Source of the DNA: an uncultured Paracoccaceae bacterium
Lineage (GTDB): Bacteria > Pseudomonadota > Alphaproteobacteria > Rhodobacterales > Rhodobacteraceae
Reading direction: 5' to 3'
DNA: 64,000 nucleotides
NCBI GenBank assembly: GCA_947492825.1
Contig: CANLNT010000001.1
Location: forward strand, 496,001-560,000
This document shows, one piece after another, positions 1 to 64,000 of this stretch (position 1 is its first letter; each line of letters begins with the position of its first letter). Made by a program: the position numbers and the translations under genes. The notes under the pieces are model-generated. The model was not told where the DNA came from, searched no databases, and saw only the letters and a list, made by a program, of their open reading frames with translations.

Positions 1-555
1 GCCCACGATCCAGCCTGCGCCGGGTTCGTCATGTTCGGGATCGCGCGGCATGTCATAAAGAAACACCAAGGCGTGGCTGTGGTGGCGGCACTCAACCGGG
101 GGCCGCGCCATGTTTTCGCGCAGCCCCGCCATGATCACGTCGATGCCTGCGGCCAGCGACTTGGGCTGCATGGTACGCAGCTTGTCCGCCAACCGGTCCA
201 CGTCGGGGTTGATCAGGGGCGTATCCAGCCAAGCCTCTGCCGGGATTTCGCAGGTGCCGACCATGCTCGCGTCACAATAATAGCCGAATGATTTCAGATG
301 ATTGGCGCGTTCCGTCAGGTCCTTTGGGATCTCGGCCATCTCGGCCTTGATCAGCCCGTCACGGGTTGCGTCCAGCATCGCCTGATAGTCCTGCATCGCG
401 TTCACGATGCTGGTTGGGTCATCGGGACGGCGAAAGGACAGGCCGGTCATGGGTGCCAGTCCACGCAGATCAACGCTGTCCGCACGGGCCAGTTTTTCCA
501 GTGGGAATGGCCCCAGATGGAACGGACGGTTGCGGTATGAACGAAGCTTTGGCAT
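1..555 (-). CDS. Reductive dehalogenase-like iron-sulfur protein, N-terminal part (runs off the window)
   Basis: An open frame of 185 codons starts at an ATG (555) and continues past base 1, so only the N-terminus is visible. The protein begins MPKLRSYRNRPFHLGP and later has FGYYCDASMVGTCEIP and HSHALVFLYDMPRDPEHDEP. From memory, these stretches resemble the N-terminal half of aerobic, respiration-independent reductive dehalogenases of the NpRdhA type, which carry a corrinoid and two 4Fe-4S clusters in their C-terminal half. No signal peptide is seen, which fits the cytoplasmic aerobic type. The cofactor-binding half lies outside the window, so neither the corrinoid site nor the Fe-S cysteines can be checked. 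The gene is divergent from the HAD phosphatase. The reading frame is certain; the family assignment is moderate. Confidence 0.55.
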   Translation of the reverse strand, partial: MPKLRSYRNRPFHLGPFPLEKLARADSVDLRGLAPMTGLSFRRPDDPTSIVNAMQDYQAMLDATRDGLIKAEMAEIPKDLTERANHLKSFGYYCDASMVGTCEIPAEAWLDTPLINPDVDRLADKLRTMQPKSLAAGIDVIMAGLRENMARPPVECRHHSHALVFLYDMPRDPEHDEPGAGWIVG

Positions 556-605
556 GTCGCGGGCACCGTCCCTTTGAGGGACAGAAGTGTCAAGCGAGGG
601 CCGGC

Positions 606-1304
606 ATGATTTCAGGTGTGATTTTCGACAAGGACGGCACGCTGTTTGATTTCAACGCGACTTGGGGCGCTTGGTCGGCGGGCATGATTGCGGCAGAGGC
701 GGGCGGCGACCCGGATCTGACTGCGCAGCTGGCCGATGTGCTGGGCTATGATCTGAACGGCCGCGTTTTCCGCCCCGGATCAATCGTGATTGCCAGCACC
801 GTGCAAGAGGTGGCCGATGCCATCCTGTCAGTCGTGCCGGGGGACCGTGCGGCCCTGTTGCAGCGGATGGATGCCCACGCCGGACAGGTCGGGCAGGTGG
901 CGGCCGCGGACCTGCCGGAACTGATCGGCGCATTGGATGCGATGGGTCTGAAGCTTGGCATTGCGACCAACGACAGCGAGGCCCCCGCGCGGATGCATCT
1001 GGATCGGGCCGGAATCGTGCAGGCTTTTGATTTTATTGCCGGTTACGACAGCGGATTTGGCGGCAAACCAGCACCGGGGCAATTGCTTGGGTTCTGTGCG
1101 GCGACCGGGCTGGACCCCGCAGCCTGTGTCATGGTCGGCGACAGCACCCATGATCTGCGCGCAGGGCGGACGGCAGGGATGCGTACCGTTGGTGTTCTGA
1201 CCGGCCCGGCACCGGATGCGGAACTGGCCCCTCTTGCCGACGCGGTATTGGCATCCGTTGCGGAATTGCCGGGTTGGATCACGAGTGTGAACAAAAACGA
1301 CTGA
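606..1304 (+). CDS. HAD-family hydrolase, phosphoglycolate phosphatase-like
   Basis: A 232-residue cytoplasmic HAD-superfamily phosphatase. Motif I is FDKDGTLF at residues 7-14, with the nucleophile and acid/base aspartates. Motif II is the IATND stretch in the middle, and motif IV is MVGDSTHDLRAGR towards the end, which supplies the Mg2+-binding acids. A helical cap lies between motifs I and II, as in the Gph/subfamily IA enzymes. The ATG at 606 was chosen because MISGVIFDKDG is the usual N-terminus; longer in-frame extensions are not HAD-like. The substrate cannot be read from the sequence; phosphoglycolate or another small phosphate ester is likely. The next gene starts 68 bases downstream on the same strand. 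Confidence 0.85.
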   Translation: MISGVIFDKDGTLFDFNATWGAWSAGMIAAEAGGDPDLTAQLADVLGYDLNGRVFRPGSIVIASTVQEVADAILSVVPGDRAALLQRMDAHAGQVGQVAAADLPELIGALDAMGLKLGIATNDSEAPARMHLDRAGIVQAFDFIAGYDSGFGGKPAPGQLLGFCAATGLDPAACVMVGDSTHDLRAGRTAGMRTVGVLTGPAPDAELAPLADAVLASVAELPGWITSVNKND

Positions 1305-1372
1305 ATTTGTCGCAAAAACAGCATCCATGCGCTGTGCCATTTGCCAAATTGCCCGCAACGGAGGGCTTGAAA

Positions 1373-2926
1373 ATGGCAGACACACCCAGACGACGCGGCG
1401 GCGGGCGCGCAGGTAATGCAGCGCGGCGCGGACAGGCCAGCATCAGCCAGATGCCCTGGCGCATTCCGGTCAACACCGACCGCCCGACAGAGCCTTTGGC
1501 CCCCGAGGGTGTGCAGGCGATCCACGATGGCGCGATGCGTATCCTCGAAGAGATCGGGATTGAGTTTCTGAACGAAGAAGCCATCGAGATTTTCAAAGAG
1601 GCGGGCTGCAAGGTTGACGGCACCAACGTCAAGATGGGCCGCGACTGGGTGATGGAAATGCTGGGCCACGCCCCCAGTCAGTTCACAATCACCCCGCGCA
1701 ATCCTGACAAACAGATCACCATTGGTGGCAAGCATATCCTGTTTGGCAATGTCTCTTCGCCGCCCAATTATTTTGATCTTGAGATCGGAAAAAAGGTCTC
1801 TGGCAGCCGCAAACAATGCGCGGATTTGCTGCGGCTGACGCAGTATTTCAACTGTATCCATTTTGCGGGCGGCTATCCGGTGGAACCGGTCGACGTGCAC
1901 GCCTCTGTCCGACATCTGGATGTGGTGCACGACAAGATGGTGCTGACCGACAAAGTGGCCCATGCCTATAGCCTTGGCAAAGAGCGGGTCGAAGACGTGA
2001 TGGAGATGGTAAAAATCGCGGGCAGTTTGTCCGAAGATGAATTCCAGGCGACCCCACGGATGTATACCAACATCAACTCGACCAGCCCGCTGAAGCATGA
2101 CGTGCCGATGATCGACGGCTGCCTGCGTTGCGTGCGGCGTGGACAGGCGGTGGTGGTGACACCCTTTACCCTTGCCGGGGCGATGGCCCCTGTGACGATG
2201 TCGGGCGCTGTGACCCTGTCGATTGCCGAGGCGATCAGCGCAATTGCCCTGTTCCAATATGTGCGGCCCGGTGCGCCCTGTGTGATTGGCACCTTCACAA
2301 GCAATGTGGACATGAAGTCCGGCGCACCGGCCTTTGGCACGCCGGAATACATGCGCGCCACGCAGATGACTGGGCAGATGGCGCGGTTCTATGGCTTGCC
2401 GATGCGCGCATCAGGCGTATGTGCGGCCAATGTGCCAGATGGACAGGCGATGTGGGAAACCTCAAACTCGCTTTGGTCGGCAGTGCAGTCGGGCACCAAT
2501 GTGGTTTACCACGCGGCGGGCTGGCTCGAAGGCGGGCTGATCGCCAGCCCCGAAAAGTTCGTGATGGACTGCGAGGTCTTGCAGATGATCCAGCGTTATA
2601 TGGAGCCTCAGATCACCGCGACCACGCCAGAGGATATCGCGTTGGACGCGATCAAAGAGGTCGGTCCAAACGGCCACTTCTTTGGCATCCAGCACACGCA
2701 AGACCGTTATGAAGAGGCGTTTTATCAGCCTTTCGTCTCGGACTGGCGCAATTTCGAGGCGTGGGAGGTCGCGGGCGGCATCTGGACGGCAGAGCGCGCG
2801 CACCGCACGTTCAAGGACATTATTGCGACCTTCGAAGAACCGCCGATGGACATCGCGGTGAAAGAAGAACTTGCCGCCTTTGTGGATCGTCGCAAGGCCG
2901 AGGGTGGCGCGCCCACCGACTTCTGA
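1373..2926 (+). CDS. Trimethylamine methyltransferase (MttB) family protein, non-pyrrolysine type
   Basis: A 517-residue member of the MttB family, which transfers methyl groups from quaternary or tertiary amines to a corrinoid protein. The N-terminal basic stretch RRRGGGRAGNAARRG is typical of the alphaproteobacterial branch and precedes the TIM-barrel methyltransferase body. There is no in-frame amber codon, so this is the pyrrolysine-free branch, whose known members act on compounds such as glycine betaine. No corrinoid protein or RamA-like activator is adjacent. The ATG at 1373 follows a GGAGGG stretch and gives the expected N-terminus; the frame could be extended upstream into the HAD gene, but that is unlikely. 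The substrate is unknown. Confidence 0.85.
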   Translation: MADTPRRRGGGRAGNAARRGQASISQMPWRIPVNTDRPTEPLAPEGVQAIHDGAMRILEEIGIEFLNEEAIEIFKEAGCKVDGTNVKMGRDWVMEMLGHAPSQFTITPRNPDKQITIGGKHILFGNVSSPPNYFDLEIGKKVSGSRKQCADLLRLTQYFNCIHFAGGYPVEPVDVHASVRHLDVVHDKMVLTDKVAHAYSLGKERVEDVMEMVKIAGSLSEDEFQATPRMYTNINSTSPLKHDVPMIDGCLRCVRRGQAVVVTPFTLAGAMAPVTMSGAVTLSIAEAISAIALFQYVRPGAPCVIGTFTSNVDMKSGAPAFGTPEYMRATQMTGQMARFYGLPMRASGVCAANVPDGQAMWETSNSLWSAVQSGTNVVYHAAGWLEGGLIASPEKFVMDCEVLQMIQRYMEPQITATTPEDIALDAIKEVGPNGHFFGIQHTQDRYEEAFYQPFVSDWRNFEAWEVAGGIWTAERAHRTFKDIIATFEEPPMDIAVKEELAAFVDRRKAEGGAPTDF

Positions 2927-2941
2927 TCTAGATTGGTGGCC

Positions 2942-3613
2942 ATGTGTGGACGCATGGCCATTACCCTACCGCATGAGGCGATGACGCAGGTCTTTGATGC
3001 TGTGGCATCCAATGACCTGCCGGACGTGCCGAACTATAACGTGTGTCCCACGGTTCAGGTGCATACGGTCACGTCGGACGGGGGTACGCGCCGGCTGCGC
3101 CCGATGCGCTGGGGGTTTATCCCGCATTGGTACAAGAAACCGGGCGGTGGGCCGTTGCTGATCAACGCGCGGGCCGAAACGATTGCTGAAAAGCCTGCAT
3201 TCCGCGCAGCCTGCCGCGACCGGCGGTGTCTGGTCGTGGCAGATGGATTCTATGAATGGAAACGCGAAGAGGGGCAAACGCCGCTGCCCTGGTGGGTGAC
3301 CCGTGCGGATGGTGCACCAATGGCGATGGCAGGCATTTGGCAGGACTGGGAACGTGACGGTGAGGCATTGACGACCTGTGCTGTGGTCACCACGGATGCA
3401 AATGCGGCGATGGCCCCGATCCACCACCGTTTGCCGGTAATCCTTGACCCCGCTGACTGGCCGTTATGGCTGGGCGAGGCAGGCAAGGGGGCTGCCACAT
3501 TGATGAAAAGCGCACCCGAAGATGCGCTTGTGCTGCAGCGCGTCAGCACTGCCGTCAATTCGAACAAAGCGACGGGGCCAGACCTGCGGGCCCCGCTGAC
3601 TGACGAAGCCTAG
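2942..3613 (+). CDS. SOS response-associated peptidase (YedK/HMCES family)
   Basis: A 223-residue SRAP-domain protein. This family crosslinks to abasic sites in single-stranded DNA through Cys2 after the initiator Met is removed. The start at 2942 gives MCGR, placing the essential cysteine at position 2, so the upstream TTG at 2933 is rejected. Other hallmarks are visible: the asparagine in NYNVCPT, INARAET, the FYEW stretch with its catalytic glutamate, and the histidine in APIHHRLP. Its 3' end overlaps by four bases the convergent gene on the other strand. The role is replication-fork protection against abasic sites. Confidence 0.93.
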   Translation: MCGRMAITLPHEAMTQVFDAVASNDLPDVPNYNVCPTVQVHTVTSDGGTRRLRPMRWGFIPHWYKKPGGGPLLINARAETIAEKPAFRAACRDRRCLVVADGFYEWKREEGQTPLPWWVTRADGAPMAMAGIWQDWERDGEALTTCAVVTTDANAAMAPIHHRLPVILDPADWPLWLGEAGKGAATLMKSAPEDALVLQRVSTAVNSNKATGPDLRAPLTDEA

Positions 3614-4041
3614 AGGTCGTCCATATCGTAGGGCGCGATGCCAAGGGAGATGTAGCCCCTATATGCCGATGGGTAGTAAGGGTGTGACTTCAGAGAGTAG
3701 AATTCGACGTCTGTCATGGTCGCATCAACCGTGAATTCCATGGAGGGGTGGGATGCATAGGGGGCCACCCAGCCGCTGAAATACTCGGTAGAGCCAAAAT
3801 CAATGCGAAATTGCGCCCACCAATGGGAATTTTCGAATGTCACGATGTCGCCGGGGCAGACATATGTGGTCGTCGGAAAGAATCCGGCCTCCACCAGAGT
3901 GATGGAATGCTCCATCGCACCTCCGAGGCGCCCCAGACAATCGGACAGCGCATCGGCTGTGACCGGCGTTGCCATGAATGCGGTGGCGGTCGTCGCGGCA
4001 GCAAGACCAAGGCTCAACACAGAGCTTTTCATCGTCATCAT
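3610..4041 (-). CDS. Small exported protein with cupredoxin-like sequence
   Basis: 143 residues with a clear N-terminal signal peptide (hydrophobic stretch about residues 8-25, Ala-rich, likely cleaved after TADA). The mature part has two cysteines, in DCLGRL and in YVCPGDIVTFEN. The latter matches the strand and Pro-Gly-Asp turn that opens many plastocyanin/azurin folds. The C-terminal Cys-His-Met copper ligands of true cupredoxins are absent; this part instead reads HPYYPSAYRGYISLG. It is therefore probably a periplasmic cupredoxin-fold protein without a type I copper site. It may start at the first Met or two residues later. It is convergent with the YedK gene and overlaps its stop. Function unknown. 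Confidence 0.7.
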   Translation of the reverse strand: MMTMKSSVLSLGLAAATTATAFMATPVTADALSDCLGRLGGAMEHSITLVEAGFFPTTTYVCPGDIVTFENSHWWAQFRIDFGSTEYFSGWVAPYASHPSMEFTVDATMTDVEFYSLKSHPYYPSAYRGYISLGIAPYDMDDL

Positions 4042-4194
4042 CCTTTTACCCGCCCCATCCCCAGTGCGGTTACGCGAGCGTTTATGGCGGCCAAATGGGG
4101 CAAAGTTGTGGCAGAAACTGCGCGGGCGCGTGGCAAATCGGCCCGTTTGCGGGGCAATTTCCGTGGTGGGTCAGGGCGTTCCGTGGTGGCGGCG

Positions 4195-5361
4195 CTAGCA
4201 GATCTTGAAGGCGGCGATTACGTCCCTGTCGGGTTCAACCCCAAGACCCGGCCCCGTTGGAATGCTGACCCGGCCGCCATTGCGGGCCACCTGGCCCTGG
4301 ATATCAAGGCTGACGGTCAGCAGGTCGTCGCGGAAACTGTTGTGGGTGGTGTCAAACTCCAGCATCGGCTCCCACGGGTGCAGGCCTCCGGGCATGGGCG
4401 GCATCGCGGCCAGCAAATGCAGGTTGGTCGCCACCGCAATGGCAGAGCCCCAGACGTGGTTGATGACCGGTGTGAAATGCGCATGGCAAAGCGCCAGAAC
4501 CCGCTGGTATTCGGTGATGCCGCCCAAGGCACAAACCTCGGGCTGGGCGATGTCGAGACCGCGATTTTCAAGGATGTTGCGCCAGCCCCAGCGGCCAAAT
4601 TCGGCCTCTCCGCCCGAGATGTTGGTTTTCAGTCCGGCGCGCAATTCGCGATAGCCGTCAAGGTCTTCGGGGGCGACGGGTTCTTCGAACCAATAGGCGT
4701 CCATCTCGTCCAGCGCGCGGCCCACGTAAAAGGCATCTGATGTGGTGTAGCAGTGGTTGGCATCGACCATAAAGCGGCCCTTGCCCGCGACCCCCTTGGC
4801 GACGGCGGCACACAGCTGCACATCCGCCCGCGGGCCAAGACCGGTTTTCATCTTGGTGGCCTGAAAGCCCATATCAAGAATCGCGGCAGCCTCGTCGGTA
4901 AAGCGGGCCACATGGTCGGCCACACTTTCGCGTTTGAGCATCATGCCATAGCCGTAAACCGGGACAGAGCTGCGATGCGCGCCGCCCAGCAGGTTGTAAA
5001 TGGGTTGGCCCATGACCTTGCCCGCGATGTCCCACAGTGCAATGTCGACGCCCGACAACGATTGCATCGGCATGCCCTTTTGCCCGTGGTCGCGCATCAG
5101 GTTGTAGACTTTGTGCCAAATCACGTCGCGGTCCATTGGGTCCATGCCAAGGATCATTGGTGCGATGACGCCCTCCACGATGCCTTTGTTGGCGACAGCA
5201 ATGGGGCCGGGGCCAAAGCATTCGCCCCAGCCGGTGATGCCTTCGTCTGTCGAGATTTCGACCAAATGGGCGGTGCGGCGGGCGTAGTATTGTTGCGAAT
5301 ATCCCAGCTCTTCGGGCAAGTCGTATTGCAGGACATGGCTTTGGACGGCAGTGATTTTCAT
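4195..5361 (-). CDS. Mandelate racemase/muconate lactonizing enzyme family protein (enolase superfamily)
   Basis: A 388-residue enolase-superfamily enzyme. The N-terminal capping domain is followed by the barrel, with the KxK base (K170, K172), metal ligands D200 in MVDAN, E226 in WFEEP and E252, and a probable acid H302 in INHVWGSA. Such enzymes dehydrate or epimerise acid sugars through an enediolate. It is the last gene of a minus-strand run and its ATG overlaps the stop of the Gfo/Idh/MocA gene by four bases. With the cluster context, an aldonate or uronate dehydratase or a cycloisomerase is likely, but the exact substrate is not readable. Confidence 0.88.
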   Translation of the reverse strand: MKITAVQSHVLQYDLPEELGYSQQYYARRTAHLVEISTDEGITGWGECFGPGPIAVANKGIVEGVIAPMILGMDPMDRDVIWHKVYNLMRDHGQKGMPMQSLSGVDIALWDIAGKVMGQPIYNLLGGAHRSSVPVYGYGMMLKRESVADHVARFTDEAAAILDMGFQATKMKTGLGPRADVQLCAAVAKGVAGKGRFMVDANHCYTTSDAFYVGRALDEMDAYWFEEPVAPEDLDGYRELRAGLKTNISGGEAEFGRWGWRNILENRGLDIAQPEVCALGGITEYQRVLALCHAHFTPVINHVWGSAIAVATNLHLLAAMPPMPGGLHPWEPMLEFDTTHNSFRDDLLTVSLDIQGQVARNGGRVSIPTGPGLGVEPDRDVIAAFKIC

Positions 5362-6377
5362 GGGGTTTCCTGTGCAGGCAAGGTGGCCTGAAGCACGTCC
5401 AGAACGGCAGCGAGGCTTGCGCGGCCCTCCTCGGCGCTGACCAGAGGCGGTGCACCATTAATGACGTCGATGAAGTGGCTGAACTGGCGCACAAAGGCGT
5501 CGGCGTGGTCCACCTGAAGGGTTTGTGCGTTGATCGGGTTCCACCAGCTGCGCGGGCCATCGTGCGACCAAAGCCGCAAGTCCGGAACGGACAGGGCGGC
5601 CTGCGTGCCGCCAATCGTATAGCAAGTGCCGGGATGATGCGGGTAGATCGGGTTTTCACCCGATGTCATTTCCCAGCTCCAAGGTGCGGCGATGGTGTCT
5701 GACAGCGAAAATGTGCCCAAGGCACCGTTTTCAAAGCGTAAAAGCACAGCGGCAGTGTCTTCGACAGATTGGCCGCGCCGGACGTTGGAGCGCATCGCCT
5801 GCACCTCGGCAATCTCGCCGCAGAAGTGGCGTAGCAGGTCCACATCGTGGATGAAGTTGATCATCGCAGGGCCGGCGCCGGGGCCTTTGCGCCAGGTCGC
5901 CTCAAAATAGTCGGCGGGCTTGTAGAGCCAGAATTGCCCTTGGACGGCGACGATCTGACCCAGTGTGCCTGCGGCAATTTCGGCCTTGGCGCGGGCGACA
6001 ATCGGGTTGTGTCGGCGGTGATGACCGACCAGCACCGGCACGCCTGCCGCCCGCGACGCTTGCACGATCCGGTCGGCGTTGTCGCGCGTGTCTGCCAGTG
6101 GCTTTTCGATCAGCACCGGCACGCCAGCGGCAATCGCGGCCAGCGCATGTGCTGCGTGCAAATGGTTCGGCGTGGCGATGACAATGCCGTCCGGGCGCTC
6201 TGCCGCGAGGTAGCTTTCGGGGTCGGCAAAATGCGGCACGCCTGCCTCGGCGGCCAGCGTTCGGGCCGCATCGGTGGGGTCAACGATGGCGGCCAGCCGT
6301 GCCTGCGCGGTGGCTTGTTCCACGTGGCGGCGACCGATCAGACCCGCGCCGAAAACGGTGATTTTGAGAGCGGCCAT
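5358..6377 (-). CDS. Gfo/Idh/MocA family NAD(P)-dependent oxidoreductase
   Basis: A 339-residue oxidoreductase. It has an N-terminal Rossmann fold with FGAGLIGRRHVE close to the start, the family EKPLA motif where the lysine acts in catalysis, and a C-terminal alpha/beta domain containing IHDVDLLRHF. The start at 6377 (MAALKITVFGAG) was chosen because it puts the glycine-rich loop near residue 8 and lies just two bases after the stop of the upstream gene. Members oxidise or reduce sugars and inositols such as myo-inositol. It is translationally linked to the downstream enolase-family gene by an ATGA overlap. Confidence 0.88.
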   Translation of the reverse strand: MAALKITVFGAGLIGRRHVEQATAQARLAAIVDPTDAARTLAAEAGVPHFADPESYLAAERPDGIVIATPNHLHAAHALAAIAAGVPVLIEKPLADTRDNADRIVQASRAAGVPVLVGHHRRHNPIVARAKAEIAAGTLGQIVAVQGQFWLYKPADYFEATWRKGPGAGPAMINFIHDVDLLRHFCGEIAEVQAMRSNVRRGQSVEDTAAVLLRFENGALGTFSLSDTIAAPWSWEMTSGENPIYPHHPGTCYTIGGTQAALSVPDLRLWSHDGPRSWWNPINAQTLQVDHADAFVRQFSHFIDVINGAPPLVSAEEGRASLAAVLDVLQATLPAQETP

Positions 6378-6379
6378 CG

Positions 6380-7243
6380 TTATCCAAAGTGTCCCTTGAA
6401 CGTGTCGATGCATTGGCGGAACCCCGCCTCAAAATCGCCGTTGCCGGGGTGATAGACAGATTCCAGACTGATGACCCCGTCATAGCCGTCACGCCGCATG
6501 GCCGCAGCCATCGGCGCAAATTGGTCTGCCAATTGCCCGGTGCCCAGTTTCTTGACAGTCAGCGTGGCGCGCGGCGTGTCAACAAGCACGTCCTTGATAT
6601 GCACATGGCCCAAATAGCCGTCTTTGACCGCGTCATAGCCATCGGGAAAGGCCGTTTCGTGGCACCAGCAGTTGTTGGCGGGGTCCCAAAGCACCTTCAA
6701 TGTGTCCTTGGCATCCAGATCGTCGATCAGTTTGCGCGCGGTGTAGTTGGAATTGACCATGGTGCCATTGCCCGTTTCCACCACCAGTGTGACGCCTTCG
6801 GCGCGGGCAAGCGCGACAGCGGGCGCAATCAGGGGCAGGGTCTTGTCCCATGCGCCGTGTGCGACGTTCCACGTTTCCGCGCCGCCATGCCCCCACAGGA
6901 TTTGTTCCTTTTTGCTGGTCATGATGCGGACCAGCGGGCTGCCGACGATATGGGCCATCTCGATCACCCGCTTCAGCGCGTCCATATGGCGAGTATGGTC
7001 GGCATCACCTGCCACATTGGCGGTTGTCAGGCCGGCAAAGACATGGCGTGACAGGCAAGACACGGGCTTGCCCCGGTCGCGCAAAAGCTGGTTGATGGCC
7101 CGGACTTCCTGCGCGCTGTGGTCCCCCACTTCGGTGTCGCCGACAAACTGAAGTTCGGCATATTCCAGCCCGAATTCGTCCATCACATCAACGGCATGGG
7201 CCAGATCGCGGCTGATGCCGTCGCAGATCACACCGAGTTTCAC
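6380..7243 (-). CDS. Sugar phosphate isomerase/epimerase family protein (AP endonuclease 2-like TIM barrel)
   Basis: 287 residues with a xylose isomerase-like TIM barrel of the IolE/IolI/UlaE group. It begins MKLGVICDGISRD, carries a VVETGNGTM strand whose glutamate is a metal ligand, LWDPANNCW, and GHVHIKDV with the metal-binding histidine, ending with the SLESVYHPGN strand. These enzymes isomerise or dehydrate free or phosphorylated sugars using a divalent metal. The gene overlaps the upstream dehydrogenase gene by four bases and sits two bases before the oxidoreductase, so it is in the middle of a tight operon. Confidence 0.85.
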   Translation of the reverse strand: MKLGVICDGISRDLAHAVDVMDEFGLEYAELQFVGDTEVGDHSAQEVRAINQLLRDRGKPVSCLSRHVFAGLTTANVAGDADHTRHMDALKRVIEMAHIVGSPLVRIMTSKKEQILWGHGGAETWNVAHGAWDKTLPLIAPAVALARAEGVTLVVETGNGTMVNSNYTARKLIDDLDAKDTLKVLWDPANNCWCHETAFPDGYDAVKDGYLGHVHIKDVLVDTPRATLTVKKLGTGQLADQFAPMAAAMRRDGYDGVISLESVYHPGNGDFEAGFRQCIDTFKGHFG

Positions 7244-8139
7244 TTGCTGCCGTCCCGATGCAGTTCTGCGCCCACAATCTCTTCGATGACGCGGGTGCAG
7301 ACCCAGTTGTCGCCATCGGGGTATTTGGTCCGGCCCGCGTGGAAAATCTGCATCGCGGCGGCCGCGGTGTGCAGCGGCACGCCCAGTTCTTCGCCCAGCC
7401 CCATCGAGATTGTCAGGTCTTTGTGCATCGTGTGGATGCTGCTGCCGGTGCCGGAAAACTGGCGATCAATGATCTTTTCAAGCGCGTTGTTGACCACCCC
7501 GCACCCCGCAGAAGAGGTCGAGAAAACGTCGAGCAGGACCTGCCCTGAAACGCCCGCTTTTGCCGCCAATGCGGCGGCCTCGAAGGTGGCCGAGAATTGC
7601 GCACCGATCAGCGATTGCAGGCAGGCCTTGACCGTTTGCCCATCGCCGGGGCGGGTGCCGACGCGATGGATATTGGCCGAAACCGCCTGCATCACCGGCG
7701 CGAATTGGTCCAGCACAGCATCCGGTGCCGCGGCCATCATCGTTAGCGTGCCACCCTGTGCGCCGGGAAACCCACCGGAGACCGGCGTGTCGATCAAATG
7801 CACACCGCTGTCGGCCATGTCAGCACCAAGCGCGCGCGCCTCGTGCGGTTTGATCGTGGCCGACAGGATCACGGCACTGCCTTCGGACATCTGTGGCACC
7901 AAACCATCCGCGCCCAGTATGACGGCGCGGGCCTGATCCCCGTTCATGACCATGACAAAAACCGCATCACACTGTGTGCCAACCTCTGCGGGACTCTGCG
8001 CGACCCGTCCGCCCATGGCGCGAAACGTTTCTGTCCGGGCAGGGTCCAAATCAAGGCCCCATGTCTCAAAACCCGCAGCCAGCAGGTTTTTGGCAAGGCC
8101 AGAGCCCATGTCACCCAATCCTATGACGCCGCATTTCAT
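7240..8139 (-). CDS. NAD(P)-dependent beta-hydroxyacid dehydrogenase (3-hydroxyisobutyrate dehydrogenase family)
   Basis: A 299-residue beta-hydroxyacid dehydrogenase. The N-terminal GLGDMGSGLAKNLL dinucleotide loop is at residues 7-20, the substrate-binding DTPVSGGFPGAQGGTL stretch lies near residue 140, and the C-terminal helical domain begins after GQTVKAC. The catalytic lysine expected in the GxxxxxK(A/L) helix is the K of GDGQTVKA. Relatives include tartronate semialdehyde reductase and L-threonate dehydrogenase. It is a second member of this family in the cluster (see 18399). Its ATG follows the GntR gene after 112 bases that contain alternative hairpins. Confidence 0.87.
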   Translation of the reverse strand: MKCGVIGLGDMGSGLAKNLLAAGFETWGLDLDPARTETFRAMGGRVAQSPAEVGTQCDAVFVMVMNGDQARAVILGADGLVPQMSEGSAVILSATIKPHEARALGADMADSGVHLIDTPVSGGFPGAQGGTLTMMAAAPDAVLDQFAPVMQAVSANIHRVGTRPGDGQTVKACLQSLIGAQFSATFEAAALAAKAGVSGQVLLDVFSTSSAGCGVVNNALEKIIDRQFSGTGSSIHTMHKDLTISMGLGEELGVPLHTAAAAMQIFHAGRTKYPDGDNWVCTRVIEEIVGAELHRDGSK

Positions 8140-8204
8140 GTGCCTGTCCCCTTATCCAAGTACGATTGCGCCCCGTTGTGCCCCGATAAGCCGCAGCGCG
8201 GCCT

Positions 8205-8229
8205 GCAAGCGTATGGCTTGCGGCCATAC
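8205..8229 (-). promoter_or_regulatory. Two overlapping, mutually exclusive hairpins between the GntR gene and the dehydrogenase gene
   Basis: A 7-base inverted repeat, GTATGGC at 8211-8217 and GCCATAC at 8223-8229, overlaps a second one, GCAAG at 8205-8209 and CTTGC at 8217-8221, so only one can form. No T-run follows on either strand. It could be a small RNA switch or a second regulator's binding site, or chance. Confidence 0.25.
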
Positions 8230-8251
8230 CCGGACCGGTGGCGTGGTCATC

Positions 8252-8965
8252 CTAAAGTTCCTCGAACGTGCTGCTGACCTGATCCCAAGCGAAATCAAGG
8301 TGGCGCCGGATGGCCGCCTCTGCCCGGTCGGAATCGCGGCGCAGGATCGCTTCGAATATCGCCTTGTGCGATTCATAGTTGGTCTGGTTCCGCCCCGGCA
8401 TACGGGGCATTTTGGTCCAATGCTGAGACAGCCAATCGGTATACGCGCGGTGGATTGCTGGCAGCACCGGATTGCCGGGCATGTCATAAAGCACCCCGTG
8501 AAAGGCAGTATCTGTGGCATAGAACTGCGCGGAATCCGGGATCGCGGCGTGATTGGCCTCTAGCGCTGCTTCCAGCCGCTCAATGTCGGCGGATGTTGCG
8601 TCGCGTGCGGCATCGCGCGCCAGTGATGCCTCCATCCGAATGCGAAGGTCGAAAAGGTTGCGTACACCGCCCGGCTGCCCCAGCAATTGGGTGACGATGC
8701 TACCGACCACGGTGACAGCGGCGTCATACCCCGGTTTCGCGACCACGGGGCGAAAGCCGGGGCGCGCGGTGATCAACCCCTTGCTGGCAAGGATGCGCAC
8801 CGCTTCGCGGACCACGGTGCGGCTGACCCCATGATCCTGCACAATTTCGCGTTCGGGGGGCAGCGGTTGGCCAGCCTCCATGGCCCCGTCAAGGATCTGT
8901 TGCTCGATCGTCCGCACCAGTTGATCGGCAGCGCGCGGTCTTGGGTCACTGGCAGACGTCGTCAC
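8252..8965 (-). CDS. FadR/GntR-family transcriptional regulator (FCD domain)
   Basis: 237 residues with an N-terminal GntR winged helix (LPPEREIVQDHGVSRTVVRE, about residues 35-54) and an all-alpha FCD ligand-binding domain. The FCD domain contains the metal-ligand type residues of this group (R and D in IRMEASLARDAA, H in AFHGVLYD and in the C-terminal ESHKAIFEAIL). FCD regulators usually sense small carboxylic acids and are released from DNA by them. It is divergent from the second enolase-family gene. Two boxes fitting the family operator pattern TNGTNNNACNA lie in the shared 169-base control region and a third lies before the TRAP genes, so it probably controls the whole cluster. Confidence 0.92.
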   Translation of the reverse strand: MTTSASDPRPRAADQLVRTIEQQILDGAMEAGQPLPPEREIVQDHGVSRTVVREAVRILASKGLITARPGFRPVVAKPGYDAAVTVVGSIVTQLLGQPGGVRNLFDLRIRMEASLARDAARDATSADIERLEAALEANHAAIPDSAQFYATDTAFHGVLYDMPGNPVLPAIHRAYTDWLSQHWTKMPRMPGRNQTNYESHKAIFEAILRRDSDRAEAAIRRHLDFAWDQVSSTFEEL

Positions 8966-9014
8966 ATCATGTCCCCCGGATTGCGAGCAGCGGCGACTCG
9001 GCGAGAATGGAATT

Positions 9015-9025
9015 TCGTATAACCA
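9015..9025 (+). promoter_or_regulatory. Predicted FadR-family operator 1 (TCGTATAACCA)
   Basis: Matches the TNGTNNNACNA operator pattern of FadR-subfamily GntR proteins. It lies 50 bases upstream of the regulator's own start codon, so autoregulation is likely. Confidence 0.55.
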
Positions 9026-9088
9026 AAACTGTCAGAAACGGGCCAAAGTGACAATTCCAATAAAGTAACTGGACGCCTGAAATCATTC

Positions 9089-9099
9089 TTGTCATACCA
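9089..9099 (+). promoter_or_regulatory. Predicted FadR-family operator 2 (TTGTCATACCA)
   Basis: Matches TNGTNNNACNA and shares the core GTCATACCA with the site before the TRAP genes. It lies 36 bases upstream of the ATG at 9135, where it would block transcription of the rightward catabolic genes. Confidence 0.6.
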
Positions 9100-9134
9100 A
9101 ACGGCAATCCGCCATCATCGCGATCAGAGGCTGC

Positions 9135-10238
9135 ATGTCGAAAATTGACAAGATCGATGTCCGTCTGTTTGACGTGCCATTGGCCGAGGTTTTGACGGAT
9201 GCCAAGCATGGGGATCATACGCACTTTGAACTGGTGACGGTCACCATTTTCACCGCCGACGGCGGGGTTGGCACCGGGTATACCTATACCGGCGGCAAGG
9301 GCGGGCGGGCGATTGCAGCAATGGTCAAACACGACCTTGCCCCGTTTTTGATGGGCCGTGATGCGGCGGATATTGCGGGGCTTTATGATGGGATGCAGTG
9401 GCATGTGCATTATGTGGCCCGTGGCGGGATTGCATCCTTTGCCATCTCGGCGGTCGATATTGCGCTGTGGGACATCGCAGGCAAGGCGGCGGGGCAGCCG
9501 CTTTGGAAGATGGCGGGCGGGGCCGCGGACCGGTGCCGGGCCTATTGCGGCGGGATCGACCTGAACTTCTCGCTCGACCGGTTGGTGCAGCAGACCGAAG
9601 GCTATCTGGACGCCGGGTACAATGGCGTAAAGATCAAGGTGGGCCAGCCAGAGCTTGCCACCGACATCGCCCGCGCCGCAAAAATTCGCGAAGTGCTGGG
9701 GCCAGATCGCGCCTTTATGGTGGATGCCAATTATTCCATGTCCGTCCCGCAGGCGATAGAAGCGGCACGGGCCTTTGCGGATCAGGATGTGCTTTGGTTC
9801 GAGGAGCCGACGATTCCGGACGATTATCACGGCTACAGACAGATCGCAGAGGCCACTGGCGTACCGCTTGCGATGGGTGAAAATCTGCACACGATCCATG
9901 AATTTCAGTATGCGTTCCGCGATGCGAAACTCAGTTTCATTCAGCCTGACGCCTCAAACTGCGGCGGGATCACCGGATGGCTGCAGGTGGCGGAACTGGC
10001 GCAGCGACATGGTATCCCGGTCTGCAGTCACGGGATGCAGGAATTGCATGTCAGCCTGATGTCTGCGCAGCCTCATGCCGGATGGCTCGAGGTGCACAGC
10101 TTTCCGATAGATCAATACACGACCCGGCCCTTGCAGGTCCAAGACCATCTGACCATCGCCCCGGATACCCCCGGCATCGGTGTAACTTTCGATTGGGGCA
10201 AGCTGTCCGCTGCCCATGCTACAATGAACGGAACCTGA
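9135..10238 (+). CDS. Mandelate racemase/muconate lactonizing enzyme family protein (acid-sugar dehydratase type)
   Basis: A second enolase-superfamily enzyme, 367 residues. The catalytic KxK is at K166 and K168 (VKIKVG), the metal ligands are D197, E223 and E249 (MVDAN, WFEEP, MGENLHT), and the mandelate racemase-type histidine is H299 in [10 protein letters not shown]. It therefore has both the lysine and the histidine bases of the MR subgroup, which dehydrates acid sugars such as fuconate, galactarate or talarate. It is clearly not a copy of the enzyme at 4195. First gene of the rightward operon, nine bases before the alcohol dehydrogenase. Confidence 0.9.
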
Positions 10239-10247
10239 GGAACCAAC

Positions 10248-11285
10248 ATGTCTGACACCATCCAAGCCGCATTCTACCGAGGCGATCGGTCCTTCGTTGT
10301 CGAATCCACCACGGCGCAGACTGCCGGACCGGGCGAAGTCTCGATCCGGACCGCATATTGCGGCATCTGCGGGACGGACCTGCATGTCTACCACGGCAAT
10401 ATGGACGCGCGTGTGGGGCTGAACCGGATTGTCGGGCACGAGATGTCGGGCGTTGTTGCCGCTGTCGGTGCCGGGGTCGCGGACGTGTCCGTGGGTCAAA
10501 AGGTTGTTGTGCGGCCACTGGACCACTGCGGTGCGTGTCCTGCTTGTGAGGCGGGGCATCAGCATATCTGTCACAAGCTGAAGTTTCTGGGGCTTGATAC
10601 CGATGGGGCCATGCAAGAGATCTGGACGGTGCCTGCGCACACGGTCCACGCGCTGCCCGATGACATGCGCCTTGACCACGCGGCCCTGATCGAACCGGTG
10701 GCGGTCGCATGTCATGACGTGCGGATGGCAGATTTGCTGCCGGGCGAGGATGTTCTGGTGATCGGCGGCGGCCCGATTGGGATCCTTTGCGCGATGGTCG
10801 CGCGTGACGCAGGCGGCAAGGTCGTCGTGTCCGAGGTGAACCCCGCAAGGCTCGCGATTGCGGAAAAGCTGGGCTTTGCCACGTTGAACCCCAAAGAGGT
10901 CGATCTGGCGGCGGCGGTTCATGACCGTACTGCAGGCAAGGGGGCCGATGTCGTGTTCGAAGTGTCAGGCACCCAGCCCGGTGTTGATGCAATGACGGCC
11001 TGCGCCGCGACGCGCGGGCGGATCGTGATGGTTGCAATCCATGCCCAAAAGCCCGCGATTGATCTGTTTCAGTTCTTCTGGCGCGAATTGAAGTTGCTGG
11101 GCGTGCGGGTTTATGAGCCCGTCGACTATGACAAGGCCATCGCACTTGTCGCATCAGGTGCGGTGGATGCGGACACGGTCATCACCGATGTCAGCCCGCT
11201 GAGCCAGATTCAGGCCGCCTTTGAGTCGCTCGATAGCAGCCCCACGGCACTGAAAAGCCTGATTAAAGTGGGGGATGTGGCATGA
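10248..11285 (+). CDS. Zinc-dependent alcohol dehydrogenase (sorbitol/idonate dehydrogenase-like)
   Basis: A 345-residue medium-chain dehydrogenase. The catalytic zinc site is shown by CGICGTD and GHEMSG, the structural zinc cysteines by CGACPACEAGHQHIC, and the NAD-binding loop by IGGGPIG near residue 173. The family oxidises secondary hydroxyls of polyols and aldonates such as L-idonate or L-gulonate at C5. It starts nine bases after the enolase-family gene and ends with an overlap of four bases with the SDR gene, so it is cotranscribed with both. Confidence 0.9.
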   Translation: MSDTIQAAFYRGDRSFVVESTTAQTAGPGEVSIRTAYCGICGTDLHVYHGNMDARVGLNRIVGHEMSGVVAAVGAGVADVSVGQKVVVRPLDHCGACPACEAGHQHICHKLKFLGLDTDGAMQEIWTVPAHTVHALPDDMRLDHAALIEPVAVACHDVRMADLLPGEDVLVIGGGPIGILCAMVARDAGGKVVVSEVNPARLAIAEKLGFATLNPKEVDLAAAVHDRTAGKGADVVFEVSGTQPGVDAMTACAATRGRIVMVAIHAQKPAIDLFQFFWRELKLLGVRVYEPVDYDKAIALVASGAVDADTVITDVSPLSQIQAAFESLDSSPTALKSLIKVGDVA

Positions 11286-12043
11286 ACCTTTTTGACCTGA
11301 CCGGCAAGACCGCGCTTGTGACCGGCTGCAAACGCGGCATCGGGCGCGGGATGGCAGAGGCGTTGGCCGAAGCAGGCGCCGACATCATCGGGGTCAGCGC
11401 CAGTTTGGAGCCAGTCGGCAGTGCGGTTGAACAGGCCGTGATCGCGAAAGGCCGCAGCTTTGCCGCCTATGCTTGCGACTTTTCGGACAGGGCGGCGGTC
11501 CGTGCCTTTGCGGCGCAACTCGAAACGGACGGCCATGCGCCGGATATCCTTGTGAACAACGCAGGCACCATCAAACGCAAACCCGCGGCAGAGCACGAAG
11601 ATGCGCTGTGGGATGAGGTCATTGACGTGAACCTGTCGTCGCAATTCGTGCTCTCGCGCGAGGTCGGGCGCGGCATGGTGGCGCGCGGATCGGGCAAGAT
11701 CATCTTTACCGCCTCTTTGCTGACGTTTCAGGGCGGCATCACTGTGCCCGGCTATGCGGCATCAAAGGGCGGCATCGGGCAGTTGACCAAGGCGCTGGCA
11801 AACGAATGGGCCCCGCATGGGGTTAACGTGAACGCCATCGCGCCGGGCTATATTGCAACAGACAACACTCAGGCCCTGCAGGATGATCCGGCGCGATCAC
11901 AGTCGATCCTGGACCGTATCCCACAGGGCCGATGGGGTACGCCGCAGGACTTTGCTGGACCGGCGGTCTTTCTGGCGTCAGCCGCATCTGACTATGTCAA
12001 CGGCGAGATCCTCGTGGTTGATGGTGGATGGATGGGGCGCTGA
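11282..12043 (+). CDS. SDR-family oxidoreductase, KduD/gluconate 5-dehydrogenase-like
   Basis: A 253-residue classical short-chain dehydrogenase. The cofactor loop TGCKRGIGRGMA is near residue 14, NNAG is near residue 92, the catalytic Ser lies in ASLLTF and the catalytic YAASKGG follows, with the C-terminal VDGGWMGR end. Close relatives are 2-deoxy-D-gluconate 3-dehydrogenase (KduD) and gluconate 5-dehydrogenase, which interconvert keto and hydroxy forms of acid sugars. Its ATG overlaps the stop of the alcohol dehydrogenase gene. Last gene before the 260-base control region of the TRAP operon. Confidence 0.9.
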   Translation: MNLFDLTGKTALVTGCKRGIGRGMAEALAEAGADIIGVSASLEPVGSAVEQAVIAKGRSFAAYACDFSDRAAVRAFAAQLETDGHAPDILVNNAGTIKRKPAAEHEDALWDEVIDVNLSSQFVLSREVGRGMVARGSGKIIFTASLLTFQGGITVPGYAASKGGIGQLTKALANEWAPHGVNVNAIAPGYIATDNTQALQDDPARSQSILDRIPQGRWGTPQDFAGPAVFLASAASDYVNGEILVVDGGWMGR

Positions 12044-12198
12044 CCACTGCGTGGCTTGCCCCGGGGGTGAGTCGGTATTGTCCTACAATGCGAGATACCT
12101 CTGACAGGCCGACTGCGGGGCTTCATCGGTGCGTCTTGCACCGTAACCACTTTAATACATTGAAAATATGGCGATTCTGCGTCTGAGCGGGCTGGATT

Positions 12199-12227
12199 TT
12201 GCAGCCAATTTTCTGATTGCCTAAAAA
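12199..12227 (+). promoter_or_regulatory. Candidate sigma-70 promoter of the TRAP operon
   Basis: TTGCAG at 12199-12204 and TAAAAA at 12222-12227 are separated by 17 bases. The predicted operator at 12245 lies just downstream, which would suit repression. The rest of the gap 12044-12303 shows nothing else recognisable. Confidence 0.4.
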
Positions 12228-12244
12228 TGATGCCCAACCTAGTT

Positions 12245-12255
12245 TGGTCATACCA
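12245..12255 (+). promoter_or_regulatory. Predicted FadR-family operator 3 (TGGTCATACCA)
   Basis: A palindrome that extends to TTTGGT-CAT-ACCAAA (12243-12257) and fits TNGTNNNACNA. It is the strongest of the three sites and lies 49 bases before the start codon of the TRAP binding protein, with a GGGAGG ribosome site between. Confidence 0.65.
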
Positions 12256-12303
12256 AAATAAGAAGCCGAAAAGGCGTGCCAACACGGACCAAGGGAGGAA
12301 CCA

Positions 12304-13323
12304 ATGTCCATTTTGAAGAAACTGACACTTGCCGGATCTGCCGCAGCGCTGTCGATGACGGCTGCAGCTGCAACCGCACAGACCACGAACCTGCGTATCC
12401 AGACGCACTTTAGCCAGGAAACCTTGTCCGGTCAGATGGCAGCGGAATTCATCGAAGACGTCACTGCGATGTCCAACGGCGAAATCCAGATCGAGATGTT
12501 CTATGCATCCTCTGTCGTGAAGTCGGCCGAGACATTTGACGCTGCTGCCACGGGTATTCTTGACTGCGACATGACCGGTGGCGCCTATCAGACTGGTAAG
12601 AACCCGGCATTCCAGTTCACCGGTGACCTGACCGGCGGCTATGCCAACCCCTATCAACAGTATGCATGGCTGCTGCATGGTGGCGGCTATGACGCGCTGA
12701 ACGAGCTTTACAACACCTACGACATGGAATTCGTCGGCTGGTGGATTCCGGGCCCTGAATCGCTGTCCTCGACCAAGCCGCTGGCAGGTGTGGCCGATCT
12801 GGAAGGCTGGAAATTCCGGTCGCCCCCCGGTGTGATCACCATGATCTTTGAAAACCTTGGTGCGTCGCCCATCGTGATGGACTTCAATGAGATTTTCACG
12901 GCACTTGAAACCGGCATCATTGACGGGGCCGACGCGGCGAACCTGACCAACAATATCGGTCTGGGACTTTATGACATCGCAGAGCACACCAACTATCCCG
13001 GTTTCCACTCTATGCCGGCTGACCACCTGGCGTGCCGCAAGGATGCCTGGGACGCGATGCCTGCTCATCATCAGGCGATCCTGAAGATCGGCATGCAGGC
13101 GCTGGGCCTCAAGAACACCACGATCAACGAGGTCAAGAACGCCCAGAACTCCGTCGCTTTGGCAGAGCAGGGCCTGAACATGTATCAGTGGTCCGAAGAG
13201 GACATGGCCGTTTACCGTGCCGCTGTGCAGGACGCATGGACAGCTTTCGCGACAACACCGGAAAGCCAGAACTTGTTGAACTCGCACCTCGACTTCCTGC
13301 GCGATATCGGCGCGATGAAGTAA
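12304..13323 (+). CDS. TRAP transporter substrate-binding protein (DctP/TakP-like)
   Basis: 339 residues with a signal peptide ending near the ATAQ stretch (residues 22-25), then a type II periplasmic binding fold. It carries the DctP-family features GWKFRSPPG (the arginine that clamps the substrate carboxylate) and ETGIIDGADAAN. The length and WWIPGPESLSS stretch resemble the mannitol/chloroaromatic and 2-oxoacid branch (FcbT1/TakP). It captures an organic acid, probably the substrate of this catabolic cluster, in the periplasm. It is separated from the membrane subunits by 119 bases containing two strong hairpins. Confidence 0.92.
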   Translation: MSILKKLTLAGSAAALSMTAAAATAQTTNLRIQTHFSQETLSGQMAAEFIEDVTAMSNGEIQIEMFYASSVVKSAETFDAAATGILDCDMTGGAYQTGKNPAFQFTGDLTGGYANPYQQYAWLLHGGGYDALNELYNTYDMEFVGWWIPGPESLSSTKPLAGVADLEGWKFRSPPGVITMIFENLGASPIVMDFNEIFTALETGIIDGADAANLTNNIGLGLYDIAEHTNYPGFHSMPADHLACRKDAWDAMPAHHQAILKIGMQALGLKNTTINEVKNAQNSVALAEQGLNMYQWSEEDMAVYRAAVQDAWTAFATTPESQNLLNSHLDFLRDIGAMK

Positions 13324-13342
13324 GCAGATGCTATGACATCTG

Positions 13343-13367
13343 AAGCGGCGGGGTGAACCTGCCGCTT
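13343..13367 (+). promoter_or_regulatory. Intercistronic hairpin 1 between binding-protein and permease genes
   Basis: AAGCGGC at 13343-13349 pairs perfectly with GCCGCTT at 13361-13367. There is no long T-run, so it more likely attenuates transcription or stabilises the upstream message than terminates fully. Confidence 0.5.
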
Positions 13368-13381
13368 TGCGCGACAGGGCA

Positions 13382-13409
13382 GGGACCCGGCCACGCAAGG
13401 TCGGGTCCC
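13382..13409 (+). promoter_or_regulatory. Intercistronic hairpin 2 between binding-protein and permease genes
   Basis: GGGACCCG at 13382-13389 pairs perfectly with CGGGTCCC at 13402-13409, loop of 12 bases, no T-run. Together with hairpin 1 it forms a double structure suited to keeping the binding-protein message more abundant than that of the permease. Confidence 0.5.
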
Positions 13410-13442
13410 ACTCGCCACAACAGGCGGTGTTGAGGGACAGAC

Positions 13443-14288
13443 ATGACAGAAAAGCAAACAGGCGGTTTGGCAGAATGGCTTTGGCCCTCGGCGTTCCTGC
13501 TTTGCGCGGGGTGGGTGATCTGGCACATCCCGGCGTTCATTCTGGACTGGTTCACGCCTGAGAACGAAAGCCTGTTCATGCAAATCTCTGAGTTGCACAC
13601 CCGCAAGGAAGTGAATTCCCTGCCAGGTCTGTTCGGCGGCTTTGCAGATATCGTCGACTGGGCCGCACTTTTGCTGATGCCGGTCTTTGCCATTCTGGGC
13701 ATCCGTTCAATTGTCGTGGCCCCGATGGAATTTGAGCGCTGGCACAGTTGGGACCGTTTCGCGCTGTTTATCGGGCGGGCCACGATGATCATGATCATCG
13801 CCATGACCTGCGTGATGCTGTGGGAGGTGTTCTTGCGCTATGTCGTCGAACGCCCGACGAAATGGGCCAATGAATTGACCCTTTGGATCGCCGGTTTCGT
13901 TTTTCTGTGCTCGGGCCTTTATGCGATGCAGCAACGCTGCCACATCCGTATTTCGCTGCTTTATGACGCGGTGCCACGTCCGGTGCGCAAACTGTTTGAT
14001 GTGCTGTCCACGGCAATGATCGTGCTGTTTGCTGCGGGCGTCGTTTTTGGCAGCTACCAGCAGGTTTTCATCAACAAGCTTTACCGGTGGGAAATGTTCG
14101 GCACCGCGTTTGATCCGCCGATCCCTGCGACGATCCAGCCAATGATCCTGATTATGCTGGTACTGATTGCCTGTCAGTCCGTGGCGAACCTGATCGCCGA
14201 CTGGGATCTTGATCCTGAAGTATACAGCCACGACGACATCGACGAGGATGAGATCGCGGCCATCAAGAAAAGCGTCGGGGTCGAGTAA
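13443..14288 (+). CDS. TRAP transporter small permease subunit (DctQ)
   Basis: A 281-residue membrane protein, longer than the usual 160-190 residues. The N-terminus has an extra membrane segment and a soluble loop, and the DctQ core then follows with WEVFLRYV, PTKWANELTLW and a long hydrophobic hairpin. Long DctQ proteins are known in the mannitol/chloroaromatic branch of TRAP systems. The final base of its stop codon is shared with the ATG of the large permease gene. The acidic C-terminus (DDIDEDEIAA) faces the cytoplasm if the usual topology holds. Confidence 0.9.
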   Translation: MTEKQTGGLAEWLWPSAFLLCAGWVIWHIPAFILDWFTPENESLFMQISELHTRKEVNSLPGLFGGFADIVDWAALLLMPVFAILGIRSIVVAPMEFERWHSWDRFALFIGRATMIMIIAMTCVMLWEVFLRYVVERPTKWANELTLWIAGFVFLCSGLYAMQQRCHIRISLLYDAVPRPVRKLFDVLSTAMIVLFAAGVVFGSYQQVFINKLYRWEMFGTAFDPPIPATIQPMILIMLVLIACQSVANLIADWDLDPEVYSHDDIDEDEIAAIKKSVGVE

Positions 14289-15913
14289 TGGATATCGGGA
14301 CGATTTCACTCATTCTGGTCATGGGCATGATCGTGCTTTTGGCCATCGGGATGCCGCTTGGCTTTGCCTCTGCGGTGCTTGCGCTGCTGGTCATGGTTCT
14401 GAAGTTCGAACCGACGATCCTGACCGCGCCCTGGACCTTTGGCGAAGGCATGTTGACCGGCAGGCCGGGGACGGGGCCGTTATACATTCTGACCCAGAAG
14501 ATATTCGATCTGATGACCGAATATGTGCTGATCTCGGTCCCGCTGTTCATCTTCATGGCCGCCTTGCTGGAACGGTCCGGCATCGCCAAAGAGATGTATA
14601 ACTCGCTGAATTTCTGGCTGTCTCGCACGCGCGGGGGCATTGCGATTGTGACCTCACTTATGGCGGTCATCATGGCCGCGATGTCGGGCATTATCGGCGG
14701 CGAGGTGGTGCTGCTGGGCCTGATTGCGTTGCCGCAAATGCTGCGGTTGGGCTACAACCAGAACCTTGCCATCGGGACGATCTGTGCCAGCGGTTCGCTT
14801 GGCACGATGATCCCACCGTCGATTGTGCTGATCATCTACGGGCTGATCACCGAAACCTCGATCAAGGCGCTGTTTACCGGGGCCTTTGTGCCGGGCTTCA
14901 TGCTGGCGCTGATGATCATCGCCTACATCGTGATCCGCACGCAGTTGCGCCCCGAAGATGCGCCTTTGCCCGAACCACAACCAGGTGATCCAACGGGGCC
15001 ACAAAAGCTGGGCATGTTTGGCGGCTTTCTGTCGCTCTTGCTGGCGGGCGGGGCCGCTGTTCTGTTCCTGCGCGCCTTGTTCTTCACCGTCACCGGTCAG
15101 AACATCATGGACGAGGGCGAAGATGCGATTGCGCTTGGCACGCCAGAGCATCTGATGCCTCTGGGCATCGCCTTTGGCATTGGCTTGATCCTTGCCTTTG
15201 TGGTCTTTGGCCGCACCCGCACGATGCAGGGCTGGTCACATGGTAAGGGCCTTGTGCCGCCGATCCTTGTGATCGGCGTGGTGCTGGGGTCAATCTATGG
15301 CGGCATCACCGGCATCACCGAGGCGGCTGGCATGGGTGCCTTTGCCGTCTTCGTCATTGCGCTGTTCCGGGGCGAGGCGAGCGTTGGCCTGCTGTGGGAC
15401 GCGATGATGCGCACGTTGAAATCAACCGGCACGATCATCTGGGTGACCATCGGGGCCGCGGCCCTCGCGGGGGCCTACACGTTGGCGGGTGGGCCGAACT
15501 ACATCGCCAACCTGATCGTGGGCTCTGAGATGCCGACGATGTTGGTGATCCTGACCATGATGCTGATCCTGCTTTTCATGGGGGCTTTCATGGATTGGGT
15601 CGGGATCGTGCTGCTGATTATCCCGGTCTTTTTGCCCATCGTGAAGCGTTTGCCGATCGAAGAAATCGGCTTTCTGGGCCAACTCGAACCACAGCACGTC
15701 TCGATCTGGTTCGGTGTGGTGTTCTGCATGAATATGCAGGTCAGTTTCCTGTCGCCGCCTTTTGGTCCAGCGGCTTTCTACCTGAAATCAGTTGCACCGC
15801 CGCACATTTCGCTGACCGACATATTCAAGGGCTTTCTGCCGTTCATCGGCGTGCAGCTTCTGGCGTTGTCTGTGCTGCTGATTTGGCCCAACATCGTGAC
15901 ACTGCTGCTTTGA
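14288..15913 (+). CDS. TRAP transporter large permease subunit (DctM)
   Basis: 541 residues, longer than the standard 425-440. About a dozen membrane segments can be read. The family signatures GIPLGFAS-like (IGMPLGFAS), ALLERSGIAKEMYNSL, SGIIGGEVVLLG and GTMIPPSI are present. The extra length is a loop and membrane segment in the centre (about residues 220-330), again as in FcbT3-type proteins. With the small subunit it forms the Na+-driven channel that takes the ligand from the periplasmic binding protein. Confidence 0.93.
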   Translation: MDIGTISLILVMGMIVLLAIGMPLGFASAVLALLVMVLKFEPTILTAPWTFGEGMLTGRPGTGPLYILTQKIFDLMTEYVLISVPLFIFMAALLERSGIAKEMYNSLNFWLSRTRGGIAIVTSLMAVIMAAMSGIIGGEVVLLGLIALPQMLRLGYNQNLAIGTICASGSLGTMIPPSIVLIIYGLITETSIKALFTGAFVPGFMLALMIIAYIVIRTQLRPEDAPLPEPQPGDPTGPQKLGMFGGFLSLLLAGGAAVLFLRALFFTVTGQNIMDEGEDAIALGTPEHLMPLGIAFGIGLILAFVVFGRTRTMQGWSHGKGLVPPILVIGVVLGSIYGGITGITEAAGMGAFAVFVIALFRGEASVGLLWDAMMRTLKSTGTIIWVTIGAAALAGAYTLAGGPNYIANLIVGSEMPTMLVILTMMLILLFMGAFMDWVGIVLLIIPVFLPIVKRLPIEEIGFLGQLEPQHVSIWFGVVFCMNMQVSFLSPPFGPAAFYLKSVAPPHISLTDIFKGFLPFIGVQLLALSVLLIWPNIVTLLL

Positions 15914-15929
15914 CAAAAAGGAGGATGTG

Positions 15930-16877
15930 ATGCTGACCGACACCCAACGTGCCCAGTTCGCGCGCGATGGCTATCTGGTCATCGAAGACGTCATTGATCC
16001 CGCAACCCTGACCGCAATTGAGGCTGAATATGCCGCCCTGATGGACCGGCTTTATGATGCCTGGCACGCCGAGGGCAAAGTGCCCGCTGCGACGCCCGAT
16101 ATGGGGTTCTGGGACAAGATGGACGTGGCCTATCGCGGTGGTTTCGACTGGTATCAGCCGTTGGATATTTCGCTGCCTCACACCGACATTTCTGACGCCA
16201 CACCGATGCACATCGGCCCGGCGGTTTTCCAGATGGCGACGCATCCCCACATCCTCGACATCGTGGAAAGCCTGATCGGGCCCGAGATCACCTCAAACCC
16301 GATCCAGCACGTGCGGATCAAACCGCCAGAGCGCAATGTCCCAAGCGACGAAGTCCGCGCGCATATCGTGTCGACCGGTTGGCACCAGGATCGCGGTGTG
16401 ACGCTGGAAAGTGCCGACCAGACCGAGATGGTGACCGTCTGGCTGGCGATTACTGATGCCACGGTTGAAAATGGCTGCTTGCAGGTCAAGCCGGGCATGC
16501 GCGACGAGATGTTGCCGCATTGCCTCCTGACCCAGACAGCCATTACCGATACCTACCTGCCCAAAGACACGCCTGTACCAACGCCGGTGCGCGCAGGCGG
16601 GGCAGTGATCTTTCATCCGCTGACGCCACACGCGAGCCTGTCCAACACATCCGACGGCTACCGCTGGTCGTTTGATCTGCGCTACAACGTCACCGGTCAA
16701 TCCACCGGGCGCGACCAATTTCCCAGCTTTGTGGCCCGATCCCGCGCGGCACCGAATACCCAACTGACCGACTGGCGCATCTGGGATCAGATGTGGAAAG
16801 AGGCGCGGCACAAGCTGGCCCACAGCGCGCATATCCCACAGCATCGTTGGCCCTCTGACGGCCCGTATTGCGCCTGA
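15930..16877 (+). CDS. Phytanoyl-CoA dioxygenase (PhyH) family protein
   Basis: A 315-residue Fe(II)/2-oxoglutarate oxygenase of the PhyH group. The facial triad is visible as HxD in GWHQDRGV and a distal histidine in IFHPLTPHASLSN, followed by an arginine in YRWSFDLRY that binds 2-oxoglutarate. The ATG at 15930 is preceded at the right distance by AAAGGAGG, so the GTG at 15927 is rejected. Bacterial members hydroxylate many small molecules. Here it sits between TRAP transporter and sugar-acid dehydratase, so it may act on the imported compound, perhaps removing an ether or methyl substituent; that is inference only. Confidence 0.85.
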   Translation: MLTDTQRAQFARDGYLVIEDVIDPATLTAIEAEYAALMDRLYDAWHAEGKVPAATPDMGFWDKMDVAYRGGFDWYQPLDISLPHTDISDATPMHIGPAVFQMATHPHILDIVESLIGPEITSNPIQHVRIKPPERNVPSDEVRAHIVSTGWHQDRGVTLESADQTEMVTVWLAITDATVENGCLQVKPGMRDEMLPHCLLTQTAITDTYLPKDTPVPTPVRAGGAVIFHPLTPHASLSNTSDGYRWSFDLRYNVTGQSTGRDQFPSFVARSRAAPNTQLTDWRIWDQMWKEARHKLAHSAHIPQHRWPSDGPYCA

Positions 16878-18380
16878 ATGGAACTTTTGACGCTTGATCC
16901 GGCTGACAATGTCGCCGTGGCGCGACAGGGGCTGCGCGCGGGGCAGGTCGTTGATGGGCTGACGCTGATTGATGCGGTACCCTCAGGCCACAAGGTGGCG
17001 ACGCGGGCCATTGCCGCCGGTGACCGGGTGATCAAGTTTGCCCAAGGCATCGGTGTCGCCAACGCCTACATTGCGGCGGGCGCCCATGTGCATACGCACA
17101 ACCTCGACTTTACCTCTGTTTGCGCAGACTACGCTTTTGGCACCAATCTGCGGCCGGCCCCGGTGCCTGTGGTGCCCGATACCTTTGCGGGGTTTGATCG
17201 GGGCAACGGGCGTTACGGCACGCGCAACTACATCGGCATTATCACTTCGGTGAACTGCTCTGCCACAGCGGCGCGGATGATTGCGGATCATTTCACGCCC
17301 GAAAGGCTTGCGGCCTATCCCAACGTTGATGGTGTCGCGGCCTTTGTGCACGGCACGGGCTGCGGCATGGCCGGTGATGGCGATGGGTTCGAAGCGCTGC
17401 AGCGCGTGATGTGGGGCTATGCCCGCCACCCCAATCTGGCCGGTGTGCTGATGGTCGGGCTGGGGTGCGAGATGAACCAGATCGACTGGCTGCTCGAAGC
17501 CTACGGGCTGCAACACGGCCCACTTTTCCACACAATGAACATCCAGAACGTTGCGGGCCTGCGCCGTACGGTCGACATGGGGATCGCCAAGATCGAAGCC
17601 ATGCTGCCAGAGGCCAACAAAGCCACACGCACGCCCTGTCCGGTCAGCGGGCTCAAGGTGGCGCTGCAATGCGGCGGCTCTGACGCGTGGTCGGGGGTCA
17701 CGGCAAACCCCGCCTTGGGTCATGCCTGTGATCTGCTGGTGGGGCAGGGCGGCACAGGTGTGCTGGCCGAGACGCCAGAAATTTACGGGGCAGAGCACCT
17801 GTTGGTCGCCCGCGCCGCAGAGGTGGCCACAGGCCAGCGCCTGATCGACCTGATTCACTGGTGGGAAGATTACACCGCTCGCAATCTTGGTTCGATGGAT
17901 AACAATCCGAGCCCCGGCAACAAAGCCGGTGGGCTGACGACGATCTTGGAAAAGTCGCTGGGGGCAGCGGCCAAGGGTGGTACCACGCCGCTGACAGGGG
18001 TCTACAAATACGCCGATATCGTGGACCGCACCGGTTTCACGTTCATGGACAGCCCCGGTTATGACCCGGCAAGCGTCACAGGTCAGATTGCGGGCGGCTG
18101 CCAGATCGTCTGCTTTACCACCGGGCGCGGGTCAGCCTTTGGGTCAAAACCTGCACCCACTATCAAGATCGCCACCAACACCCCAATGGCCGAGCGTATG
18201 GCAGAAGACATGGACATCGACGCGGGCCAAATCCTGTCGACTGGTGTCGATGTCGCCGCAATGGGGCTCGCGATTTATGATCAGATCCTGGCTGTGGCCT
18301 CTGGCCAGCCCAGTAAGTCCGAGGCGCAGGGTCTTGGCGATTATGAATTTGTTCCGTGGCAAATTGGCGCGGTGATGTAA
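16878..18380 (+). CDS. UxaA/GarD-family dehydratase (altronate or galactarate dehydratase-like)
   Basis: A 500-residue protein with the full UxaA architecture. An N-terminal SAF domain of about 90 residues is joined by a linker to the large C-terminal catalytic domain. Clear family stretches are RYGTRNYIGI, GTGCGM, GLGCEMNQI, LQCGGSDAWSG, GGLTTILEKSLGA and the C-terminal FTTGRGSAFG. These Fe-dependent enzymes dehydrate altronate, galactarate or related acids to 2-keto-3-deoxy products. It starts directly after the stop codon of the dioxygenase gene, so it is in the same operon. Confidence 0.92.
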   Translation: MELLTLDPADNVAVARQGLRAGQVVDGLTLIDAVPSGHKVATRAIAAGDRVIKFAQGIGVANAYIAAGAHVHTHNLDFTSVCADYAFGTNLRPAPVPVVPDTFAGFDRGNGRYGTRNYIGIITSVNCSATAARMIADHFTPERLAAYPNVDGVAAFVHGTGCGMAGDGDGFEALQRVMWGYARHPNLAGVLMVGLGCEMNQIDWLLEAYGLQHGPLFHTMNIQNVAGLRRTVDMGIAKIEAMLPEANKATRTPCPVSGLKVALQCGGSDAWSGVTANPALGHACDLLVGQGGTGVLAETPEIYGAEHLLVARAAEVATGQRLIDLIHWWEDYTARNLGSMDNNPSPGNKAGGLTTILEKSLGAAAKGGTTPLTGVYKYADIVDRTGFTFMDSPGYDPASVTGQIAGGCQIVCFTTGRGSAFGSKPAPTIKIATNTPMAERMAEDMDIDAGQILSTGVDVAAMGLAIYDQILAVASGQPSKSEAQGLGDYEFVPWQIGAVM

Positions 18381-18398
18381 CAGACGGAGAGAAACAGC

Positions 18399-19280
18399 AT
18401 GAAAATCGGATTTATCGGATTGGGCCTGATGGGGGGCGCGATGGTGTCGCGGCTGCAGGACAAGGGCTATGCGCTGACCGTTCTGGGCAACCGCGATCGG
18501 ACCGAGATCGACAAGGCCATCGCGCGCGGTGCGGTCGAGGCGGCAAATGCGCGAGACATAGCCGCACAAAGCGATGTGGTGATGCTGTGTATGGGCACCT
18601 CTGACCATGTCGAGGGACGAATGCGCGGCGATGATGGTGTCATCGCGGGGATGACACCGGGGACAATCGTGATCGACTTTGGCACATCGCTGCCCGCGTC
18701 GACCCGGACGCTGGGGGAAGAGGTTGCGGTCGCAGGCGGCACCTACCTTGATGCTCCGATTGGGCGCACACCAGCGCAAGCCCGCATTGGCATGTTGAAC
18801 CTGATGTGTGCCGGCGATGAAACCGCATTTGCCCGCGTGAAACCTGTGCTGGATGATCTGGGCGAGAATGTCTTTCATCTTGGTGCTTTGGGCAGCGGTC
18901 ACACGACCAAGTTGATCAACAACTTTCTTGCCCAATCCACCGCCAACTTGTTGGCCGAGGCTTTTGCTATGGCCGACATCGTGGGGATCGACCGCAAAAA
19001 GGTGGTGGATGTGGTCGGCGCTGGACCTGTCGGTTCGCCTTTCATGCAATTCATGTCGGCCTATGCGCTTGATGGTGACGCCTCAAAACTGGCGTTCTCC
19101 ATCGCCAATGCGAGCAAGGATGTCGGATATTACGCAAAGATGGCCGAAGATGCGGGCGCCCCATCGGTCATGGCGCAGGCGCCGCTTGCCATGATGCGCC
19201 AGGCGGTTGCTGATGGGATGGGTAACAAGCTGGTGCCGGAATTGCTGGAGCATTACTTGAAACATTACGGACGTGGCTAA
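18399..19280 (+). CDS. NAD(P)-dependent 2-hydroxy-3-oxopropionate reductase-like (3-hydroxyisobutyrate dehydrogenase family)
   Basis: 293 residues. The GLGLMGGAMVSRL nucleotide loop is at residues 7-19, DAPIGRTPAQARIG replaces the usual DAPVSGG motif, and GHTTKLINN holds the catalytic lysine. The variant substrate loop suggests a substrate other than standard 3-hydroxyisobutyrate or tartronate semialdehyde. It lies 18 bases after the dehydratase gene and overlaps the transporter gene by eight bases. Confidence 0.87.
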   Translation: MKIGFIGLGLMGGAMVSRLQDKGYALTVLGNRDRTEIDKAIARGAVEAANARDIAAQSDVVMLCMGTSDHVEGRMRGDDGVIAGMTPGTIVIDFGTSLPASTRTLGEEVAVAGGTYLDAPIGRTPAQARIGMLNLMCAGDETAFARVKPVLDDLGENVFHLGALGSGHTTKLINNFLAQSTANLLAEAFAMADIVGIDRKKVVDVVGAGPVGSPFMQFMSAYALDGDASKLAFSIANASKDVGYYAKMAEDAGAPSVMAQAPLAMMRQAVADGMGNKLVPELLEHYLKHYGRG

Positions 19281-20154
19281 GGCCGCCGCCGCTCCTGCGC
19301 CGGTCCTCAACTATGGCCGGGGGATCATGCTGGTCCTCTTGGCGAACCTGCTGTTTTCATTTGTCGACACCTCAACCAAATGGCTGATCGGGGCCGGGCT
19401 GGTTGTGTTCCAGCTGGCGTTCATGCGGTACGCTGTACACTTTGTGATCACCGGGGCAGAGCGGATGATCCGTGGCAAACCGGCCACCCGCCTGCCTGCG
19501 TCGACCGTAGGTCTGGTTTTGTTGCGATCATTCTGTCTGGTTTCCGCAACTTTGGCGAATTTCGTGGCGCTGGGGCAGCTGTCGTTGTCGGTCACCTCGG
19601 CGCTGCTCTATCTGTCGCCCATCTTCATCTGCATTTTCGCGCGGCTGGTGCTGGGCGAAGAGATCAGGCGCGCACATCTGGTGTCAATTGCGCTGGGCAT
19701 GGCGGGCGCATTGCTGATCCTTTGGCCCTTTGGCGTGCCAATCAACTGGTACGCGGTGCTGATGCTTTATCCCGCAATGGGCATCGCGCTTTATCAGGTG
19801 TTGTCGCGCAAGCTAACCGGTGTTGTGACGCCGGGCGTGCTGCAATTCTACACCGGCGCTTTGGGCACGCTGGCGCTGGCACCCTTTGCCGCATTTGCAT
19901 GGGTTGCTCCGCCAACACCAATGGCTTGGGGGCTTTTGGTCGCTATCGGAGCCTTTGCCTGGGCCGGGCACGAGGCATTGACCCGCGCCCATGCCTTTGC
20001 GACTGCAAGCGCGCTTGCCCCCTTTGGCTATAGCTTTGTGATCTATCTGACGCTCGCGGGCATGGTGGTCTTTGCAGACGTTCCCTCGCCATCGGTCCTG
20101 ATTGGTGCGGCGTTGATCGTGCTGGGCGGCCTTTTCACTTGGCGCTACGGCTAA
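19273..20154 (+). CDS. DMT-superfamily transporter (EamA domains)
   Basis: A 293-residue membrane protein with ten predicted transmembrane segments arranged as two EamA repeats (FSFVDTSTKWLIGAG in the first; a second set starting near residue 150). Members export metabolites or, less often, import them. Start at GTG 19273 overlaps the previous gene. As the last gene of the catabolic operon it may export an overflow intermediate. Substrate unknown. Confidence 0.85.
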   Translation: MAKAAAAPAPVLNYGRGIMLVLLANLLFSFVDTSTKWLIGAGLVVFQLAFMRYAVHFVITGAERMIRGKPATRLPASTVGLVLLRSFCLVSATLANFVALGQLSLSVTSALLYLSPIFICIFARLVLGEEIRRAHLVSIALGMAGALLILWPFGVPINWYAVLMLYPAMGIALYQVLSRKLTGVVTPGVLQFYTGALGTLALAPFAAFAWVAPPTPMAWGLLVAIGAFAWAGHEALTRAHAFATASALAPFGYSFVIYLTLAGMVVFADVPSPSVLIGAALIVLGGLFTWRYG

Positions 20155-20417
20155 CATTGCGTCTTACCGACCATCCGGACGTTTCGCCTTTGGACCGCGG
20201 GGCAGACAGAGTTGCGAAGTGCGAGCAAGCGAAAGGGTTTCTGACGTGGCAGCGCCCAATCGCGCAGAATGATTGCAACAGGCGTGGTTTGACACCTGAT
20301 GCAATCGCTGATCGGATGATCCCGCGCGGGGCCACGTTTGTTCTGTTAGAGGCCCTTTTCTATGCGTTGCGCGATAAGGGCCAAGAGCGGCTTTGCTAGC
20401 GCCAAGACTGCGAGGCC
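20155..20417. other. Intergenic stretch without a convincing gene
   Basis: About 260 bases between the DMT gene and the small membrane protein. A 7-base inverted repeat (GGCCCTT/AAGGGCC) spans roughly 20350-20382. Short open frames here overlap the DMT gene and have no family features. Confidence 0.4.
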
Positions 20418-20588
20418 CTAAACGTCGGCCGGTTTGCCGGTGGATGACTTGTCCGCAGCCAACGTTGATTTGGTCGATGTCGGATCATCCATGCGCTCTT
20501 TGGTCTTGCGCATGTTGATAAAGGCCAAAGCAGCCACCGCCAACAAGGTAAAGATTGCCAACAAAATTACGATAGTTCCGCCGTCCAT
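20418..20588 (-). CDS. Small membrane protein of 56 residues, unknown function
   Basis: An ATG at 20588 is preceded by AAAAGGAGAATCAAA, a near-ideal ribosome site. The product starts MDGGTIVILLAIFTLLAVAA and has one transmembrane segment (about residues 5-24), then a polar tail rich in Lys, Ser and Thr (RKTKERMDDPTSTK). The gene lies 19 bases downstream of the DUF3618 gene and is probably the last gene of that stress operon. I do not recognise a family. Confidence 0.7.
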   Translation of the reverse strand: MDGGTIVILLAIFTLLAVAALAFINMRKTKERMDDPTSTKSTLAADKSSTGKPADV

Positions 20589-20607
20589 TTTGATTCTCCT
20601 TTTCTGA

Positions 20608-21366
20608 TCAACTGTGAAGGGCCGCGTTTTCGGGCTGCGACCGGTTGGCCGACAGCAGTTCTTCGCCGCGTGCCTTGGCCTTCAAGAGTTCTTCTTCAAG
20701 GACATCGCGCGCATCCGCCATCAACGCATCGCGTTGTGCGCCCAAGGCTGCGTCTTCGCGGCGCGTTCGAGGCAACAGCGTGCCGGCCAAAACCCCAAAG
20801 CCAAGGGCGATTGCACCAGCAGTCAATGGCTGCTCGTGGATGAACCCGCTTGTCTGGCGCGCAACCCGCTTGGCCCGCTTTTCGAGCGCTTCCTGAGCGG
20901 CAAGGGCGGATTTGCGGGCGGCAACGACGCGACGCTTGGCCGGTTTTGGCAATTGGTCAAGGCCAGCATCCAAGGTTTTGCGCAACCGCGAGGCGGACGG
21001 CATATCCTGATAACGACCGGTCATGTCTGCCTTCAGTTCGGCATCCGCGGCTGCAACGCGGTCGTCGAAACCTTGCATCGCCTCCTCTGCCGGTTGCAAA
21101 ACCGGTTCCGGGGAAATTGCCGGACGTGGGCGTGGACCGGATGCCATCAAGGCGACGCCGATTGCAGCCAGCAGACCGCCCGCCGGATTTTCACGCAGCA
21201 AGTTCCACCCTTTTTCGGCTAGGTCGGTGCTGACCGTGTTTGCCGTTTTCATCATGCCCTGAGACACAGCCTGTGGGTCGACGGTGTCGGACAGATCGCC
21301 GAGTGTTTGGGTCAGTCGGTCGCGTGACGCTTCGACCTCTTCGGAAATTGTTTTCAGATTAGACAT
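20608..21366 (-). CDS. DUF3618 domain-containing membrane protein
   Basis: 252 residues. The first 45 residues (SEEVEASRDRLTQTLGDLSD) match the DUF3618 helix pattern, followed by ENPAGGLLAAIGVALMASG, a membrane segment with the glycine-rich turn also seen in DUF883 proteins. A second such segment (HEQPLTAGAIALGFGVLAG) lies near residue 200, and the rest is charged coiled coil. A GGAGG site precedes the ATG. The gene overlaps the holin-like gene by eight bases. These proteins are thought to be inner-membrane stress factors; no activity is known. Likely expressed from the EcfG-type promoter at 22256. Confidence 0.8.
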   Translation of the reverse strand: MSNLKTISEEVEASRDRLTQTLGDLSDTVDPQAVSQGMMKTANTVSTDLAEKGWNLLRENPAGGLLAAIGVALMASGPRPRPAISPEPVLQPAEEAMQGFDDRVAAADAELKADMTGRYQDMPSASRLRKTLDAGLDQLPKPAKRRVVAARKSALAAQEALEKRAKRVARQTSGFIHEQPLTAGAIALGFGVLAGTLLPRTRREDAALGAQRDALMADARDVLEEELLKAKARGEELLSANRSQPENAALHS

Positions 21367-21754
21367 GGGAAGCCTCCCGAATTTTTTGGATGTCCTTGCG
21401 CACGCTCTCAGTCGTCACATCAGGCGTCAGCGCGCTTGCGCTCAGACGTGACCGGCCAGCAAGCGCAAAACCGACAGCTGCGAACAGCAGCAATGCTCCG
21501 ACGGACAGGGCGGCCAGTCCAACCGACAAACCAAGTGCCGCGACCTGTGCGACCGCAGCTGTTGCCAGAACATTCAGCGCGACCAGTGCCAGCAGCATCG
21601 CCAAGGCAATCAAAAATAAGCCGACGCCAGCACGGCTGATGATATGCGACATCTCAGCGCGCGCCAGTTTCAATTCACCCTGAACGAGCGACGAAAGCTG
21701 ACGTAAGCTTTCAACCAAAAGCGACGGTGTATCTTGCAACGGATGTTTAGCCAT
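21359..21754 (-). CDS. Phage holin family protein (DUF1469)
   Basis: 131 residues. An amphipathic N-terminal helix (LRQLSSLVQGELKLARAEMSH) is followed by two adjacent transmembrane segments (about residues 38-90) and a charged tail. This is the usual layout of Actinobacteria- and Proteobacteria-type phage_holin_3_6 proteins, which are chromosomal stress or envelope proteins despite the name. GGAGG precedes the ATG. It overlaps both neighbours by eight bases, so all three are translated in a coupled way. Confidence 0.82.
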   Translation of the reverse strand: MAKHPLQDTPSLLVESLRQLSSLVQGELKLARAEMSHIISRAGVGLFLIALAMLLALVALNVLATAAVAQVAALGLSVGLAALSVGALLLFAAVGFALAGRSRLSASALTPDVTTESVRKDIQKIREASHV

Positions 21755-22223
21755 CGGTACGGCCTCCGTTCATATGTGCCGCGACAACGTCGTGACCGTG
21801 GCCTTGTACCCAAGGATCGCGGACAAGTGTGCCCGGCGTACGGTTGGGGTCACGCGCCTTTAAAAAACGCGCCGCGGCAAAGCCGGCCAATGTTGCACCT
21901 CCAATGAACATCAGTGGGTAGCGGCGGGCAAAAACTGTGGCCTGCATGGCAAGCTGCTGCAGATCCGCGGTGCGGATGCGATCGGCAATGTCTTGTACGT
22001 GATCTGCTACCTGACCGATGGCTTGTGCTTGCGGCGCATTGGGGTCGAATTCCTGCGCTGCGGCATGTGCGGCATCAGCGGCAGTCTGCACATTTTTTGC
22101 GGCTGCATCCTTAACACCAGCAGCGCGGGCAGTGGCTTCGGCCTTGGCCGTGGCCTGCGCTTGTTTGGCCAAATCGGACGCATGGTCCGAAACAGATTTA
22201 TTGAGATCGGATGTCTTGGACAT
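21747..22223 (-). CDS. Membrane-anchored helical stress protein (YqjD/ElaB-like layout)
   Basis: 158 residues. The N-terminal half is very rich in Ala, Lys and Asp and should form a long helix (SDLAKQAQATAKAEATARAA). It is followed by a membrane segment RRYPLMFIGGATLAGFAAARFL that has the YP(L/W)xxxGxA pattern of ribosome- or membrane-associated DUF883-like proteins. Start 22223 is preferred over 22229 because AGGAG lies seven bases upstream. First gene of the minus-strand operon, under a perfect GGAAC-N16-CGTT promoter. Confidence 0.72.
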   Translation of the reverse strand: MSKTSDLNKSVSDHASDLAKQAQATAKAEATARAAGVKDAAAKNVQTAADAAHAAAQEFDPNAPQAQAIGQVADHVQDIADRIRTADLQQLAMQATVFARRYPLMFIGGATLAGFAAARFLKARDPNRTPGTLVRDPWVQGHGHDVVAAHMNGGRTDG

Positions 22224-22255
22224 GAGCATCTCCTGTTTTTCAAGTTCGGTGATCT

Positions 22256-22280
22256 AACGCCGGTTTCGCCAGTTCGTTCC
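22256..22280 (-). promoter_or_regulatory. EcfG-type promoter (GGAAC-N16-CGTT) of the 22223-20418 operon
   Basis: On the minus strand GGAAC occupies 22280-22276 and CGTT 22259-22256, with 16 bases between: a perfect match to the alphaproteobacterial general-stress sigma consensus, 33 bases before the ATG. Confidence 0.8.
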
Positions 22281-22314
22281 CAACGGCGAAAAAATTGCTG
22301 CGGTCTTATTTTTG

Positions 22315-22339
22315 GGAACGATCACAGCCATCGGGGGTT
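22315..22339 (+). promoter_or_regulatory. EcfG-type promoter (GGAAC-N16-GGTT) of the Pmp3/DUF4112/CsbD genes
   Basis: GGAAC at 22315-22319 and GGTT at 22336-22339, separated by 16 bases, 33 bases before the start codon. It is back to back with the minus-strand box, giving a divergent stress promoter pair. Confidence 0.75.
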
Positions 22340-22372
22340 GGTGCGGCAACCTGGAACAAAGAGGATCCCCAA

Positions 22373-22531
22373 ATGGACCTGCTGCGCATCATCATCGCCG
22401 TTATTCTTCCGCCGCTTGGCGTTTTTCTAGAGGTGGGGCTGACAAAACACTTTTGGATCAACATCTTGCTGACTTTGCTCGGTTATGTTCCGGGCATTGT
22501 TCACGCCGTCTATGTCATCGCCCGCAAGTAG
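22373..22531 (+). CDS. YqaE/Pmp3 family membrane protein
   Basis: A 52-residue proteolipid with two transmembrane helices, MDLLRIIIAVILPPLGVFLE and a second helix from ILLTLLGYVPGIVHAVYVI. This is the full Pmp3/YqaE pattern. In yeast and plants this family affects membrane potential under salt and cold stress; in bacteria it is stress-induced. It lies directly behind an EcfG-type promoter. Confidence 0.92.
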   Translation: MDLLRIIIAVILPPLGVFLEVGLTKHFWINILLTLLGYVPGIVHAVYVIARK

Positions 22532-22532
22532 A

Positions 22533-22742
22533 ATGCCCGCAGATCTTGCGACATATGAAAAGTGGACGAACGCGCTGGCCCGCATGGCGTTGAATACGGC
22601 TTGTGATCTGGCGGTTGGCACCATTCCCATTGTCGGCGATGTCTTTGATGTGGCGTTCAAAAGCCATCGCAGGAACGCTGACATTCTGAGCCGCGAGGTT
22701 TCGCGCCTCGACACATTACCGATGGGCGCACCATCGGTCTGA
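22533..22742 (+). CDS. DUF4112 family protein, C-terminal half only
   Basis: 69 residues. ALARMALNTACDLAVGTIPI and VGDVFDVAFKSHRRNADIL match the second half of DUF4112 membrane proteins, which normally have about 120-150 residues with a similar first half. The first half is missing here. The ATG at 22533 follows the Pmp3 stop by one base; an alternative ATG at 22512 would overlap that gene. It is either a shortened, still expressed version or a remnant. Confidence 0.65.
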   Translation: MPADLATYEKWTNALARMALNTACDLAVGTIPIVGDVFDVAFKSHRRNADILSREVSRLDTLPMGAPSV

Positions 22743-22749
22743 AGACACC

Positions 22750-22804
22750 GCGCCGTGGGCTGACGGGGATTGAAACGGTGTCATCCCCAATTACGGCGCT
22801 TTTC
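22750..22804 (+). terminator. Probable terminator after the DUF4112 gene
   Basis: GCGCCGT (22750-22756) pairs with ACGGCGC (22793-22799), with GGGGAT/ATCCCC nested inside, followed by TTTT. It lies between the Pmp3 operon and CsbD, so CsbD may be partly attenuated or have its own promoter. Confidence 0.6.
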
Positions 22805-22836
22805 CAACGACACCGCAACCAGAACAGGAGAACATG

Positions 22837-23034
22837 ATGAATTGGGAGCAAATCAAAGGCAATTGGACACAGGCCAAAGGCCAACTGCGCGAACGCTATG
22901 GCGAGTTGACCGATGACGAAATGGAAGAAGCAAAAGGGGAGCGTGATCAGCTCGTCGGACTGATTACCAGCAAGTATGGCAAGGCCAAGCTGGAAGTCGA
23001 AAAGGAACTTGATGCCATGTTCAACGGGAGCTGA
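22837..23034 (+). CDS. CsbD family stress protein
   Basis: 65 residues, highly charged. MNWEQIKGNWTQAKGQLRER and the ELTDDEMEEAKGERDQL helix are textbook CsbD. The family is sigma-B/RpoS/EcfG-induced across bacteria; its molecular role is unknown. An AGGAG sits six bases before the ATG at 22837; the ATG at 22834 is also possible. Confidence 0.93.
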   Translation: MNWEQIKGNWTQAKGQLRERYGELTDDEMEEAKGERDQLVGLITSKYGKAKLEVEKELDAMFNGS

Positions 23035-23037
23035 GCG

Positions 23038-23553
23038 ATGGCCCGTCAGACCGAAACAAAAAACGACGCAATTGATCAGCTTTGGCGGCAACTTGAACAG
23101 TCAAGGATCGTGATGTTGTCAGTGCCTGACAGCGGGCAACATCCCCAACCGATGAGCCATTTTGCCCACCGCAACGATGGTGCGATCTGGTTCATCACCT
23201 CTGCGGACACTGACCTTGCGATGGCCGTAGGTGCAGGTGCAGATGGCATGTTGACGCTCGCGACGAGCAACGAGGACTATCAGGCCAGTCTGAAAGGAAG
23301 GCTCAGCTTTGAAACCGATCCGGACAAGCTGGATGAGATATGGACCCCGTTGGCCGGTGCCTGGTTTGAAAACGGCCGTCAGGATCCGAAAATTCGGCTA
23401 TTGAAGTTCGTTCCAAGTGAAGCCGCTGTTTGGGCGTCCGAAACGAATGCGATCCTGCTTGGATTGAAACTGTTGCGGGCCAACATGACAGAAGGGGGTG
23501 CTGCGCCCGATGTCGGCGTGCATCATGTTTTCCGCTTCCAAGACGCCGCTTAA
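23038..23553 (+). CDS. Pyridoxamine 5'-phosphate oxidase-like, general stress protein 26 family
   Basis: 171 residues with a split-barrel flavin-binding fold. LEQSRIVMLSVPDSGQHPQP and MSHFAHRNDGAIWFITSAD form the first strands; the later GRLSFETDPDKLDEIWTPLAGAWFENG is characteristic of the GSP26/YzzA group. Such proteins bind FMN or FAD and are stress-induced. The ATG follows the CsbD stop by three bases with a GGGAG site, so they are cotranscribed. Confidence 0.87.
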   Translation: MARQTETKNDAIDQLWRQLEQSRIVMLSVPDSGQHPQPMSHFAHRNDGAIWFITSADTDLAMAVGAGADGMLTLATSNEDYQASLKGRLSFETDPDKLDEIWTPLAGAWFENGRQDPKIRLLKFVPSEAAVWASETNAILLGLKLLRANMTEGGAAPDVGVHHVFRFQDAA

Positions 23554-23561
23554 ACGAAATC

Positions 23562-23592
23562 AAAAGGGGCCAGCCGCGCGCTGGCCCTTTTT
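23562..23592 (+). terminator. Rho-independent terminator
   Basis: GGGCCAGC and GCTGGCCC form an 8-base stem with a 5-base loop followed by TTTTT, right after the FMN-binding protein gene and before the next start codon. Confidence 0.8.
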
Positions 23593-23612
23593 CGTTGAAC
23601 TGGAGAACACCC

Positions 23613-24227
23613 ATGAAAGTTTCCGAATTGATTGATCAACCGGTCGGTCATGCCCATGATCCCGCACTGAAAGGTGAGATCAAGGATGTCATGTTCGACC
23701 TTCCGGTCACGCAGGTGCAAATGTTCTTGATTGAAATGATGGGCAAAGAGGGCTCTGCACCGCTTTTGGTCACCGCCGATGCTGTCGATCTTGCCGAAGG
23801 TGCGATTAAACTTCGCGGTGACCCAGATGAGATGCGTCAAAAGCTGCAGGATATAGTGGCGCGCACCGCACCGCTCATTGATCTGACGACTTTGCCGAAC
23901 GTCGTTGTCGGGCCATTTGGCAACGCGATCTCACCGAGCATGATGGCCGCACTTTTCAATCGGCGGCAGGGCCGCGATTTGACGGCGCTGCCCAACGGCG
24001 ACCCGGCTGCTGTTTGGTTTTCAGAGTTGTCCGATCTGCCGGTTGATTGTCACGTCAGCCGGGTCGCGCGGATCACCGACGTCTTGCTGGAAGGGCATGG
24101 ATCAGGCGTACGCCAAATCGTCTGCGGCGGTGCAGACGACACAGCCCCGGCGGTATCAAATGCCGAGCTGACAATCACGCGCAACGCCCAATACGATCTG
24201 ACCGCAACGGCGTCCGCCTCACCCTAG
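23613..24227 (+). CDS. Hypothetical protein, possibly PRC-barrel-like
   Basis: 204 residues, soluble, no signal peptide. It opens MKVSELIDQPVGHAHDPALK and GEIKDVMFDLPVTQVQMFLI, which resembles the first strands of PRC-barrel domains. A later central part lists DLTTLPNVVVGPFGNAISPS and a second barrel-like strand set near VDCHVSRVARITDVLLEGHG. A terminator lies directly upstream, and a ribosome site TGGAG precedes the ATG. No enzymatic motif is visible. The context is stress genes. Confidence 0.65.
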   Translation: MKVSELIDQPVGHAHDPALKGEIKDVMFDLPVTQVQMFLIEMMGKEGSAPLLVTADAVDLAEGAIKLRGDPDEMRQKLQDIVARTAPLIDLTTLPNVVVGPFGNAISPSMMAALFNRRQGRDLTALPNGDPAAVWFSELSDLPVDCHVSRVARITDVLLEGHGSGVRQIVCGGADDTAPAVSNAELTITRNAQYDLTATASASP

Positions 24228-24245
24228 TTTCGCCGGGCGGAAACA

Positions 24246-24283
24246 AGAAAAAGGCCGCGCGATTTGCATCGCAGCGGCCATTT
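24246..24283 (-). terminator. Terminator of the DUF883 gene (minus strand)
   Basis: GGCCGC-GCGAT pairs with ATCGC-A-GCGGCC; on the minus strand it is followed by TTTTTCTT. Confidence 0.7.
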
Positions 24284-24303
24284 CCGTGGTCGATTGGAAT
24301 TGT

Positions 24304-24567
24304 TCAGTCGCGGCCACGCAACGCGAGGCCCAGCAAAACACCAATACCCACAGCCCCGGCGATAGCTGTTCCGGGATTCTCGCGAACAAATTTCGTGCTG
24401 GCATCCGTGACCTTGCGCAACTCATCGCTGGCGTGTTCGGCAACCTGCGTTGCGGTGTCGTGTGCGGCAGCCACACCTTTTTCCACCGCTTCATTTGCTT
24501 GGGCTGCAAATGCGGCGGCACTATCAGATTTTCCGTTTTGTTTTGCGGTTTCTGCGGTCTTTGTCAT
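24304..24567 (-). CDS. DUF883 (ElaB/YqjD-like) membrane-anchored protein
   Basis: 87 residues. The N-terminal two thirds is a polar alpha-helix rich in Ala, Glu and Lys. The end is VRENPGTAIAGAVGIGVLLG LALRGRD, the typical single C-terminal membrane anchor of DUF883 proteins, which bind stationary-phase ribosomes at the membrane in E. coli. The start at 24567 is used because AAAGGAAACG precedes it; a longer frame has no ribosome site. Confidence 0.85.
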   Translation of the reverse strand: MTKTAETAKQNGKSDSAAAFAAQANEAVEKGVAAAHDTATQVAEHASDELRKVTDASTKFVRENPGTAIAGAVGIGVLLGLALRGRD

Positions 24568-24626
24568 TGCGTTTCCTTTCGTGGTTTTGACCCACCACAA
24601 AATGTGGCGGGTCATTGCATTACGGA

Positions 24627-24875
24627 TTAGCTGTCTTCAGACGCCTGTTCTTCGGGGCTTTGCAGGTCGATTGTTGGCACGTCCAAGGTGATTTCTTCGG
24701 TGCCGACATCAATGTCGCCGACCTCTGCATCGAATGTCGGCAGGTTGCCTCCTTCGACCGATACATCAACGTCCGGCAAAGCCGCTTCTTCGGTCTGTTC
24801 GATATCAACGAGATAGATACCCAAACCAACTGCGACGACGGCCAAAACGGCTGTGATTACGGAAATGGTTTTCAT
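24627..24875 (-). CDS. Small exported or membrane-anchored acidic protein
   Basis: 82 residues. An N-terminal hydrophobic segment (SVITAVLAVVAVGLGIYLV) is followed by a strongly acidic mature part with a loosely repeated pattern of Asp-Val/Ile pairs (LPDVDVSVEGG, FDAEVGDIDVG, ITLDVPTIDLQ). No family recognised. GGGAG precedes the ATG at 24875. It has its own EcfG-type promoter. Probably periplasmic, facing out. Confidence 0.65.
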   Translation of the reverse strand: MKTISVITAVLAVVAVGLGIYLVDIEQTEEAALPDVDVSVEGGNLPTFDAEVGDIDVGTEEITLDVPTIDLQSPEEQASEDS

Positions 24876-24907
24876 CGTTTTCTCCCATCTTGTGGTTCTG
24901 CTCAAAC

Positions 24908-24932
24908 AACACGATAGGGCCGGGATCGTTCC
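24908..24932 (-). promoter_or_regulatory. EcfG-type promoter (GGAAC-N16-TGTT) of the acidic protein gene
   Basis: Minus-strand GGAAC at 24932-24928 and TGTT at 24911-24908, 16-base spacer, 33 bases before the ATG. Confidence 0.72.
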
Positions 24933-24947
24933 GCTTTTTTTCAGGTT

Positions 24948-25676
24948 TTAGAAAAGCGGACGGGCCGGGATATCATAGTCGGGGAGGCGCGCGACCTGCG
25001 CGAGTTGGGCGATATCACTGACCCGAAGCGTGCCATCGGACCAATGCGCAAGTTGACGGGATTTCAGCTTTGCCAGCATCTTGTTGGTATGAACCAGAGA
25101 CAGACCTAGCGCATCTGCAATATCCTGCTGCCGGTATGGCAAAGGCATGGCACCATTGTTCACAAGACCCAATTTTTGACCACGCACAAACACTTTGCAA
25201 AGTGCCCAGGACACTGCTTGCAAGGCCGTGCGCTGACCAATTGTGGCCAAAGCATCGCCCAGAAAATGTTCTTCTACGGCGGCCAACCACGTAAGCGAAA
25301 AGGCTCTTTCGGGGTTTTCACGGAAGAACTGCCAAAAGGCCCTGCGATCAAATACGCAGAGGACCATTTTTGTTGTGGCTTCAACGGAATGCCCCATCTC
25401 GCCCATCACACCGGCTTGCAGGCCGACGAAATCGCCGGGCATCACCAAATTCACAACCTGCCGTTGCCCATCAACCAGGAACTTGTAGCGCAGGCCCATG
25501 CCTTGCAGCACTGTGTAAAGTTGGGGACTGTTAGAACCTTCCAGCAGGATCGGCGTCTTCGCGTCAACGACCAGTTCGCCGACTTTGAATGACTGCATGG
25601 TCGTCACATCATCAGCAGACATTTGGATAAACAGGTCTCGTCCACGGAGCGGGCAGTTTTCACATTTTGTGGCCAA
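24948..25676 (-). CDS. Crp/Fnr family transcriptional regulator
   Basis: 242 residues. An N-terminal cyclic-nucleotide-binding fold (GSNSPQLYTVLQGMG, VVNLVMPGDFVGLQ) is followed by a dimer helix and a winged HTH (LPYRQQDIADALGLSLVHTN). Only two cysteines, CENCPLRG, are in the N-terminus, so the four-cysteine cluster of oxygen-sensing FNR is not present, and the cAMP pocket residues are not obvious. It belongs to the large FixK/FnrL-unlike group of alphaproteobacterial Crp proteins of unknown signal. Divergent from the pseudo-receiver gene at 25760. Confidence 0.9.
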   Translation of the reverse strand: MATKCENCPLRGRDLFIQMSADDVTTMQSFKVGELVVDAKTPILLEGSNSPQLYTVLQGMGLRYKFLVDGQRQVVNLVMPGDFVGLQAGVMGEMGHSVEATTKMVLCVFDRRAFWQFFRENPERAFSLTWLAAVEEHFLGDALATIGQRTALQAVSWALCKVFVRGQKLGLVNNGAMPLPYRQQDIADALGLSLVHTNKMLAKLKSRQLAHWSDGTLRVSDIAQLAQVARLPDYDIPARPLF

Positions 25677-25759
25677 AAATTCTCTCCTTGCTATGTCATA
25701 GATTAATGCGGGCGATGTTTACAGCGTGCTACCGCATGTCGGCACAACGTGGGGTTCTC

Positions 25760-26125
25760 ATGCCATATCAGTTCATCTTGATCGAACCGGATCCGGTTGT
25801 GGCGCTGGACCTCAACGGGTTGCTTTCGTCGCGATATCCCGATGCCGTAAAGGTATCCGGTGGCACATTTGCCGACGTCGCCAAAGCATTCCAGATGTGT
25901 GGCCCGCGCACGACCGTGTTTGCGCGTGCCACACTTGTGGCCAGCGATAACGACTTGCACGATGCGATTATCGCTGCAGCGACGCGGGGCAGTCATATCG
26001 TCCTGATCGGCGCGGAGCAGAAGACGTCTTTTCCGGCGGTCTTTGTCGATCTGCCATTCACCAATGACATGCTTGTCGCGGCAATCGACCCGTCGTTTGA
26101 GGCCGTACATAAAGGCGATCCATAG
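25760..26125 (+). CDS. Degenerate response-regulator receiver domain (pseudo-receiver)
   Basis: 121 residues that look like a single receiver fold. FILIEPDPVVALDLNGLLSS has the two-acid pocket (E9, D11) and resembles the receiver of PhyR in this window (MIIEDEPVIATDLTGIVSS). The phosphorylated Asp expected at the end of strand 3 is missing (TTVFARATL), and the conserved Lys before Pro-Phe is Leu (VDLPFTNDML). It therefore probably works without phosphorylation, as a binding module. An upstream ATG at 25736 is possible. It lies in the stress island, divergent from the Crp gene. Confidence 0.65.
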   Translation: MPYQFILIEPDPVVALDLNGLLSSRYPDAVKVSGGTFADVAKAFQMCGPRTTVFARATLVASDNDLHDAIIAAATRGSHIVLIGAEQKTSFPAVFVDLPFTNDMLVAAIDPSFEAVHKGDP

Positions 26126-26251
26126 AGGTCGACACCGGTCTTCGGCTGAATTGCGCGTCACTTGTGACAGCCCGTTGGTGGTCGCTGTGTGTATTAACTC
26201 GTCCATGCGCGTCGAACGCATGAGCCGAAAGATCGTTGCATAGAAATATCT

Positions 26252-26276
26252 GGAACGAATTGCGGCGCTCCTTGTT
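26252..26276 (+). promoter_or_regulatory. EcfG-type promoter (GGAAC-N16-TGTT) of DUF1328/Dps genes
   Basis: GGAAC 26252-26256 and TGTT 26273-26276, spacer 16 bases, 55 bases upstream of the first start codon. Confidence 0.75.
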
Positions 26277-26331
26277 GTTTTGCAGAGCGCGCGGCCAAAA
26301 GGTCGCGCAAAACAAGTCAAAGGAGCAACCC

Positions 26332-26493
26332 ATGCTACACTATGCACTCGTCTTTTTCCTGGTTGCACTTGTCGCCGCCGTTTTTGGCTTTGGTGGCATT
26401 GCATCCGCCTCTGCCGGCATCGCGCAGGTGCTCTTCGTTATCTTCCTGCTGCTGTTTGTCGTGTCGCTGATCATCAACTTCGTGCGTGGCTGA
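26332..26493 (+). CDS. DUF1328 (YtjA-like) small membrane protein
   Basis: 53 residues, two hydrophobic helices. [20 protein letters not shown] and the ending [15 protein letters not shown] are the standard DUF1328 pattern. It is common in proteobacteria and stress-induced; no function is known. AAAGGAGC precedes the ATG. It lies behind an EcfG-type promoter and is followed after 37 bases by Dps. Confidence 0.92.
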
Positions 26494-26530
26494 CAAGCCG
26501 CACAATCCAACATTGATGAAAGGAGATAAC

Positions 26531-27028
26531 ATGTCACATGCACTGAATGTCGTCGCCGAACCGCAAGATATTGCGACTGGTGTCCATGAACCCGAAACCA
26601 TCGCGAGCGGTCTCGCCGATGTTCTGGCTGATACCTACATGCTGACCTACAAGACGCATGCCTATCACTGGAACGTCGAGGGCCCTTTGTTCTACTCGAT
26701 CCACAACCTGACCGAAGGTCAGTATGAGGATATGTTCGCTGCTGCTGATAAGATCGCCGAGCGTATCCGTGCGGTCGGTCAGATGGCCCCTATGTCCATG
26801 TCGGATATCCGCAATCGCGCTGTTGTCGAAGACAGCAAGGCCGCGCCCTCAGCGGGCGAAATGTGCCAGACGTTGGCCGACGATCATGAACGTATCGCGC
26901 ACCGTCTGCATGCCTTGGTCAAACTGGCCGGGGACCAAAACGATCCGGTCACAGAGGATCTTGCGACTGCAAGGTCAGCGTTTCATGAGCAGGCCGCATG
27001 GATGTTGCGCGCGCTGATCGCCAAATAA
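26531..27028 (+). CDS. dps: DNA starvation/stationary phase protection protein Dps
   Basis: 165 residues, ferritin-like dodecamer family. YKTHAYHWNVEGPLFYSIHN carries the ferroxidase histidines, and YEDMFAAADKIAERIRAVG the acidic partner residues, so iron oxidation at the subunit interface should be intact. It oxidises Fe(II) with peroxide and protects DNA. The start at 26531 was chosen because GAAAGGAGAT precedes it. It is followed by a strong terminator and is probably cotranscribed with the DUF1328 gene from the EcfG promoter at 26252. Confidence 0.95.
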   Translation: MSHALNVVAEPQDIATGVHEPETIASGLADVLADTYMLTYKTHAYHWNVEGPLFYSIHNLTEGQYEDMFAAADKIAERIRAVGQMAPMSMSDIRNRAVVEDSKAAPSAGEMCQTLADDHERIAHRLHALVKLAGDQNDPVTEDLATARSAFHEQAAWMLRALIAK

Positions 27029-27033
27029 CGACG

Positions 27034-27068
27034 AATCCCCGCAACGTCTGGTGCGGGGATTTTCTTTT
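27034..27068 (+). terminator. Rho-independent terminator of dps
   Basis: AATCCCCGC pairs with GCGGGGATT (9 bases), followed by TTCTTTT. Confidence 0.85.
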
Positions 27069-27071
27069 CGA

Positions 27072-27698
27072 TCAACCAAAACCCGCGAAAATCATCCAGC
27101 CTACTGCGGCATAGGGAAAGAGCCCAAGCAGCAGGAAAAGGCCGTCCCGGCTTGTCAGGCCAAAAGCAAGAAGTGCGACTCCCGCACCTATGATGGACGA
27201 AGAGAACGGCACAAACTCCAACAGCGGCATCACAGCCCCGGACATCAGGCACAAAAGCTGCGGGATTAAGATCAGTGGGCGATGAAACAGAAGATTGAAC
27301 CGCGATTGGGTTCTGCGATCAATCCAATCTGCCAGCGATCGCAGCTTTGAAAATGCAGATCTGACGACGGAAGCCTTGGCCGCACGATCCAGCAGCCAGC
27401 GAGGCAACCAAAGGCTTTCCCTGCGCAGTATCATCTGTAGCGAGATCAAAAAGATCGTCGCGCCCATCAGCGCAGAGAAAAGCGGCACCCCGCTGAGCGG
27501 CGTCGCCACCGCCAAGGCTGGAAGCAGCAGCACAGGCGCAAAACTGTCGTCACCAACAGATTGCAGAATTGTGCGAAGGTTCACCGTTTCGCCTTCAGCG
27601 CTGTCCACAACCCGGTCGACAAGGGGCCGCAACGCCCGCTTTTGTGGCCGCTGCTTTGTGGCTGCTTTGCCGCAGGCGACGATTGTAGTCGTATTCAA
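27072..27698 (-). CDS. Exopolysaccharide synthesis protein ExoD family
   Basis: 208 residues. It starts with a polar N-terminus and then VNLRTILQSVGDDSFAPVLL, a landmark of ExoD, followed by four to five membrane segments with SGVPLFSALMGATIFLISLQ and a C-terminal hairpin ending GWMIFAGFG. The family is named for succinoglycan-defective mutants in Sinorhizobium but its activity is not known. It starts seven bases after the phyR stop and is probably cotranscribed with it. Confidence 0.88.
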   Translation of the reverse strand: MNTTTIVACGKAATKQRPQKRALRPLVDRVVDSAEGETVNLRTILQSVGDDSFAPVLLLPALAVATPLSGVPLFSALMGATIFLISLQMILRRESLWLPRWLLDRAAKASVVRSAFSKLRSLADWIDRRTQSRFNLLFHRPLILIPQLLCLMSGAVMPLLEFVPFSSSIIGAGVALLAFGLTSRDGLFLLLGLFPYAAVGWMIFAGFG

Positions 27699-27705
27699 TG
27701 CTGCC

Positions 27706-28515
27706 TTAGCCCCTTAGCGTTGCCGTAGAAGCAAAGAACATGGCCTGACTGACTGCAGACAGAACCTGCGCCTCTTTGAAGGGTTTGGAGATCAAAAATG
27801 CAGGTTCAGGGCGGTCGCCGGTTAACAGCCGCTCTGGAAATGCAGTGATGAAGATGACTGGCACATCCATCGTTTCCAGCAAGTCATTCACGGCATCAAT
27901 CCCGGACGAATTGTCGGCAAGCTGAATATCGGCAAGGATCAGGTCGGGCCGTTGCTCGTGCCCCAATTCCAGTGCCTCGGTATGGGTACGCGCGACACCT
28001 GTGACGTCGTGGCCCAATGATGATACAATTCCTGTCAGATCAGTCGCGATGACTGGTTCATCTTCAATAATCATCACCCGGCCCTTGATGTTTTGGGCCA
28101 GTTCCTTGTTCGCAGCCTTGATAAGATCGACGACATCGTCACGCTCGATTTGCATAATCTTTGCGATATTGGCTGTGCTGAATTCCTCAATCGTGCGCAA
28201 CAAAAGCGCTTCCCGCGAGTTTGCAGTCAGTTGGGCAAGAAGCCCATGGGCCCTGGCCAATAAACTGTCATCCGGCTCTACCAAAATCTGACCAGATGAT
28301 GCCCAAATTGCGTGAAAGCATTTGAAAAGATTTACTTTAATCGGGTCTTCATTCTCAAAACCGCTCCGGTCTTTGAGGATCGCCTCTAACGTGGCGACTG
28401 TGTACTTGTCACCGCGAGTTTGTGATCCTGTCAGCGCGCGTGCGTACCGTCTTAGGTAAGGTAGTTCCGCAGTCAACAAGTCGGTGAACGTCACCTCCGC
28501 TTGCGTGTCAGTCAT
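27706..28515 (-). CDS. phyR: General stress response regulator PhyR
   Basis: 269 residues with the diagnostic PhyR layout. An N-terminal sigma-like region (sigma2/sigma4, residues 1-140, LPYLRRYARALTG and NIAKIMQIERDDVVDLI) is followed by a C-terminal receiver from MIIEDEP, with the phospho-acceptor D196 (LILADIQLAD) and K244 (ISKPF). When phosphorylated, the sigma-like part binds the anti-sigma factor NepR and frees EcfG. The start at 28515 (MTDTQAEV) has GAGGG upstream; a longer frame starts inside the promoter. Divergent from nepR with overlapping EcfG-type promoters. Confidence 0.96.
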   Translation of the reverse strand: MTDTQAEVTFTDLLTAELPYLRRYARALTGSQTRGDKYTVATLEAILKDRSGFENEDPIKVNLFKCFHAIWASSGQILVEPDDSLLARAHGLLAQLTANSREALLLRTIEEFSTANIAKIMQIERDDVVDLIKAANKELAQNIKGRVMIIEDEPVIATDLTGIVSSLGHDVTGVARTHTEALELGHEQRPDLILADIQLADNSSGIDAVNDLLETMDVPVIFITAFPERLLTGDRPEPAFLISKPFKEAQVLSAVSQAMFFASTATLRG

Positions 28516-28542
28516 TTTTTGACCCTCATTTGATTTTTTCAT

Positions 28543-28568
28543 GGAACGAAACACGTTCAACCTAAGTT
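28543..28568 (+). promoter_or_regulatory. EcfG-type promoter (GGAAC-N17-AGTT) of nepR-ecfG
   Basis: GGAAC 28543-28547, AGTT 28565-28568, 17-base spacer, 48 bases before the nepR ATG. It overlaps the oppositely directed phyR promoter almost completely. Confidence 0.7.
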
Positions 28569-28574
28569 GGTTCC
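28550..28574 (-). promoter_or_regulatory. EcfG-type promoter (GGAAC-N16-TGTT) of phyR-exoD
   Basis: Minus-strand GGAAC 28574-28570 and TGTT 28553-28550, 16-base spacer, 35 bases before the phyR start. Interleaved with the nepR promoter, so the two directions may compete for the same polymerase. Confidence 0.72.
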
Positions 28575-28615
28575 GTTCAAGATGGTGTTTTTTTGGAAAA
28601 TACAAGGTTCGCCCC

Positions 28616-28780
28616 ATGACCAAGTCGAATAGCCCTAAGCAAGAAAAGATCGACAAGTACTTCGAGCTTAACTTGAAGAAAGTCTTTTCGGACTACCAAG
28701 AAAACGAGATGCCGAACGAAGTTCTGGACCTTTTGGCTGTCCTGCGCGCGCAGGACGAAGAGATGAAGGACGAGAAATGA
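28616..28780 (+). CDS. nepR: Anti-sigma factor NepR
   Basis: 54 residues. The core KIDKYFELNLKKVFSDYQEN and MPNEVLDLLAVLRAQDEE has the two helices by which NepR embraces EcfG or phosphorylated PhyR. The position between phyR and ecfG is the standard one. Its stop overlaps the ecfG ATG (ATGA), so both are translated together, a usual way to keep the anti-sigma to sigma ratio. Confidence 0.94.
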   Translation: MTKSNSPKQEKIDKYFELNLKKVFSDYQENEMPNEVLDLLAVLRAQDEEMKDEK

Positions 28781-29331
28781 GTGACGTTGATCCCAAGGAT
28801 GAATTGCTGACGCATCTTCCGGCGTTGCGCGCGTTCGCACTGAGTTTGACGCGCAACAACGCGACCGCTGACGACATGCTGCAGGATACGGTTCTCAAGG
28901 CCTGGACCAACATGGACAAATTTGAGCGTGGGACAAACATGCGCGCTTGGTTGTTCACCATTTTGCGCAACAACTTCTATTCGTCACGGCGGAAGCTGAA
29001 GCGAGAGGTTGCTGACGTCGACAATGTCTTTTCGGACGCGATGTCGGTCAAACCTGACCATGACGGCCGTCTTCAAATGAGGGATTTCAAAAGCGCCTTC
29101 GAAGAATTGGCAGACGAACACCGAGAGGCGCTTATCCTAGTAGGCGCTAACGGCTTCACTTACGACGACGCGGCCGTGATGTGTGGGGTCGCACCGGGCA
29201 CGATGAAAAGCCGCGTAAATAGAGCGCGGGCCAAATTGACTGAAATGCTGCAACTTGAAGACGATGATGCTTTGGAAATGACCGATACGGCCACAATGGC
29301 AGTAGTTGGAAGTCCGAACCTTCCATCGTGA
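28777..29331 (+). CDS. ecfG: General stress ECF sigma factor EcfG
   Basis: 184 residues. Sigma2 is ALRAFALSLTRNNATADDML with the MRAWLFTILRNNFYS segment that contacts the -10 box; sigma4 lies around ELADEHREALILVGANGFTY and APGTMKSRVNRARAKL. An acidic linker connects them. EcfG directs RNA polymerase to GGAAC-N16-GTT promoters, of which I count eleven within the surrounding 16 kb. It is coupled to nepR upstream and to the kinase downstream (GTGA overlap). Confidence 0.95.
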   Translation: MSDVDPKDELLTHLPALRAFALSLTRNNATADDMLQDTVLKAWTNMDKFERGTNMRAWLFTILRNNFYSSRRKLKREVADVDNVFSDAMSVKPDHDGRLQMRDFKSAFEELADEHREALILVGANGFTYDDAAVMCGVAPGTMKSRVNRARAKLTEMLQLEDDDALEMTDTATMAVVGSPNLPS

Positions 29332-31037
29332 CAAAAGAAAAGTGGCATCAACGGCTTAGCGTCCAGCTTTTGGTGCTATTGACGCTTGCCATCCTTCCTT
29401 TGGGGCTGATTGCAATTGCGCAGACCAACAGGGTTGCACAAGAAGCGGATCGTAGCGCTGGTCTTGCGCTTCTGGGTCTGACGGAACGCGCAGCGACGGC
29501 GGAACGTGTGCTGATCGAACGCGCGGTCGGGGCGGCGCGGCTGATGGGCACCATCGCGCCCGAATTGCAAAACGACAGCGCGCGCTGCTTTAGCGTGCTG
29601 TCGAATTTTGTGAACGGCAATTCAGAGTTCAGTTTTGTCGGCGTCTTGCCGTTGTCGGGTCTTGTTACGTGTTCGTCGGCGGATGCACCGCTTGATCTGT
29701 CCCAAACTGAAAGATTTGAAGAAACGATGTCGGCGCAGCAGCCTACGATCATCGTAAATGAAAGTGCACCGGCAAGCAGAGAGTCAGTTTTCGTCGTATC
29801 TGAACCCTTTTTTGATGCGGGCCAGTTTGGCGGCTTTGTTTCTGTCTCGATCCCGCACAGAACGCTTCCCGATCCAGAGGACCATCTGGAGGAGTTGGGG
29901 CTTATCGACCTGATAACCTTCAACGAAAATGGCGCGGTCCTGACATCACGGCAAGGCATTGATTTGGTTGCTATGGAATTGCCTGAAAGCCGCGCCCTGG
30001 AGGATCTTTCGACAAGGCGTGCTCAGGTCTTTCGCGATCAGAACGGCGCGGGCCAGACACGCAAGTACAGCATTGTCACGATTGAGGGTAGCCCCGCTGC
30101 CGTCATGGCGATCTGGGATGTTGACGGGCGTTCGGTTGCCGATACGCGATCACTTGTCGCCCCTTCGCTTTTCCCGGTGTTGATGTGGATCGCTAGTCTG
30201 GGTGTCGCAATGCTGGCAATCCGCACCCTTGTCCTGCGGCACCTTTCAAGTCTGCGGCGCAGGATGGAAAGATTTGCTGAAGATCGAACGGTTTTTGATT
30301 TCAGCCATGATGCGGTGACGATGCCAATTGAGATCGAGCGACTTGAAAATGGTTTTCAAGAAATGAGCGAGCAGCTCTTGCGCGATGAGGCTGAATTGGA
30401 GGACGCGTTGCGACAGCAAGGCGTACTGGTCAAGGAGATCCATCATCGGGTTAAGAACAACTTGCAATTGATCTCTTCGATCATGAACATTCAAATCCGC
30501 AACGCAGATCACGAAGAAACGCGCACCGTGCTGTCACGTCTGCAAGACCGGGTGATCAGCCTCGCCACCATCCACCGTGATCTTTACCAATCACCGGTCG
30601 GGGGCAGGGTCGACAGTGGCGCCCTCGTCCGAGAGATCATCGATAACTCCTCTGAGATGGTCGAAGTGGAAGAACTTGACCTTGAAATTGGCGCCGATGT
30701 TGATCGCGTGTTGTTGTTCCCGGATCAGGCTGTCCCGCTTTCACTTTTGGTGGCCGAGGCAATGACCAACGCCATGAAGTATGTAGGTGCCTTGCAGGGT
30801 GGTGAACCGGAAGTTTCCGTCAGCCTGAAGCAAGATGGCCAACACTGTCAGTTCAAAATGACAAACAGCGTTGGGCCAGCTCCCAACGCCACTAGCTCAG
30901 GCATGGGGCAGGAACTGATGAAGTCTTTCGCCCTGCGATTGGGCGGGCAGATCACGACCGAAAAATCCGACAGCCAATATACCTTGCAAGTGGATTTCCA
31001 GATCATGCAGTTCGAGCCGGAGGCGCGGGACTATTGA
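29328..31037 (+). CDS. Sensor histidine kinase, HisKA_2 family (probable PhyR kinase)
   Basis: 569 residues. TM1 (LLVLLTLAILPLGLIAI) and TM2 near residue 285 (PVLMWIASLGVAMLAI) enclose an extracytoplasmic sensor of about 240 residues. Then comes a coiled-coil linker, a HisKA_2 domain with the doublet H372-H373 in EIHHRVKNNLQLISSIMNIQ and an HATPase domain with MTNAMKY. HisKA_2 and HWE kinases feed PhyR in other alphaproteobacteria. The initiator is GTG, overlapping the ecfG stop; the stop overlaps the next gene. Confidence 0.92.
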   Translation: MTKEKWHQRLSVQLLVLLTLAILPLGLIAIAQTNRVAQEADRSAGLALLGLTERAATAERVLIERAVGAARLMGTIAPELQNDSARCFSVLSNFVNGNSEFSFVGVLPLSGLVTCSSADAPLDLSQTERFEETMSAQQPTIIVNESAPASRESVFVVSEPFFDAGQFGGFVSVSIPHRTLPDPEDHLEELGLIDLITFNENGAVLTSRQGIDLVAMELPESRALEDLSTRRAQVFRDQNGAGQTRKYSIVTIEGSPAAVMAIWDVDGRSVADTRSLVAPSLFPVLMWIASLGVAMLAIRTLVLRHLSSLRRRMERFAEDRTVFDFSHDAVTMPIEIERLENGFQEMSEQLLRDEAELEDALRQQGVLVKEIHHRVKNNLQLISSIMNIQIRNADHEETRTVLSRLQDRVISLATIHRDLYQSPVGGRVDSGALVREIIDNSSEMVEVEELDLEIGADVDRVLLFPDQAVPLSLLVAEAMTNAMKYVGALQGGEPEVSVSLKQDGQHCQFKMTNSVGPAPNATSSGMGQELMKSFALRLGGQITTEKSDSQYTLQVDFQIMQFEPEARDY

Positions 31038-32575
31038 CCGAAAAGTCCAAGGCGCGGCGGTTCGACGTCCTGGTGACTGCGGCTGAGGCATTTCCACGGC
31101 TTGAAGAAGAATTTCTAGATGCCAAATGCGACATCGTCGCAGGTTTTCGGATATTTGATCCTTGGACGTCGTTGTATTCGACCCGCGCAAAGACACATGG
31201 TGACACGTGGTTTGACCTTATTGTGGCGACGTTGAATCGCGGCGTCCGGCTAAGGCTGATCCTGTCAGACTTTGATCCTGTCGTCCGCACTGGGCTTCAT
31301 CTGGGGACGTGGCGAAGCATCAAGGCGCTTTTGGCGGCTGGTGAAGCATCTGACCACCCTGAAAACCTGAATGTGACTGCACTGATGCATCCCGCCCGGG
31401 TTGGGTGGTTGCCGCGTGTCGGTTTATGGCCGCGAACCATCAAGGAGATCGGGAAGCAGATCACCCAACTGCACGATGAAGGCATTGACGACGCGAGCCT
31501 GCTTGAATGTGCCCCGCGTCTTCGTCCTTTGGTCAGAAAAACGCGCAGCAAGCTTGTAGCGCGCAAATTTCCACCGCCACCGCTTTTCACCGTGTCGCAC
31601 CATCAGAAGATGGCCGTTTTTGATGGTGCGCGGCTTTATATCGGCGGACTTGACCTGAATGCTCGGCGCTTTGACACCCCAGAGCACGACCGGGGCGCTG
31701 ATCGCACTTGGCATGATGTGCAAGTGATCGTTGATGGGAGCATCGCGAAAGAAGCGCGCGATCATCTGCTGACGCTAACGGATGCGCTGCTGGGGCGTGA
31801 TGTGCCGCACCCCAGAAAGCTTTTGCGTACCATTTCGGCGCGGCGCGGCTTTTCACTTTTTCGGATGTCGCCGAAAACGATCTTTCGTGAAATCGCGACC
31901 GCACACCACGATGCAATCCGCCAGTCCGAAGAGCTGATCTACTTTGAAAGCCAATTTTTCAGGGACGAAGAGCTCGCCCAGCAACTTGCGGTGAGGGCAA
32001 AAGAACAATCATCTCTTGATATGATTATGCTTTTGCCAGCGGCCCCGGAGGAGATCGCATTCAATGACACATGGGGATCCGACACCGGTTTCGGCGAGCA
32101 TTTGCAGGCAAAATGCATCGACATCGTTCAGCAGGCCTTTGGAGAGCGGCTGTTCGTGGGGTCGCCTGTTCGGCCTGTCCGTGCAAAGGAAACGGATGAT
32201 CGGGGGACGCTCTTCGGCTCTCCGATCATTTACCTGCATGCGAAGGTATCAATTTTTGATGCCAAGTTAGGCATTGTTTCGTCGGCCAATATCAACGGTC
32301 GCAGTCTGAACTGGGACACAGAAACCGGTGTGCAGACCCAAACCCCGGCCGAAGTGGCAAAGCTGAAGGCCCGCTGCTTTGACCATTGGCTTAATCACGC
32401 AGAAGATCAGGCGCTTTATGCTATGCGGACCGCGCGCGCTGGATGGGCAGGCTTGGCGGCAAATAATTCTGCCTGCGATCCTGAACAGCGCCAGGGTTTT
32501 GTTGTTCCATTTGATGCCGAAGCTGGCCAGAAAGACGCGCGCTATTTGCCGGGCGCCCCGGCCGAAATGGTCTGA
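31034..32575 (+). CDS. Phospholipase D-family protein (cardiolipin synthase-like)
   Basis: 513 residues with two HKD active sites: H190, K192 and D197 in SHHQKMAVFDGARLYIGGLD, and H402, K404 and D409 in YLHAKVSIFDAKLGIVSSAN. No signal peptide or clear membrane segment is visible. The family hydrolyses or transfers phosphatidyl groups; relatives in alphaproteobacteria are phospholipases D and cardiolipin synthases. The start codon is a rare TTG overlapping the kinase stop (TTGA), so translation is coupled to the stress kinase. Its 3' end overlaps by 34 bases the convergent AI-2E gene. Confidence 0.88.
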   Translation: MTEKSKARRFDVLVTAAEAFPRLEEEFLDAKCDIVAGFRIFDPWTSLYSTRAKTHGDTWFDLIVATLNRGVRLRLILSDFDPVVRTGLHLGTWRSIKALLAAGEASDHPENLNVTALMHPARVGWLPRVGLWPRTIKEIGKQITQLHDEGIDDASLLECAPRLRPLVRKTRSKLVARKFPPPPLFTVSHHQKMAVFDGARLYIGGLDLNARRFDTPEHDRGADRTWHDVQVIVDGSIAKEARDHLLTLTDALLGRDVPHPRKLLRTISARRGFSLFRMSPKTIFREIATAHHDAIRQSEELIYFESQFFRDEELAQQLAVRAKEQSSLDMIMLLPAAPEEIAFNDTWGSDTGFGEHLQAKCIDIVQQAFGERLFVGSPVRPVRAKETDDRGTLFGSPIIYLHAKVSIFDAKLGIVSSANINGRSLNWDTETGVQTQTPAEVAKLKARCFDHWLNHAEDQALYAMRTARAGWAGLAANNSACDPEQRQGFVVPFDAEAGQKDARYLPGAPAEMV

Positions 32576-33564
32576 CCAGCAGCACCGCGCAGGACGGTCA
32601 TTGTCCAGATCAGGATCGGGATTGCTATGATGCCACCAACCGGCCCCCAGATCCAAAGCCAGAAAACAAGCGACAGGAACACCAACAACGGGTTCACGGA
32701 CAGGTTACGCCCGACAAGAGCGGGCGTAACAAATTGCGCCTCAATGGCATTCAATGTGACATAGATGGCCACCGGCAAGAAGCTTGCAGCGCCATCGAAT
32801 GCGACGATCCCGGCGATCGTCAACGCGACAGCGAGTGTTGCTGGTCCCAGATAAAGCATGAAGTTCAACAGACATGCCAAAATCCCCCAGATCACAGGCG
32901 TCGGCATCCCGATTATCTGCATGGCCAAAGCAATTACGACGCCAAAGCTTGCGTTAATCGCCGCAATCGTCAGAACATATCGCGATACTTGTTTTGCGGC
33001 CAACCTAAGGTCGGATTTGGCGAGCGGTTTGATGTTCCGGCTCAGGCCATCGTAGATGTCCGTCCGGACCAGCAGAAAGAAGTAGAGCGTGCCAACAAAG
33101 ATCAAAAGGCGCGCCATGAATTGGGGTGCGTAGAATAGCGCGTCGGTCAAGGATGGAACAGTCACTGTGTCTTCGTCACCTGCGGCACCCGCGCCAGGTT
33201 CGATCGCGGTTGCCATGTCTTCCGATATCGCTTCCAGCCCGCGCAAAAGACGTCGCGCTTCAAATACGGTATCGCGCAGTTCCGCGCGTATGATCGGTGC
33301 CTGTTCTATCGCCAATGTCACGTAGGGCTCGATCAACAGGATGACCGCAAAGATGATTGCAACAGCAAAGAGCATCGTCAGGAAAGCAGCGGGGGCATTT
33401 GGAATGCGTAACCTGTCCCACAGGTCCGATACGGGCGTCATCACGATACCAAGTGTCAAAGCGGCGACAACAGGGACCAGAATATAGCTGGTCTGCTGCA
33501 GAAGCAGAATGCCCGCCGCAATCGCCACGATGACTAGACAGCCTTGGTTTACCGATGTGCGCAT
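32542..33564 (-). CDS. AI-2E family transporter
   Basis: 340 residues. Seven to eight membrane segments are readable, with the family ending pattern around FVTPALVGRNLSVNPLLVFL and the central long soluble part between membrane segments 3 and 4. Members export autoinducer-2 or act as Na+/H+ antiporters. The ATG at 33564 is preceded by GGAGGGAG at the right distance and is preferred to 33582. Its promoter is a perfect EcfG box. Confidence 0.88.
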   Translation of the reverse strand: MRTSVNQGCLVIVAIAAGILLLQQTSYILVPVVAALTLGIVMTPVSDLWDRLRIPNAPAAFLTMLFAVAIIFAVILLIEPYVTLAIEQAPIIRAELRDTVFEARRLLRGLEAISEDMATAIEPGAGAAGDEDTVTVPSLTDALFYAPQFMARLLIFVGTLYFFLLVRTDIYDGLSRNIKPLAKSDLRLAAKQVSRYVLTIAAINASFGVVIALAMQIIGMPTPVIWGILACLLNFMLYLGPATLAVALTIAGIVAFDGAASFLPVAIYVTLNAIEAQFVTPALVGRNLSVNPLLVFLSLVFWLWIWGPVGGIIAIPILIWTMTVLRGAAGQTISAGAPGK

Positions 33565-33584
33565 TCCGAACTCCCTCCGCATCT

Positions 33585-33609
33585 AACGCGCTGGCTGGTT
33601 GAACGTTCC
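33585..33609 (-). promoter_or_regulatory. EcfG-type promoter (GGAAC-N16-CGTT) of the AI-2E gene
   Basis: Minus-strand GGAAC 33609-33605 and CGTT 33588-33585, exact 16-base spacer, 21 bases before the ATG. Confidence 0.78.
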
Positions 33610-33617
33610 CGGATGAA

Positions 33618-33642
33618 GGAACGAAATCTGCGCGAGCGCGTT
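33618..33642 (+). promoter_or_regulatory. EcfG-type promoter (GGAAC-N16-CGTT) of the 58-residue protein
   Basis: GGAAC 33618-33622 and CGTT 33639-33642, perfect; back to back with the minus-strand AI-2E promoter. 32 bases before the start codon at 33674. Confidence 0.78.
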
Positions 33643-33673
33643 GGGCGAACAAATGGAATGAAAGGAGACTGAA

Positions 33674-33850
33674 ATGTCCGCATCTAATACAAATGTCGAC
33701 GCCCAGAAGCGTCGCCACAAAGGTCCACTTTTTGGAATAACCATCGCCCTTGTCTGGGTCGCCGTGCTTTTCAGTGGGTTTTTGATCTGGACTGCATATC
33801 AGCCTGCGAACCCAGCGGCTGAAAGTCCGGCGGAAGTCCTGAGTGACTGA
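33674..33850 (+). CDS. Small membrane protein of 58 residues, stress-controlled
   Basis: An ATG at 33674 follows AAAGGAGACTGAA. The product has a short basic N-terminus (AQKRRHKG), one transmembrane helix (ITIALVWVAVLFSGFLIW) and a polar tail with Pro, Ala and Glu. It has a perfect EcfG promoter upstream and a strong terminator right after its stop, so it is a complete monocistronic unit. No family recognised. Confidence 0.78.
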   Translation: MSASNTNVDAQKRRHKGPLFGITIALVWVAVLFSGFLIWTAYQPANPAAESPAEVLSD

Positions 33851-33854
33851 ACAA

Positions 33855-33883
33855 AAGAAAGGCGCCCTTGTGGCGCCTTTCTT
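33855..33883. terminator. Bidirectional terminator
   Basis: AAGAAAGGCGCC and GGCGCCTTTCTT form a perfect 12-base stem with a 5-base loop. It serves the small protein on the plus strand and the DUF202 gene on the minus strand. Confidence 0.85.
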
Positions 33884-33884
33884 G

Positions 33885-34247
33885 TCATAAAATCCAAAGT
33901 AGGACACCAGCCGATGCCGTGCCGATTACCAGCATGACCGACGTCGCAATCATTGCGCCGTGGGATTGGGCGGTTGCATCATGCTCTTCGATGCGGCGTT
34001 GCGCTTTCTGGGACCGCGCAGCAGCCGTGCAGAAAATAACGATTGCAATGACAATGAAAAATTCCGCCACAAGTTTGGCCATCCAAGTTGGTTCAGTCGC
34101 ACCAAAAATGGCCTTCAAACCAATCGCTATTGCGACGCAAGCCATTCCTGTCCGCATCCATGCGGCGAACGTGCGTTCATTCGCCAGCAATGTCCGGTCC
34201 TCTGCCCAGTTGGTTCGGTGATCCTTGTCAGCGTCGACATTCTTCAT
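33885..34247 (-). CDS. DUF202 (YidH) family membrane protein
   Basis: 120 residues. The N-terminal RTNWAEDRTLLANERTFAAW MRTGMACVAIAIGL is the conserved DUF202 start, followed by three transmembrane helices. The yeast vacuolar transporter chaperone has the same domain. Function in bacteria unknown. Its start lies just downstream of a minus-strand terminator. Confidence 0.9.
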   Translation of the reverse strand: MKNVDADKDHRTNWAEDRTLLANERTFAAWMRTGMACVAIAIGLKAIFGATEPTWMAKLVAEFFIVIAIVIFCTAAARSQKAQRRIEEHDATAQSHGAMIATSVMLVIGTASAGVLLWIL

Positions 34248-34261
34248 CTTGATATCTCCAT

Positions 34262-34295
34262 AAAAAAAGGGCGCAGCTTTTCAGGTGCGCCCTTT
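34262..34295 (-). terminator. Terminator of the PLDc_N-like gene (minus strand)
   Basis: AAAGGGCGCA pairs with TGCGCCCTTT, followed on the minus strand by TTTT. It separates the PLDc_N gene from DUF202. Confidence 0.8.
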
Positions 34296-34309
34296 CATCG
34301 TTTCGATCC

Positions 34310-34498
34310 CTAGGCAGAGACGGTGGCAGACCGCGGGCCGGCCACAAGCCAGGCAATGAAGCCAAGGATCGGCAGTACGAGGACCAGAAGGGTCCACAAC
34401 ACTTTGCTGCCTGTCGACGCACCAGACCCGATAATGGACACTATGGCCCAAACATTCAGGGCGAGGATAATCAGACCGCCAAAACCAGCATATTCCAT
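34310..34498 (-). CDS. PLDc_N-domain small membrane protein
   Basis: 62 residues with two membrane helices, ALNVWAIVSIIGSGASTG and LWTLLVLVLPILGFIAWLV, plus a Gly-Pro-Arg end, the PLDc_N (phospholipase D nuclease N-terminal) pattern found in free-standing small proteins. The start at 34498 has GGAGG upstream. It has an EcfG-type promoter and its own terminator. Confidence 0.85.
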   Translation of the reverse strand: MEYAGFGGLIILALNVWAIVSIIGSGASTGSKVLWTLLVLVLPILGFIAWLVAGPRSATVSA

Positions 34499-34535
34499 AA
34501 CTGAAACCTCCATTTCATCGTTTCGTTACGGGCCC

Positions 34536-34561
34536 AACACGGATCAATGTGAATTCGTTCC
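34536..34561 (-). promoter_or_regulatory. EcfG-type promoter (GGAAC-N17-TGTT) of the PLDc_N gene
   Basis: Minus-strand GGAAC 34561-34557 and TGTT 34539-34536, 17-base spacer, 38 bases before the ATG. Confidence 0.68.
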
Positions 34562-34579
34562 CATAAATCCCGGCTTTTG

Positions 34580-35392
34580 TCAGTTCAGCTCTTTTCGGAC
34601 CTGCCCGAAGGCCAACAAGGCAAAGATCGCTGTGCCACCAAGAACGTTCCCTGCGAGCACGGGCAAGAAGAAATCTGTCAGCGCAGGCACAATGCTCAGT
34701 TCGCCGGTGAGCAACATGAATGCCATTTCAACGCTGCCCGCGACGATATGTGTGAAATCACCCGCGGCTATAAGCCAAGTGAAGGTCAAAATGACGAAAA
34801 AGCCAAACCCATCTGACCCCGGCAACATCCAGACAATCGCTGCGACAAGAATACCGGCGGGAATCGCACGCTGGAACGCGACTTCGGGACCAAAACCTGT
34901 TGCATGGGCCGACAGTTGGGCAATGGCGGCGATCAACGCGTCGGGGATGAAATTGCCGAATGCGAAAGCGGCCGCCGCCAGAAAGGCACCGATCACATTT
35001 GCGCCCAATACGATCATCCAAAGTGAAAGCATTCGGCGGAACATGGGCCAAGCCGGATCATGCATCACCGGCAAAACGGTGGTGATGGTATTTTCGGTAA
35101 AAAGCTGCATCCGGCCCAGAATGACCACAAGAAAACCAAGGCTGTATCCAAGGTTCTCGACCAAATAGCGCCAAGGCGCATCCGGCAGATAGGTTCTGAA
35201 AATCGCCTCACCCAACACGGACAGCGAAATCATGAGACCAGCTGCGATACCAGACCAAAAGAGCGATGCATAAGGCCGCGCAAGTTCTTCATGACCGTCA
35301 CGGCGGATCACCTCGAATATTTCCTTCGACGATAGCTTTTCTGCTTCATCTACAGGATCGTGGTTGGCGTTCTGCGTGTTGAAATTTGTCAT
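34580..35392 (-). CDS. Formate/nitrite transporter family protein, YfdC-like
   Basis: 270 residues. A charged N-terminus (LSSKEIFEVIRRDGHEELAR) is followed by six membrane helices of the FNT channel fold, with GRMQLFTENTITTVLPVM and the LGANVIGAFLAA signature. The N-terminal extension and TENT stretch are those of the YfdC subgroup, whose ion is unknown, rather than of FocA or NirC. The start at 35392 has CGGAGC upstream. Confidence 0.87.
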   Translation of the reverse strand: MTNFNTQNANHDPVDEAEKLSSKEIFEVIRRDGHEELARPYASLFWSGIAAGLMISLSVLGEAIFRTYLPDAPWRYLVENLGYSLGFLVVILGRMQLFTENTITTVLPVMHDPAWPMFRRMLSLWMIVLGANVIGAFLAAAAFAFGNFIPDALIAAIAQLSAHATGFGPEVAFQRAIPAGILVAAIVWMLPGSDGFGFFVILTFTWLIAAGDFTHIVAGSVEMAFMLLTGELSIVPALTDFFLPVLAGNVLGGTAIFALLAFGQVRKELN

Positions 35393-35421
35393 GTTTGCTC
35401 CGTTATGTGCAATCATCCCTT

Positions 35422-35454
35422 AATGCTCCGGAACGCATTCCGTTCCCGCGCATT
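35422..35454. promoter_or_regulatory. Back-to-back GGAAC half-sites between the FNT and DUF2254 genes
   Basis: GGAAC occurs at 35430-35434 (plus) and 35446-35442 (minus) in the 94-base gap. In both directions the base group 16 bases on is CATT, not NGTT, so these are weak candidates for EcfG promoters. Confidence 0.35.
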
Positions 35455-35486
35455 GTGCTTGCAACGAACGTGAAGGCTTTTGATAC

Positions 35487-36728
35487 GTGCAGATGAACAG
35501 ACCGACGCAACTGCCTGCAGGTAAGCGTGCCTACCTGCTCAAACTGGTTCAGGACGTTCGCGCAAGCTATTGGTTTCTACCTTCAATCCTTGTCTTCGTC
35601 GGGCTTACGCTTGCATTTTTCATGGGCTGGATTGATGCGCGTGGCACGCGACTGCCATTCCCGCTTCCTGAAACGCTCTTGGATACGCAGGCCGATGGCG
35701 CGCGATCCACCCTTGCTGTGATTGCCCAATCGATCATTGGTGTCACTGGCGTAATGTTTTCAATGACGCTGGTTGCGGTCTCGTTTGCGTCAGGCAACTT
35801 TGGTCCAAGACTGATCGGCAATTTCATGCGCGACCGCGGCAATCAATGGAGCCTCGGTATCCTCATCTCCACCTTTGTCTACGCCCTTGTTGTGTTGCGT
35901 TCGGTGCAAGATGGAATAGATGGCGGCGTGGCAGAATACGTGCCGCAATACTCTTTGATCATGGCCTTGATCCTGACATTGCTATGCGTGTTCACGCTGA
36001 TCTATTTCATCCATCACGTGCCAGAGACGATCAATGTTTCGCGCATTTCTGCGGGGATTGGCGCCGCGTTGGAAAAGCAAATTCTTGACCTGATCGAACG
36101 GGACAACGATTCCGATAACGGGACCCGGCATCCTAACCGTGACCCTGATACGGTCATCACGTCTGCCGTCTCGGGTTACGTCCAGACAGTGAATTTCGAC
36201 CAGTTGAGCGAATTGGCAATGGCATCTGACTGGCATGTCGCGTTGAACGTGCCAATTGGGGGGTTTGTCACATCAAAGACGCCGGTAATTTCCGTTTGGG
36301 GCAAAGACCTAAGTGATGACGACTACCGCCACATCTTGGGGTGTTTTGCCGTCGGATCCAGCCGCACTGAAAACCAAAACCCAAGTTTTCTTGCGGAACA
36401 ACTGGTAGAGATGGTTGCCCGCGCGTTGTCGCCCGGTTTGAACGATCCCTACACTGCGATTGACTGCCTTAACCGGATGGCAGCCGCACTGACGATTGCA
36501 GGGACATACCGGGACGGTTTGCGCCCGCCCTTTGTCGCACGCGTAGCGTTCCATCACCTGACGTTCGCGCGCTTGCTTGAGGTGACATTCGGCAAGTGCA
36601 GGCCTTACGTCCTTGACGATCCGCTGACGCTTCAGCACGCTCAGGCGCTCTTGGATGAATTGCATGAAACGGTGCGCGACACTGACAAAGGTGCCGTTGC
36701 GGATATGCGCGAGGCGCTGAAGGGCTAG
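35487..36728 (+). CDS. DUF2254 domain-containing membrane protein
   Basis: 413 residues. Four transmembrane helices in the first 190 residues (LVFVGLTLAFFMGWID, IIGVTGVMFSMTLVAVSFAS, FVYALVVLRSV, MALILTLLCVFTLIYFI) are followed by a soluble half with a DUF2254 signature (ALSPGLNDPYTAIDCLNRMA). The function is unknown; the DPYTA motif is strictly kept in the family. The start may be GTG 35487 or ATG 35493. Confidence 0.88.
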   Translation: MQMNRPTQLPAGKRAYLLKLVQDVRASYWFLPSILVFVGLTLAFFMGWIDARGTRLPFPLPETLLDTQADGARSTLAVIAQSIIGVTGVMFSMTLVAVSFASGNFGPRLIGNFMRDRGNQWSLGILISTFVYALVVLRSVQDGIDGGVAEYVPQYSLIMALILTLLCVFTLIYFIHHVPETINVSRISAGIGAALEKQILDLIERDNDSDNGTRHPNRDPDTVITSAVSGYVQTVNFDQLSELAMASDWHVALNVPIGGFVTSKTPVISVWGKDLSDDDYRHILGCFAVGSSRTENQNPSFLAEQLVEMVARALSPGLNDPYTAIDCLNRMAAALTIAGTYRDGLRPPFVARVAFHHLTFARLLEVTFGKCRPYVLDDPLTLQHAQALLDELHETVRDTDKGAVADMREALKG

Positions 36729-36818
36729 CCGGGCCTCTGTCAAATCACCCGTCACGGGCGCGCTTTTCACACATTCGGAAAATCCCAGTTGCTCCAAATA
36801 TTGGTTTGCCGCTTACGG

Positions 36819-36843
36819 GGAACCATTTGCGCCAAGCGCCGTT
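36819..36843 (+). promoter_or_regulatory. EcfG-type promoter (GGAAC-N16-CGTT) of the 36903/MscS genes
   Basis: GGAAC 36819-36823 and CGTT 36840-36843, perfect 16-base spacer. Confidence 0.78.
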
Positions 36844-36902
36844 CTTCTTGTCAAATTGGTCGCGCGCCACGCGCTGCGGCCCGAGCTTTGAAGGAGAGAA
36901 AC

Positions 36903-37112
36903 ATGAGCGTTCAGATCAGAAACCTGCGCTACAACCCTGCCGCCGAGGCATTTGAAGGCCGCATCGACATCCAGCGCGGGAATACATCATTCCGCTATCC
37001 ATGCACGGTGGAAGGACCGGTCAGTATGTCGCCCGCAGAGGTGCGTCAGAAAATGAAGGCGCAAGCGCGGTCGATGTCTGACACGCCGCCCGACGTCTTC
37101 TCACGCTTCTGA
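36903..37112 (+). CDS. Orphan protein of 69 residues, stress-controlled
   Basis: 69 residues, soluble, starting MSVQIRNLRYNPAAEAFEGR and containing GNTSFRYPCTVEGPVSMSP, with beta-strand-rich composition. GGAGAG precedes the ATG. It lies behind a perfect EcfG-type promoter and 29 bases before the mscS-type gene. Family not recognised. Confidence 0.75.
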   Translation: MSVQIRNLRYNPAAEAFEGRIDIQRGNTSFRYPCTVEGPVSMSPAEVRQKMKAQARSMSDTPPDVFSRF

Positions 37113-37141
37113 CTGACTGAAATAGCAATACGGATTTTCGC

Positions 37142-38059
37142 ATGGAAAACCTCATGAACTGGGGCGAAAGCCTTTTTACGACCGAAATCTATGGCGGGCA
37201 GTCGCTGGCCGACTATCTGACACTCGATACGTTGATCGCGTTGTTCGGCAACACCGTCGCCGCCATTCTTATTCTGATCGTGGGCTTTGCTGTCGCTGGT
37301 TTCTTGCGGCGGCAAATCCACAAGATCGGTGATAATCACGCATCGCTGGACAACACATTGTTCAGCTTTCTGGGCAACATTGCACGTTATGTCGTGCTGG
37401 CATTTACCTGTCTGTTTATCCTCAACACTTTCGGGGTCGAAACGACGTCGATCGTGGCCGTCATTGGTGCGGCAGGTCTGGCCGTTGGCCTTGCCTTGCA
37501 AGGGACACTGTCAAATGTCGCGGCCGGGATCATGATCATCCTGTTCAGGCCCCTCAAGATCGGTGATTTCGTCGAGGTCGACGGCACGATGGGTACGGTA
37601 AAGGAAATCACGCTGAACTATACCGAGATCGCGAATATCGGGAATGTCAAAGTGATCGTGCCAAACTCTGAAGTCTGGGGAAACAAGATCAAAAACTACT
37701 CTGAATACCCGACCCGTCGGGCAGAGTGGACGTTTGGTGTGGGTTACGGTGTCAATCTCGCTAAGGCAGAGCAAGTGATCCAAGATACAATTATGGCTGA
37801 CGAACGCTCTCATGCCGATCCCGCACCGTTCATTCAGGTGAACAATCTGGGCAACAGTAGCGTCGATTTTCTTGTGCGCGTGTGGTGCGATACCGAGGAA
37901 TATTTCGCGTATCAGGCCGATATGAAGCGCCGTGTAAAAGAGGCGCTTGATGAGGCGGATATCAATATTCCGTTCCCGACGCGAACACTCGTTCACCAAA
38001 ACCCGGAACTGCGAGTGGTCGAAAGCGACGAAAGCAATATGCAATACGCGGCAGAGTAA
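37142..38059 (+). CDS. Small-conductance mechanosensitive channel (MscS family)
   Basis: 305 residues. Three N-terminal membrane helices lead to the pore helix VIGAAGLAVGLALQGTLSNVAAG, whose Gly/Ala pattern is the MscS hallmark, followed by the beta domain (GDFVEVDGTMGTVKEITLNY) and the C-terminal alpha/beta part. It opens under membrane tension to release solutes on osmotic downshift. It is downstream of an EcfG promoter and closed by a strong terminator. Confidence 0.95.
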   Translation: MENLMNWGESLFTTEIYGGQSLADYLTLDTLIALFGNTVAAILILIVGFAVAGFLRRQIHKIGDNHASLDNTLFSFLGNIARYVVLAFTCLFILNTFGVETTSIVAVIGAAGLAVGLALQGTLSNVAAGIMIILFRPLKIGDFVEVDGTMGTVKEITLNYTEIANIGNVKVIVPNSEVWGNKIKNYSEYPTRRAEWTFGVGYGVNLAKAEQVIQDTIMADERSHADPAPFIQVNNLGNSSVDFLVRVWCDTEEYFAYQADMKRRVKEALDEADINIPFPTRTLVHQNPELRVVESDESNMQYAAE

Positions 38060-38075
38060 GTGCTCAACATTGACT

Positions 38076-38114
38076 AAAGAAGCCCGGACCAGTTTGCCTG
38101 GATCGGGCTTCTTT
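38076..38114 (+). terminator. Rho-independent terminator of the mechanosensitive channel gene
   Basis: AAAGAAGCCCG pairs with CGGGCTTCTTT with a further inner stem; ends with a short T-run. Confidence 0.82.
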
Positions 38115-38182
38115 ATGTGTCAATGACGCTCAACGTCCCACTTCAGGTTTGCGTGGCTGTCAAGTTGTCTGCCCTTTCCGCG

Positions 38183-38272
38183 TCACGCGTCCGTGCTTCC
38201 AATTCGGCGTACAGCTCTGCCACTCCATAAGTCTTGCCATAGATCAAAGTAGACGTCTTTGAGGCTGCTCAT
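38183..38272 (-). CDS. Possible 29-residue protein
   Basis: The minus strand encodes MSSLKDVYFDLWQDLWSGRA and nine more residues after an AAGAGAA stretch. The gap 38115-38379 has nothing else. A GGAAC lies upstream on the minus strand but no matching -10 was found. Weak. Confidence 0.2.
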   Translation of the reverse strand: MSSLKDVYFDLWQDLWSGRAVRRIGSTDA

Positions 38273-38379
38273 GGGGTTCTCTTGTTTGAGTTGAAATCGC
38301 CGGACCGACCCGCGCGCGGCGCTGTTCGTTCCCGCCTGCTTTGATCTTGGAAAATGCACTGACTGCGGCGCGGCGCGTG

Positions 38380-38404
38380 GGAACACTTCTGCGCCCCAAA
38401 CGTT
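38380..38404 (+). promoter_or_regulatory. EcfG-type promoter (GGAAC-N16-CGTT) of the Tudor-like/topoisomerase genes
   Basis: GGAAC 38380-38384 and CGTT 38401-38404, perfect spacing, 36 bases before the start codon at 38440. Confidence 0.78.
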
Positions 38405-38439
38405 GCGCCTGCCAAACGGTCCGAGTGGAGAGAGAAACG

Positions 38440-38652
38440 ATGAGCATTCAGTCTGGCGACAAAGTTGAATGGGCGTGGGGCAGCGGCACCGCCGAGGGTG
38501 AGGTCGAAAAGATCAACACAACGTCGGTCACGCGCACGATCAAAGGATCAGAGGTGACGCGCAATGGCTCTGATGATGATCCCGCCCTTGAGATCAAACA
38601 AGAAGACGGCACATTGGTCCTCAAACTCGCGTCAGAAGTGAGCAAGGCGTGA
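38440..38652 (+). CDS. DUF2945/HVA1-type Tudor domain protein
   Basis: 70 residues. SGDKVEWAWGSGTAEGEVEK and ALEIKQEDGTLVLKLASEV match the hypervirulence-associated Tudor (DUF2945) family, single-domain beta-barrel proteins often next to topoisomerase IB or Ku genes. GGAGAGAGAAACG precedes the ATG. Its stop overlaps the topoisomerase start (GTGA), so the two are cotranslated under an EcfG promoter. Confidence 0.9.
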   Translation: MSIQSGDKVEWAWGSGTAEGEVEKINTTSVTRTIKGSEVTRNGSDDDPALEIKQEDGTLVLKLASEVSKA

Positions 38653-39614
38653 ATGCGCCTGGGCTGACATATTACCCCGACAGCGAACCCGGCATCTTGC
38701 GAAAACCGAGGGGCAGGGGCTTTTCCTATTTCGATCCAGATGGGCAATTGATCACGGACCAGTTAGAACGGAACCGCCTTGCGCAACTGGCCGTGCCGCC
38801 GGCTTATGTCGACGTATGGATGTCACCGATCGATCGTGGTCATCTGCGTGCAACAGGGCGCGATGCCAAGGGCCGAAAACAATACCTGTATCACCCCGAC
38901 TGGACGCGCGCACAGGCAGAGGTGAAATTTGAACAACTGGCTGGGTTCGGGGCCGCTTTGCCACGGATCAGACGCCGTGTTCAAAAGGACCTTGATGCAA
39001 CCGTTGGCGAAAAGGTGTTCGCGCTGGCTGCCGCAGTCACGTTGATTGACCGGACCGGTCTGCGTGTCGGTAGCCCGCAATATGCCGCGGAAAACGGGAC
39101 ATATGGCGCGTTGACGCTGCGCAACAAGCACGTCTCGTTGGCGAGGAATGCGATTGACTTGCGCTATCGCGCGAAAGGCGGGCAGCAGGTGCGACGCAAG
39201 CTGAGCGATGCAAAGCTTGCGCGCGTCTTGGGCAAAATCAATGACCTGCCGGGGGCGACCCTTTTGTCGTGGGTCGATGACGATGGTATCGCTCAAACTC
39301 TAAGCTCTGAGGCACTCAACAGCTATATCAGCGAAGCAGGCGGGCTGGACGCGGGGATCACTGCCAAGACCTTTCGCACCTGGGCTGGGTCTTGCGCCGC
39401 GCTAGAGGTAGCGCTTACTGGCGAGGCGACGATCAAGGATATGGCCGATGCGGCCGCAAAGGTTTTGCGCAATACACCTGCAATCGCACGCAACAGCTAC
39501 GTCCATCCGGACGTCATCGCGCTTGCAGGGGCACCCGCGCCTGATATCGCGCCTCGGGAACGGTCTGGCCTGCGATTGACCGAACAACGTCTTCTGGGAC
39601 TTCTCGAAAACTGA
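38649..39614 (+). CDS. DNA topoisomerase IB (poxvirus type)
   Basis: 321 residues. The N-terminal part GFSYFDPDGQLITD and the catalytic domain carry the family active-site set: the R in GRKQYLYHP, the K in LRNKHV, the R in the QQVRRKL stretch, and the nucleophile Y284 in RNSYVHPDVI. It relaxes both positive and negative supercoils through a 3'-phosphotyrosyl link. GTG start overlapping the Tudor protein stop. Placement under the stress promoter suggests a role in DNA protection or repair during stress. Confidence 0.93.
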   Translation: MNAPGLTYYPDSEPGILRKPRGRGFSYFDPDGQLITDQLERNRLAQLAVPPAYVDVWMSPIDRGHLRATGRDAKGRKQYLYHPDWTRAQAEVKFEQLAGFGAALPRIRRRVQKDLDATVGEKVFALAAAVTLIDRTGLRVGSPQYAAENGTYGALTLRNKHVSLARNAIDLRYRAKGGQQVRRKLSDAKLARVLGKINDLPGATLLSWVDDDGIAQTLSSEALNSYISEAGGLDAGITAKTFRTWAGSCAALEVALTGEATIKDMADAAAKVLRNTPAIARNSYVHPDVIALAGAPAPDIAPRERSGLRLTEQRLLGLLEN

Positions 39615-39660
39615 ATGATCCTGGCGCCTACCAAGCGTTTGCTAGAGTTCGCAAAAAGGG

Positions 39661-39930
39661 ATGGACGTGGCCGACAAGAGTAATCTGACATCAGGGCCAA
39701 TCTAGCAGGAATTACATCAGCTAGCGGGTCCGATGATCTTTGGGATAATCGCTGTGATCTCTGTCTCGTAGATCAACACGGACAATGTGTGCCAAATGGG
39801 CACGCCGCAACTGACCGCGTCGTCATTCGCGTTTCCGGTCGCGCTGACGGTGTCGCGCCTTGCAATCGGCCTTGGGGCAGGGGGGCCTTACGTGGTTTCG
39901 TGTGCGATTGGCGCGAAGGTTTCTAGCCTC
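39661..39930 (+). pseudogene. MATE efflux transporter fragment with two in-frame stops
   Basis: Read from ATG 39661, one frame gives NLTSGPI, stop (39703), QLAGPMIFGIIAVISVS, stop (39769), then TPQLTASSFAFPVALTVS and RLAIGLGAGGPYVVSCAIGA. This is the start of a MATE exporter (LTxGPI, PMxFGIIAV, LGxGVxSVVSRAIGA). The similarity ends abruptly about base 39920, next to the RidA gene that begins on the other strand. So it is a truncated, dead gene, cut by whatever brought in the following block. Confidence 0.8.
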
Positions 39931-40360
39931 ATCCAATCTTGTTGCCAGCGCTGGCCACCAAGCAGATCTCAATCGCTGCATTGCCAGGGAGAGACGCAAC
40001 GCCAACAGCGGCGCGAGTGCCGATTGCGTCGGGTCCGAGCCGGTCTTCGATAAAGCGTGAAGCATGATCTGCAACGGCCGCGTGGGCTTTGAAGCCAGGT
40101 TCCGTAGCCATGAAGACGGTCATCGAAAGAATGCAGGTCAGCAGTTCTTCCGGCGCAAGCTGACCCTCGGCTGCAGCGATCGCGTTGCGGGCAGCAAGCT
40201 CGACTGCCGCGCGGTGCATCCCGGGATCGTCTGCCGCGCCGATCGCTCCGTGGAATATCAACGCGTCACCTTCACGCGGCGTCATGCCCGCGGTCCAGAT
40301 CAGGTTTTGATGCCGTTTGGCCGCACGGTAGAGCCCCTGTGGGCGGGGATCGCGCCTCAT
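39929..40360 (-). CDS. RidA family protein (enamine/imine deaminase-like)
   Basis: 143 residues. MRRDPRPQGLYRAAKRHQN, ARNAIAAAEGQLAPEELL and the C-terminal GTRAAVGVASLPGNAAIEIC match the Rid fold, with the arginine of the active site in GTRAAV. The family deaminates reactive imines made by PLP enzymes. The start at 40360 overlaps the aminotransferase stop by four bases (ATGA), so it is coupled to an aminotransferase, the sort of partner that would make such imines. Its 3' end abuts the MATE pseudogene. Confidence 0.85.
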   Translation of the reverse strand: MRRDPRPQGLYRAAKRHQNLIWTAGMTPREGDALIFHGAIGAADDPGMHRAAVELAARNAIAAAEGQLAPEELLTCILSMTVFMATEPGFKAHAAVADHASRFIEDRLGPDAIGTRAAVGVASLPGNAAIEICLVASAGNKIG

Positions 40361-41577
40361 TCGGCGTACCTCCGCGCAAGTGCAACGATCCGATCGGCCG
40401 CTGCTACGGCCGCCGCGTGATCTTGCGAGAAGTTCAAGCGGATGCGGTCGGTGTCGCCGGGTGCAAACTCGGTCCCTGGGGTGACAGTGACGTTGGCTTG
40501 AAGTCGCAAGAGCCGGACGAATGTGCTCAGACCGACTGACAGCTTCGGGAGACGGGGATAGAGATAACTGCCCGCCTGCGGTGTCGTTACTTCCCACTGG
40601 GCCTCGCGAAAGGTCCGCAACAGATCGTCGCGAATAGCTCGGTGCGCCTCGATCCTTTTGGCCATCCAGCCTTTCGGCTCCTCGAACCACGTCGAGAGTG
40701 CGGCTTGACTGTAGCCCGCCGCACGCAGCGATACGATGGCTTGCAATTTCTCCATGCGGTCGATCAGTTCGGCAGATCCGAAGGCCGCCCCAAGGCGAAA
40801 CCCGCTGAGGGACTCTGTCTTGGAGGGCCCCATCACCGTCATCATCTGCTTGGGCCTTGTGCTCATCGCCCGCAGATGAGGGATTGTCTCGCCAGGATAC
40901 AGCATCCGGGAATAGAGTTGGTCGACGATCACTGTGACCCCATGGCGCGCCGCAAGAACACCAATTTGCTCGGTCACGTCCCTACCAGTGATGGCACCGG
41001 TTGGATTGTTGGGCGTCGAATAGATCAACACCTTGGTTCCAGCTGCAAAGGCGGATTCCAGGGCCACAAGGTCGGGGCCGTTCCCTTGCCCCGCACTTTT
41101 GGCACTAGAACCGTATAAGAACGGGACCGACACAACCTCGCCGCCGAGAAAGACGGCTATCTTCCGGTTGGCGAAGTAGTCGGGCTCAAGCACAGCGATC
41201 TTCGTGCCGCGCGTGACGCAGGCACCCATCGCAAGAAACAGCGCCCCTTGGGTGCCGGGGGTCAAAATAAGGCCGTTCACCCCATCAACGGGCGCTCCGG
41301 TGAAAGCGGCCAGATGCAAAGCTAGCTTCTGCCGCAAGTCCACATCACCGCGATATTCGGTATAGGCTTGCCGCCCCCCTGCCGCGAAGCCTTCAAGCCA
41401 CGCCTCTCGCGCGCCAGGGATCGGTTGGTGGGCGTCCACATCTCCGTGGGAGAAGTCGACAGGTGAGCCGGTTAGCGCCTCGCCGATTGCCTCGATAGGC
41501 ATCTCCGTTCCTGCACGGATCTCCTGACCCGGTGCGGCGCCACTCTGCATGGCGGCGAAAGTGTCGTGAATAGTCAT
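40357..41577 (-). CDS. PLP-dependent aminotransferase class I/II
   Basis: 406 residues, fold type I. TPNNPTGAITGRDV, DQLYSRMLYPGE and SKTESLSGFRLGAAFG (the Schiff-base lysine is in PSKTES) are visible. The start at 41577 is preceded by AAAGGATT at the right distance. It lies between RidA and a D-2-hydroxyacid dehydrogenase. Substrate unknown; an amino acid whose keto-acid is then reduced by the neighbouring dehydrogenase is plausible. Confidence 0.9.
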   Translation of the reverse strand: MTIHDTFAAMQSGAAPGQEIRAGTEMPIEAIGEALTGSPVDFSHGDVDAHQPIPGAREAWLEGFAAGGRQAYTEYRGDVDLRQKLALHLAAFTGAPVDGVNGLILTPGTQGALFLAMGACVTRGTKIAVLEPDYFANRKIAVFLGGEVVSVPFLYGSSAKSAGQGNGPDLVALESAFAAGTKVLIYSTPNNPTGAITGRDVTEQIGVLAARHGVTVIVDQLYSRMLYPGETIPHLRAMSTRPKQMMTVMGPSKTESLSGFRLGAAFGSAELIDRMEKLQAIVSLRAAGYSQAALSTWFEEPKGWMAKRIEAHRAIRDDLLRTFREAQWEVTTPQAGSYLYPRLPKLSVGLSTFVRLLRLQANVTVTPGTEFAPGDTDRIRLNFSQDHAAAVAAADRIVALARRYAE

Positions 41578-41596
41578 GCTGTAATCCTTTGAGGTG

Positions 41597-42568
41597 TCAG
41601 TAGCCACGCGCGCGGTCAATCAGGTCAGGCGTTGACCCTGTTCGGTAGAAATCGTGGATAGCGGTGGCTGCGATGGCGGCGGCGCTCCCGCGTCCGGTGG
41701 GCGCGGAGATATGGGGCAGGATCGTGATATCGGAACGGGTCCAAAGCGGATCGTCCGAAGGCAGCGGTTCCCGCTCGAAGACGTCCAGAACGGCATGGGA
41801 AATGTGACCTTCGTCCAAGGTTTCGATCAGGTCATCGACCGGGATCACGGACCCACGCCCAAAGTTGATGACCGCAGCCTGCGGCCGCATCCGGCTCAGC
41901 CGTGTTTTGTTCAATAGACCGCGCGTCTGGTCGGTCAGCGGCAGGAGGACCACCGCGATATCGGTCTGGGCAAGCATTGCATTTAGCCCGACATCGCCAT
42001 GGAACGTCTCCACCCCGGGTATGTCGCGCGCGCTCCGAGCCCAGCCCATCGTCCGATAGCCGTGCCGGGAAAGGATAGCGGTGGCCTCGCGGCCGAGTGC
42101 GCCAAGACCCAGAACACCCACGCCAATGTCTCGAGCAGGCCGATAGTCGCGCTGGTTCCAAAGGCCTTTGGTTTGTTGCCTGCGATACGCGGGCATATCG
42201 CGATGGAGGTAAAGCGTCCAAGCCAACACCGCCTCTGCCATGGTCCGTGCGAGATCCGGATCGACCAGACGGGCGATGCCTATTTCGGTGGGAAGGCTGA
42301 CGACGAGCCGCTCGACCCCGGCCCAAAGACTCTGGATCCATTCAAGGTTCGTAAGCTCCGCCACCTCGGCTGGATCAGGATTGGCGACGATCGCCACTCG
42401 GGCAGCCCGCCGCTCTTGCGGCGTCAGGTCTGCCAACGGCTTGACCACATGCGGTTGCATCAAGGGCGTCAAAGCGGCGATCCAAAGATCGCGTTCCACC
42501 GCGCCTGCTCTGGTCAGGAAGGGTATGACGAGTGCTTGTTTGGAAGCGTGGTTCGTCGACAGCGACAT
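41597..42568 (-). CDS. D-isomer specific 2-hydroxyacid dehydrogenase, glyoxylate/hydroxypyruvate reductase A type
   Basis: 323 residues. The Rossmann loop GVLGLGALGREA is near residue 150, the substrate arginine is in INFGRGSVI, the catalytic Glu lies in the VFEREPLP stretch and the His in LPHISAPT. The GhrA-type N-terminus is present. Reduces glyoxylate, hydroxypyruvate or a similar 2-oxoacid. Divergent from the LysR gene with a 93-base control region; same operon as the aminotransferase. Confidence 0.9.
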   Translation of the reverse strand: MSLSTNHASKQALVIPFLTRAGAVERDLWIAALTPLMQPHVVKPLADLTPQERRAARVAIVANPDPAEVAELTNLEWIQSLWAGVERLVVSLPTEIGIARLVDPDLARTMAEAVLAWTLYLHRDMPAYRRQQTKGLWNQRDYRPARDIGVGVLGLGALGREATAILSRHGYRTMGWARSARDIPGVETFHGDVGLNAMLAQTDIAVVLLPLTDQTRGLLNKTRLSRMRPQAAVINFGRGSVIPVDDLIETLDEGHISHAVLDVFEREPLPSDDPLWTRSDITILPHISAPTGRGSAAAIAATAIHDFYRTGSTPDLIDRARGY

Positions 42569-42661
42569 GCGATACTCCTTTTCGATGCCACACAGCTACC
42601 ATTGCAAGGACAATTGGAATAACAAGTTCTGACAGCTTCAAACCAAAGGAAAGCTTTTGTC

Positions 42662-43486
42662 ATGGATACCCGTTTTGCGCAAAGCCTCCTTACCGTGATC
42701 GAAGAGGGGTCGCTTGCCGCTGCGGCGCGCCGACAGGGCCTCACCGCGGCGGCCCTTGCGCAGAGGATGCAAGCGCTGGAACGCATGTTTGGAACCCGCC
42801 TTATCGAGCGGGTGGGACAGACGGTCAGGCCGACTGCCGCGGCACAGAGGATGGTGCCGCGTCTACAGCGGATTGTTGAGGACACGCGGCGGCTTACCTC
42901 GGACTTGGATGCCTCGGGTCTGAGCGGACCCTACCGGCTAAGTTCGATCGCGACGGCGCTGGCCGACCACGCAACCAACATCGTAAGCCACTTGGCGGAT
43001 CGGGCGCCTGAATGTGCGCTCACCATCACGCCGGGCGACTCGCGGTCGCTACTTCGCAGTCTGGAAGCCGATGAGATCGACGCGGCCATCGTCGTTCGTC
43101 CGCCTAGTGGCGGCCCCAAGTCAATCCAGTTGACACCCATCGCTGCTCAACCCTTCGTCATGGTCGCGTCAGATCAGGCTGATAGTCCGGAAGGCCTGAT
43201 CCTCTATGACCGGTCGACATGTTGTGGACGGTTGGCTTGGAAGTGGATCGCCAACGCGATACCTAATGTGAAGATCGTCTGCGAAATGGATGACCCACAA
43301 AGCATCGCCGTGCTTGCCGCATCCGGCCTCGGCCGCGCGGTACTGCCGAAATGGCGGGCACTGGAAGATATTTCTGGCCTGCAGGCGACGCAGATTGATG
43401 ACGCGCCGTGTCGTGAGGTCGTACTCGCAACAAAGGGCGGACCGAGCGCAATAGATCATTTGGTCGTAGAGGCGACGAAGCGATAG
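42662..43486 (+). CDS. LysR-family transcriptional regulator
   Basis: 274 residues, slightly shorter than usual. The N-terminal HTH is LAAAARRQGLTAAALAQRMQ. The effector domain starts near residue 90 and is compact. It is divergent from the hydroxyacid dehydrogenase/aminotransferase/RidA operon, which it presumably controls. Confidence 0.9.
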   Translation: MDTRFAQSLLTVIEEGSLAAAARRQGLTAAALAQRMQALERMFGTRLIERVGQTVRPTAAAQRMVPRLQRIVEDTRRLTSDLDASGLSGPYRLSSIATALADHATNIVSHLADRAPECALTITPGDSRSLLRSLEADEIDAAIVVRPPSGGPKSIQLTPIAAQPFVMVASDQADSPEGLILYDRSTCCGRLAWKWIANAIPNVKIVCEMDDPQSIAVLAASGLGRAVLPKWRALEDISGLQATQIDDAPCREVVLATKGGPSAIDHLVVEATKR

Positions 43487-43896
43487 CAAGAGGGGTAATC
43501 GCGTGTTCGATGAACGACGTTGAAGCGTGCCCTTCTATCGGTGGACAAACACCGAAGTCTGAAAGCAATAGGCAACAGCGTGTGCTGTCAGCGATTTTGT
43601 GCCTTTCAGCTTCGACGCACACCACCAAAATCAACCAGCGGCCAAAGTGGACTGATCACAAGCTCAAACTGGACTGACCGATTCGGGGGGCTAAAGGTGT
43701 ATGACAGCAGGAGTTCACGCACATCGCATGAGCGGAGCGCGCTTGAACGTATCGTCCGGATGTATGAGGCTTACTGCGAAGAAAACAATTGACGAACAAG
43801 CCGACTTATCCACTCTTGTTACGTGATAAAAAAAGAGTTTCGCCATGTGGAGTTTCAACTCCATGCAGGCGTGACTTAACTACTAGGGAGAACACA
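43487..43896. other. Gene-poor stretch before the taurine-type transporter; possible IS scar
   Basis: 410 bases with no convincing gene. TGGACTGA occurs twice, 22 bases apart (near 43650 and 43672), followed by GATTCGGGGGGC, which reminds me of ends of IS21-like elements, but no transposase reading frame is visible. The binding-protein gene starts at its right edge with AGGGAG before the ATG. Confidence 0.3.
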
Positions 43897-44886
43897 ATGA
43901 AATCTACTATCCTGGGAACGGTCCTCGGCGTTGCCGCAGCACTGTCCACAACTTCCGCCATGGCAGACGGCCACGGCGAAATCACTGTTGCCTACTTCTT
44001 GGAGTGGCCGATGCCGTTCCAGTTTGCCAAAGAAACCGGCATGTACGAAGAAGCAATGGGCACAAAAATCAACTGGGTCAGCTTCGACACAGGAACAGCG
44101 ATGTCCGCAGCGATGGCCTCTGGTGACGTTCAGCTGTCGGTCTCTCAGGGTATTCCGCCCTTCGTTGTTGCAACCTCCGCAGGTCAGGACCTTCAGGTTG
44201 TTGACGTTGCTGTGTCCTATGCTGACAACGACAACTGCGTTGTGCGTGCAGACCTCGAGATTGACAAAGACAGCGCAGCTGAGTTGGCAGGCAAGAAAGT
44301 TGCTGTTCCACTCGGAACTGCTGCGCACTACGGCTTCCTCAAGCAGATGGACCACTTCGGTGTTGACGTCGGCAGCCTGGAAGTCGTCGACATGGCACCT
44401 GCCGAGGGCGAAGCTGCTCTGAGCCAAGGCGCTGTGGACATGGCTTGCGGTTGGGGTGGTGCTCTGCGCCGTATGCTCGATTCCGGTAACGTGCTCCTGA
44501 CGGGTGCAGAAAAGACCGAGCTGGGCATCCTGGTGTTCGACGCAACAACTGCGCCGACAGCCTTCGTGGCCGAGAACGGCGACATGGTTGCAAAGTTCCT
44601 CGAAGTGACAGCGAACGCAAACGCAATGTGGGCGGATGAATCCAACCACGCGAAAATGCTGCCAGTGATCGCGCAGGACGCGGGTATGTCTGAAGAAGAC
44701 GCAGCCTCCACACTGTCCACATTCGTGTTCCCGACAGTGGAAGAGCAGCTGTCCGAAGCATGGATGGGCGGCAACGCGGCAGAATTCATGAAAGGCGTTG
44801 CAGACGTCTTCGTGGCAGCCGGTTCCATCGACGCAGCCAAAGCCTCTTATGAGGACAACGTGAACACCGGACCACTGTCCAACTAA
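43897..44886 (+). CDS. ABC transporter substrate-binding protein, taurine/sulfonate type (TauA-like)
   Basis: 329 residues. A signal peptide ends at TSAMADG (about residue 24), then a type II periplasmic fold with VAYFLEWPMPFQFAK, WVSFDTGTAMSAAMASGDVQ and ACGWGGALRRML. It is close to the TauA/SsuA family. Its codon use (GCA, GCT and TTC rich) differs from neighbours, which fits high expression. A strong terminator-like hairpin follows its stop, favouring more of this protein than of the membrane parts. The ligand is probably taurine or another sulfonate; not proven. Confidence 0.88.
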   Translation: MKSTILGTVLGVAAALSTTSAMADGHGEITVAYFLEWPMPFQFAKETGMYEEAMGTKINWVSFDTGTAMSAAMASGDVQLSVSQGIPPFVVATSAGQDLQVVDVAVSYADNDNCVVRADLEIDKDSAAELAGKKVAVPLGTAAHYGFLKQMDHFGVDVGSLEVVDMAPAEGEAALSQGAVDMACGWGGALRRMLDSGNVLLTGAEKTELGILVFDATTAPTAFVAENGDMVAKFLEVTANANAMWADESNHAKMLPVIAQDAGMSEEDAASTLSTFVFPTVEEQLSEAWMGGNAAEFMKGVADVFVAAGSIDAAKASYEDNVNTGPLSN

Positions 44887-44898
44887 GTCACGTAAAAG

Positions 44899-44932
44899 GA
44901 CGGGCCGCCTGCAGGTGGCCCGTTCTCTTTTT
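44899..44932 (+). terminator. Terminator-like hairpin after the binding-protein gene
   Basis: ACGGGCC and GGCCCGT form the stem, with TCTCTTTTT after it. A second hairpin (CGCCTGC/GCAGGCG, 44933-44952) follows directly. Probably a partial terminator within the operon. Confidence 0.7.
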
Positions 44933-44978
44933 CGCCTGCCAGCCAGCAGGCGCGCACCCAGACAAGAGGGGGAACCAA

Positions 44979-45785
44979 GTGTCCGGGCTTCTTATAGATG
45001 ACATTTCGATGCGGTTTGACCTGCCCAATGGCGGGCATGTTCAGGCTTTGCAGAACGTGACGCTGGATATCAAATCCGGTGAACTCATGAGCGTTCTTGG
45101 TCCCTCGGGCTGCGGTAAGACAACGCTCCTCAATATTGTCGCTGGTTTTCTGGCCCCCACCGAAGGCCGGATCATTCTGAATGATCAGGTCGTCGACGGC
45201 CCCAGCCCCGAACGCGGGATGGTGTTTCAGCAAGGCGCGCTTTTTGAGTGGATGAACGTCCGCGACAACGTCTCTTTTGGCCCTGACATGAAAGGCGTGA
45301 GCCGGGCCGAAAGCAAAGAGAAAGTCGAACATCTTCTCGAGGTCGTCGGCCTTCAGGACTTCAAGGAGAAAGCGATCTATGAGCTGTCCGGCGGCATGCA
45401 GCAGCGTGTGGCCTTGGCCCGCTGCCTTGCCAATGACCCGGACGTGATCTTGATGGACGAGCCGCTGGGTGCCTTGGACGCGCTGACACGGGAAAAGATG
45501 CAAAGCCTTGTGCTGGATCTGTGGAAAGAAACCGGCAAAACGATCATCCTGATTACCCACTCGGTGGAAGAGGCTTTGTTGTTGGGCGAACGCTTGCTTG
45601 TCATGGCGCCCCGCCCAGGTCGCGTCCACAAAGAGTATCGTTTGCCGTTCGCGGACCTCGGGGTTGGCGCTGATCTGCGCGAAGTCAAAAAGCACAAAGA
45701 CTACTCATCGACCCGCGAAGAAATTCTCGAAATGATCTGGAACATGGAAGAAGAAATCATGGGCCGGACGGAGGAAAGCGCATGA
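44979..45785 (+). CDS. ABC transporter ATP-binding protein (TauB/SsuB-like)
   Basis: 268 residues. Walker A GPSGCGKTT, Q-loop, the signature LSGGMQQRVALARCL, Walker B VILMDEPLGALD and the H-loop ITHSVEEA. Starts at a GTG with AGGGGGAA upstream. Its stop overlaps the permease start (ATGA). Energises uptake of the ligand of the preceding binding protein. Confidence 0.93.
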   Translation: MSGLLIDDISMRFDLPNGGHVQALQNVTLDIKSGELMSVLGPSGCGKTTLLNIVAGFLAPTEGRIILNDQVVDGPSPERGMVFQQGALFEWMNVRDNVSFGPDMKGVSRAESKEKVEHLLEVVGLQDFKEKAIYELSGGMQQRVALARCLANDPDVILMDEPLGALDALTREKMQSLVLDLWKETGKTIILITHSVEEALLLGERLLVMAPRPGRVHKEYRLPFADLGVGADLREVKKHKDYSSTREEILEMIWNMEEEIMGRTEESA

Positions 45786-47092
45786 CCGGTATTCTCGTAC
45801 TTGCCCTCTATTTGGGCGCCTTTTTCGGCTCATTTGTGATTGCGAAACGCCTGTTCAAAAGCGCCTTCGAGAAGAAGGGCTTCAACAAGCTGAAGACCGT
45901 GACGTTCGGCGATGAGAGCGCGATCACAGCGAACCGTGTCGCGTCTGTTGTCTCGGTGATCACCGTGTTTTGGCTTTGGGTGGCCTTCACCAACTCGGCC
46001 ATTCCGCTCCCTAAGTTTCCCGGTCCGTTTTCAGGTGACATGACGTTCACCTACACGGCGCAGTTGGAAGACGGCACCACGGATGACGCGACGGTCACAA
46101 TGCGGGTCTACCGCGAAGACATTCAGCAAACCTTGGATGCAGAGGGCAATCCCGGCCGCGAACCTCCAGCTGTCGAAATTGAGCCCGGTGAAGGATTTGC
46201 CAAGAACGATAGCCTCACGGTTGCGCGCTATGGCTTCAAGGTTATCAACGTCTGGCAAAACGATGAGGTGTCCAAGAGCGATGGCTCCACCATTGTTGCG
46301 ATCAACGGGCAGCCCGTTGAGCCGGGGCAAAAGTTCTCTGTGCCCGAAGGCGAGGTTGGTCTGACAGACAAGGGCACCCCCACATTTGCGCCGGCAACAG
46401 GATTGCGGATGGCACGTCTTTATCTGCCCGCACCTGAGGTTGTGTTCAATCGCTTCATCCGGCTGAACGTCGAGGGCTATCAGGGCTATACCCTGTGGGA
46501 GCACACACGCTACTCTTTGCAGCGGGTGTTGCTGGGCTTCTTCATCGGTGCGCTGATCGGTGTGCCAATCGGTTACGCCATGGGCCTGACCGGATGGGCG
46601 CGCGGCTGGTTCGATCCCATCGTTGAGTTCATGCGCCCAATCCCACCTCTTGCGTTGATCCCGTTGATCATCATCTGGTTTGGCATCGGCGAGCTTGGAA
46701 AGGTGGTTCTGCTCTTCTTGGCTGCCCTATGGATCATGATCATCGCGGCGCGCTCTGGTGTGTCGGGCGTGGCGATTTCCAAGGTTCACGCTGCCTACTC
46801 GCTGGGCGCGTCAAAGTGGCAAATCTTGAGCAAGGTGATTGTTCCGAACTCCTTACCAGACATATTTACAGGGGCGCGGGTTGCAATGGGGGTCTGTTGG
46901 GGAACCGTTGTTGCGGCGGAACTTGTTGCCGCGAATGTCGGGCTTGGCAAGATGATCGTGACCGCATCGAAATTCCAGCTCACTGATATCATTATCGTCG
47001 GTATCATCGTGATCGGCATCATCGGTTTTGCGATCGAAGTAGGCATGCGCAAACTGGAAAGCTGGCTCATCCCATGGAAAGGCAAAGTCTAG
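45782..47092 (+). CDS. ABC transporter permease (TauC/SsuC-like) with an inserted soluble domain
   Basis: 436 residues, against about 250-280 in the family. TM1 and TM2 (residues 4-20 and 53-70) are followed by about 135 extra residues (78-213), acidic and beta-rich, then the normal permease from LPAPEVVFNRF with the EAA-type loop GASKWQILSKVIVPNSLPDI. The extra part, if the topology is normal, is periplasmic and could help in docking the binding protein. There is no frameshift; the insertion is in frame. A rho-independent terminator follows. Confidence 0.9.
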   Translation: MTGILVLALYLGAFFGSFVIAKRLFKSAFEKKGFNKLKTVTFGDESAITANRVASVVSVITVFWLWVAFTNSAIPLPKFPGPFSGDMTFTYTAQLEDGTTDDATVTMRVYREDIQQTLDAEGNPGREPPAVEIEPGEGFAKNDSLTVARYGFKVINVWQNDEVSKSDGSTIVAINGQPVEPGQKFSVPEGEVGLTDKGTPTFAPATGLRMARLYLPAPEVVFNRFIRLNVEGYQGYTLWEHTRYSLQRVLLGFFIGALIGVPIGYAMGLTGWARGWFDPIVEFMRPIPPLALIPLIIIWFGIGELGKVVLLFLAALWIMIIAARSGVSGVAISKVHAAYSLGASKWQILSKVIVPNSLPDIFTGARVAMGVCWGTVVAAELVAANVGLGKMIVTASKFQLTDIIIVGIIVIGIIGFAIEVGMRKLESWLIPWKGKV

Positions 47093-47119
47093 TCGCGTGA
47101 AATTCCCAATCATGAAATC

Positions 47120-47145
47120 AAGGCCCTTTCGAGGGCCTTTTTTTC
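47120..47145 (+). terminator. Rho-independent terminator of the taurine-type operon
   Basis: AAGGCCCT-TTCG-AGGGCCTT followed by TTTTT. Confidence 0.88.
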
Positions 47146-47487
47146 TGGTCAAACAGCGATCCAATTTTCCTCAGGCTGTCTTGTTCGCGCTAAGGCGCGT
47201 TTCGCAAAAACAGCCAATTTTTGCCTGTCTTCCCCCAGGTCCAACCTTGCGTACGCGTTCCGTCACTACCATTTGCATGGAAATGGTGACGTGCTGCTCA
47301 AACGTAAGGCGGAGTGTGGATTGGTATCGTAGTGGCAGTACTTGTCGCCAAGGATTACTTCTTTGGGTGAACCAAAACAGGGTTTGTGCAACGGTTATTC
47401 GCCCGTTGCACATCCTTGGGTGCTTACGTGGTTTTCCTCAATGGTCCTTGTCTCCAGCGTAGATTTACTCGCGATTAGAGGTGCAGA
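47146..47487. other. Intergenic stretch with a 9-base inverted repeat
   Basis: 342 bases without a convincing gene. GTGCAACGG (47386-47394) and CCGTTGCAC (47403-47411) form a perfect 9-base inverted repeat with an 8-base loop, no T-run, about 75 bases before the next gene. It may be an operator or an RNA structure. Confidence 0.4.
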
Positions 47488-47850
47488 ATGAGCTTATCGG
47501 TCCTTTATTGCTTGATCATTTTTGGGGTTATCGGCTTTCAGGTTGCGCTGATTTTCGGCGCACCTTGGGGCAGGCTGACGCAGGGCGGACAGACGCAAGG
47601 TCCACTACCAACATCCGGTCGATTGATCGCGGCAGCCTCTATTCTCCTGTTGCTTGGCATGGCGTTTGCGGTTCTTTCCGCAGACGGCAGTTGGCCGCGC
47701 TGGCCTTCTTGGACGATGTGGGGTGCTCTTGGCGTGAATGGATTGAGTATGATGCTCAATTGGATCACGCCATCGAAAGATGAACGCAAGCTGTGGGCAC
47801 CGATCACCACAGTCATGTTCCTGCTGGCTCTTGCCGTCTTTTGGCTTTGA
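47488..47850 (+). CDS. Small integral membrane protein, unknown function
   Basis: 120 residues with four transmembrane helices: LIIFGVIGFQVALIFGAPWG, LIAAASILLLLGMAFAVL, MWGALGVNGLSMMLNW and ITTVMFLLALAVFWL. No family recognised with certainty. The start follows TTAGAGGTGCAG. No partner gene. Confidence 0.7.
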   Translation: MSLSVLYCLIIFGVIGFQVALIFGAPWGRLTQGGQTQGPLPTSGRLIAAASILLLLGMAFAVLSADGSWPRWPSWTMWGALGVNGLSMMLNWITPSKDERKLWAPITTVMFLLALAVFWL

Positions 47851-48037
47851 TTGCTTGCCGACCACATGGGTCGAGCTTGGTTTTGAAATCAAAGCCTGTG
47901 ACGACCGCAGACGTTTGCGCAGGGCGCTGCATTTTACACTTTTCGGTTCGATGCGGACGTTGGCGCAAACTGAAGAAAGTTGAGGGCAGCTTGCGCATTT
48001 GAAACGGATTCTGAACCTGACCGCGTTGCGATAGCGA

Positions 48038-48145
48038 AAATCCAACGGGGCCAAGGACAAGTACCTGCTAGCCGCCATCGCTCAGAACCTCAGAAAACGC
48101 GCCAAGCTCAGGCCCAAGATTGTCCAAACGGAGGTCATGGCATGA
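48038..48145 (+). pseudogene. Transposase C-terminal fragment (IS1182-like)
   Basis: The frame from 48038 reads GAKDKYLLAAIAQNLRKRAK and LRPKIV before a stop. The pattern YLLAAIAQNLRK-AKLRP is the typical C-terminal end of IS1182-type DDE transposases in alphaproteobacteria. Nothing of the N-terminus remains; the gap 47851-48376 otherwise holds no gene. It lies 230 bases upstream of a tRNA gene. Confidence 0.5.
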
Positions 48146-48376
48146 TCTTTTCGATCATATCGACCAATTGGGCATGGCCGGGAACAGAATTCAGAGCAAG
48201 GAGTACGCGCAGTCGCTTCCAGAACGATTTCGCCGCCATTTGCCTCGAGTTCCTCAACAGAATACGCCGATCTTCTCATCCAGTGCAGCTGAGGCTTCTG
48301 TTGTGCCATCTGACAAGCAGATCTAGTCTTCACTTCTTGACCATTTTTATTGCTTGGCCTAAGCACCAGATCGAGC

Positions 48377-48450
48377 GCGGGCGTTGTGTAATGGTAAGAC
48401 CTCAGCCTTCCAAGCTGATGATACGGGTTCGATTCCCGTCGCCCGCTCCA
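48377..48450 (+). tRNA. tRNA-Gly (anticodon TCC)
   Basis: The acceptor stem GCGGGCG pairs with CGCCCGC, the anticodon loop is CTTCCAA with TCC, the T arm is ACGGGTTCGATTCCCGT, and the discriminator T is followed by an encoded CCA. The D stem (GTGT/AGAC) has one mismatch. A good copy of the glycine isoacceptor reading GGA and GGG. Confidence 0.97.
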
Positions 48451-48550
48451 AGCTTTTCCAGAAACGCTGATGCAACAACGCAGGCCCGCACCCTTGTTCC
48501 TTGGGATGACCGGATTTATGTGACCCGGTAACACCGAAAAGGGACCCAAC

Positions 48551-50344
48551 ATGGCCGACACCCCAAAAGCACAAGAGGCAGAGCGCGCCGGGTCCAAGGA
48601 TATCGGGGCGCTGCAGGCGCTTTGGCCGTTTGTGGCACCCTACAAGCTGATGCTGGCGCTGGCCGGTTTTGCGCTGATCCTCACCGCCTTGGTCAGCCTT
48701 GTGCTGCCGCTGGCGGTGCGTCGGGTCATCGACAACTTCAACTCCGATCAGCTGGACCTGTTGCAAAGCTATTTTGCCGCAGCCATCGGCATAGCGGCGC
48801 TTTTGGCCGCTGGCACGGCCATGCGCTATTATCTTGTGACGCGGCTGGGCGAACGTGTGGTGGCCGACATCCGTGTGGCTGTCTTTGACCGGATGATCGG
48901 GATGAGCCCCGCGTTCTACGAGAAAATCATGACCGGCGAGGTGCTGAGCCGGATCACCACCGACACCACGTTGATCCTGTCGGTCATCGGCTCGTCCGTC
49001 TCTGTGGCGCTGCGCAACTGTCTGATACTGGTGGGTGGAATCGGGCTGATGCTTTGGACCTCCGTCAAGATGTCACTGCTGGTGCTCTGGCCGATCCCGG
49101 TGATCCTGTTGCCGATTATCGTTCTGGGCCGCCGGGTGCGGCAATTGTCCAAGGAAAATCAGGACTGGATCGCGGCATCCTCTGGCGATGCATCGGAACA
49201 ATTGTTGTCAGCGCAAACCGTGCAGGCCTTTACCCACGAAGGGCTGAGCCGCCAAAAATTCGCTGATGTGACCGAACACTCCTTTATCGCCGCGCGCCGC
49301 CGGATCGCGACCCGCGCGGTGTTGACCGCAATTGTCATCTTCATCGCCTTCTCCGGCGTGGTCGGGTTCTTGTGGATGGGGGCCAATGACGTGCGCTCTG
49401 GTGCGATCACCGTGGGCGAATTGGTGCAATTCCTGATCTACACGGTGATGGTCGCAGGCGCTGTGGCTGCGCTGACCGAAATCTGGGGCGAGTTGCAGCG
49501 CGCCGCGGGCGCCACCGAACGTCTGGTCGAGCTGTTGAACGCCAAAGACAGCGTCCAAGACCCCGTCAAGGCAGATCACCTGCCGGCCAAGGTCGCGGGC
49601 GAGATTGCGTTCGAGAACGTCAAGTTTTCCTATCCCGCACGACCATCGATTGCGGCCCTTGATGGGGTCTCACTGTCGGTGAAACCAGGTGAGACGGTCG
49701 CCCTTGTCGGCCCGTCAGGTGCGGGCAAGACCACGATCATCCAGCTTCTGCTGCGGTTCTATGATCCGCAGTCCGGGGTCATCCGCCTTGACGGGCTGGA
49801 CCTGACAAAGCTTGACCGCGCCGCGTTCCGCCACCACATCGCCTTGGTGCCGCAGGACCCGGTCATCTTTGCGGACACCGCGCGTGAAAATATCCGCTTT
49901 GGTCGCCCCGATGCCTCCGACGCAGAGGTCGAGGCGGCGGCCCGTGCAGCCGCCGCGCATGATTTTCTGACCGCACTGCCAGATGGCTATGACAGCGATG
50001 TGGGCGAACGCGGCGTGATGCTGTCAGGCGGGCAAAAGCAACGCATCGCCATTGCACGTGCGATCCTGCGTGACGCGCCAGTGTTGTTGCTGGATGAAGC
50101 GACCAGCGCGCTGGACGCAGAATCCGAAGCCGCCGTGCAACAAGCGGTCGAGGCTTTGGCAGAGGACCGCACCACCCTGATCGTCGCCCACCGCCTTGCG
50201 ACGGTGAAAAAGGCCGACCGCATCATCGTCTTTGAGGCGGGCAAGATCGTTGCCACCGGCACCCATGACGAACTGGTGGCCCAAGGCGGGCTTTATGCAC
50301 GGCTGGCGCGATTGCAGTTCACTGCCGGACTGGCGGCAGAGTGA
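48551..50344 (+). CDS. ABC transporter, fused transmembrane and ATP-binding domains (MsbA/LapB-like exporter)
   Basis: 597 residues. An exporter-type domain of six membrane helices (residues 20-320) precedes the ATPase: Walker A GPSGAGKTT, signature LSGGQKQRIAIARAI, Walker B VLLLDEATSALD and the H-loop VAHRLATV. It is a half-transporter that dimerises and exports lipids, LPS or hydrophobic compounds. A monocistronic unit or co-transcribed with the hydrolase 20 bases downstream. Confidence 0.93.
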   Translation: MADTPKAQEAERAGSKDIGALQALWPFVAPYKLMLALAGFALILTALVSLVLPLAVRRVIDNFNSDQLDLLQSYFAAAIGIAALLAAGTAMRYYLVTRLGERVVADIRVAVFDRMIGMSPAFYEKIMTGEVLSRITTDTTLILSVIGSSVSVALRNCLILVGGIGLMLWTSVKMSLLVLWPIPVILLPIIVLGRRVRQLSKENQDWIAASSGDASEQLLSAQTVQAFTHEGLSRQKFADVTEHSFIAARRRIATRAVLTAIVIFIAFSGVVGFLWMGANDVRSGAITVGELVQFLIYTVMVAGAVAALTEIWGELQRAAGATERLVELLNAKDSVQDPVKADHLPAKVAGEIAFENVKFSYPARPSIAALDGVSLSVKPGETVALVGPSGAGKTTIIQLLLRFYDPQSGVIRLDGLDLTKLDRAAFRHHIALVPQDPVIFADTARENIRFGRPDASDAEVEAAARAAAAHDFLTALPDGYDSDVGERGVMLSGGQKQRIAIARAILRDAPVLLLDEATSALDAESEAAVQQAVEALAEDRTTLIVAHRLATVKKADRIIVFEAGKIVATGTHDELVAQGGLYARLARLQFTAGLAAE

Positions 50345-50364
50345 TCCTTGGCCCATAGTAGGCT

Positions 50365-51081
50365 ATGACCACCTTCTTTGTGCATGGGGTGCCTGACACC
50401 CACCGACTTTGGGACCCGCTGATCGCGGAACTTGGTACGGGTGACTGGCGTGTCTTGTCGCTGCCGGGGTTTGGCACTGCGCCGCCGCCGGGCTTTGACA
50501 GCCATATGGACAGCTATGCTGAATGGCTGATTGATCAGGTCACGCAAGCGGACCGGCCCGCGCACATCGTGGGGCACGACTGGGGCGGTCTGCTGACCTT
50601 GCGCGTGGCCCATCTGCGGCCAGACCTTTTTGCATCGTGGAGCGTGCTGAACGCATCGCTTTATCCGGGGCTGAAATGGCACCGGCTGGCGCGGCTTTGG
50701 CAGACCCCCTGGAAGGGTGAACTTGCCATGATGCTGATGCGGGGCAGGCGGGCGGAAAAGCTGTTGGGGCGTGCGGGCATGCCGCCTGCGCTGCTGCGGA
50801 CAGAGCTGCCGCTGATCAACAGCCACATGAAGCGCAGCATCCTGCGGCTCTACCGGTCGGCCACGGACATCGGCGCGGACTGGGGCGACGATCTGGGTGG
50901 GCTACCCGCGCAGGGCATGGTGATCGCCGCAGAAAGTGACCCTTTTGTACCGGTGCGGGTTTGCGAGCGGCTGGCGAAAAGTGCCGATGTCCCGCTGAAG
51001 GTGCTGCCCGGCGGTCATTGGGCGGTCTACAGCCATCCGGCCCCAATTTCCGCTGCGTTACAGGCGCATTGGGCCTTATGA
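50365..51081 (+). CDS. Alpha/beta hydrolase
   Basis: 238 residues. The nucleophile elbow is GHDWGG, with Asp as the nucleophile, as in haloalkane dehalogenases and epoxide hydrolases. The start has a VHGVPDT oxyanion loop (the usual HGxP), and the C-terminal histidine lies in GGHWAVYSH. The second acid is probably the Asp in AESDPFVP. It could be an epoxide hydrolase or a dehalogenase; it is shorter than most. Confidence 0.85.
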   Translation: MTTFFVHGVPDTHRLWDPLIAELGTGDWRVLSLPGFGTAPPPGFDSHMDSYAEWLIDQVTQADRPAHIVGHDWGGLLTLRVAHLRPDLFASWSVLNASLYPGLKWHRLARLWQTPWKGELAMMLMRGRRAEKLLGRAGMPPALLRTELPLINSHMKRSILRLYRSATDIGADWGDDLGGLPAQGMVIAAESDPFVPVRVCERLAKSADVPLKVLPGGHWAVYSHPAPISAALQAHWAL

Positions 51082-51204
51082 CGTTTGGTCGTTTGAAACG
51101 CATCGCCCTTGCGCGATAGACCCTTTTTTCCCATCGTGGGCACCAAGGGAGAGACGGATCACCTTGCGTGATCCGAAAAAAGAAGAGTTTATGGGAGGAA
51201 CCGC

Positions 51205-53103
51205 ATGACCTATGCCAATATGGCTGACCGGAATGCAATCGAGGCTGAAACCGCGTGGGACGCGCGTGATCTGCCCACAACCACATTTGAATTGCTCAGC
51301 CGGACCGCAGATGCACACGGGTCGCGCAAGGCGTTGTCGTTTCAGCTGCAGTCGGGGCCAACCGACCCTTGCGAGACGCTGACCTGGAACGAGCTGCGCG
51401 ATCAGGCGACGCAGGTCGCCAATATGTTCCGCCAGCTTGGCATCGGCGAAAACGACGTTGTGGCCTATATGATGCCCAACGCCAATGAAAGTGTGCTGAC
51501 CTATCTGGGTGGCCAGATTGCAGGCATCGTCAACCCGATCAACCCGCTGCTGGAACCCGAACAGATCGGCGCCATTCTGCGCGAAACCAATGCCAAGGTG
51601 CTGGTCACCTTGCGTAGCTTTCCCAAGACCGATCTGGCGCAAAAGGCCGGCGAGGCGGTCAAACTCGCGCCGAATGTGGAAACCGTGCTAGAGGTGGACC
51701 TGCACCGCTATCTGACCGGCATCAAGAAGCTGATCGTCCCGCTGATCCGGCCCAAGAATCCGGTCACGCATTCCGCCAAGGTGCTGAATTTCCGCACCGA
51801 GATGGAAAAGCAGCCCAAGACGCTGGCTTTTGCCGACAGCGGCGTGGACCGGGTGGCGGCCTATTTCCACACCGGCGGGACCACGGGCATGCCCAAGGTG
51901 GCACAGCACCGCTATTCCGGCATCGTCTACAACGCCTGGCTGGGCGCGCGGCTTTTGTTCACCGAAGAGGACGTGCAAATCTGCCCGCTGCCGATGTTCC
52001 ATGTCTTTGCGGCCATCGTGTCGCTGGGCGCATCGCTCGGCTCTGGTGCGCAGATCGTCTTTCCCACGCCGCAGGGCTATCGCGGGGATGGCGTCTTTGA
52101 CAATTTCTGGAAGCTGATCGAGCGTCACAAGGTGACGTTCATGATCACCGTGCCCACGGCCATGTCGGCCCTGATGCAGCGCAAGGTCGATGCCGATATC
52201 TCGTCCCTCAAGCTGGCGTTCTGTGGCTCTGCCCCGTTGCCGCTGGAACTTTACCGCCGCTTTGAAGAGGCCGCAGGCGTGAACATCTGCGAAGGCTACG
52301 GCCTGACAGAGGCGACATGTCTGGTGTCGATCAACCCGCCTGACGGTGAAAAGAAGGTTGGCTCGATCGGTATTCCGTTCCCCTATACGCAGGTGCGGAT
52401 TGTGGATGTGGCCACGCAAGTTGATGTCGAACCAAATGCAATTGGCGAGATTTGCGTCAGCTCTCCGGGGGTTTATGACGGGCAAACCTATACAGAGGCT
52501 GCCAAGAACAAGGACCTGTTCTATCCCGGTGAGGACAGCCCGCTGCAAGCCAATCGCCAGTTCCTGCGCACTGGCGATCTGGGGCGCATCGACGAAGACG
52601 GCTATCTTTGGATCACCGGACGCGCCAAGGATCTGATCATCCGGGGTGGTCACAACATCGACCCCGCCGAGATCGAAGAGGCGCTGGCGGGACACCCTGC
52701 CGTCGCTTTTGCCGGGGCCATTGGTCAGCCCGATGCCCACGCAGGCGAAATCCCATGCGCTTTTGTCGAATTGGTCGATGGCGTGGATATTTCCGTGGAC
52801 GAACTGATGACATACGCCAAAGACAAGATCCACGAACGCGCAGCACACCCCAAGCATCTGGAAATTCTGGATGAATTGCCCAAAACCGCTGTCGGCAAGG
52901 TGTTCAAACCCGACCTGCGCAAATCCGCAATCACGCGGGTCTTCAATGAAGCCTTGGACAAGGCTGGCGTGGCAGCCCACGTGACAAGCGTGACAGAGGA
53001 CAAAAAGCGCGGTCTTGTTGCCCATATCGCCGGTGACGCAGGCGAAGAGGACGTCAAGAAGGTCCTGTCGAACTACGCCAACGCTTGGGACATGGCCGAC
53101 TAA
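51205..53103 (+). CDS. Acyl-CoA synthetase (AMP-forming)
   Basis: 632 residues, ANL superfamily. The P-loop FHTGGTTGMPKVAQH, the GYGLTEATCLVS motif, the ATP-binding RTGDLGRIDEDGYLWITGRA and the C-terminal lysine in KTAVGKVFKP are all present. It activates a carboxylic acid to its acyl-CoA via an acyl-AMP. Rhodobacteraceae often annotate such proteins as acyl-CoA synthetase with unknown chain length. Preceded by GGGAGGAACC. Confidence 0.93.
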   Translation: MTYANMADRNAIEAETAWDARDLPTTTFELLSRTADAHGSRKALSFQLQSGPTDPCETLTWNELRDQATQVANMFRQLGIGENDVVAYMMPNANESVLTYLGGQIAGIVNPINPLLEPEQIGAILRETNAKVLVTLRSFPKTDLAQKAGEAVKLAPNVETVLEVDLHRYLTGIKKLIVPLIRPKNPVTHSAKVLNFRTEMEKQPKTLAFADSGVDRVAAYFHTGGTTGMPKVAQHRYSGIVYNAWLGARLLFTEEDVQICPLPMFHVFAAIVSLGASLGSGAQIVFPTPQGYRGDGVFDNFWKLIERHKVTFMITVPTAMSALMQRKVDADISSLKLAFCGSAPLPLELYRRFEEAAGVNICEGYGLTEATCLVSINPPDGEKKVGSIGIPFPYTQVRIVDVATQVDVEPNAIGEICVSSPGVYDGQTYTEAAKNKDLFYPGEDSPLQANRQFLRTGDLGRIDEDGYLWITGRAKDLIIRGGHNIDPAEIEEALAGHPAVAFAGAIGQPDAHAGEIPCAFVELVDGVDISVDELMTYAKDKIHERAAHPKHLEILDELPKTAVGKVFKPDLRKSAITRVFNEALDKAGVAAHVTSVTEDKKRGLVAHIAGDAGEEDVKKVLSNYANAWDMAD

Positions 53104-53114
53104 GGCGCATACGT

Positions 53115-53145
53115 GATCAGCCGCACTCCTGCGGCGCGGCTGATC
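53115..53145. terminator. Hairpin between convergent genes
   Basis: GATCAGCCGC and GCGGCTGATC form a perfect 10-base stem, with a CCGC/GCGG alternative inside. No T-run in either direction, so termination is uncertain. Confidence 0.45.
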
Positions 53146-53179
53146 GACAGTATAAAGCGGCGGCGGGGCCGCATCGGGA

Positions 53180-53674
53180 TCAATCTGCCGTCTTCAGCGT
53201 CATGCGGATGTATTTTCCTGCGGATCGGTAATGGCTGGGGCCGGCCGCCTCGGCCCAACGGCCCGGTGTCCATGCATTGCGCGCTCCTTTCATCGGTCCG
53301 CCATAAAGGGCGGCATTGTCGTGCGTTTGCAGGAACGACATCAACCGGTCGTGGTTCTTTTGCAGCAGCGCCAGGGCCGCCGCCCAGTCAAGATCGGCCT
53401 GCCGCGCCCGCAGGTCAGCATTGTATCGCTTCAGGTCATTCCATTTGTATCCCGGGGCCGGGAAATGGACGGTCTTGCCCGCCTGACCGTCGGCATACCA
53501 GCCAAGAAACAAGGTGATCCAATGGGCACGATGGGCGACCACATCCTTGATCGAGGTGTCGTCGTCGCGCTTCATCTCAGAGGTGGCGGCGTCGATCCCG
53601 CCGATCAGGGCGCTGAGTTTCGCAAACTCCTTTTCGGTGATTTTCATCAGTCCTGACTTGTCTGTCGCAGGCAT
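53180..53674 (-). CDS. ClbS/DfsB family four-helix bundle protein (DUF1706)
   Basis: 164 residues, DinB-like fold. SIKDVVAHRAHWITLFLGWY has the family histidines, followed by FPAPGYKWNDLKRYNADL and the C-terminal SHYRSAGKYIRMT. ClbS protects against colibactin in E. coli; other members are unlinked to it and have no proven role. Divergent from the reverse transcriptase gene with a 344-base gap in which a structured region lies. Confidence 0.88.
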   Translation of the reverse strand: MPATDKSGLMKITEKEFAKLSALIGGIDAATSEMKRDDDTSIKDVVAHRAHWITLFLGWYADGQAGKTVHFPAPGYKWNDLKRYNADLRARQADLDWAAALALLQKNHDRLMSFLQTHDNAALYGGPMKGARNAWTPGRWAEAAGPSHYRSAGKYIRMTLKTAD

Positions 53675-53848
53675 GTGATTGGGTCCTCAAATCGCTGGTG
53701 CCTCTGACCTTAGACATTCTTGCAGCGCGGACATTGCGCTGGATCAAGCCTCTTGCGGATACCTTGCGGCCTGCGACGCTTGACCCCAGATCACGGGCGG
53801 GCCCAAAGGCGGTCTTGTTTCATCACCCTCTCCGGGGCATTCTGACAG
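53675..53848. other. Spacer upstream of the structured region
   Basis: 174 bases without a gene. CAGCGC and GCGCTG around 53726-53742 form a short hairpin. It presumably contains promoters for the DfsB-like gene on one side and for the reverse transcriptase region on the other. Confidence 0.35.
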
Positions 53849-54005
53849 GCGCAACGGCGGTTTCTGGATGCAGGGTGAACGCCATCCTGTGGGGCGGGGT
53901 ATCCCCGTCTGACGAACTGACTTGTGACTACACGGCCTCACCGTCGTTGGGTTGCACCCAAGGCCGGTGCGGCAGGACACGATTGGCAGGAACCGTGCGT
54001 TGCAC
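53849..54005 (+). ncRNA. Candidate retron msr-msd RNA upstream of the reverse transcriptase
   Basis: The left arm (53849-53866, GCGCAACGGCGGTTTCTG) pairs with the right arm (53987-54005, CAGGAACCGTGCGTTGCAC) over 17 base pairs, two of them G-U, with one mismatch and one bulged base, as a1/a2 repeats of retrons do. Between them I can read three further hairpins: GGATG/CATCC (53866-53887), CGGGG-TAT-CCCCG (53895-53907) and TTGGGT-TGC-ACCCAA (53947-53961), the last within CGGCC/GGCCG. The right arm ends 13 bases before the RT start codon. This is direct reading and not proof that the RNA is made or reverse-transcribed. Exact ends and branching G unknown. Confidence 0.45.
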
Positions 54006-54018
54006 CACCTGATGACAG

Positions 54019-55338
54019 ATGAACCATAAGGCGTTAGCAGGCATTCTGGCTGTCTCTCTGACCCGTGGTGCGTGGGATCGGGTGACTTTGCGGGACCGGC
54101 TGCAACAGCGGCTTCCCGCCGCGATACGCAACCTCGCCAAGCCCATCGCGGATGACCTGATCGCGGCCTTGCCCGGCCCCTATGCCCCGCAGCCCCGGCA
54201 TGTTGTTGCCGCACTTGTGGCGACGCCGGGCTTTCGCAAGGTGGCGACCCATTGTGCGAAACACGATGTCTGGCCCGCGCCCGATCTGTCGCCGCCGCAC
54301 ATGGCCCCAATCCCGGCCTTTACCGCCTGCGCGCTGCCTGCGCTGACCACACCGCAGGCGCTGGCCGATTGGCTGCTGGTTGATCCCGCGCAGCTTGATT
54401 ATCTGGCCGACCCCGAAGGTCGCCACGAACGGCACGGCGATATGGCCGTGAACCACTACCACGCGCGTGTCGTCCCCAAACGGCGGGGCGGCGCGCGGCT
54501 GATCGAGGCACCAAAGGCCCGGCTCAAGGCGATGCAACGCATGCTTTTGGACGGGCTTCTCAGCAGGGTTCCTGTCCATGATGCCAGTTTTGGCTTTGTC
54601 GCCGGTCGCTCCTGTCGGGATGCGGCACAGCGCCATGCAGGCGAAGACATGGTGATCTCTTTTGACCTGGCGGATTACTTTGCGCGGCTCGGCTGGGGCC
54701 GCGTCTTTGGGCTCTATCGTCGTCTGGGATATCCCGCGCCAGTTGCCCGTCTGCTGTCGGGCCTTTGCACCACACGCACTCCGCCGCGTGTGCGCGACCG
54801 GATGCCGCTTGCGGCGCGCGATGACCTGCGCGTCGCCCATCTGCCGCAGGGTGCGCCAACCTCACCGATGCTGGCCAACGTGCTGACCTTCGGGTTGGAC
54901 ATCCGGTTGGCAGGGCTCGCCCGGACGCTGGGTGCACGTTACACGCGGTATGCCGATGATCTGACCTTCTCAGGTGACACCACGATCCGCGCCCCAGTTC
55001 TGAATGCGGTGCCGGACATCGTGCGCGATGCGGGCTTTGCGCTGAACCCTGCCAAGACCCGCGCCATGCCAGCCCAGACCCGGCAAAGCGTGACTGGAAT
55101 CGTCGTCAATCAACATTGCAACGTCGCACGCCGGGACTTTGACCAGCTCAAGGCGGTAATCCACGCCTGCGGCAACCCTGCTGATCCCCGGCTACGCGAT
55201 CCCGCCTTTTGTGCAACGCTTGCGGGGCAGATCGGCTGGGTGCGATCGGTCAATCCGCAACGCGGCGCGAAACTCGACCAGCTCTTGAACCTTGCGCTGG
55301 AACGCCGCATTGAAGCGTCGGCCACAGTGAATATCTAG
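54019..55338 (+). CDS. Retron-type reverse transcriptase
   Basis: 439 residues. About 140 N-terminal residues precede the RT core: VVPKRRGGARLIEAPKARLK (RT1), motif A with D216 in ISFDLADYF, LPQGAPTSP at 275-283, the catalytic YADD at 311-314 and the retron-associated VTG at 358-360 followed by N364. The LTTPQALADWLLVDPAQLDY and YLADPEGR stretches before RT1 recall the myxobacterial (Mx162-type) group from memory. The NAxxH motif of many retron RTs was not found. No maturase or endonuclease domain is seen, so it is not a group II intron protein. The three downstream genes follow without a gap. Confidence 0.88.
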   Translation: MNHKALAGILAVSLTRGAWDRVTLRDRLQQRLPAAIRNLAKPIADDLIAALPGPYAPQPRHVVAALVATPGFRKVATHCAKHDVWPAPDLSPPHMAPIPAFTACALPALTTPQALADWLLVDPAQLDYLADPEGRHERHGDMAVNHYHARVVPKRRGGARLIEAPKARLKAMQRMLLDGLLSRVPVHDASFGFVAGRSCRDAAQRHAGEDMVISFDLADYFARLGWGRVFGLYRRLGYPAPVARLLSGLCTTRTPPRVRDRMPLAARDDLRVAHLPQGAPTSPMLANVLTFGLDIRLAGLARTLGARYTRYADDLTFSGDTTIRAPVLNAVPDIVRDAGFALNPAKTRAMPAQTRQSVTGIVVNQHCNVARRDFDQLKAVIHACGNPADPRLRDPAFCATLAGQIGWVRSVNPQRGAKLDQLLNLALERRIEASATVNI

Positions 55339-55356
55339 GGCTTGAAGGGAAACGAC

Positions 55357-55761
55357 ATGCACCCCCAGTCCCCCGTTGCCGTGATGGACAGCACCTGCGC
55401 GCTTTGCAGTTTCGGCGCGCGGATGATCCATCGTCTGGACCGTAGCCAAAGCATCCGTATTTGCCCGATCCAGACCGAGATGGGCCAGCAGCTACTGGCT
55501 GCCAACGGACTTGACCCAATTGACCCCGACAGTTGGCTTTTCATCGAGAACAGGACCGTCTGGCGCGACTTTGATGCGCTGATCCGCGTGGGCGAGCGTT
55601 CAGGCGGCTGGGGGCGCGCCTTGTCGCTGCTGCGGTTGATCCCGGCCCGGCCGCGCGGCTGGCTCTATGCCCGGATCGCGCGCAATCGCTATGCACTGTT
55701 CGGGCGCGGCGACATGTGCGCGATCCCTGATCCGGCCCTGCGCGCAAGGTTGATCGGATGA
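55357..55761 (+). CDS. DCC family (DUF393) thiol-disulfide oxidoreductase-like protein
   Basis: 134 residues. MDSTCALCSFGARMIHRLDR has the Cys-Ala-Leu-Cys pair of the DCC family close to the N-terminus, then DPDSWLFIENRTVWRDFDAL and a C-terminal YARIARNRYALFGRG, the typical ending. It is thought to be a thioredoxin-fold protein. The ATG at 55357 has GAAGGGAAA upstream; a TTG at 55342 is less likely. Nineteen bases separate it from the RT, and its stop overlaps the next gene (ATGA). Confidence 0.9.
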   Translation: MHPQSPVAVMDSTCALCSFGARMIHRLDRSQSIRICPIQTEMGQQLLAANGLDPIDPDSWLFIENRTVWRDFDALIRVGERSGGWGRALSLLRLIPARPRGWLYARIARNRYALFGRGDMCAIPDPALRARLIG

Positions 55762-57359
55762 AGGTGGTGGTGATCGGCGGCGCCGGGGTCTTTGGCGCGC
55801 GACTGGCGGAACTATTACTGCGCGACGGTCACGTGGTGGTCGTCGCAGGACGGCGCGCAGCCCCTTTGCAGGCCTTGACCGCGCGGATCGGCGGCACCCA
55901 CCTCAGTCTTGATCGCACCGGCGATCTGTCGCCCCTCTGGGCGCTGAAACCAGATGTGGTGGTCGATGCCGCTGGCCCGTTTCACGCCTATGGCAAGGAC
56001 CCCTACGCGCTGGCCCGTGCGGCCATTGGCAAGGGTGTGAACTACCTCGACCTAGCTGATGATGCCGATTTCTGCGCAGGCATTTCAGCACTGAATGACG
56101 CGGCCACCGCGGCGGGCGTCTTTGCGCTGTCGGGTGTCTCATCGGTGCCTGCGCTGTCTTCAGCCATCGTGGCTGATCTGGCTGGCGATGCGCCAATTGA
56201 TGCGATCCACACCGCCATTCTACCTGGCAACCGCGCGCCGCGTGGACGCGCGGTGGTCGAAAGCATCTTGCATCAGGCAGGCACACCCATGCAGCACCAG
56301 ATTGATGGCGCGCAGGTGACGCTGCGGTCGTGGACCCAGCGCCGCATGTTCAATCTGGGGCAGGGGGTGCGGCGCGCAGGCTATGCGATCCGTGTGCCGG
56401 ATCAGGCGCTGTTCCCGGCGTTCTTTGGTGCCCGCACTGTGACGTTTCATGCCGGTCTGGAACTCGGGCTAATGAACCGGGGGCTGGCGGTGCTGTCGTG
56501 GATGCGCCATCACCTGACCTTTCCGATGCCTGTGGCCGCGATCTATCACGCGGCCAAGCTGCTGGGGCCCTTTGGCACTGATGTTGGCGGCATGGCGGTG
56601 CGCGTGGTGACGGATGACGGCACCCGCCACGACTGGCGGCTGCTGGTGCGCAAGGGCGAGGGGCCATTTGTCCCCGGCATCGCCGCACGCGCCGTGCTGC
56701 GCGCACCTGACAGCATCCGTTCCGGCGCGCGGCCCGCTTTGGCAGAGGTATCGCGTGATGCGATCACCGATGCGCTGTCCGATCTGGCCGCAGTGACAGA
56801 AGTTGCCTCATCACCGCCCGCACCGCTGTTCCAACGCGTGCTGGGCGAAGCATTCGCAACACTTCCGCAAGTGGTGCAAGACAGCCACCAGACCCATGCG
56901 CCACGCCGCCTGATCGGACAGGCGCGCGTGGATCGCGGCAAAGGGCTCTGGCCCCGGCTGATCGCCGCCGTGGTGGGGTTTCCGCCCGCCAGCGACGCGA
57001 TCCCTGTGACAGTGACCAAATCACCCGTTGCTGGCAAAGAGGTCTGGCAGCGCGACTTCGGTGGGCGCGTCTTTCGCTCTGTTATGGCGGCGCGGCAAGG
57101 GCACATGACCGAAAAGTTCGGGCCGCTGACCTTCGATCTCGCCTTGCGGGTTGCTGCCGACGGGCTGCATTTCCCCGTGTCGGCAGGGCGCTTTCTTGGT
57201 ATGCCGATGCCCAGTTGGGTGCTGCCGAAAAGCGTGGCGGTCGAGACCGCGCAGGACGGCCAGTTCCGGTTTGACGTGGCACTTTATGCGCCGCTGACGG
57301 GGCAGTTGATTGTGCGGTATCGGGGGCATCTGGCCAGGGCCGCAACGGAAAGGGTATGA
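55758..57359 (+). CDS. Saccharopine dehydrogenase NADP-binding domain fused to DUF4166
   Basis: 533 residues. The N-terminal Rossmann part reads VVVIGGAGVFGARLAELLLR and later DVVVDAAGPFHAYGKDPY and YLDLADDADFC. The C-terminal 200 residues (from LFQRVLGEAFATLP) are DUF4166, with QRDFGGRVFRSVMAARQGHM and MPSWVLPKSVAVE. The fusion is widespread in proteobacteria; its reaction is unknown. Overlaps both neighbours by four bases, so it is part of the RT operon. Confidence 0.88.
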   Translation: MKVVVIGGAGVFGARLAELLLRDGHVVVVAGRRAAPLQALTARIGGTHLSLDRTGDLSPLWALKPDVVVDAAGPFHAYGKDPYALARAAIGKGVNYLDLADDADFCAGISALNDAATAAGVFALSGVSSVPALSSAIVADLAGDAPIDAIHTAILPGNRAPRGRAVVESILHQAGTPMQHQIDGAQVTLRSWTQRRMFNLGQGVRRAGYAIRVPDQALFPAFFGARTVTFHAGLELGLMNRGLAVLSWMRHHLTFPMPVAAIYHAAKLLGPFGTDVGGMAVRVVTDDGTRHDWRLLVRKGEGPFVPGIAARAVLRAPDSIRSGARPALAEVSRDAITDALSDLAAVTEVASSPPAPLFQRVLGEAFATLPQVVQDSHQTHAPRRLIGQARVDRGKGLWPRLIAAVVGFPPASDAIPVTVTKSPVAGKEVWQRDFGGRVFRSVMAARQGHMTEKFGPLTFDLALRVAADGLHFPVSAGRFLGMPMPSWVLPKSVAVETAQDGQFRFDVALYAPLTGQLIVRYRGHLARAATERV

Positions 57360-57799
57360 TGCGTATGTTTGCCTGGTTTGCACTGGCGTGCACCTTGGGG
57401 GCCTGTACGGACCGCAGGCCGCCTCCCACCACGGAACCTTACGTAATCCGCCGCGATGGCGGTGGTCAGTTGATAAGCGCCGAAGCGGACCGCGCCATGC
57501 TGCTGGCCTGGGGTGGGCGTGTCGAAATCCGCAACTACTGCCACTCCGCCTGCGTGATCTTCATCTCTTTACCCAATGCCTGTCTGGGGCCTTACACGCA
57601 GATCGGGTTCCACGGCTCGAACGTGAATGTCGGTCCCATCGGCAACCAGCAGATGGCGCGCTACATGCGCGGCGGGATCAAGCGTAAGTATCTGCAGGAA
57701 TGGCAGTTCATTCCGCCGACAGAAATCCACCGGATTTCCGCGCAGGAATTCATCCGCCTCGATCCGCGCGCCAAGCTGTGTGAACCGCCCCGGAACTGA
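57356..57799 (+). CDS. Lipoprotein with a ClpP/enoyl-CoA-like fold (COG3904-type)
   Basis: 147 residues. An N-terminal signal with a lipobox (TLGAC, lipidated Cys near residue 17) is followed by IRNYCHSACVIFISLPNACL and IGFHGSNVNVG. The NxCxSAC pattern with GFHG downstream resembles the periplasmic ClpP-fold proteins of COG3904, with the Ser of HSAC as the potential nucleophile. Overlaps the stop of the DUF4166 gene (ATGATG). Likely outer-membrane or periplasmic; last gene of the RT operon. It is not convergent-free: the mnhG gene ends only 10 bases away. Confidence 0.75.
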   Translation: MMRMFAWFALACTLGACTDRRPPPTTEPYVIRRDGGGQLISAEADRAMLLAWGGRVEIRNYCHSACVIFISLPNACLGPYTQIGFHGSNVNVGPIGNQQMARYMRGGIKRKYLQEWQFIPPTEIHRISAQEFIRLDPRAKLCEPPRN

Positions 57800-57809
57800 C
57801 TGCGTGGGC

Positions 57810-58184
57810 TTAGGCGTTGTCCTGCGGCGCGTCGGGCGAGGTAAGCGTCGACCACGTAGCATCCCGGGGTGGGGCAGGTGGCGTGTCGCAGGTTCGCTTG
57901 TGAATGTTCACTTTGGCAATGAAATTTGCCGAAATCGGTGCGGTCACAAACAGGAACGCCATGATCAGCAGCTCGTGAAACGACCCGTCACTCATGATGA
58001 ATGCGTGCAACATTGCGGCCAGCAACAGCATGCCAATCCCCATCGTGCCAACCTTGGTGGGCGCGTGCAGGCGGGTCATCGGGTCGTTGAACTTCAGCAG
58101 GCCAATCACGCCCACCAGCACAAAGCCGGAGCCCACAAACAGGAACAGTGCCGCGACAATCAGACCAATGGTTTCAAGTATCAT
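57810..58184 (-). CDS. mnhG: Na+/H+ antiporter subunit G (MnhG/PhaG)
   Basis: 124 residues, three membrane helices. It opens ETIGLIVAALFLFVGSGFVL and contains LLKFNDPMTRLHAPTKVGTM, the signature of subunit G of Mrp-type antiporters. The C-terminus is a hydrophilic tail. Overlaps mnhF by four bases. Part of the six-gene multi-subunit Na+(K+)/H+ antiporter. Confidence 0.94.
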   Translation of the reverse strand: MILETIGLIVAALFLFVGSGFVLVGVIGLLKFNDPMTRLHAPTKVGTMGIGMLLLAAMLHAFIMSDGSFHELLIMAFLFVTAPISANFIAKVNIHKRTCDTPPAPPRDATWSTLTSPDAPQDNA

Positions 58185-58465
58185 TCGATGATGTCCCCCC
58201 GCAGAATAAACCGCGCCAGCGCCACGGTCGACACAAAGCCCAGCATGGCGATCAGCATCGCGACCTCAAAGTAGATCTCGACCCCCTGATGGATGCCCAG
58301 CAAGATCACCAGCCCCAGCGCGTTGATCACCATGGTGTCCAGCGCCAGAATGCGGTCGCCGACCGTTGGCCCCAGCACCAGCCGCACCATCGACAGGATT
58401 TGCCCAAGGGCCAGTACGCAAAAGGCCACGATCAGGGCGAGGTCAAACAATCCTGCGGCGCTCAT
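58181..58465 (-). CDS. mnhF: Na+/H+ antiporter subunit F (MnhF/PhaF)
   Basis: 94 residues, three membrane helices, with RLVLGPTVGDRILALDTMVI, the conserved subunit F motif. Overlaps the mnhE and mnhG genes by four bases each. Confidence 0.94.
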   Translation of the reverse strand: MSAAGLFDLALIVAFCVLALGQILSMVRLVLGPTVGDRILALDTMVINALGLVILLGIHQGVEIYFEVAMLIAMLGFVSTVALARFILRGDIIE

Positions 58466-58962
58466 ACAAAGATCTCCTTCAGGCGGCTTTCATAGCGGGT
58501 CTTGATGTCATCGCGCACCGCGTCGGGGTCATCGGTGTGCAGCACATGCACCAGCAGGCTGTGGCCTCCGTCCGACAAATCAGCCGAGACGGTGCCAGGC
58601 GTCAGGGTAATGGTGCCAGCGAGCACAGTGATCGCCTCGGGTTGAACCAGATCAAGCGGGATCGCGATCCACGCAGGCTTTAGCTTGTCGTTCGGCACGG
58701 TCAGCACGATCCATGCGACCTGCACGTTGGCGACAATGATGTCCCAGATCACCACCAGCGCATAGCTGAACATCCGGCCCAGCCGGAACCCGGTAGGCCG
58801 GTCTGGCCACCAGTTGGCTGTGCCGCGCGGGATGATCACACCCAGGATCAGGCCAAAAACCACCATCCCGGCGGACACCTGATTCTGTAAAAGCACCCAG
58901 ACCACCGCCAGAAGCAGCGTCAGAAATGGATGCGGCAACAGCCAGTTGAGCGCGCGGGTCAT
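58462..58962 (-). CDS. mnhE: Na+/H+ antiporter subunit E (MnhE/PhaE)
   Basis: 166 residues. Two N-terminal membrane helices, then LVVIWDIIVANVQVAWIVL and the conserved ITLTPGTVSADLSDGGHSLL of subunit E. It assembles the antiporter rather than moving ions. Confidence 0.94.
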   Translation of the reverse strand: MTRALNWLLPHPFLTLLLAVVWVLLQNQVSAGMVVFGLILGVIIPRGTANWWPDRPTGFRLGRMFSYALVVIWDIIVANVQVAWIVLTVPNDKLKPAWIAIPLDLVQPEAITVLAGTITLTPGTVSADLSDGGHSLLVHVLHTDDPDAVRDDIKTRYESRLKEIFV

Positions 58963-58963
58963 G

Positions 58964-60514
58964 TCAGTGATCCTCTTTCGGGGTGCTCAGCTTGCCGGGT
59001 GTATCCAGCACGGTTGAAACATAGGGCTCTGGTGCGAACAATTGCGCGGCAATGGTCGTGGTATAGCCATGGACCTGACCGGCAAAGACGGTATGTCCGA
59101 CCAACATGGTCACCATGCCACCCACGGCCACATAGGACAGGATGGCGGGGGCTGCGGGCGGGGCAAGCTCTGGGTCGGTCTCGGGCGGGTCGATGCTGTG
59201 AGCCTTCCAGAACAGGATGCTACCCGCGCGGGCAAAGCCCAGAATGCTGATCAGGCTGGACCCCAGCACAATCGCCCAGATCCAGGGCATCAGGCCGTCG
59301 TTGAACGCGGCATCCAGCACCAGAAGTTTTCCCAAAAACCCCGATAGCGGCGGTAAACCTGCCATCGCGATCGCGCCCATAAAGAACATCCCCGCCGTCA
59401 GCGCCGTGCCTGCCATCGCATGTTGCGGCGTCAGCACCAGACTGCCCCGGCCTGCGCGCACCAGATCTACGATCAGGAACAGCGTGGCCCCGGCCAGCGT
59501 CGAATGCACGATATAGTAAAGCGCCGCCGCGATCCCGGTTGGGGTAAACAGCGCCGTTGCCACCATCACCATGCCCATCGACCCAATCACCGAAAAGGCC
59601 ACCAGCCGGTCCAGCCGCTTGGCCGCCAGCACCCCGATCATGCCAATCGCAAGCGAGATCAGCGCCGCAGGCAGCAGCCAAACGTCGTGCAACCCTGCGG
59701 TTGCGTCCACATCGGGTGGAAAGACCAACGTATAGACCCGGATGATCGCATAGGCTCCGACCTTGGTCATGATCGCAAACAGGGCTGCGACCGGGGCAGG
59801 GGCCTCTGCATAGCTGGCAGGCAACCAAAAGTGCAGCGGCACAACGGCGGCCTTGATTGCAAAGACCAGCAGCAGCAACACTGCCGCCACGCGAATGCCT
59901 ACCGTCGCCTCTGGCCCGATAAGGTCAACGCGATTGGCCAGATCAGCCATGTTCAGCGTGCCGGTCTCGGCATAGATCGACCCAAGCGCGAACAGAAACA
60001 AAGTAGAGCCGATCAGGTTGAACAGCACGTATTGCACGCCCGCGCGCAGCCGCGCATTGCCACCTGCGTGGATCATCAAGCCATAGCTTGCAATCAGCAG
60101 AACCTCGAAGAACACAAAGAGGTTGAAGAGGTCACCGGTCAGGAACGCGCCCATAATACCCATCAGCTGGAACTGGAACAGTGCATGGAAATGCCGCGCG
60201 CGTTGGTCCCAATCGGACCCGATGGCAAAAAGCAGCACGAAGAACGCCAGCACCGCCGTCAGCAACACCATCATCGTCGACAGACGGTCGCCTACGACCA
60301 CAATACCAAAGGGTGCGGCCCAATCGCCCAGTTGGTACAGCAGCACCGTGCCGTCAGCGGTCTGCCAGGCAAGGCACGCTGCAATGGCGATCAGTGCGGT
60401 CACACCGGCCACGGAAAACGCCCGCTGAATGCCAATGTGATAGCGCGCGGCCAGCACAATGAATGGCGCCAGCAAAGCGGGCAGGATGACGGGGGTGATG
60501 ATCCAATGGGTCAT
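58964..60514 (-). CDS. mnhD: Na+/H+ antiporter subunit D (MnhD/PhaD), NuoN-like
   Basis: 516 residues with 14 predicted helices and the proton-pumping quinone-oxidoreductase-like core: a Glu in FVFFEVLLIASYGLM, Lys in LFAIMTKVGAYAII and HSTLAGATLFL. Moves protons in exchange for Na+. Overlaps mnhC by four bases. Confidence 0.95.
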   Translation of the reverse strand: MTHWIITPVILPALLAPFIVLAARYHIGIQRAFSVAGVTALIAIAACLAWQTADGTVLLYQLGDWAAPFGIVVVGDRLSTMMVLLTAVLAFFVLLFAIGSDWDQRARHFHALFQFQLMGIMGAFLTGDLFNLFVFFEVLLIASYGLMIHAGGNARLRAGVQYVLFNLIGSTLFLFALGSIYAETGTLNMADLANRVDLIGPEATVGIRVAAVLLLLVFAIKAAVVPLHFWLPASYAEAPAPVAALFAIMTKVGAYAIIRVYTLVFPPDVDATAGLHDVWLLPAALISLAIGMIGVLAAKRLDRLVAFSVIGSMGMVMVATALFTPTGIAAALYYIVHSTLAGATLFLIVDLVRAGRGSLVLTPQHAMAGTALTAGMFFMGAIAMAGLPPLSGFLGKLLVLDAAFNDGLMPWIWAIVLGSSLISILGFARAGSILFWKAHSIDPPETDPELAPPAAPAILSYVAVGGMVTMLVGHTVFAGQVHGYTTTIAAQLFAPEPYVSTVLDTPGKLSTPKEDH

Positions 60515-60867
60515 ACCGCATCCTCCGCATCTGTCTTGGGCGCGTCAGGCTGATCATCCACGTGATCATCGTCAGACCCCAGAAAGGCACCGAGCGCGAT
60601 CATCACAACCACCGCCGTCATCCCGAATGAGATCACGATGGCCGTCAGCACCAGCGCCTGCGGCAGCGGGTCGGCATAGGCGGTCACGTCATCGCGCAGC
60701 ACAGGGGCCGCACCAATGGTCAGGCGGCCAGAAGCGAACAGGAATACGTTGACCGCATAGGTCAGCAGCGACATTCCCAAGATCACCGGGAAAGTCCTCA
60801 GGCGAAGCACCAGGTAAAGACCACCTGCGGTCATCACACCAATGGCAGAGGCAACAAGCAGTTCCAT
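60511..60867 (-). CDS. mnhC: Na+/H+ antiporter subunit C (MnhC/PhaC), NuoK-like
   Basis: 118 residues, three helices, GVMTAGGLYLVLRLRTFPVI and DPLPQALVLTAIVISFGMTA, the NuoK-like signature. A polar tail with many Asp residues follows. Two bases separate it from mnhAB. Confidence 0.95.
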   Translation of the reverse strand: MELLVASAIGVMTAGGLYLVLRLRTFPVILGMSLLTYAVNVFLFASGRLTIGAAPVLRDDVTAYADPLPQALVLTAIVISFGMTAVVVMIALGAFLGSDDDHVDDQPDAPKTDAEDAV

Positions 60868-60869
60868 TG

Positions 60870-63749
60870 CTACACCTCCTGTCCGGCGTCAGAGCCGCCA
60901 ACAGGGGCCGCCGTTTGTCTGGAGGGGTTAATATCCATCGGGTAATCAGGGTCCTGCACATTGGCGCGCCGCGCCAGTCGAGAGAAGCTTTCCAGCGACA
61001 ACATCACCGCACCCACCACAGCAAGGAAGACGCCGACGTCGAACAATGCAGCCGTGGCAAGCTCGAACTTTTCAAAGGGCGGGATGCGCACATAGGTAAA
61101 GTCAGAGGTCAGGAAGGGCTTGGCGACAAACCATGACCCGATCCCGGTAAAGCCTGCGATCAATACGCCGGCACCGATGATCCCGTGATAGGGATAGCGT
61201 TGTCGGGCAGAGGCCCAGGCAAAGCCGCTGGCCATATATTGCATCACCACCGCAATCGACACGATCAGACCGGCGATGAACCCGCCGCCCGGTTCATTGT
61301 GGCCGCGCAGGAAGATGTAAAAGCCCACCATCAGCACCACAGGCATGATCACGCGGGTCAGGACGACCATCATCATCGGATGCATATCGCCCGCGCGCTC
61401 TTGGTCAGGCTCTCGGTTTAGCAACCGCCGCCGCACGGGGCCATCCAGCAGTGTCTCGGTCAGCGCATAGATCAGCAGCGCCGCGATCCCCAGCACGATG
61501 ATCTCGCCGTAGGTGTCAAAGCCCCTAAAATCGACAAGGATCACGTTGACGACATTGGTGCCGCCGCCGCCTTTGTAGGAATTCGCCAGATGGAACTCTG
61601 AAATTGGGGCGGTAACCGCGTCGCGCAGCAGATAGTGATAGGCCAGCGCAAAGGTCGCAAGCCCGCCCGCAACGGCCACGCCCGCATCGCGGACCCGTCG
61701 CAGGACAGAGCTTTCGACAGGCGTTGTTTTGGGCAGAAAGTTCAGCGCCAACAGAAGCAGGATGATGGTGACCACCTCAACGGTGAATTGGGTCATCGCC
61801 AGATCCGGCGCGCTCAGGAAGACAAACCCGATCGAGACCATCAGCCCCACGATGCCGATAAAGATCAGCGACAGCAGGCGGTTGCGGTGCAGGAACACCA
61901 GCCCCACGGTGGCCGCGACCAGCATCAGCCACCCGGCAATCGGCACGGGGCCTGCTACCTGCGGCGTCCGCGTCGGTGCGCTGATTGTGCCGGTGCTCCA
62001 GGCGTGGAACCCGGCTGCCAGAATCGTCACCGCACCAATCGCCGCATAGCGCGAAAAGGCGCCGTTGTGCAGCGGCAGGATCAGGCGCTGGGCCGATGAC
62101 ACGGCAGCGGCCACGATGGCCTCAAAAATGGTCTTGGCTTCGGGGCGGGGGGCGGCATCCCATGCGCGCAACAACGGCTTGTAAACCGCCATCAGCAGCA
62201 GGCCTCCAACGACCGCTGCGATCGACATGAAAAGGGCGGGCACCAGCCCGTGCCATATCTTGATGTACTTCACTTCAAGCGTATCAACGCCGCCGATCAC
62301 GGCCTTGGCGACAAAAATCACGAAGTCCTGCGCAAGGAACGGTGCCACACCGATCACGACAACCAGCACCACCAGAATTGCAGGCGGCAGCCACAAGCCG
62401 GGGCCGGGGTCATGCGGTGTTGCGGGGTAGTCGTCGCGCACCGGCCCAAGGAACACATGCCCGATCAGGCGGAAGCAATAGGCAGCCGAAAAGAGTGACC
62501 CAACCGTCGCCAGCGCGGGCACCAGCCACCAGACGCCAAAGAGCGTGGTGTGCGTCGTCTCTTCCAGCATCATTTCCTTGGACAAAAAGCCGTTCAGGAA
62601 GGGGATACCCGCCATCGACAGGGCCGCCAGCGTCACGATCACAAAGGTGACTGGCATCAGGTGCCGCAGCCCACCAAGGCGGCGAATGTCGCGTGTATGC
62701 GCCTCGTGATCGACAATGCCTGCGGACATGAAAAGCGCGGCCTTGAACGTCGCGTGGTTGAGGATGTGGAACACCGCAGCAAAGGCCCCAAAGGTCGTGC
62801 CGGTGCCAAGCAGCATGGTGATCAGCCCCAAATGACTGACGGTCGAAAAAGCCAACAACGCCTTGAGGTCATGCTTGAAGATCGCAATCAGCGCACCCAG
62901 CACCATCGTTATCAGTCCGGCGGTGGTCACGATCACAAACCACTCCGGCGTGCCCGACAGCACCGGCCACATCCGCGCCATCAGGAAGATGCCCGCTTTG
63001 ACCATCGTGGCCGAATGCAGATAGGCGCTGACCGGGGTCGGGGCCGCCATCGCGTGCGGCAGCCAGAAATGGAACGGGAACTGCGCCGATTTGGTAAAGC
63101 AACCCAGCAAGATCAGGATCAGCGCAGGCAGATACAGCGGATCGGCCTGAATAAGCTCGCGGTTTTGCAAAATGACGCTCAGATCATAGCTGCCGACGAT
63201 CTGGCCGAGGATCAGCATCCCGCCAATCATCGCCAACCCGCCCATGCCGGTGACAGTCAGCGCCATGCGCGCGCCCTGACGACCCTCGGGCAGGTGCTTC
63301 CAATAGCCGATCAGCAGGAACGACGATAGCGAGGTAAGCTCCCAGAAGACCAGCAAAAGCAGGATGTTATCGGACAGAACGATCCCCACCATCGCGCCCT
63401 GAAACAGCAGCAGATAGGTGAAGAATTCGCCCATGTTGTCGTCGCGGCTGAGGTAATGGCGTGCATAAGCAATGATCAGCAGGCCAATGCCTAGGATCAG
63501 CAACGCAAAGAAAAAGCCCAAGCCGTCCAGCATCAGCGTAAAGTTCAGCCCCAGCACTGGCATCCAGTCGATCCGGGCCGTCAGCACCTCGCCGGTCAGA
63601 ACCGTAGGCAGGTTTGATAGCAGGCCGACAAAGGCCAGCAGGCTAACGGTAAAGGTGACACCGGCACAGGCCGCACGGCCAGCCGACATCATCAACCCCG
63701 GCAGCAATGCACCGACAAAGGGGATGGCAAGAATCAGGAAAAGAGACAC
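60870..63749 (-). CDS. mnhA: Na+/H+ antiporter subunit A fused to subunit B (MnhAB)
   Basis: 959 residues. The first 500 residues form the NuoL-like proton path (VLLVFWELTSLSSFLLIGYW with the key Glu, and LPHAMAAPTPVSAYLHSATM). The MrpA-specific extra part follows (DLAMTQFTVEVVTIILLLLA). Residues from about 800 on are a complete MnhB (MPVVLMVGFYIFLRGHNEPG and GGFIAGLIVSIAVV). The A-B fusion is standard in alphaproteobacterial Pha/Mrp systems. First gene of the operon. The complex handles Na+, pH and salt stress. Confidence 0.96.
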   Translation of the reverse strand: MSLFLILAIPFVGALLPGLMMSAGRAACAGVTFTVSLLAFVGLLSNLPTVLTGEVLTARIDWMPVLGLNFTLMLDGLGFFFALLILGIGLLIIAYARHYLSRDDNMGEFFTYLLLFQGAMVGIVLSDNILLLLVFWELTSLSSFLLIGYWKHLPEGRQGARMALTVTGMGGLAMIGGMLILGQIVGSYDLSVILQNRELIQADPLYLPALILILLGCFTKSAQFPFHFWLPHAMAAPTPVSAYLHSATMVKAGIFLMARMWPVLSGTPEWFVIVTTAGLITMVLGALIAIFKHDLKALLAFSTVSHLGLITMLLGTGTTFGAFAAVFHILNHATFKAALFMSAGIVDHEAHTRDIRRLGGLRHLMPVTFVIVTLAALSMAGIPFLNGFLSKEMMLEETTHTTLFGVWWLVPALATVGSLFSAAYCFRLIGHVFLGPVRDDYPATPHDPGPGLWLPPAILVVLVVVIGVAPFLAQDFVIFVAKAVIGGVDTLEVKYIKIWHGLVPALFMSIAAVVGGLLLMAVYKPLLRAWDAAPRPEAKTIFEAIVAAAVSSAQRLILPLHNGAFSRYAAIGAVTILAAGFHAWSTGTISAPTRTPQVAGPVPIAGWLMLVAATVGLVFLHRNRLLSLIFIGIVGLMVSIGFVFLSAPDLAMTQFTVEVVTIILLLLALNFLPKTTPVESSVLRRVRDAGVAVAGGLATFALAYHYLLRDAVTAPISEFHLANSYKGGGGTNVVNVILVDFRGFDTYGEIIVLGIAALLIYALTETLLDGPVRRRLLNREPDQERAGDMHPMMMVVLTRVIMPVVLMVGFYIFLRGHNEPGGGFIAGLIVSIAVVMQYMASGFAWASARQRYPYHGIIGAGVLIAGFTGIGSWFVAKPFLTSDFTYVRIPPFEKFELATAALFDVGVFLAVVGAVMLSLESFSRLARRANVQDPDYPMDINPSRQTAAPVGGSDAGQEV

Positions 63750-64000
63750 GCGAACTCCTCGGTCATGCGGGACAGGCAGTGAATTTCATGCAAGCAGGTG
63801 CCAATTTCCTCTCCTTGCGTCAATCGGTTTCGCTCTGCATTGCCCCAAAACAGTTTCGTCCACAGATGTGCCAAAAGGTCCACTTTTCCAGCCCGTTGGT
63901 CGCAAAACGATACTTTTTCGATTCCAGGAACGCCAGCCCCCGCGTTTTGATCTGCCGAAAAGTACGCGCGGCCGGACATCGAACCTGCCCAAACGGACTG
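63750..64000. other. Upstream region of the antiporter operon
   Basis: 251 bases with no convincing gene. It presumably holds the promoter of the minus-strand mnh operon. No clear -35/-10 or operator was recognised. Confidence 0.35.

Follow-up and report, generated by a model that had tools for sequence, protein, structure and literature searches.

A probable retron core of an unclassified reverse transcriptase branch, with a covarying RNA and no recurrent neighbouring effector, in a Paracoccaceae bacterium

Positions 53849 to 55338 of the 64,000-nt stretch of DNA analysed here (the window) very probably hold a complete retron core, that is a structured RNA followed by a reverse transcriptase (RT), of an unclassified branch. 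The RNA structure is conserved, the RT belongs to the retron RTs, and both bear signs of selection. The RT branch has been modelled before in PADLOC, and retrons lacking a linked effector have been described before, according to PMC8867640, whose reference 38 is presumably Mestre 2020. New here are the covarying RNA of the branch, its spread, the probable position of its promoter and the absence of a recurrent neighbour. In a literature search no paper naming the branch in its title or at the start of its abstract was among the top-ranked matches, which excludes nothing. The features of the locus are as follows.

53815..53843, plus strand: candidate promoter, TTGTTT (53815-53820), 17 nt, CATTCT (53838-53843), separated from the RNA by 5 nt
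53849..54005, plus strand: retron ncRNA (msr-msd), 157 nt
53851..53866, plus strand: arm a1 (5' closing arm), from sequence, fold and covariation
53867, plus strand: predicted priming (branch) guanosine, immediately 3' of a1
53870..53890, plus strand: msr hairpin A, 8 bp with a 5-nt loop, from the fold
53892..53910, plus strand: msr hairpin B, 8-bp stem with a 3-nt loop, core GGGG-NNN-CCCC
53935..53973, plus strand: msd hairpin C, template of the predicted msDNA, from consensus pairing
53987..54003, plus strand: arm a2 (3' closing arm), from sequence, fold and covariation
54019..55338, plus strand: retron reverse transcriptase, 439 aa, with an N-terminal extension (about residues 1-100)
54019..54318, plus strand: N-terminal helical extension, helices at residues 3-14, 21-31, 34-50, 59-68 and 70-82 of the predicted structure

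The first-pass annotation had described a 17-bp inverted repeat with one mismatch, one bulge and two G-U pairs, enclosing three hairpins, and had read the whole as the retron order a1, msr, msd, a2, RT. Pair by pair, sequence and single fold agree with this: G53849 pairs with C54005, 53851-53856 with 53998-54003, and 53857-53866 with 53987-53996 (including the two G-U pairs), C53850/A54004 being the mismatch and G53997 the bulge. An extra outer pair, G53848-C54006, appears in the single-sequence fold only. Hairpins A and B were found by folding and hairpin C by consensus pairing; in the consensus of 14 RNAs the latter has an outer stem of seven pairs and one mismatch and an inner stem of five pairs, while the single-sequence fold pairs this region somewhat differently. 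Folding of 53840-54018 gave -80.8 kcal/mol (z -2.87), and 2 of 200 shuffled sequences were equally stable. Judged by the window sequence alone, the stability of the fold thus exceeds chance only moderately. Two open reading frames overlap the RNA region (53698-54012 on the plus strand, 53744-54310 on the minus strand).

Comparison with homologues was carried out on 14 RNAs, i.e. those of the 15 near full-length family copies except L002, which is from the same species; they were aligned by sequence alone. When folded singly, each of the 14 forms the closing stem, with differing inner details. The alignment has 29 consensus pairs, and in 22 of them both sides have changed, including all eight consensus pairs of the closing helix and 10 of the 13 in msd helices 3 and 4. 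Compensatory changes of this kind had been named beforehand as a test of the retron reading. The covariation score was 0.554, compared with 0.189 for shuffled partners (none of 500 shuffles reached 0.554) and with at most 0.180 when partners were slid by 1-3 columns. The same four helices were recovered in 13 held-out RNAs, which had been found by the covariance model R1 outside its training set and were realigned by sequence; there, 25 of 36 pairs were changed on both sides. In a wide alignment of 71 rows, which was fitted to R1 and contains some partial and opposite-strand matches, both sides changed in 27 of the 29 pairs. With the homologues added, the sequence comparison argues decisively for an RNA structure beyond chance.

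Model R1 was built from the 14 RNAs and searched against 92 sources. The window RNA, being one of the 14, scored 121.9 bits and was the single match in its own genome at E<=0.001. Upstream of the RT and on its strand, R1 matched 61 of 75 further loci at E<=1, and 59 of them at E<=0.01. Where the RNA match ends varies from 1 base within the RT match, which itself often begins within the protein, to 379 nt ahead of it. No match was obtained for 14 of the 75 loci, including two (L040, L058) at which hardly any DNA precedes the RT. At E<=1 this search also gave no match at any of L016-L030, the 15 other RT loci of the family. In a smaller search, a very weak match (14.5 bits, E 0.67) was found directly upstream of the RT_XIII-type RT of L017, and one of 14.6 bits (E 0.64) at L138; both count against a clean split of RNA families. 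Long RT frames of 595-662 codons are present at L016, L017 and L018, and those of L016 and L017 score best to RT_XIII. PADLOC is reported in PMC9252829 to include retron RNA models. Rfam, at gathering thresholds, recognised only a tRNA in the whole window (tRNA-Gly (tcc), 48377-48450, the sole tRNA found), and gave no match at E<=5 in 53700-54100; the RNA can therefore not be named from Rfam.

The individual parts resemble those of known retron RNAs. The ends are complementary over 17 pairs (about 8-30 bases are expected), the RNA lies 5' of the RT on the same strand, and hairpins A and B are within the usual range of one to three msr hairpins with stems of about 7-10 bp and loops of 3-10 nt. 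Hairpin A varies in sequence and length and has no consensus pairs in the alignment of 14; of the two, only B does. In hairpin B, the two inner pairs of the GGGG-NNN-CCCC core are G-C in all 63 rows of the 71-row alignment that have letters there. Since two known retron RTs require a stem of 8 or 9 bp topped by a loop of three bases, as reported in PMC6868368, hairpin B is, by analogy, likely to be the recognition element of the RT. The msd hairpin is at the short end of the expected range (about 10-50 bp, usually with mismatches), its 13 consensus pairs forming two helices with an internal loop between them. A conserved G follows the inner end of a1, in the same column in 12 of the 14 RNAs and displaced by one column in L009 and L015. 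In the wide alignment the base after a1 is G in 44 of the 62 rows counted, and this G is thus less regular in distant relatives. Its context in the window is TGGAT, and in the relatives often CAAGC or CAAGA; none of TAGC, CAGC, GAGC, CAGA and ACGC, which PMC6868368 lists for known retrons and which are typical rather than defining, surrounds this G in the window.

The RT begins with an ATG at 54019, 13 nt past the end of the RNA at 54005, and carries LPQGAPTSP (54841-54867), YADD (54949-54960) and VTG (55090-55098, residues 358-360), all as first annotated. We take VTG to be the region Y motif. The two best PADLOC profiles were RT_other (PDLC02949, 442 bits) and RT_outgroup (PDLC03740, 423 bits), followed by RT_XIII with 312 bits; hence the best model was not one of the typed retron models (types I-XIII). 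Matches to the first two were full-length and included the N-terminal part (residues 4-424 to model positions 69-466 of 481, and 6-423 to 7-402 of 407, respectively). Neither model names an effector or a function. All 51 RTs of an alignment matched both at E<=1e-60 and likewise matched RT_XIII and RT_III-A with weaker best E-values, the ranking of models being known, among the 51, for the window RT only. In a structure search with the predicted RT, the first 14 of the best 50 rows listed were retron RTs; the rows mostly span residues 100-439. The aligned chain of Retron-Eco1 (Ec86) has 314 residues compared with 439 in the window RT, and its solved entry includes, by its title, an effector, whereas none was recognised at the window locus. 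The RT had been expected to group with retron RTs, as it does in the profile and structure searches.

That the locus might instead contain a group II intron or DRT-type RT behind a structured leader is extremely improbable. The RT core is common to such enzymes, and the group II intron model TIGR04416 does give 56 bits, but its cut-off is 300; the Drt2 model gives 36.9 bits with a cut-off of 390. Moreover, no intron RNA was seen by Rfam at E<=5, retron RTs lead the profile and structure searches, and the RNA has the covarying msr-msd layout.

When aligned with three further genomes of the genus, the window DNA is similar from 53851 onwards, where a1 begins. Identity of the RNA is 99% within the species and 83-92% in three genomes of other species in the genus, in which the 300 nt preceding the RNA are at 50%. 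A DUF1706 gene (53180-53674, minus strand) lies upstream of the window retron and has no match in L169-L172; across the genus the upstream flank of the retron changes while the downstream flank stays. Promoter-like sites were scored with the pattern TTGnnn-N16..19-nAnnnT (6 or more of 12), which was devised after viewing four members of the genus that are included in the 27 loci examined. Such a site was present in 22 of the 27, ending 1-7 nt before the RNA in 21; mononucleotide shuffles of the 27 loci had on average 2.2 (at most 7 in 300 shuffles). Of 49 more distant loci, 23 had such a site, compared with an expected 3.1 and a maximum of 7; its position is less fixed there. The match of the window itself is weak (6 of 12), and a stricter simple scan of the window returned no promoter. 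On this comparison of sequences, a promoter just upstream of the RNA is probable. Points that stand against the reading as a retron core are the loci missed by R1, the atypical context of the priming G, the weak promoter of the window and the short msd stem.

A search of 394 genomes of the family with the RT gave matches at E<=1e-20 in 41, and a near full-length copy in 15 including the window genome (46-100% identity). From a collection of species genomes the best 80 of 562 relatives were taken; these came, by their record titles, from Alphaproteobacteria, Burkholderiales, Planctomycetes, Acidobacteria, Actinobacteria, Gemmatimonas and Myxococcota. A related RT that scores best to RT_other is located near merA on a Dietzia plasmid (L158, 2947-4212), and for this reason the branch is not strictly chromosomal; R1 finds no RNA on this plasmid. 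Of 196 viral relatives, the best 80 are 26-37% identical, and none of these 80 extends into the N-terminal part beyond residue 63. Two records among the relatives deserve mention. L046 is titled Exiguobacterium profundum (MAG), but is like Rhodobacteraceae in its RT, its RNA and its flanking DNA, and the genome is probably mislabelled. In L041, a Thalassococcus MAG, the RT frame from 1386 ends after 120 codons though similarity continues; its upstream RNA scores 119 bits with R1.

The N-terminal extension had been likened to that of myxobacterial retron RTs. PMC6868368 describes extended N-termini of unknown function in Mx162, Sa163, Mx65 and Ne144, and states that Mx162 and Sa163 are inherited vertically; an extended N-terminus is thus a feature shared with the window RT. 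The likeness holds for one group of myxobacterial loci (L121, which is the same locus as L071; L127; L128; and L129), which have an RT of this branch together with an R1 match at E<=0.003; they are not equated with Mx162 or Mx65. It fails for other N-extended myxobacterial RTs (L122, L123), which have longer frames, score best to RT_XIII and lack an R1 match. The Mx162 transcript is 241 nt (PMC6868368), whereas the window RNA is shorter with 157 nt. Of 39 genomes in the family to which the Pyxidicoccus genome G394 belongs, 20 have retron-like RTs at E<=1e-40, with up to four per genome.

Retrons are described in PMC12548924 as three-part defence systems, and the same source mentions one retron without its typical effector and another with no obvious effector. 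To examine the neighbours, the gene on each side of the RT was chosen by a longest-frame rule and compared with known families. This rule errs at times in GC-rich DNA, as seen from the pick at L049, an opposite-strand frame over its ABC-F gene. The picks, 76 downstream and 67 upstream, included no recurrent effector, and no linked or fused effector of types I-XIII, which bears out the initial remark that the usual effector is missing; an effector located beyond the scanned neighbours or outside known families would have been missed. The most frequent Pfam families were the H-NS C-terminal domain (5), ABC and AAA ATPases (4, downstream) and Crp-type regulators (3, upstream). Four of the 76 downstream picks matched mad3, AriA, GajA and similar PADLOC models; three of these, and likewise three of the four downstream ATPases, are one common ABC-F gene (L117, L119, L120). 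Seven other downstream picks, checked for identity, yielded nothing. A common upstream gene is shared by nine loci (L043, L044, L046-L049, L117, L119, L120), eight of which also have the ABC-F gene downstream, and the window, L112, L031 and L032 have neighbours in common; local synteny accounts for these groups.

Directly downstream of the RT, 3 nt past its stop, is a gene for a DCC1-like thiol-disulfide oxidoreductase (55342-55761). It is very unlikely that this gene, cotranscribed with the RT, encodes the effector of the retron. Apart from the short gap, such a role could draw on the order RT-DCC1, which is kept in the five RT-bearing genomes of the genus (window, L112, L170-L172), with the same downstream genes. 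The sixth genome of the genus (G397), however, has DCC1 and the next gene but no RT at E<=1e-30; between its acyl-CoA synthetase gene and DCC1 (L169, about 5139-5877) lies an unrelated opposite-strand frame of up to 241 codons. Because G397 keeps DCC1 without the RT, the gene was set aside as effector. DCC1-like genes were, in addition, found in only two of the 76 downstream picks, all from this genus as far as identified (the pick at L032 skipped its own DCC1).

The N-terminal extension was considered next to the neighbours as a place for effector function. It is present in all 51 aligned RTs, which had been picked for full length, and is poorly conserved in sequence; in the window RT it is confidently predicted to be helical. 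Within the species the dN/dS of the RT is 0.25, and between species 0.13-0.18, where dS exceeds 1 and is hence saturated; the extension is under constraint, though weaker than that on the RT part. These properties would suit a helical domain that is a built-in effector or recruits one, giving a single-protein retron system. This reading is nevertheless rather unlikely: Pfam matches nothing in the N-terminus of the window RT, and in ten RT N-termini it gave no match for eight and only matches below cut-off for L061 and L071; the 51-RT alignment has no strongly conserved polar motif in this part; and the extension may merely bind RNA.

A housekeeping role as a domesticated, non-defence retron, with RT and msDNA kept as a chromosomal element, falls a little short of an even chance. 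The downstream genes shared by five of the six genomes of the genus, the nine loci with their common flanking genes and the best 80 viral matches, whose coverage of the N-terminal part has residue 63 as its limit, all agree with it. So does the window itself, in which no defence island was recognised when PADLOC was applied to 53 of the 66 frames selected (without the RT): six families were each matched by one protein, the best being mad3 (5.9e-34) and the rest 7e-07 or weaker, and the mad3 match probably reflects the likeness of ABC-type ATPases. Against domestication stand the patchy occurrence in the family, the copy of the branch on the Dietzia plasmid and the absence of a retron RT from G397. 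A complex that senses phage, whether self-contained or acting with a partner not linked to it, is slightly more likely than a housekeeping role, the two being close to even.

For the retron core, promoter use, priming and the existence and length of an msDNA can be sketched by analogy with known retrons. A promoter just upstream would start a transcript at or near a1, and a1 and a2 would pair. The RT would recognise the msr, probably via the conserved hairpin B with its 8 bp and 3-nt loop, prime on the 2'-OH of G53867 and, starting at about 53986 on the inner side of a2, copy leftward across hairpin C. The resulting single strand of DNA, attached to the msr, would measure roughly 60-75 nt. As no linked effector was recognised in the locus or the branch, the complex of RT and msDNA may work alone, perhaps through the N-terminal helical domain, or control a partner encoded elsewhere. 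Tentatively, we suggest a branch that extends across several phyla, has kept its position on the chromosome in two or more groups of Rhodobacteraceae and works without a linked effector, so that RNA, msDNA and an RT with its N-terminal helical domain would make up the complete device, either a one-protein defence or a domesticated non-defence component.

A retron-core branch that is under selection yet shows no linked effector is a test case for the use of msDNA without a neighbouring toxin. The covariance model, an RNA of 157 nt and an RT predicted with confidence make it accessible to tests in laboratory strains; its compact templates could join those used for DNA synthesis in cells.
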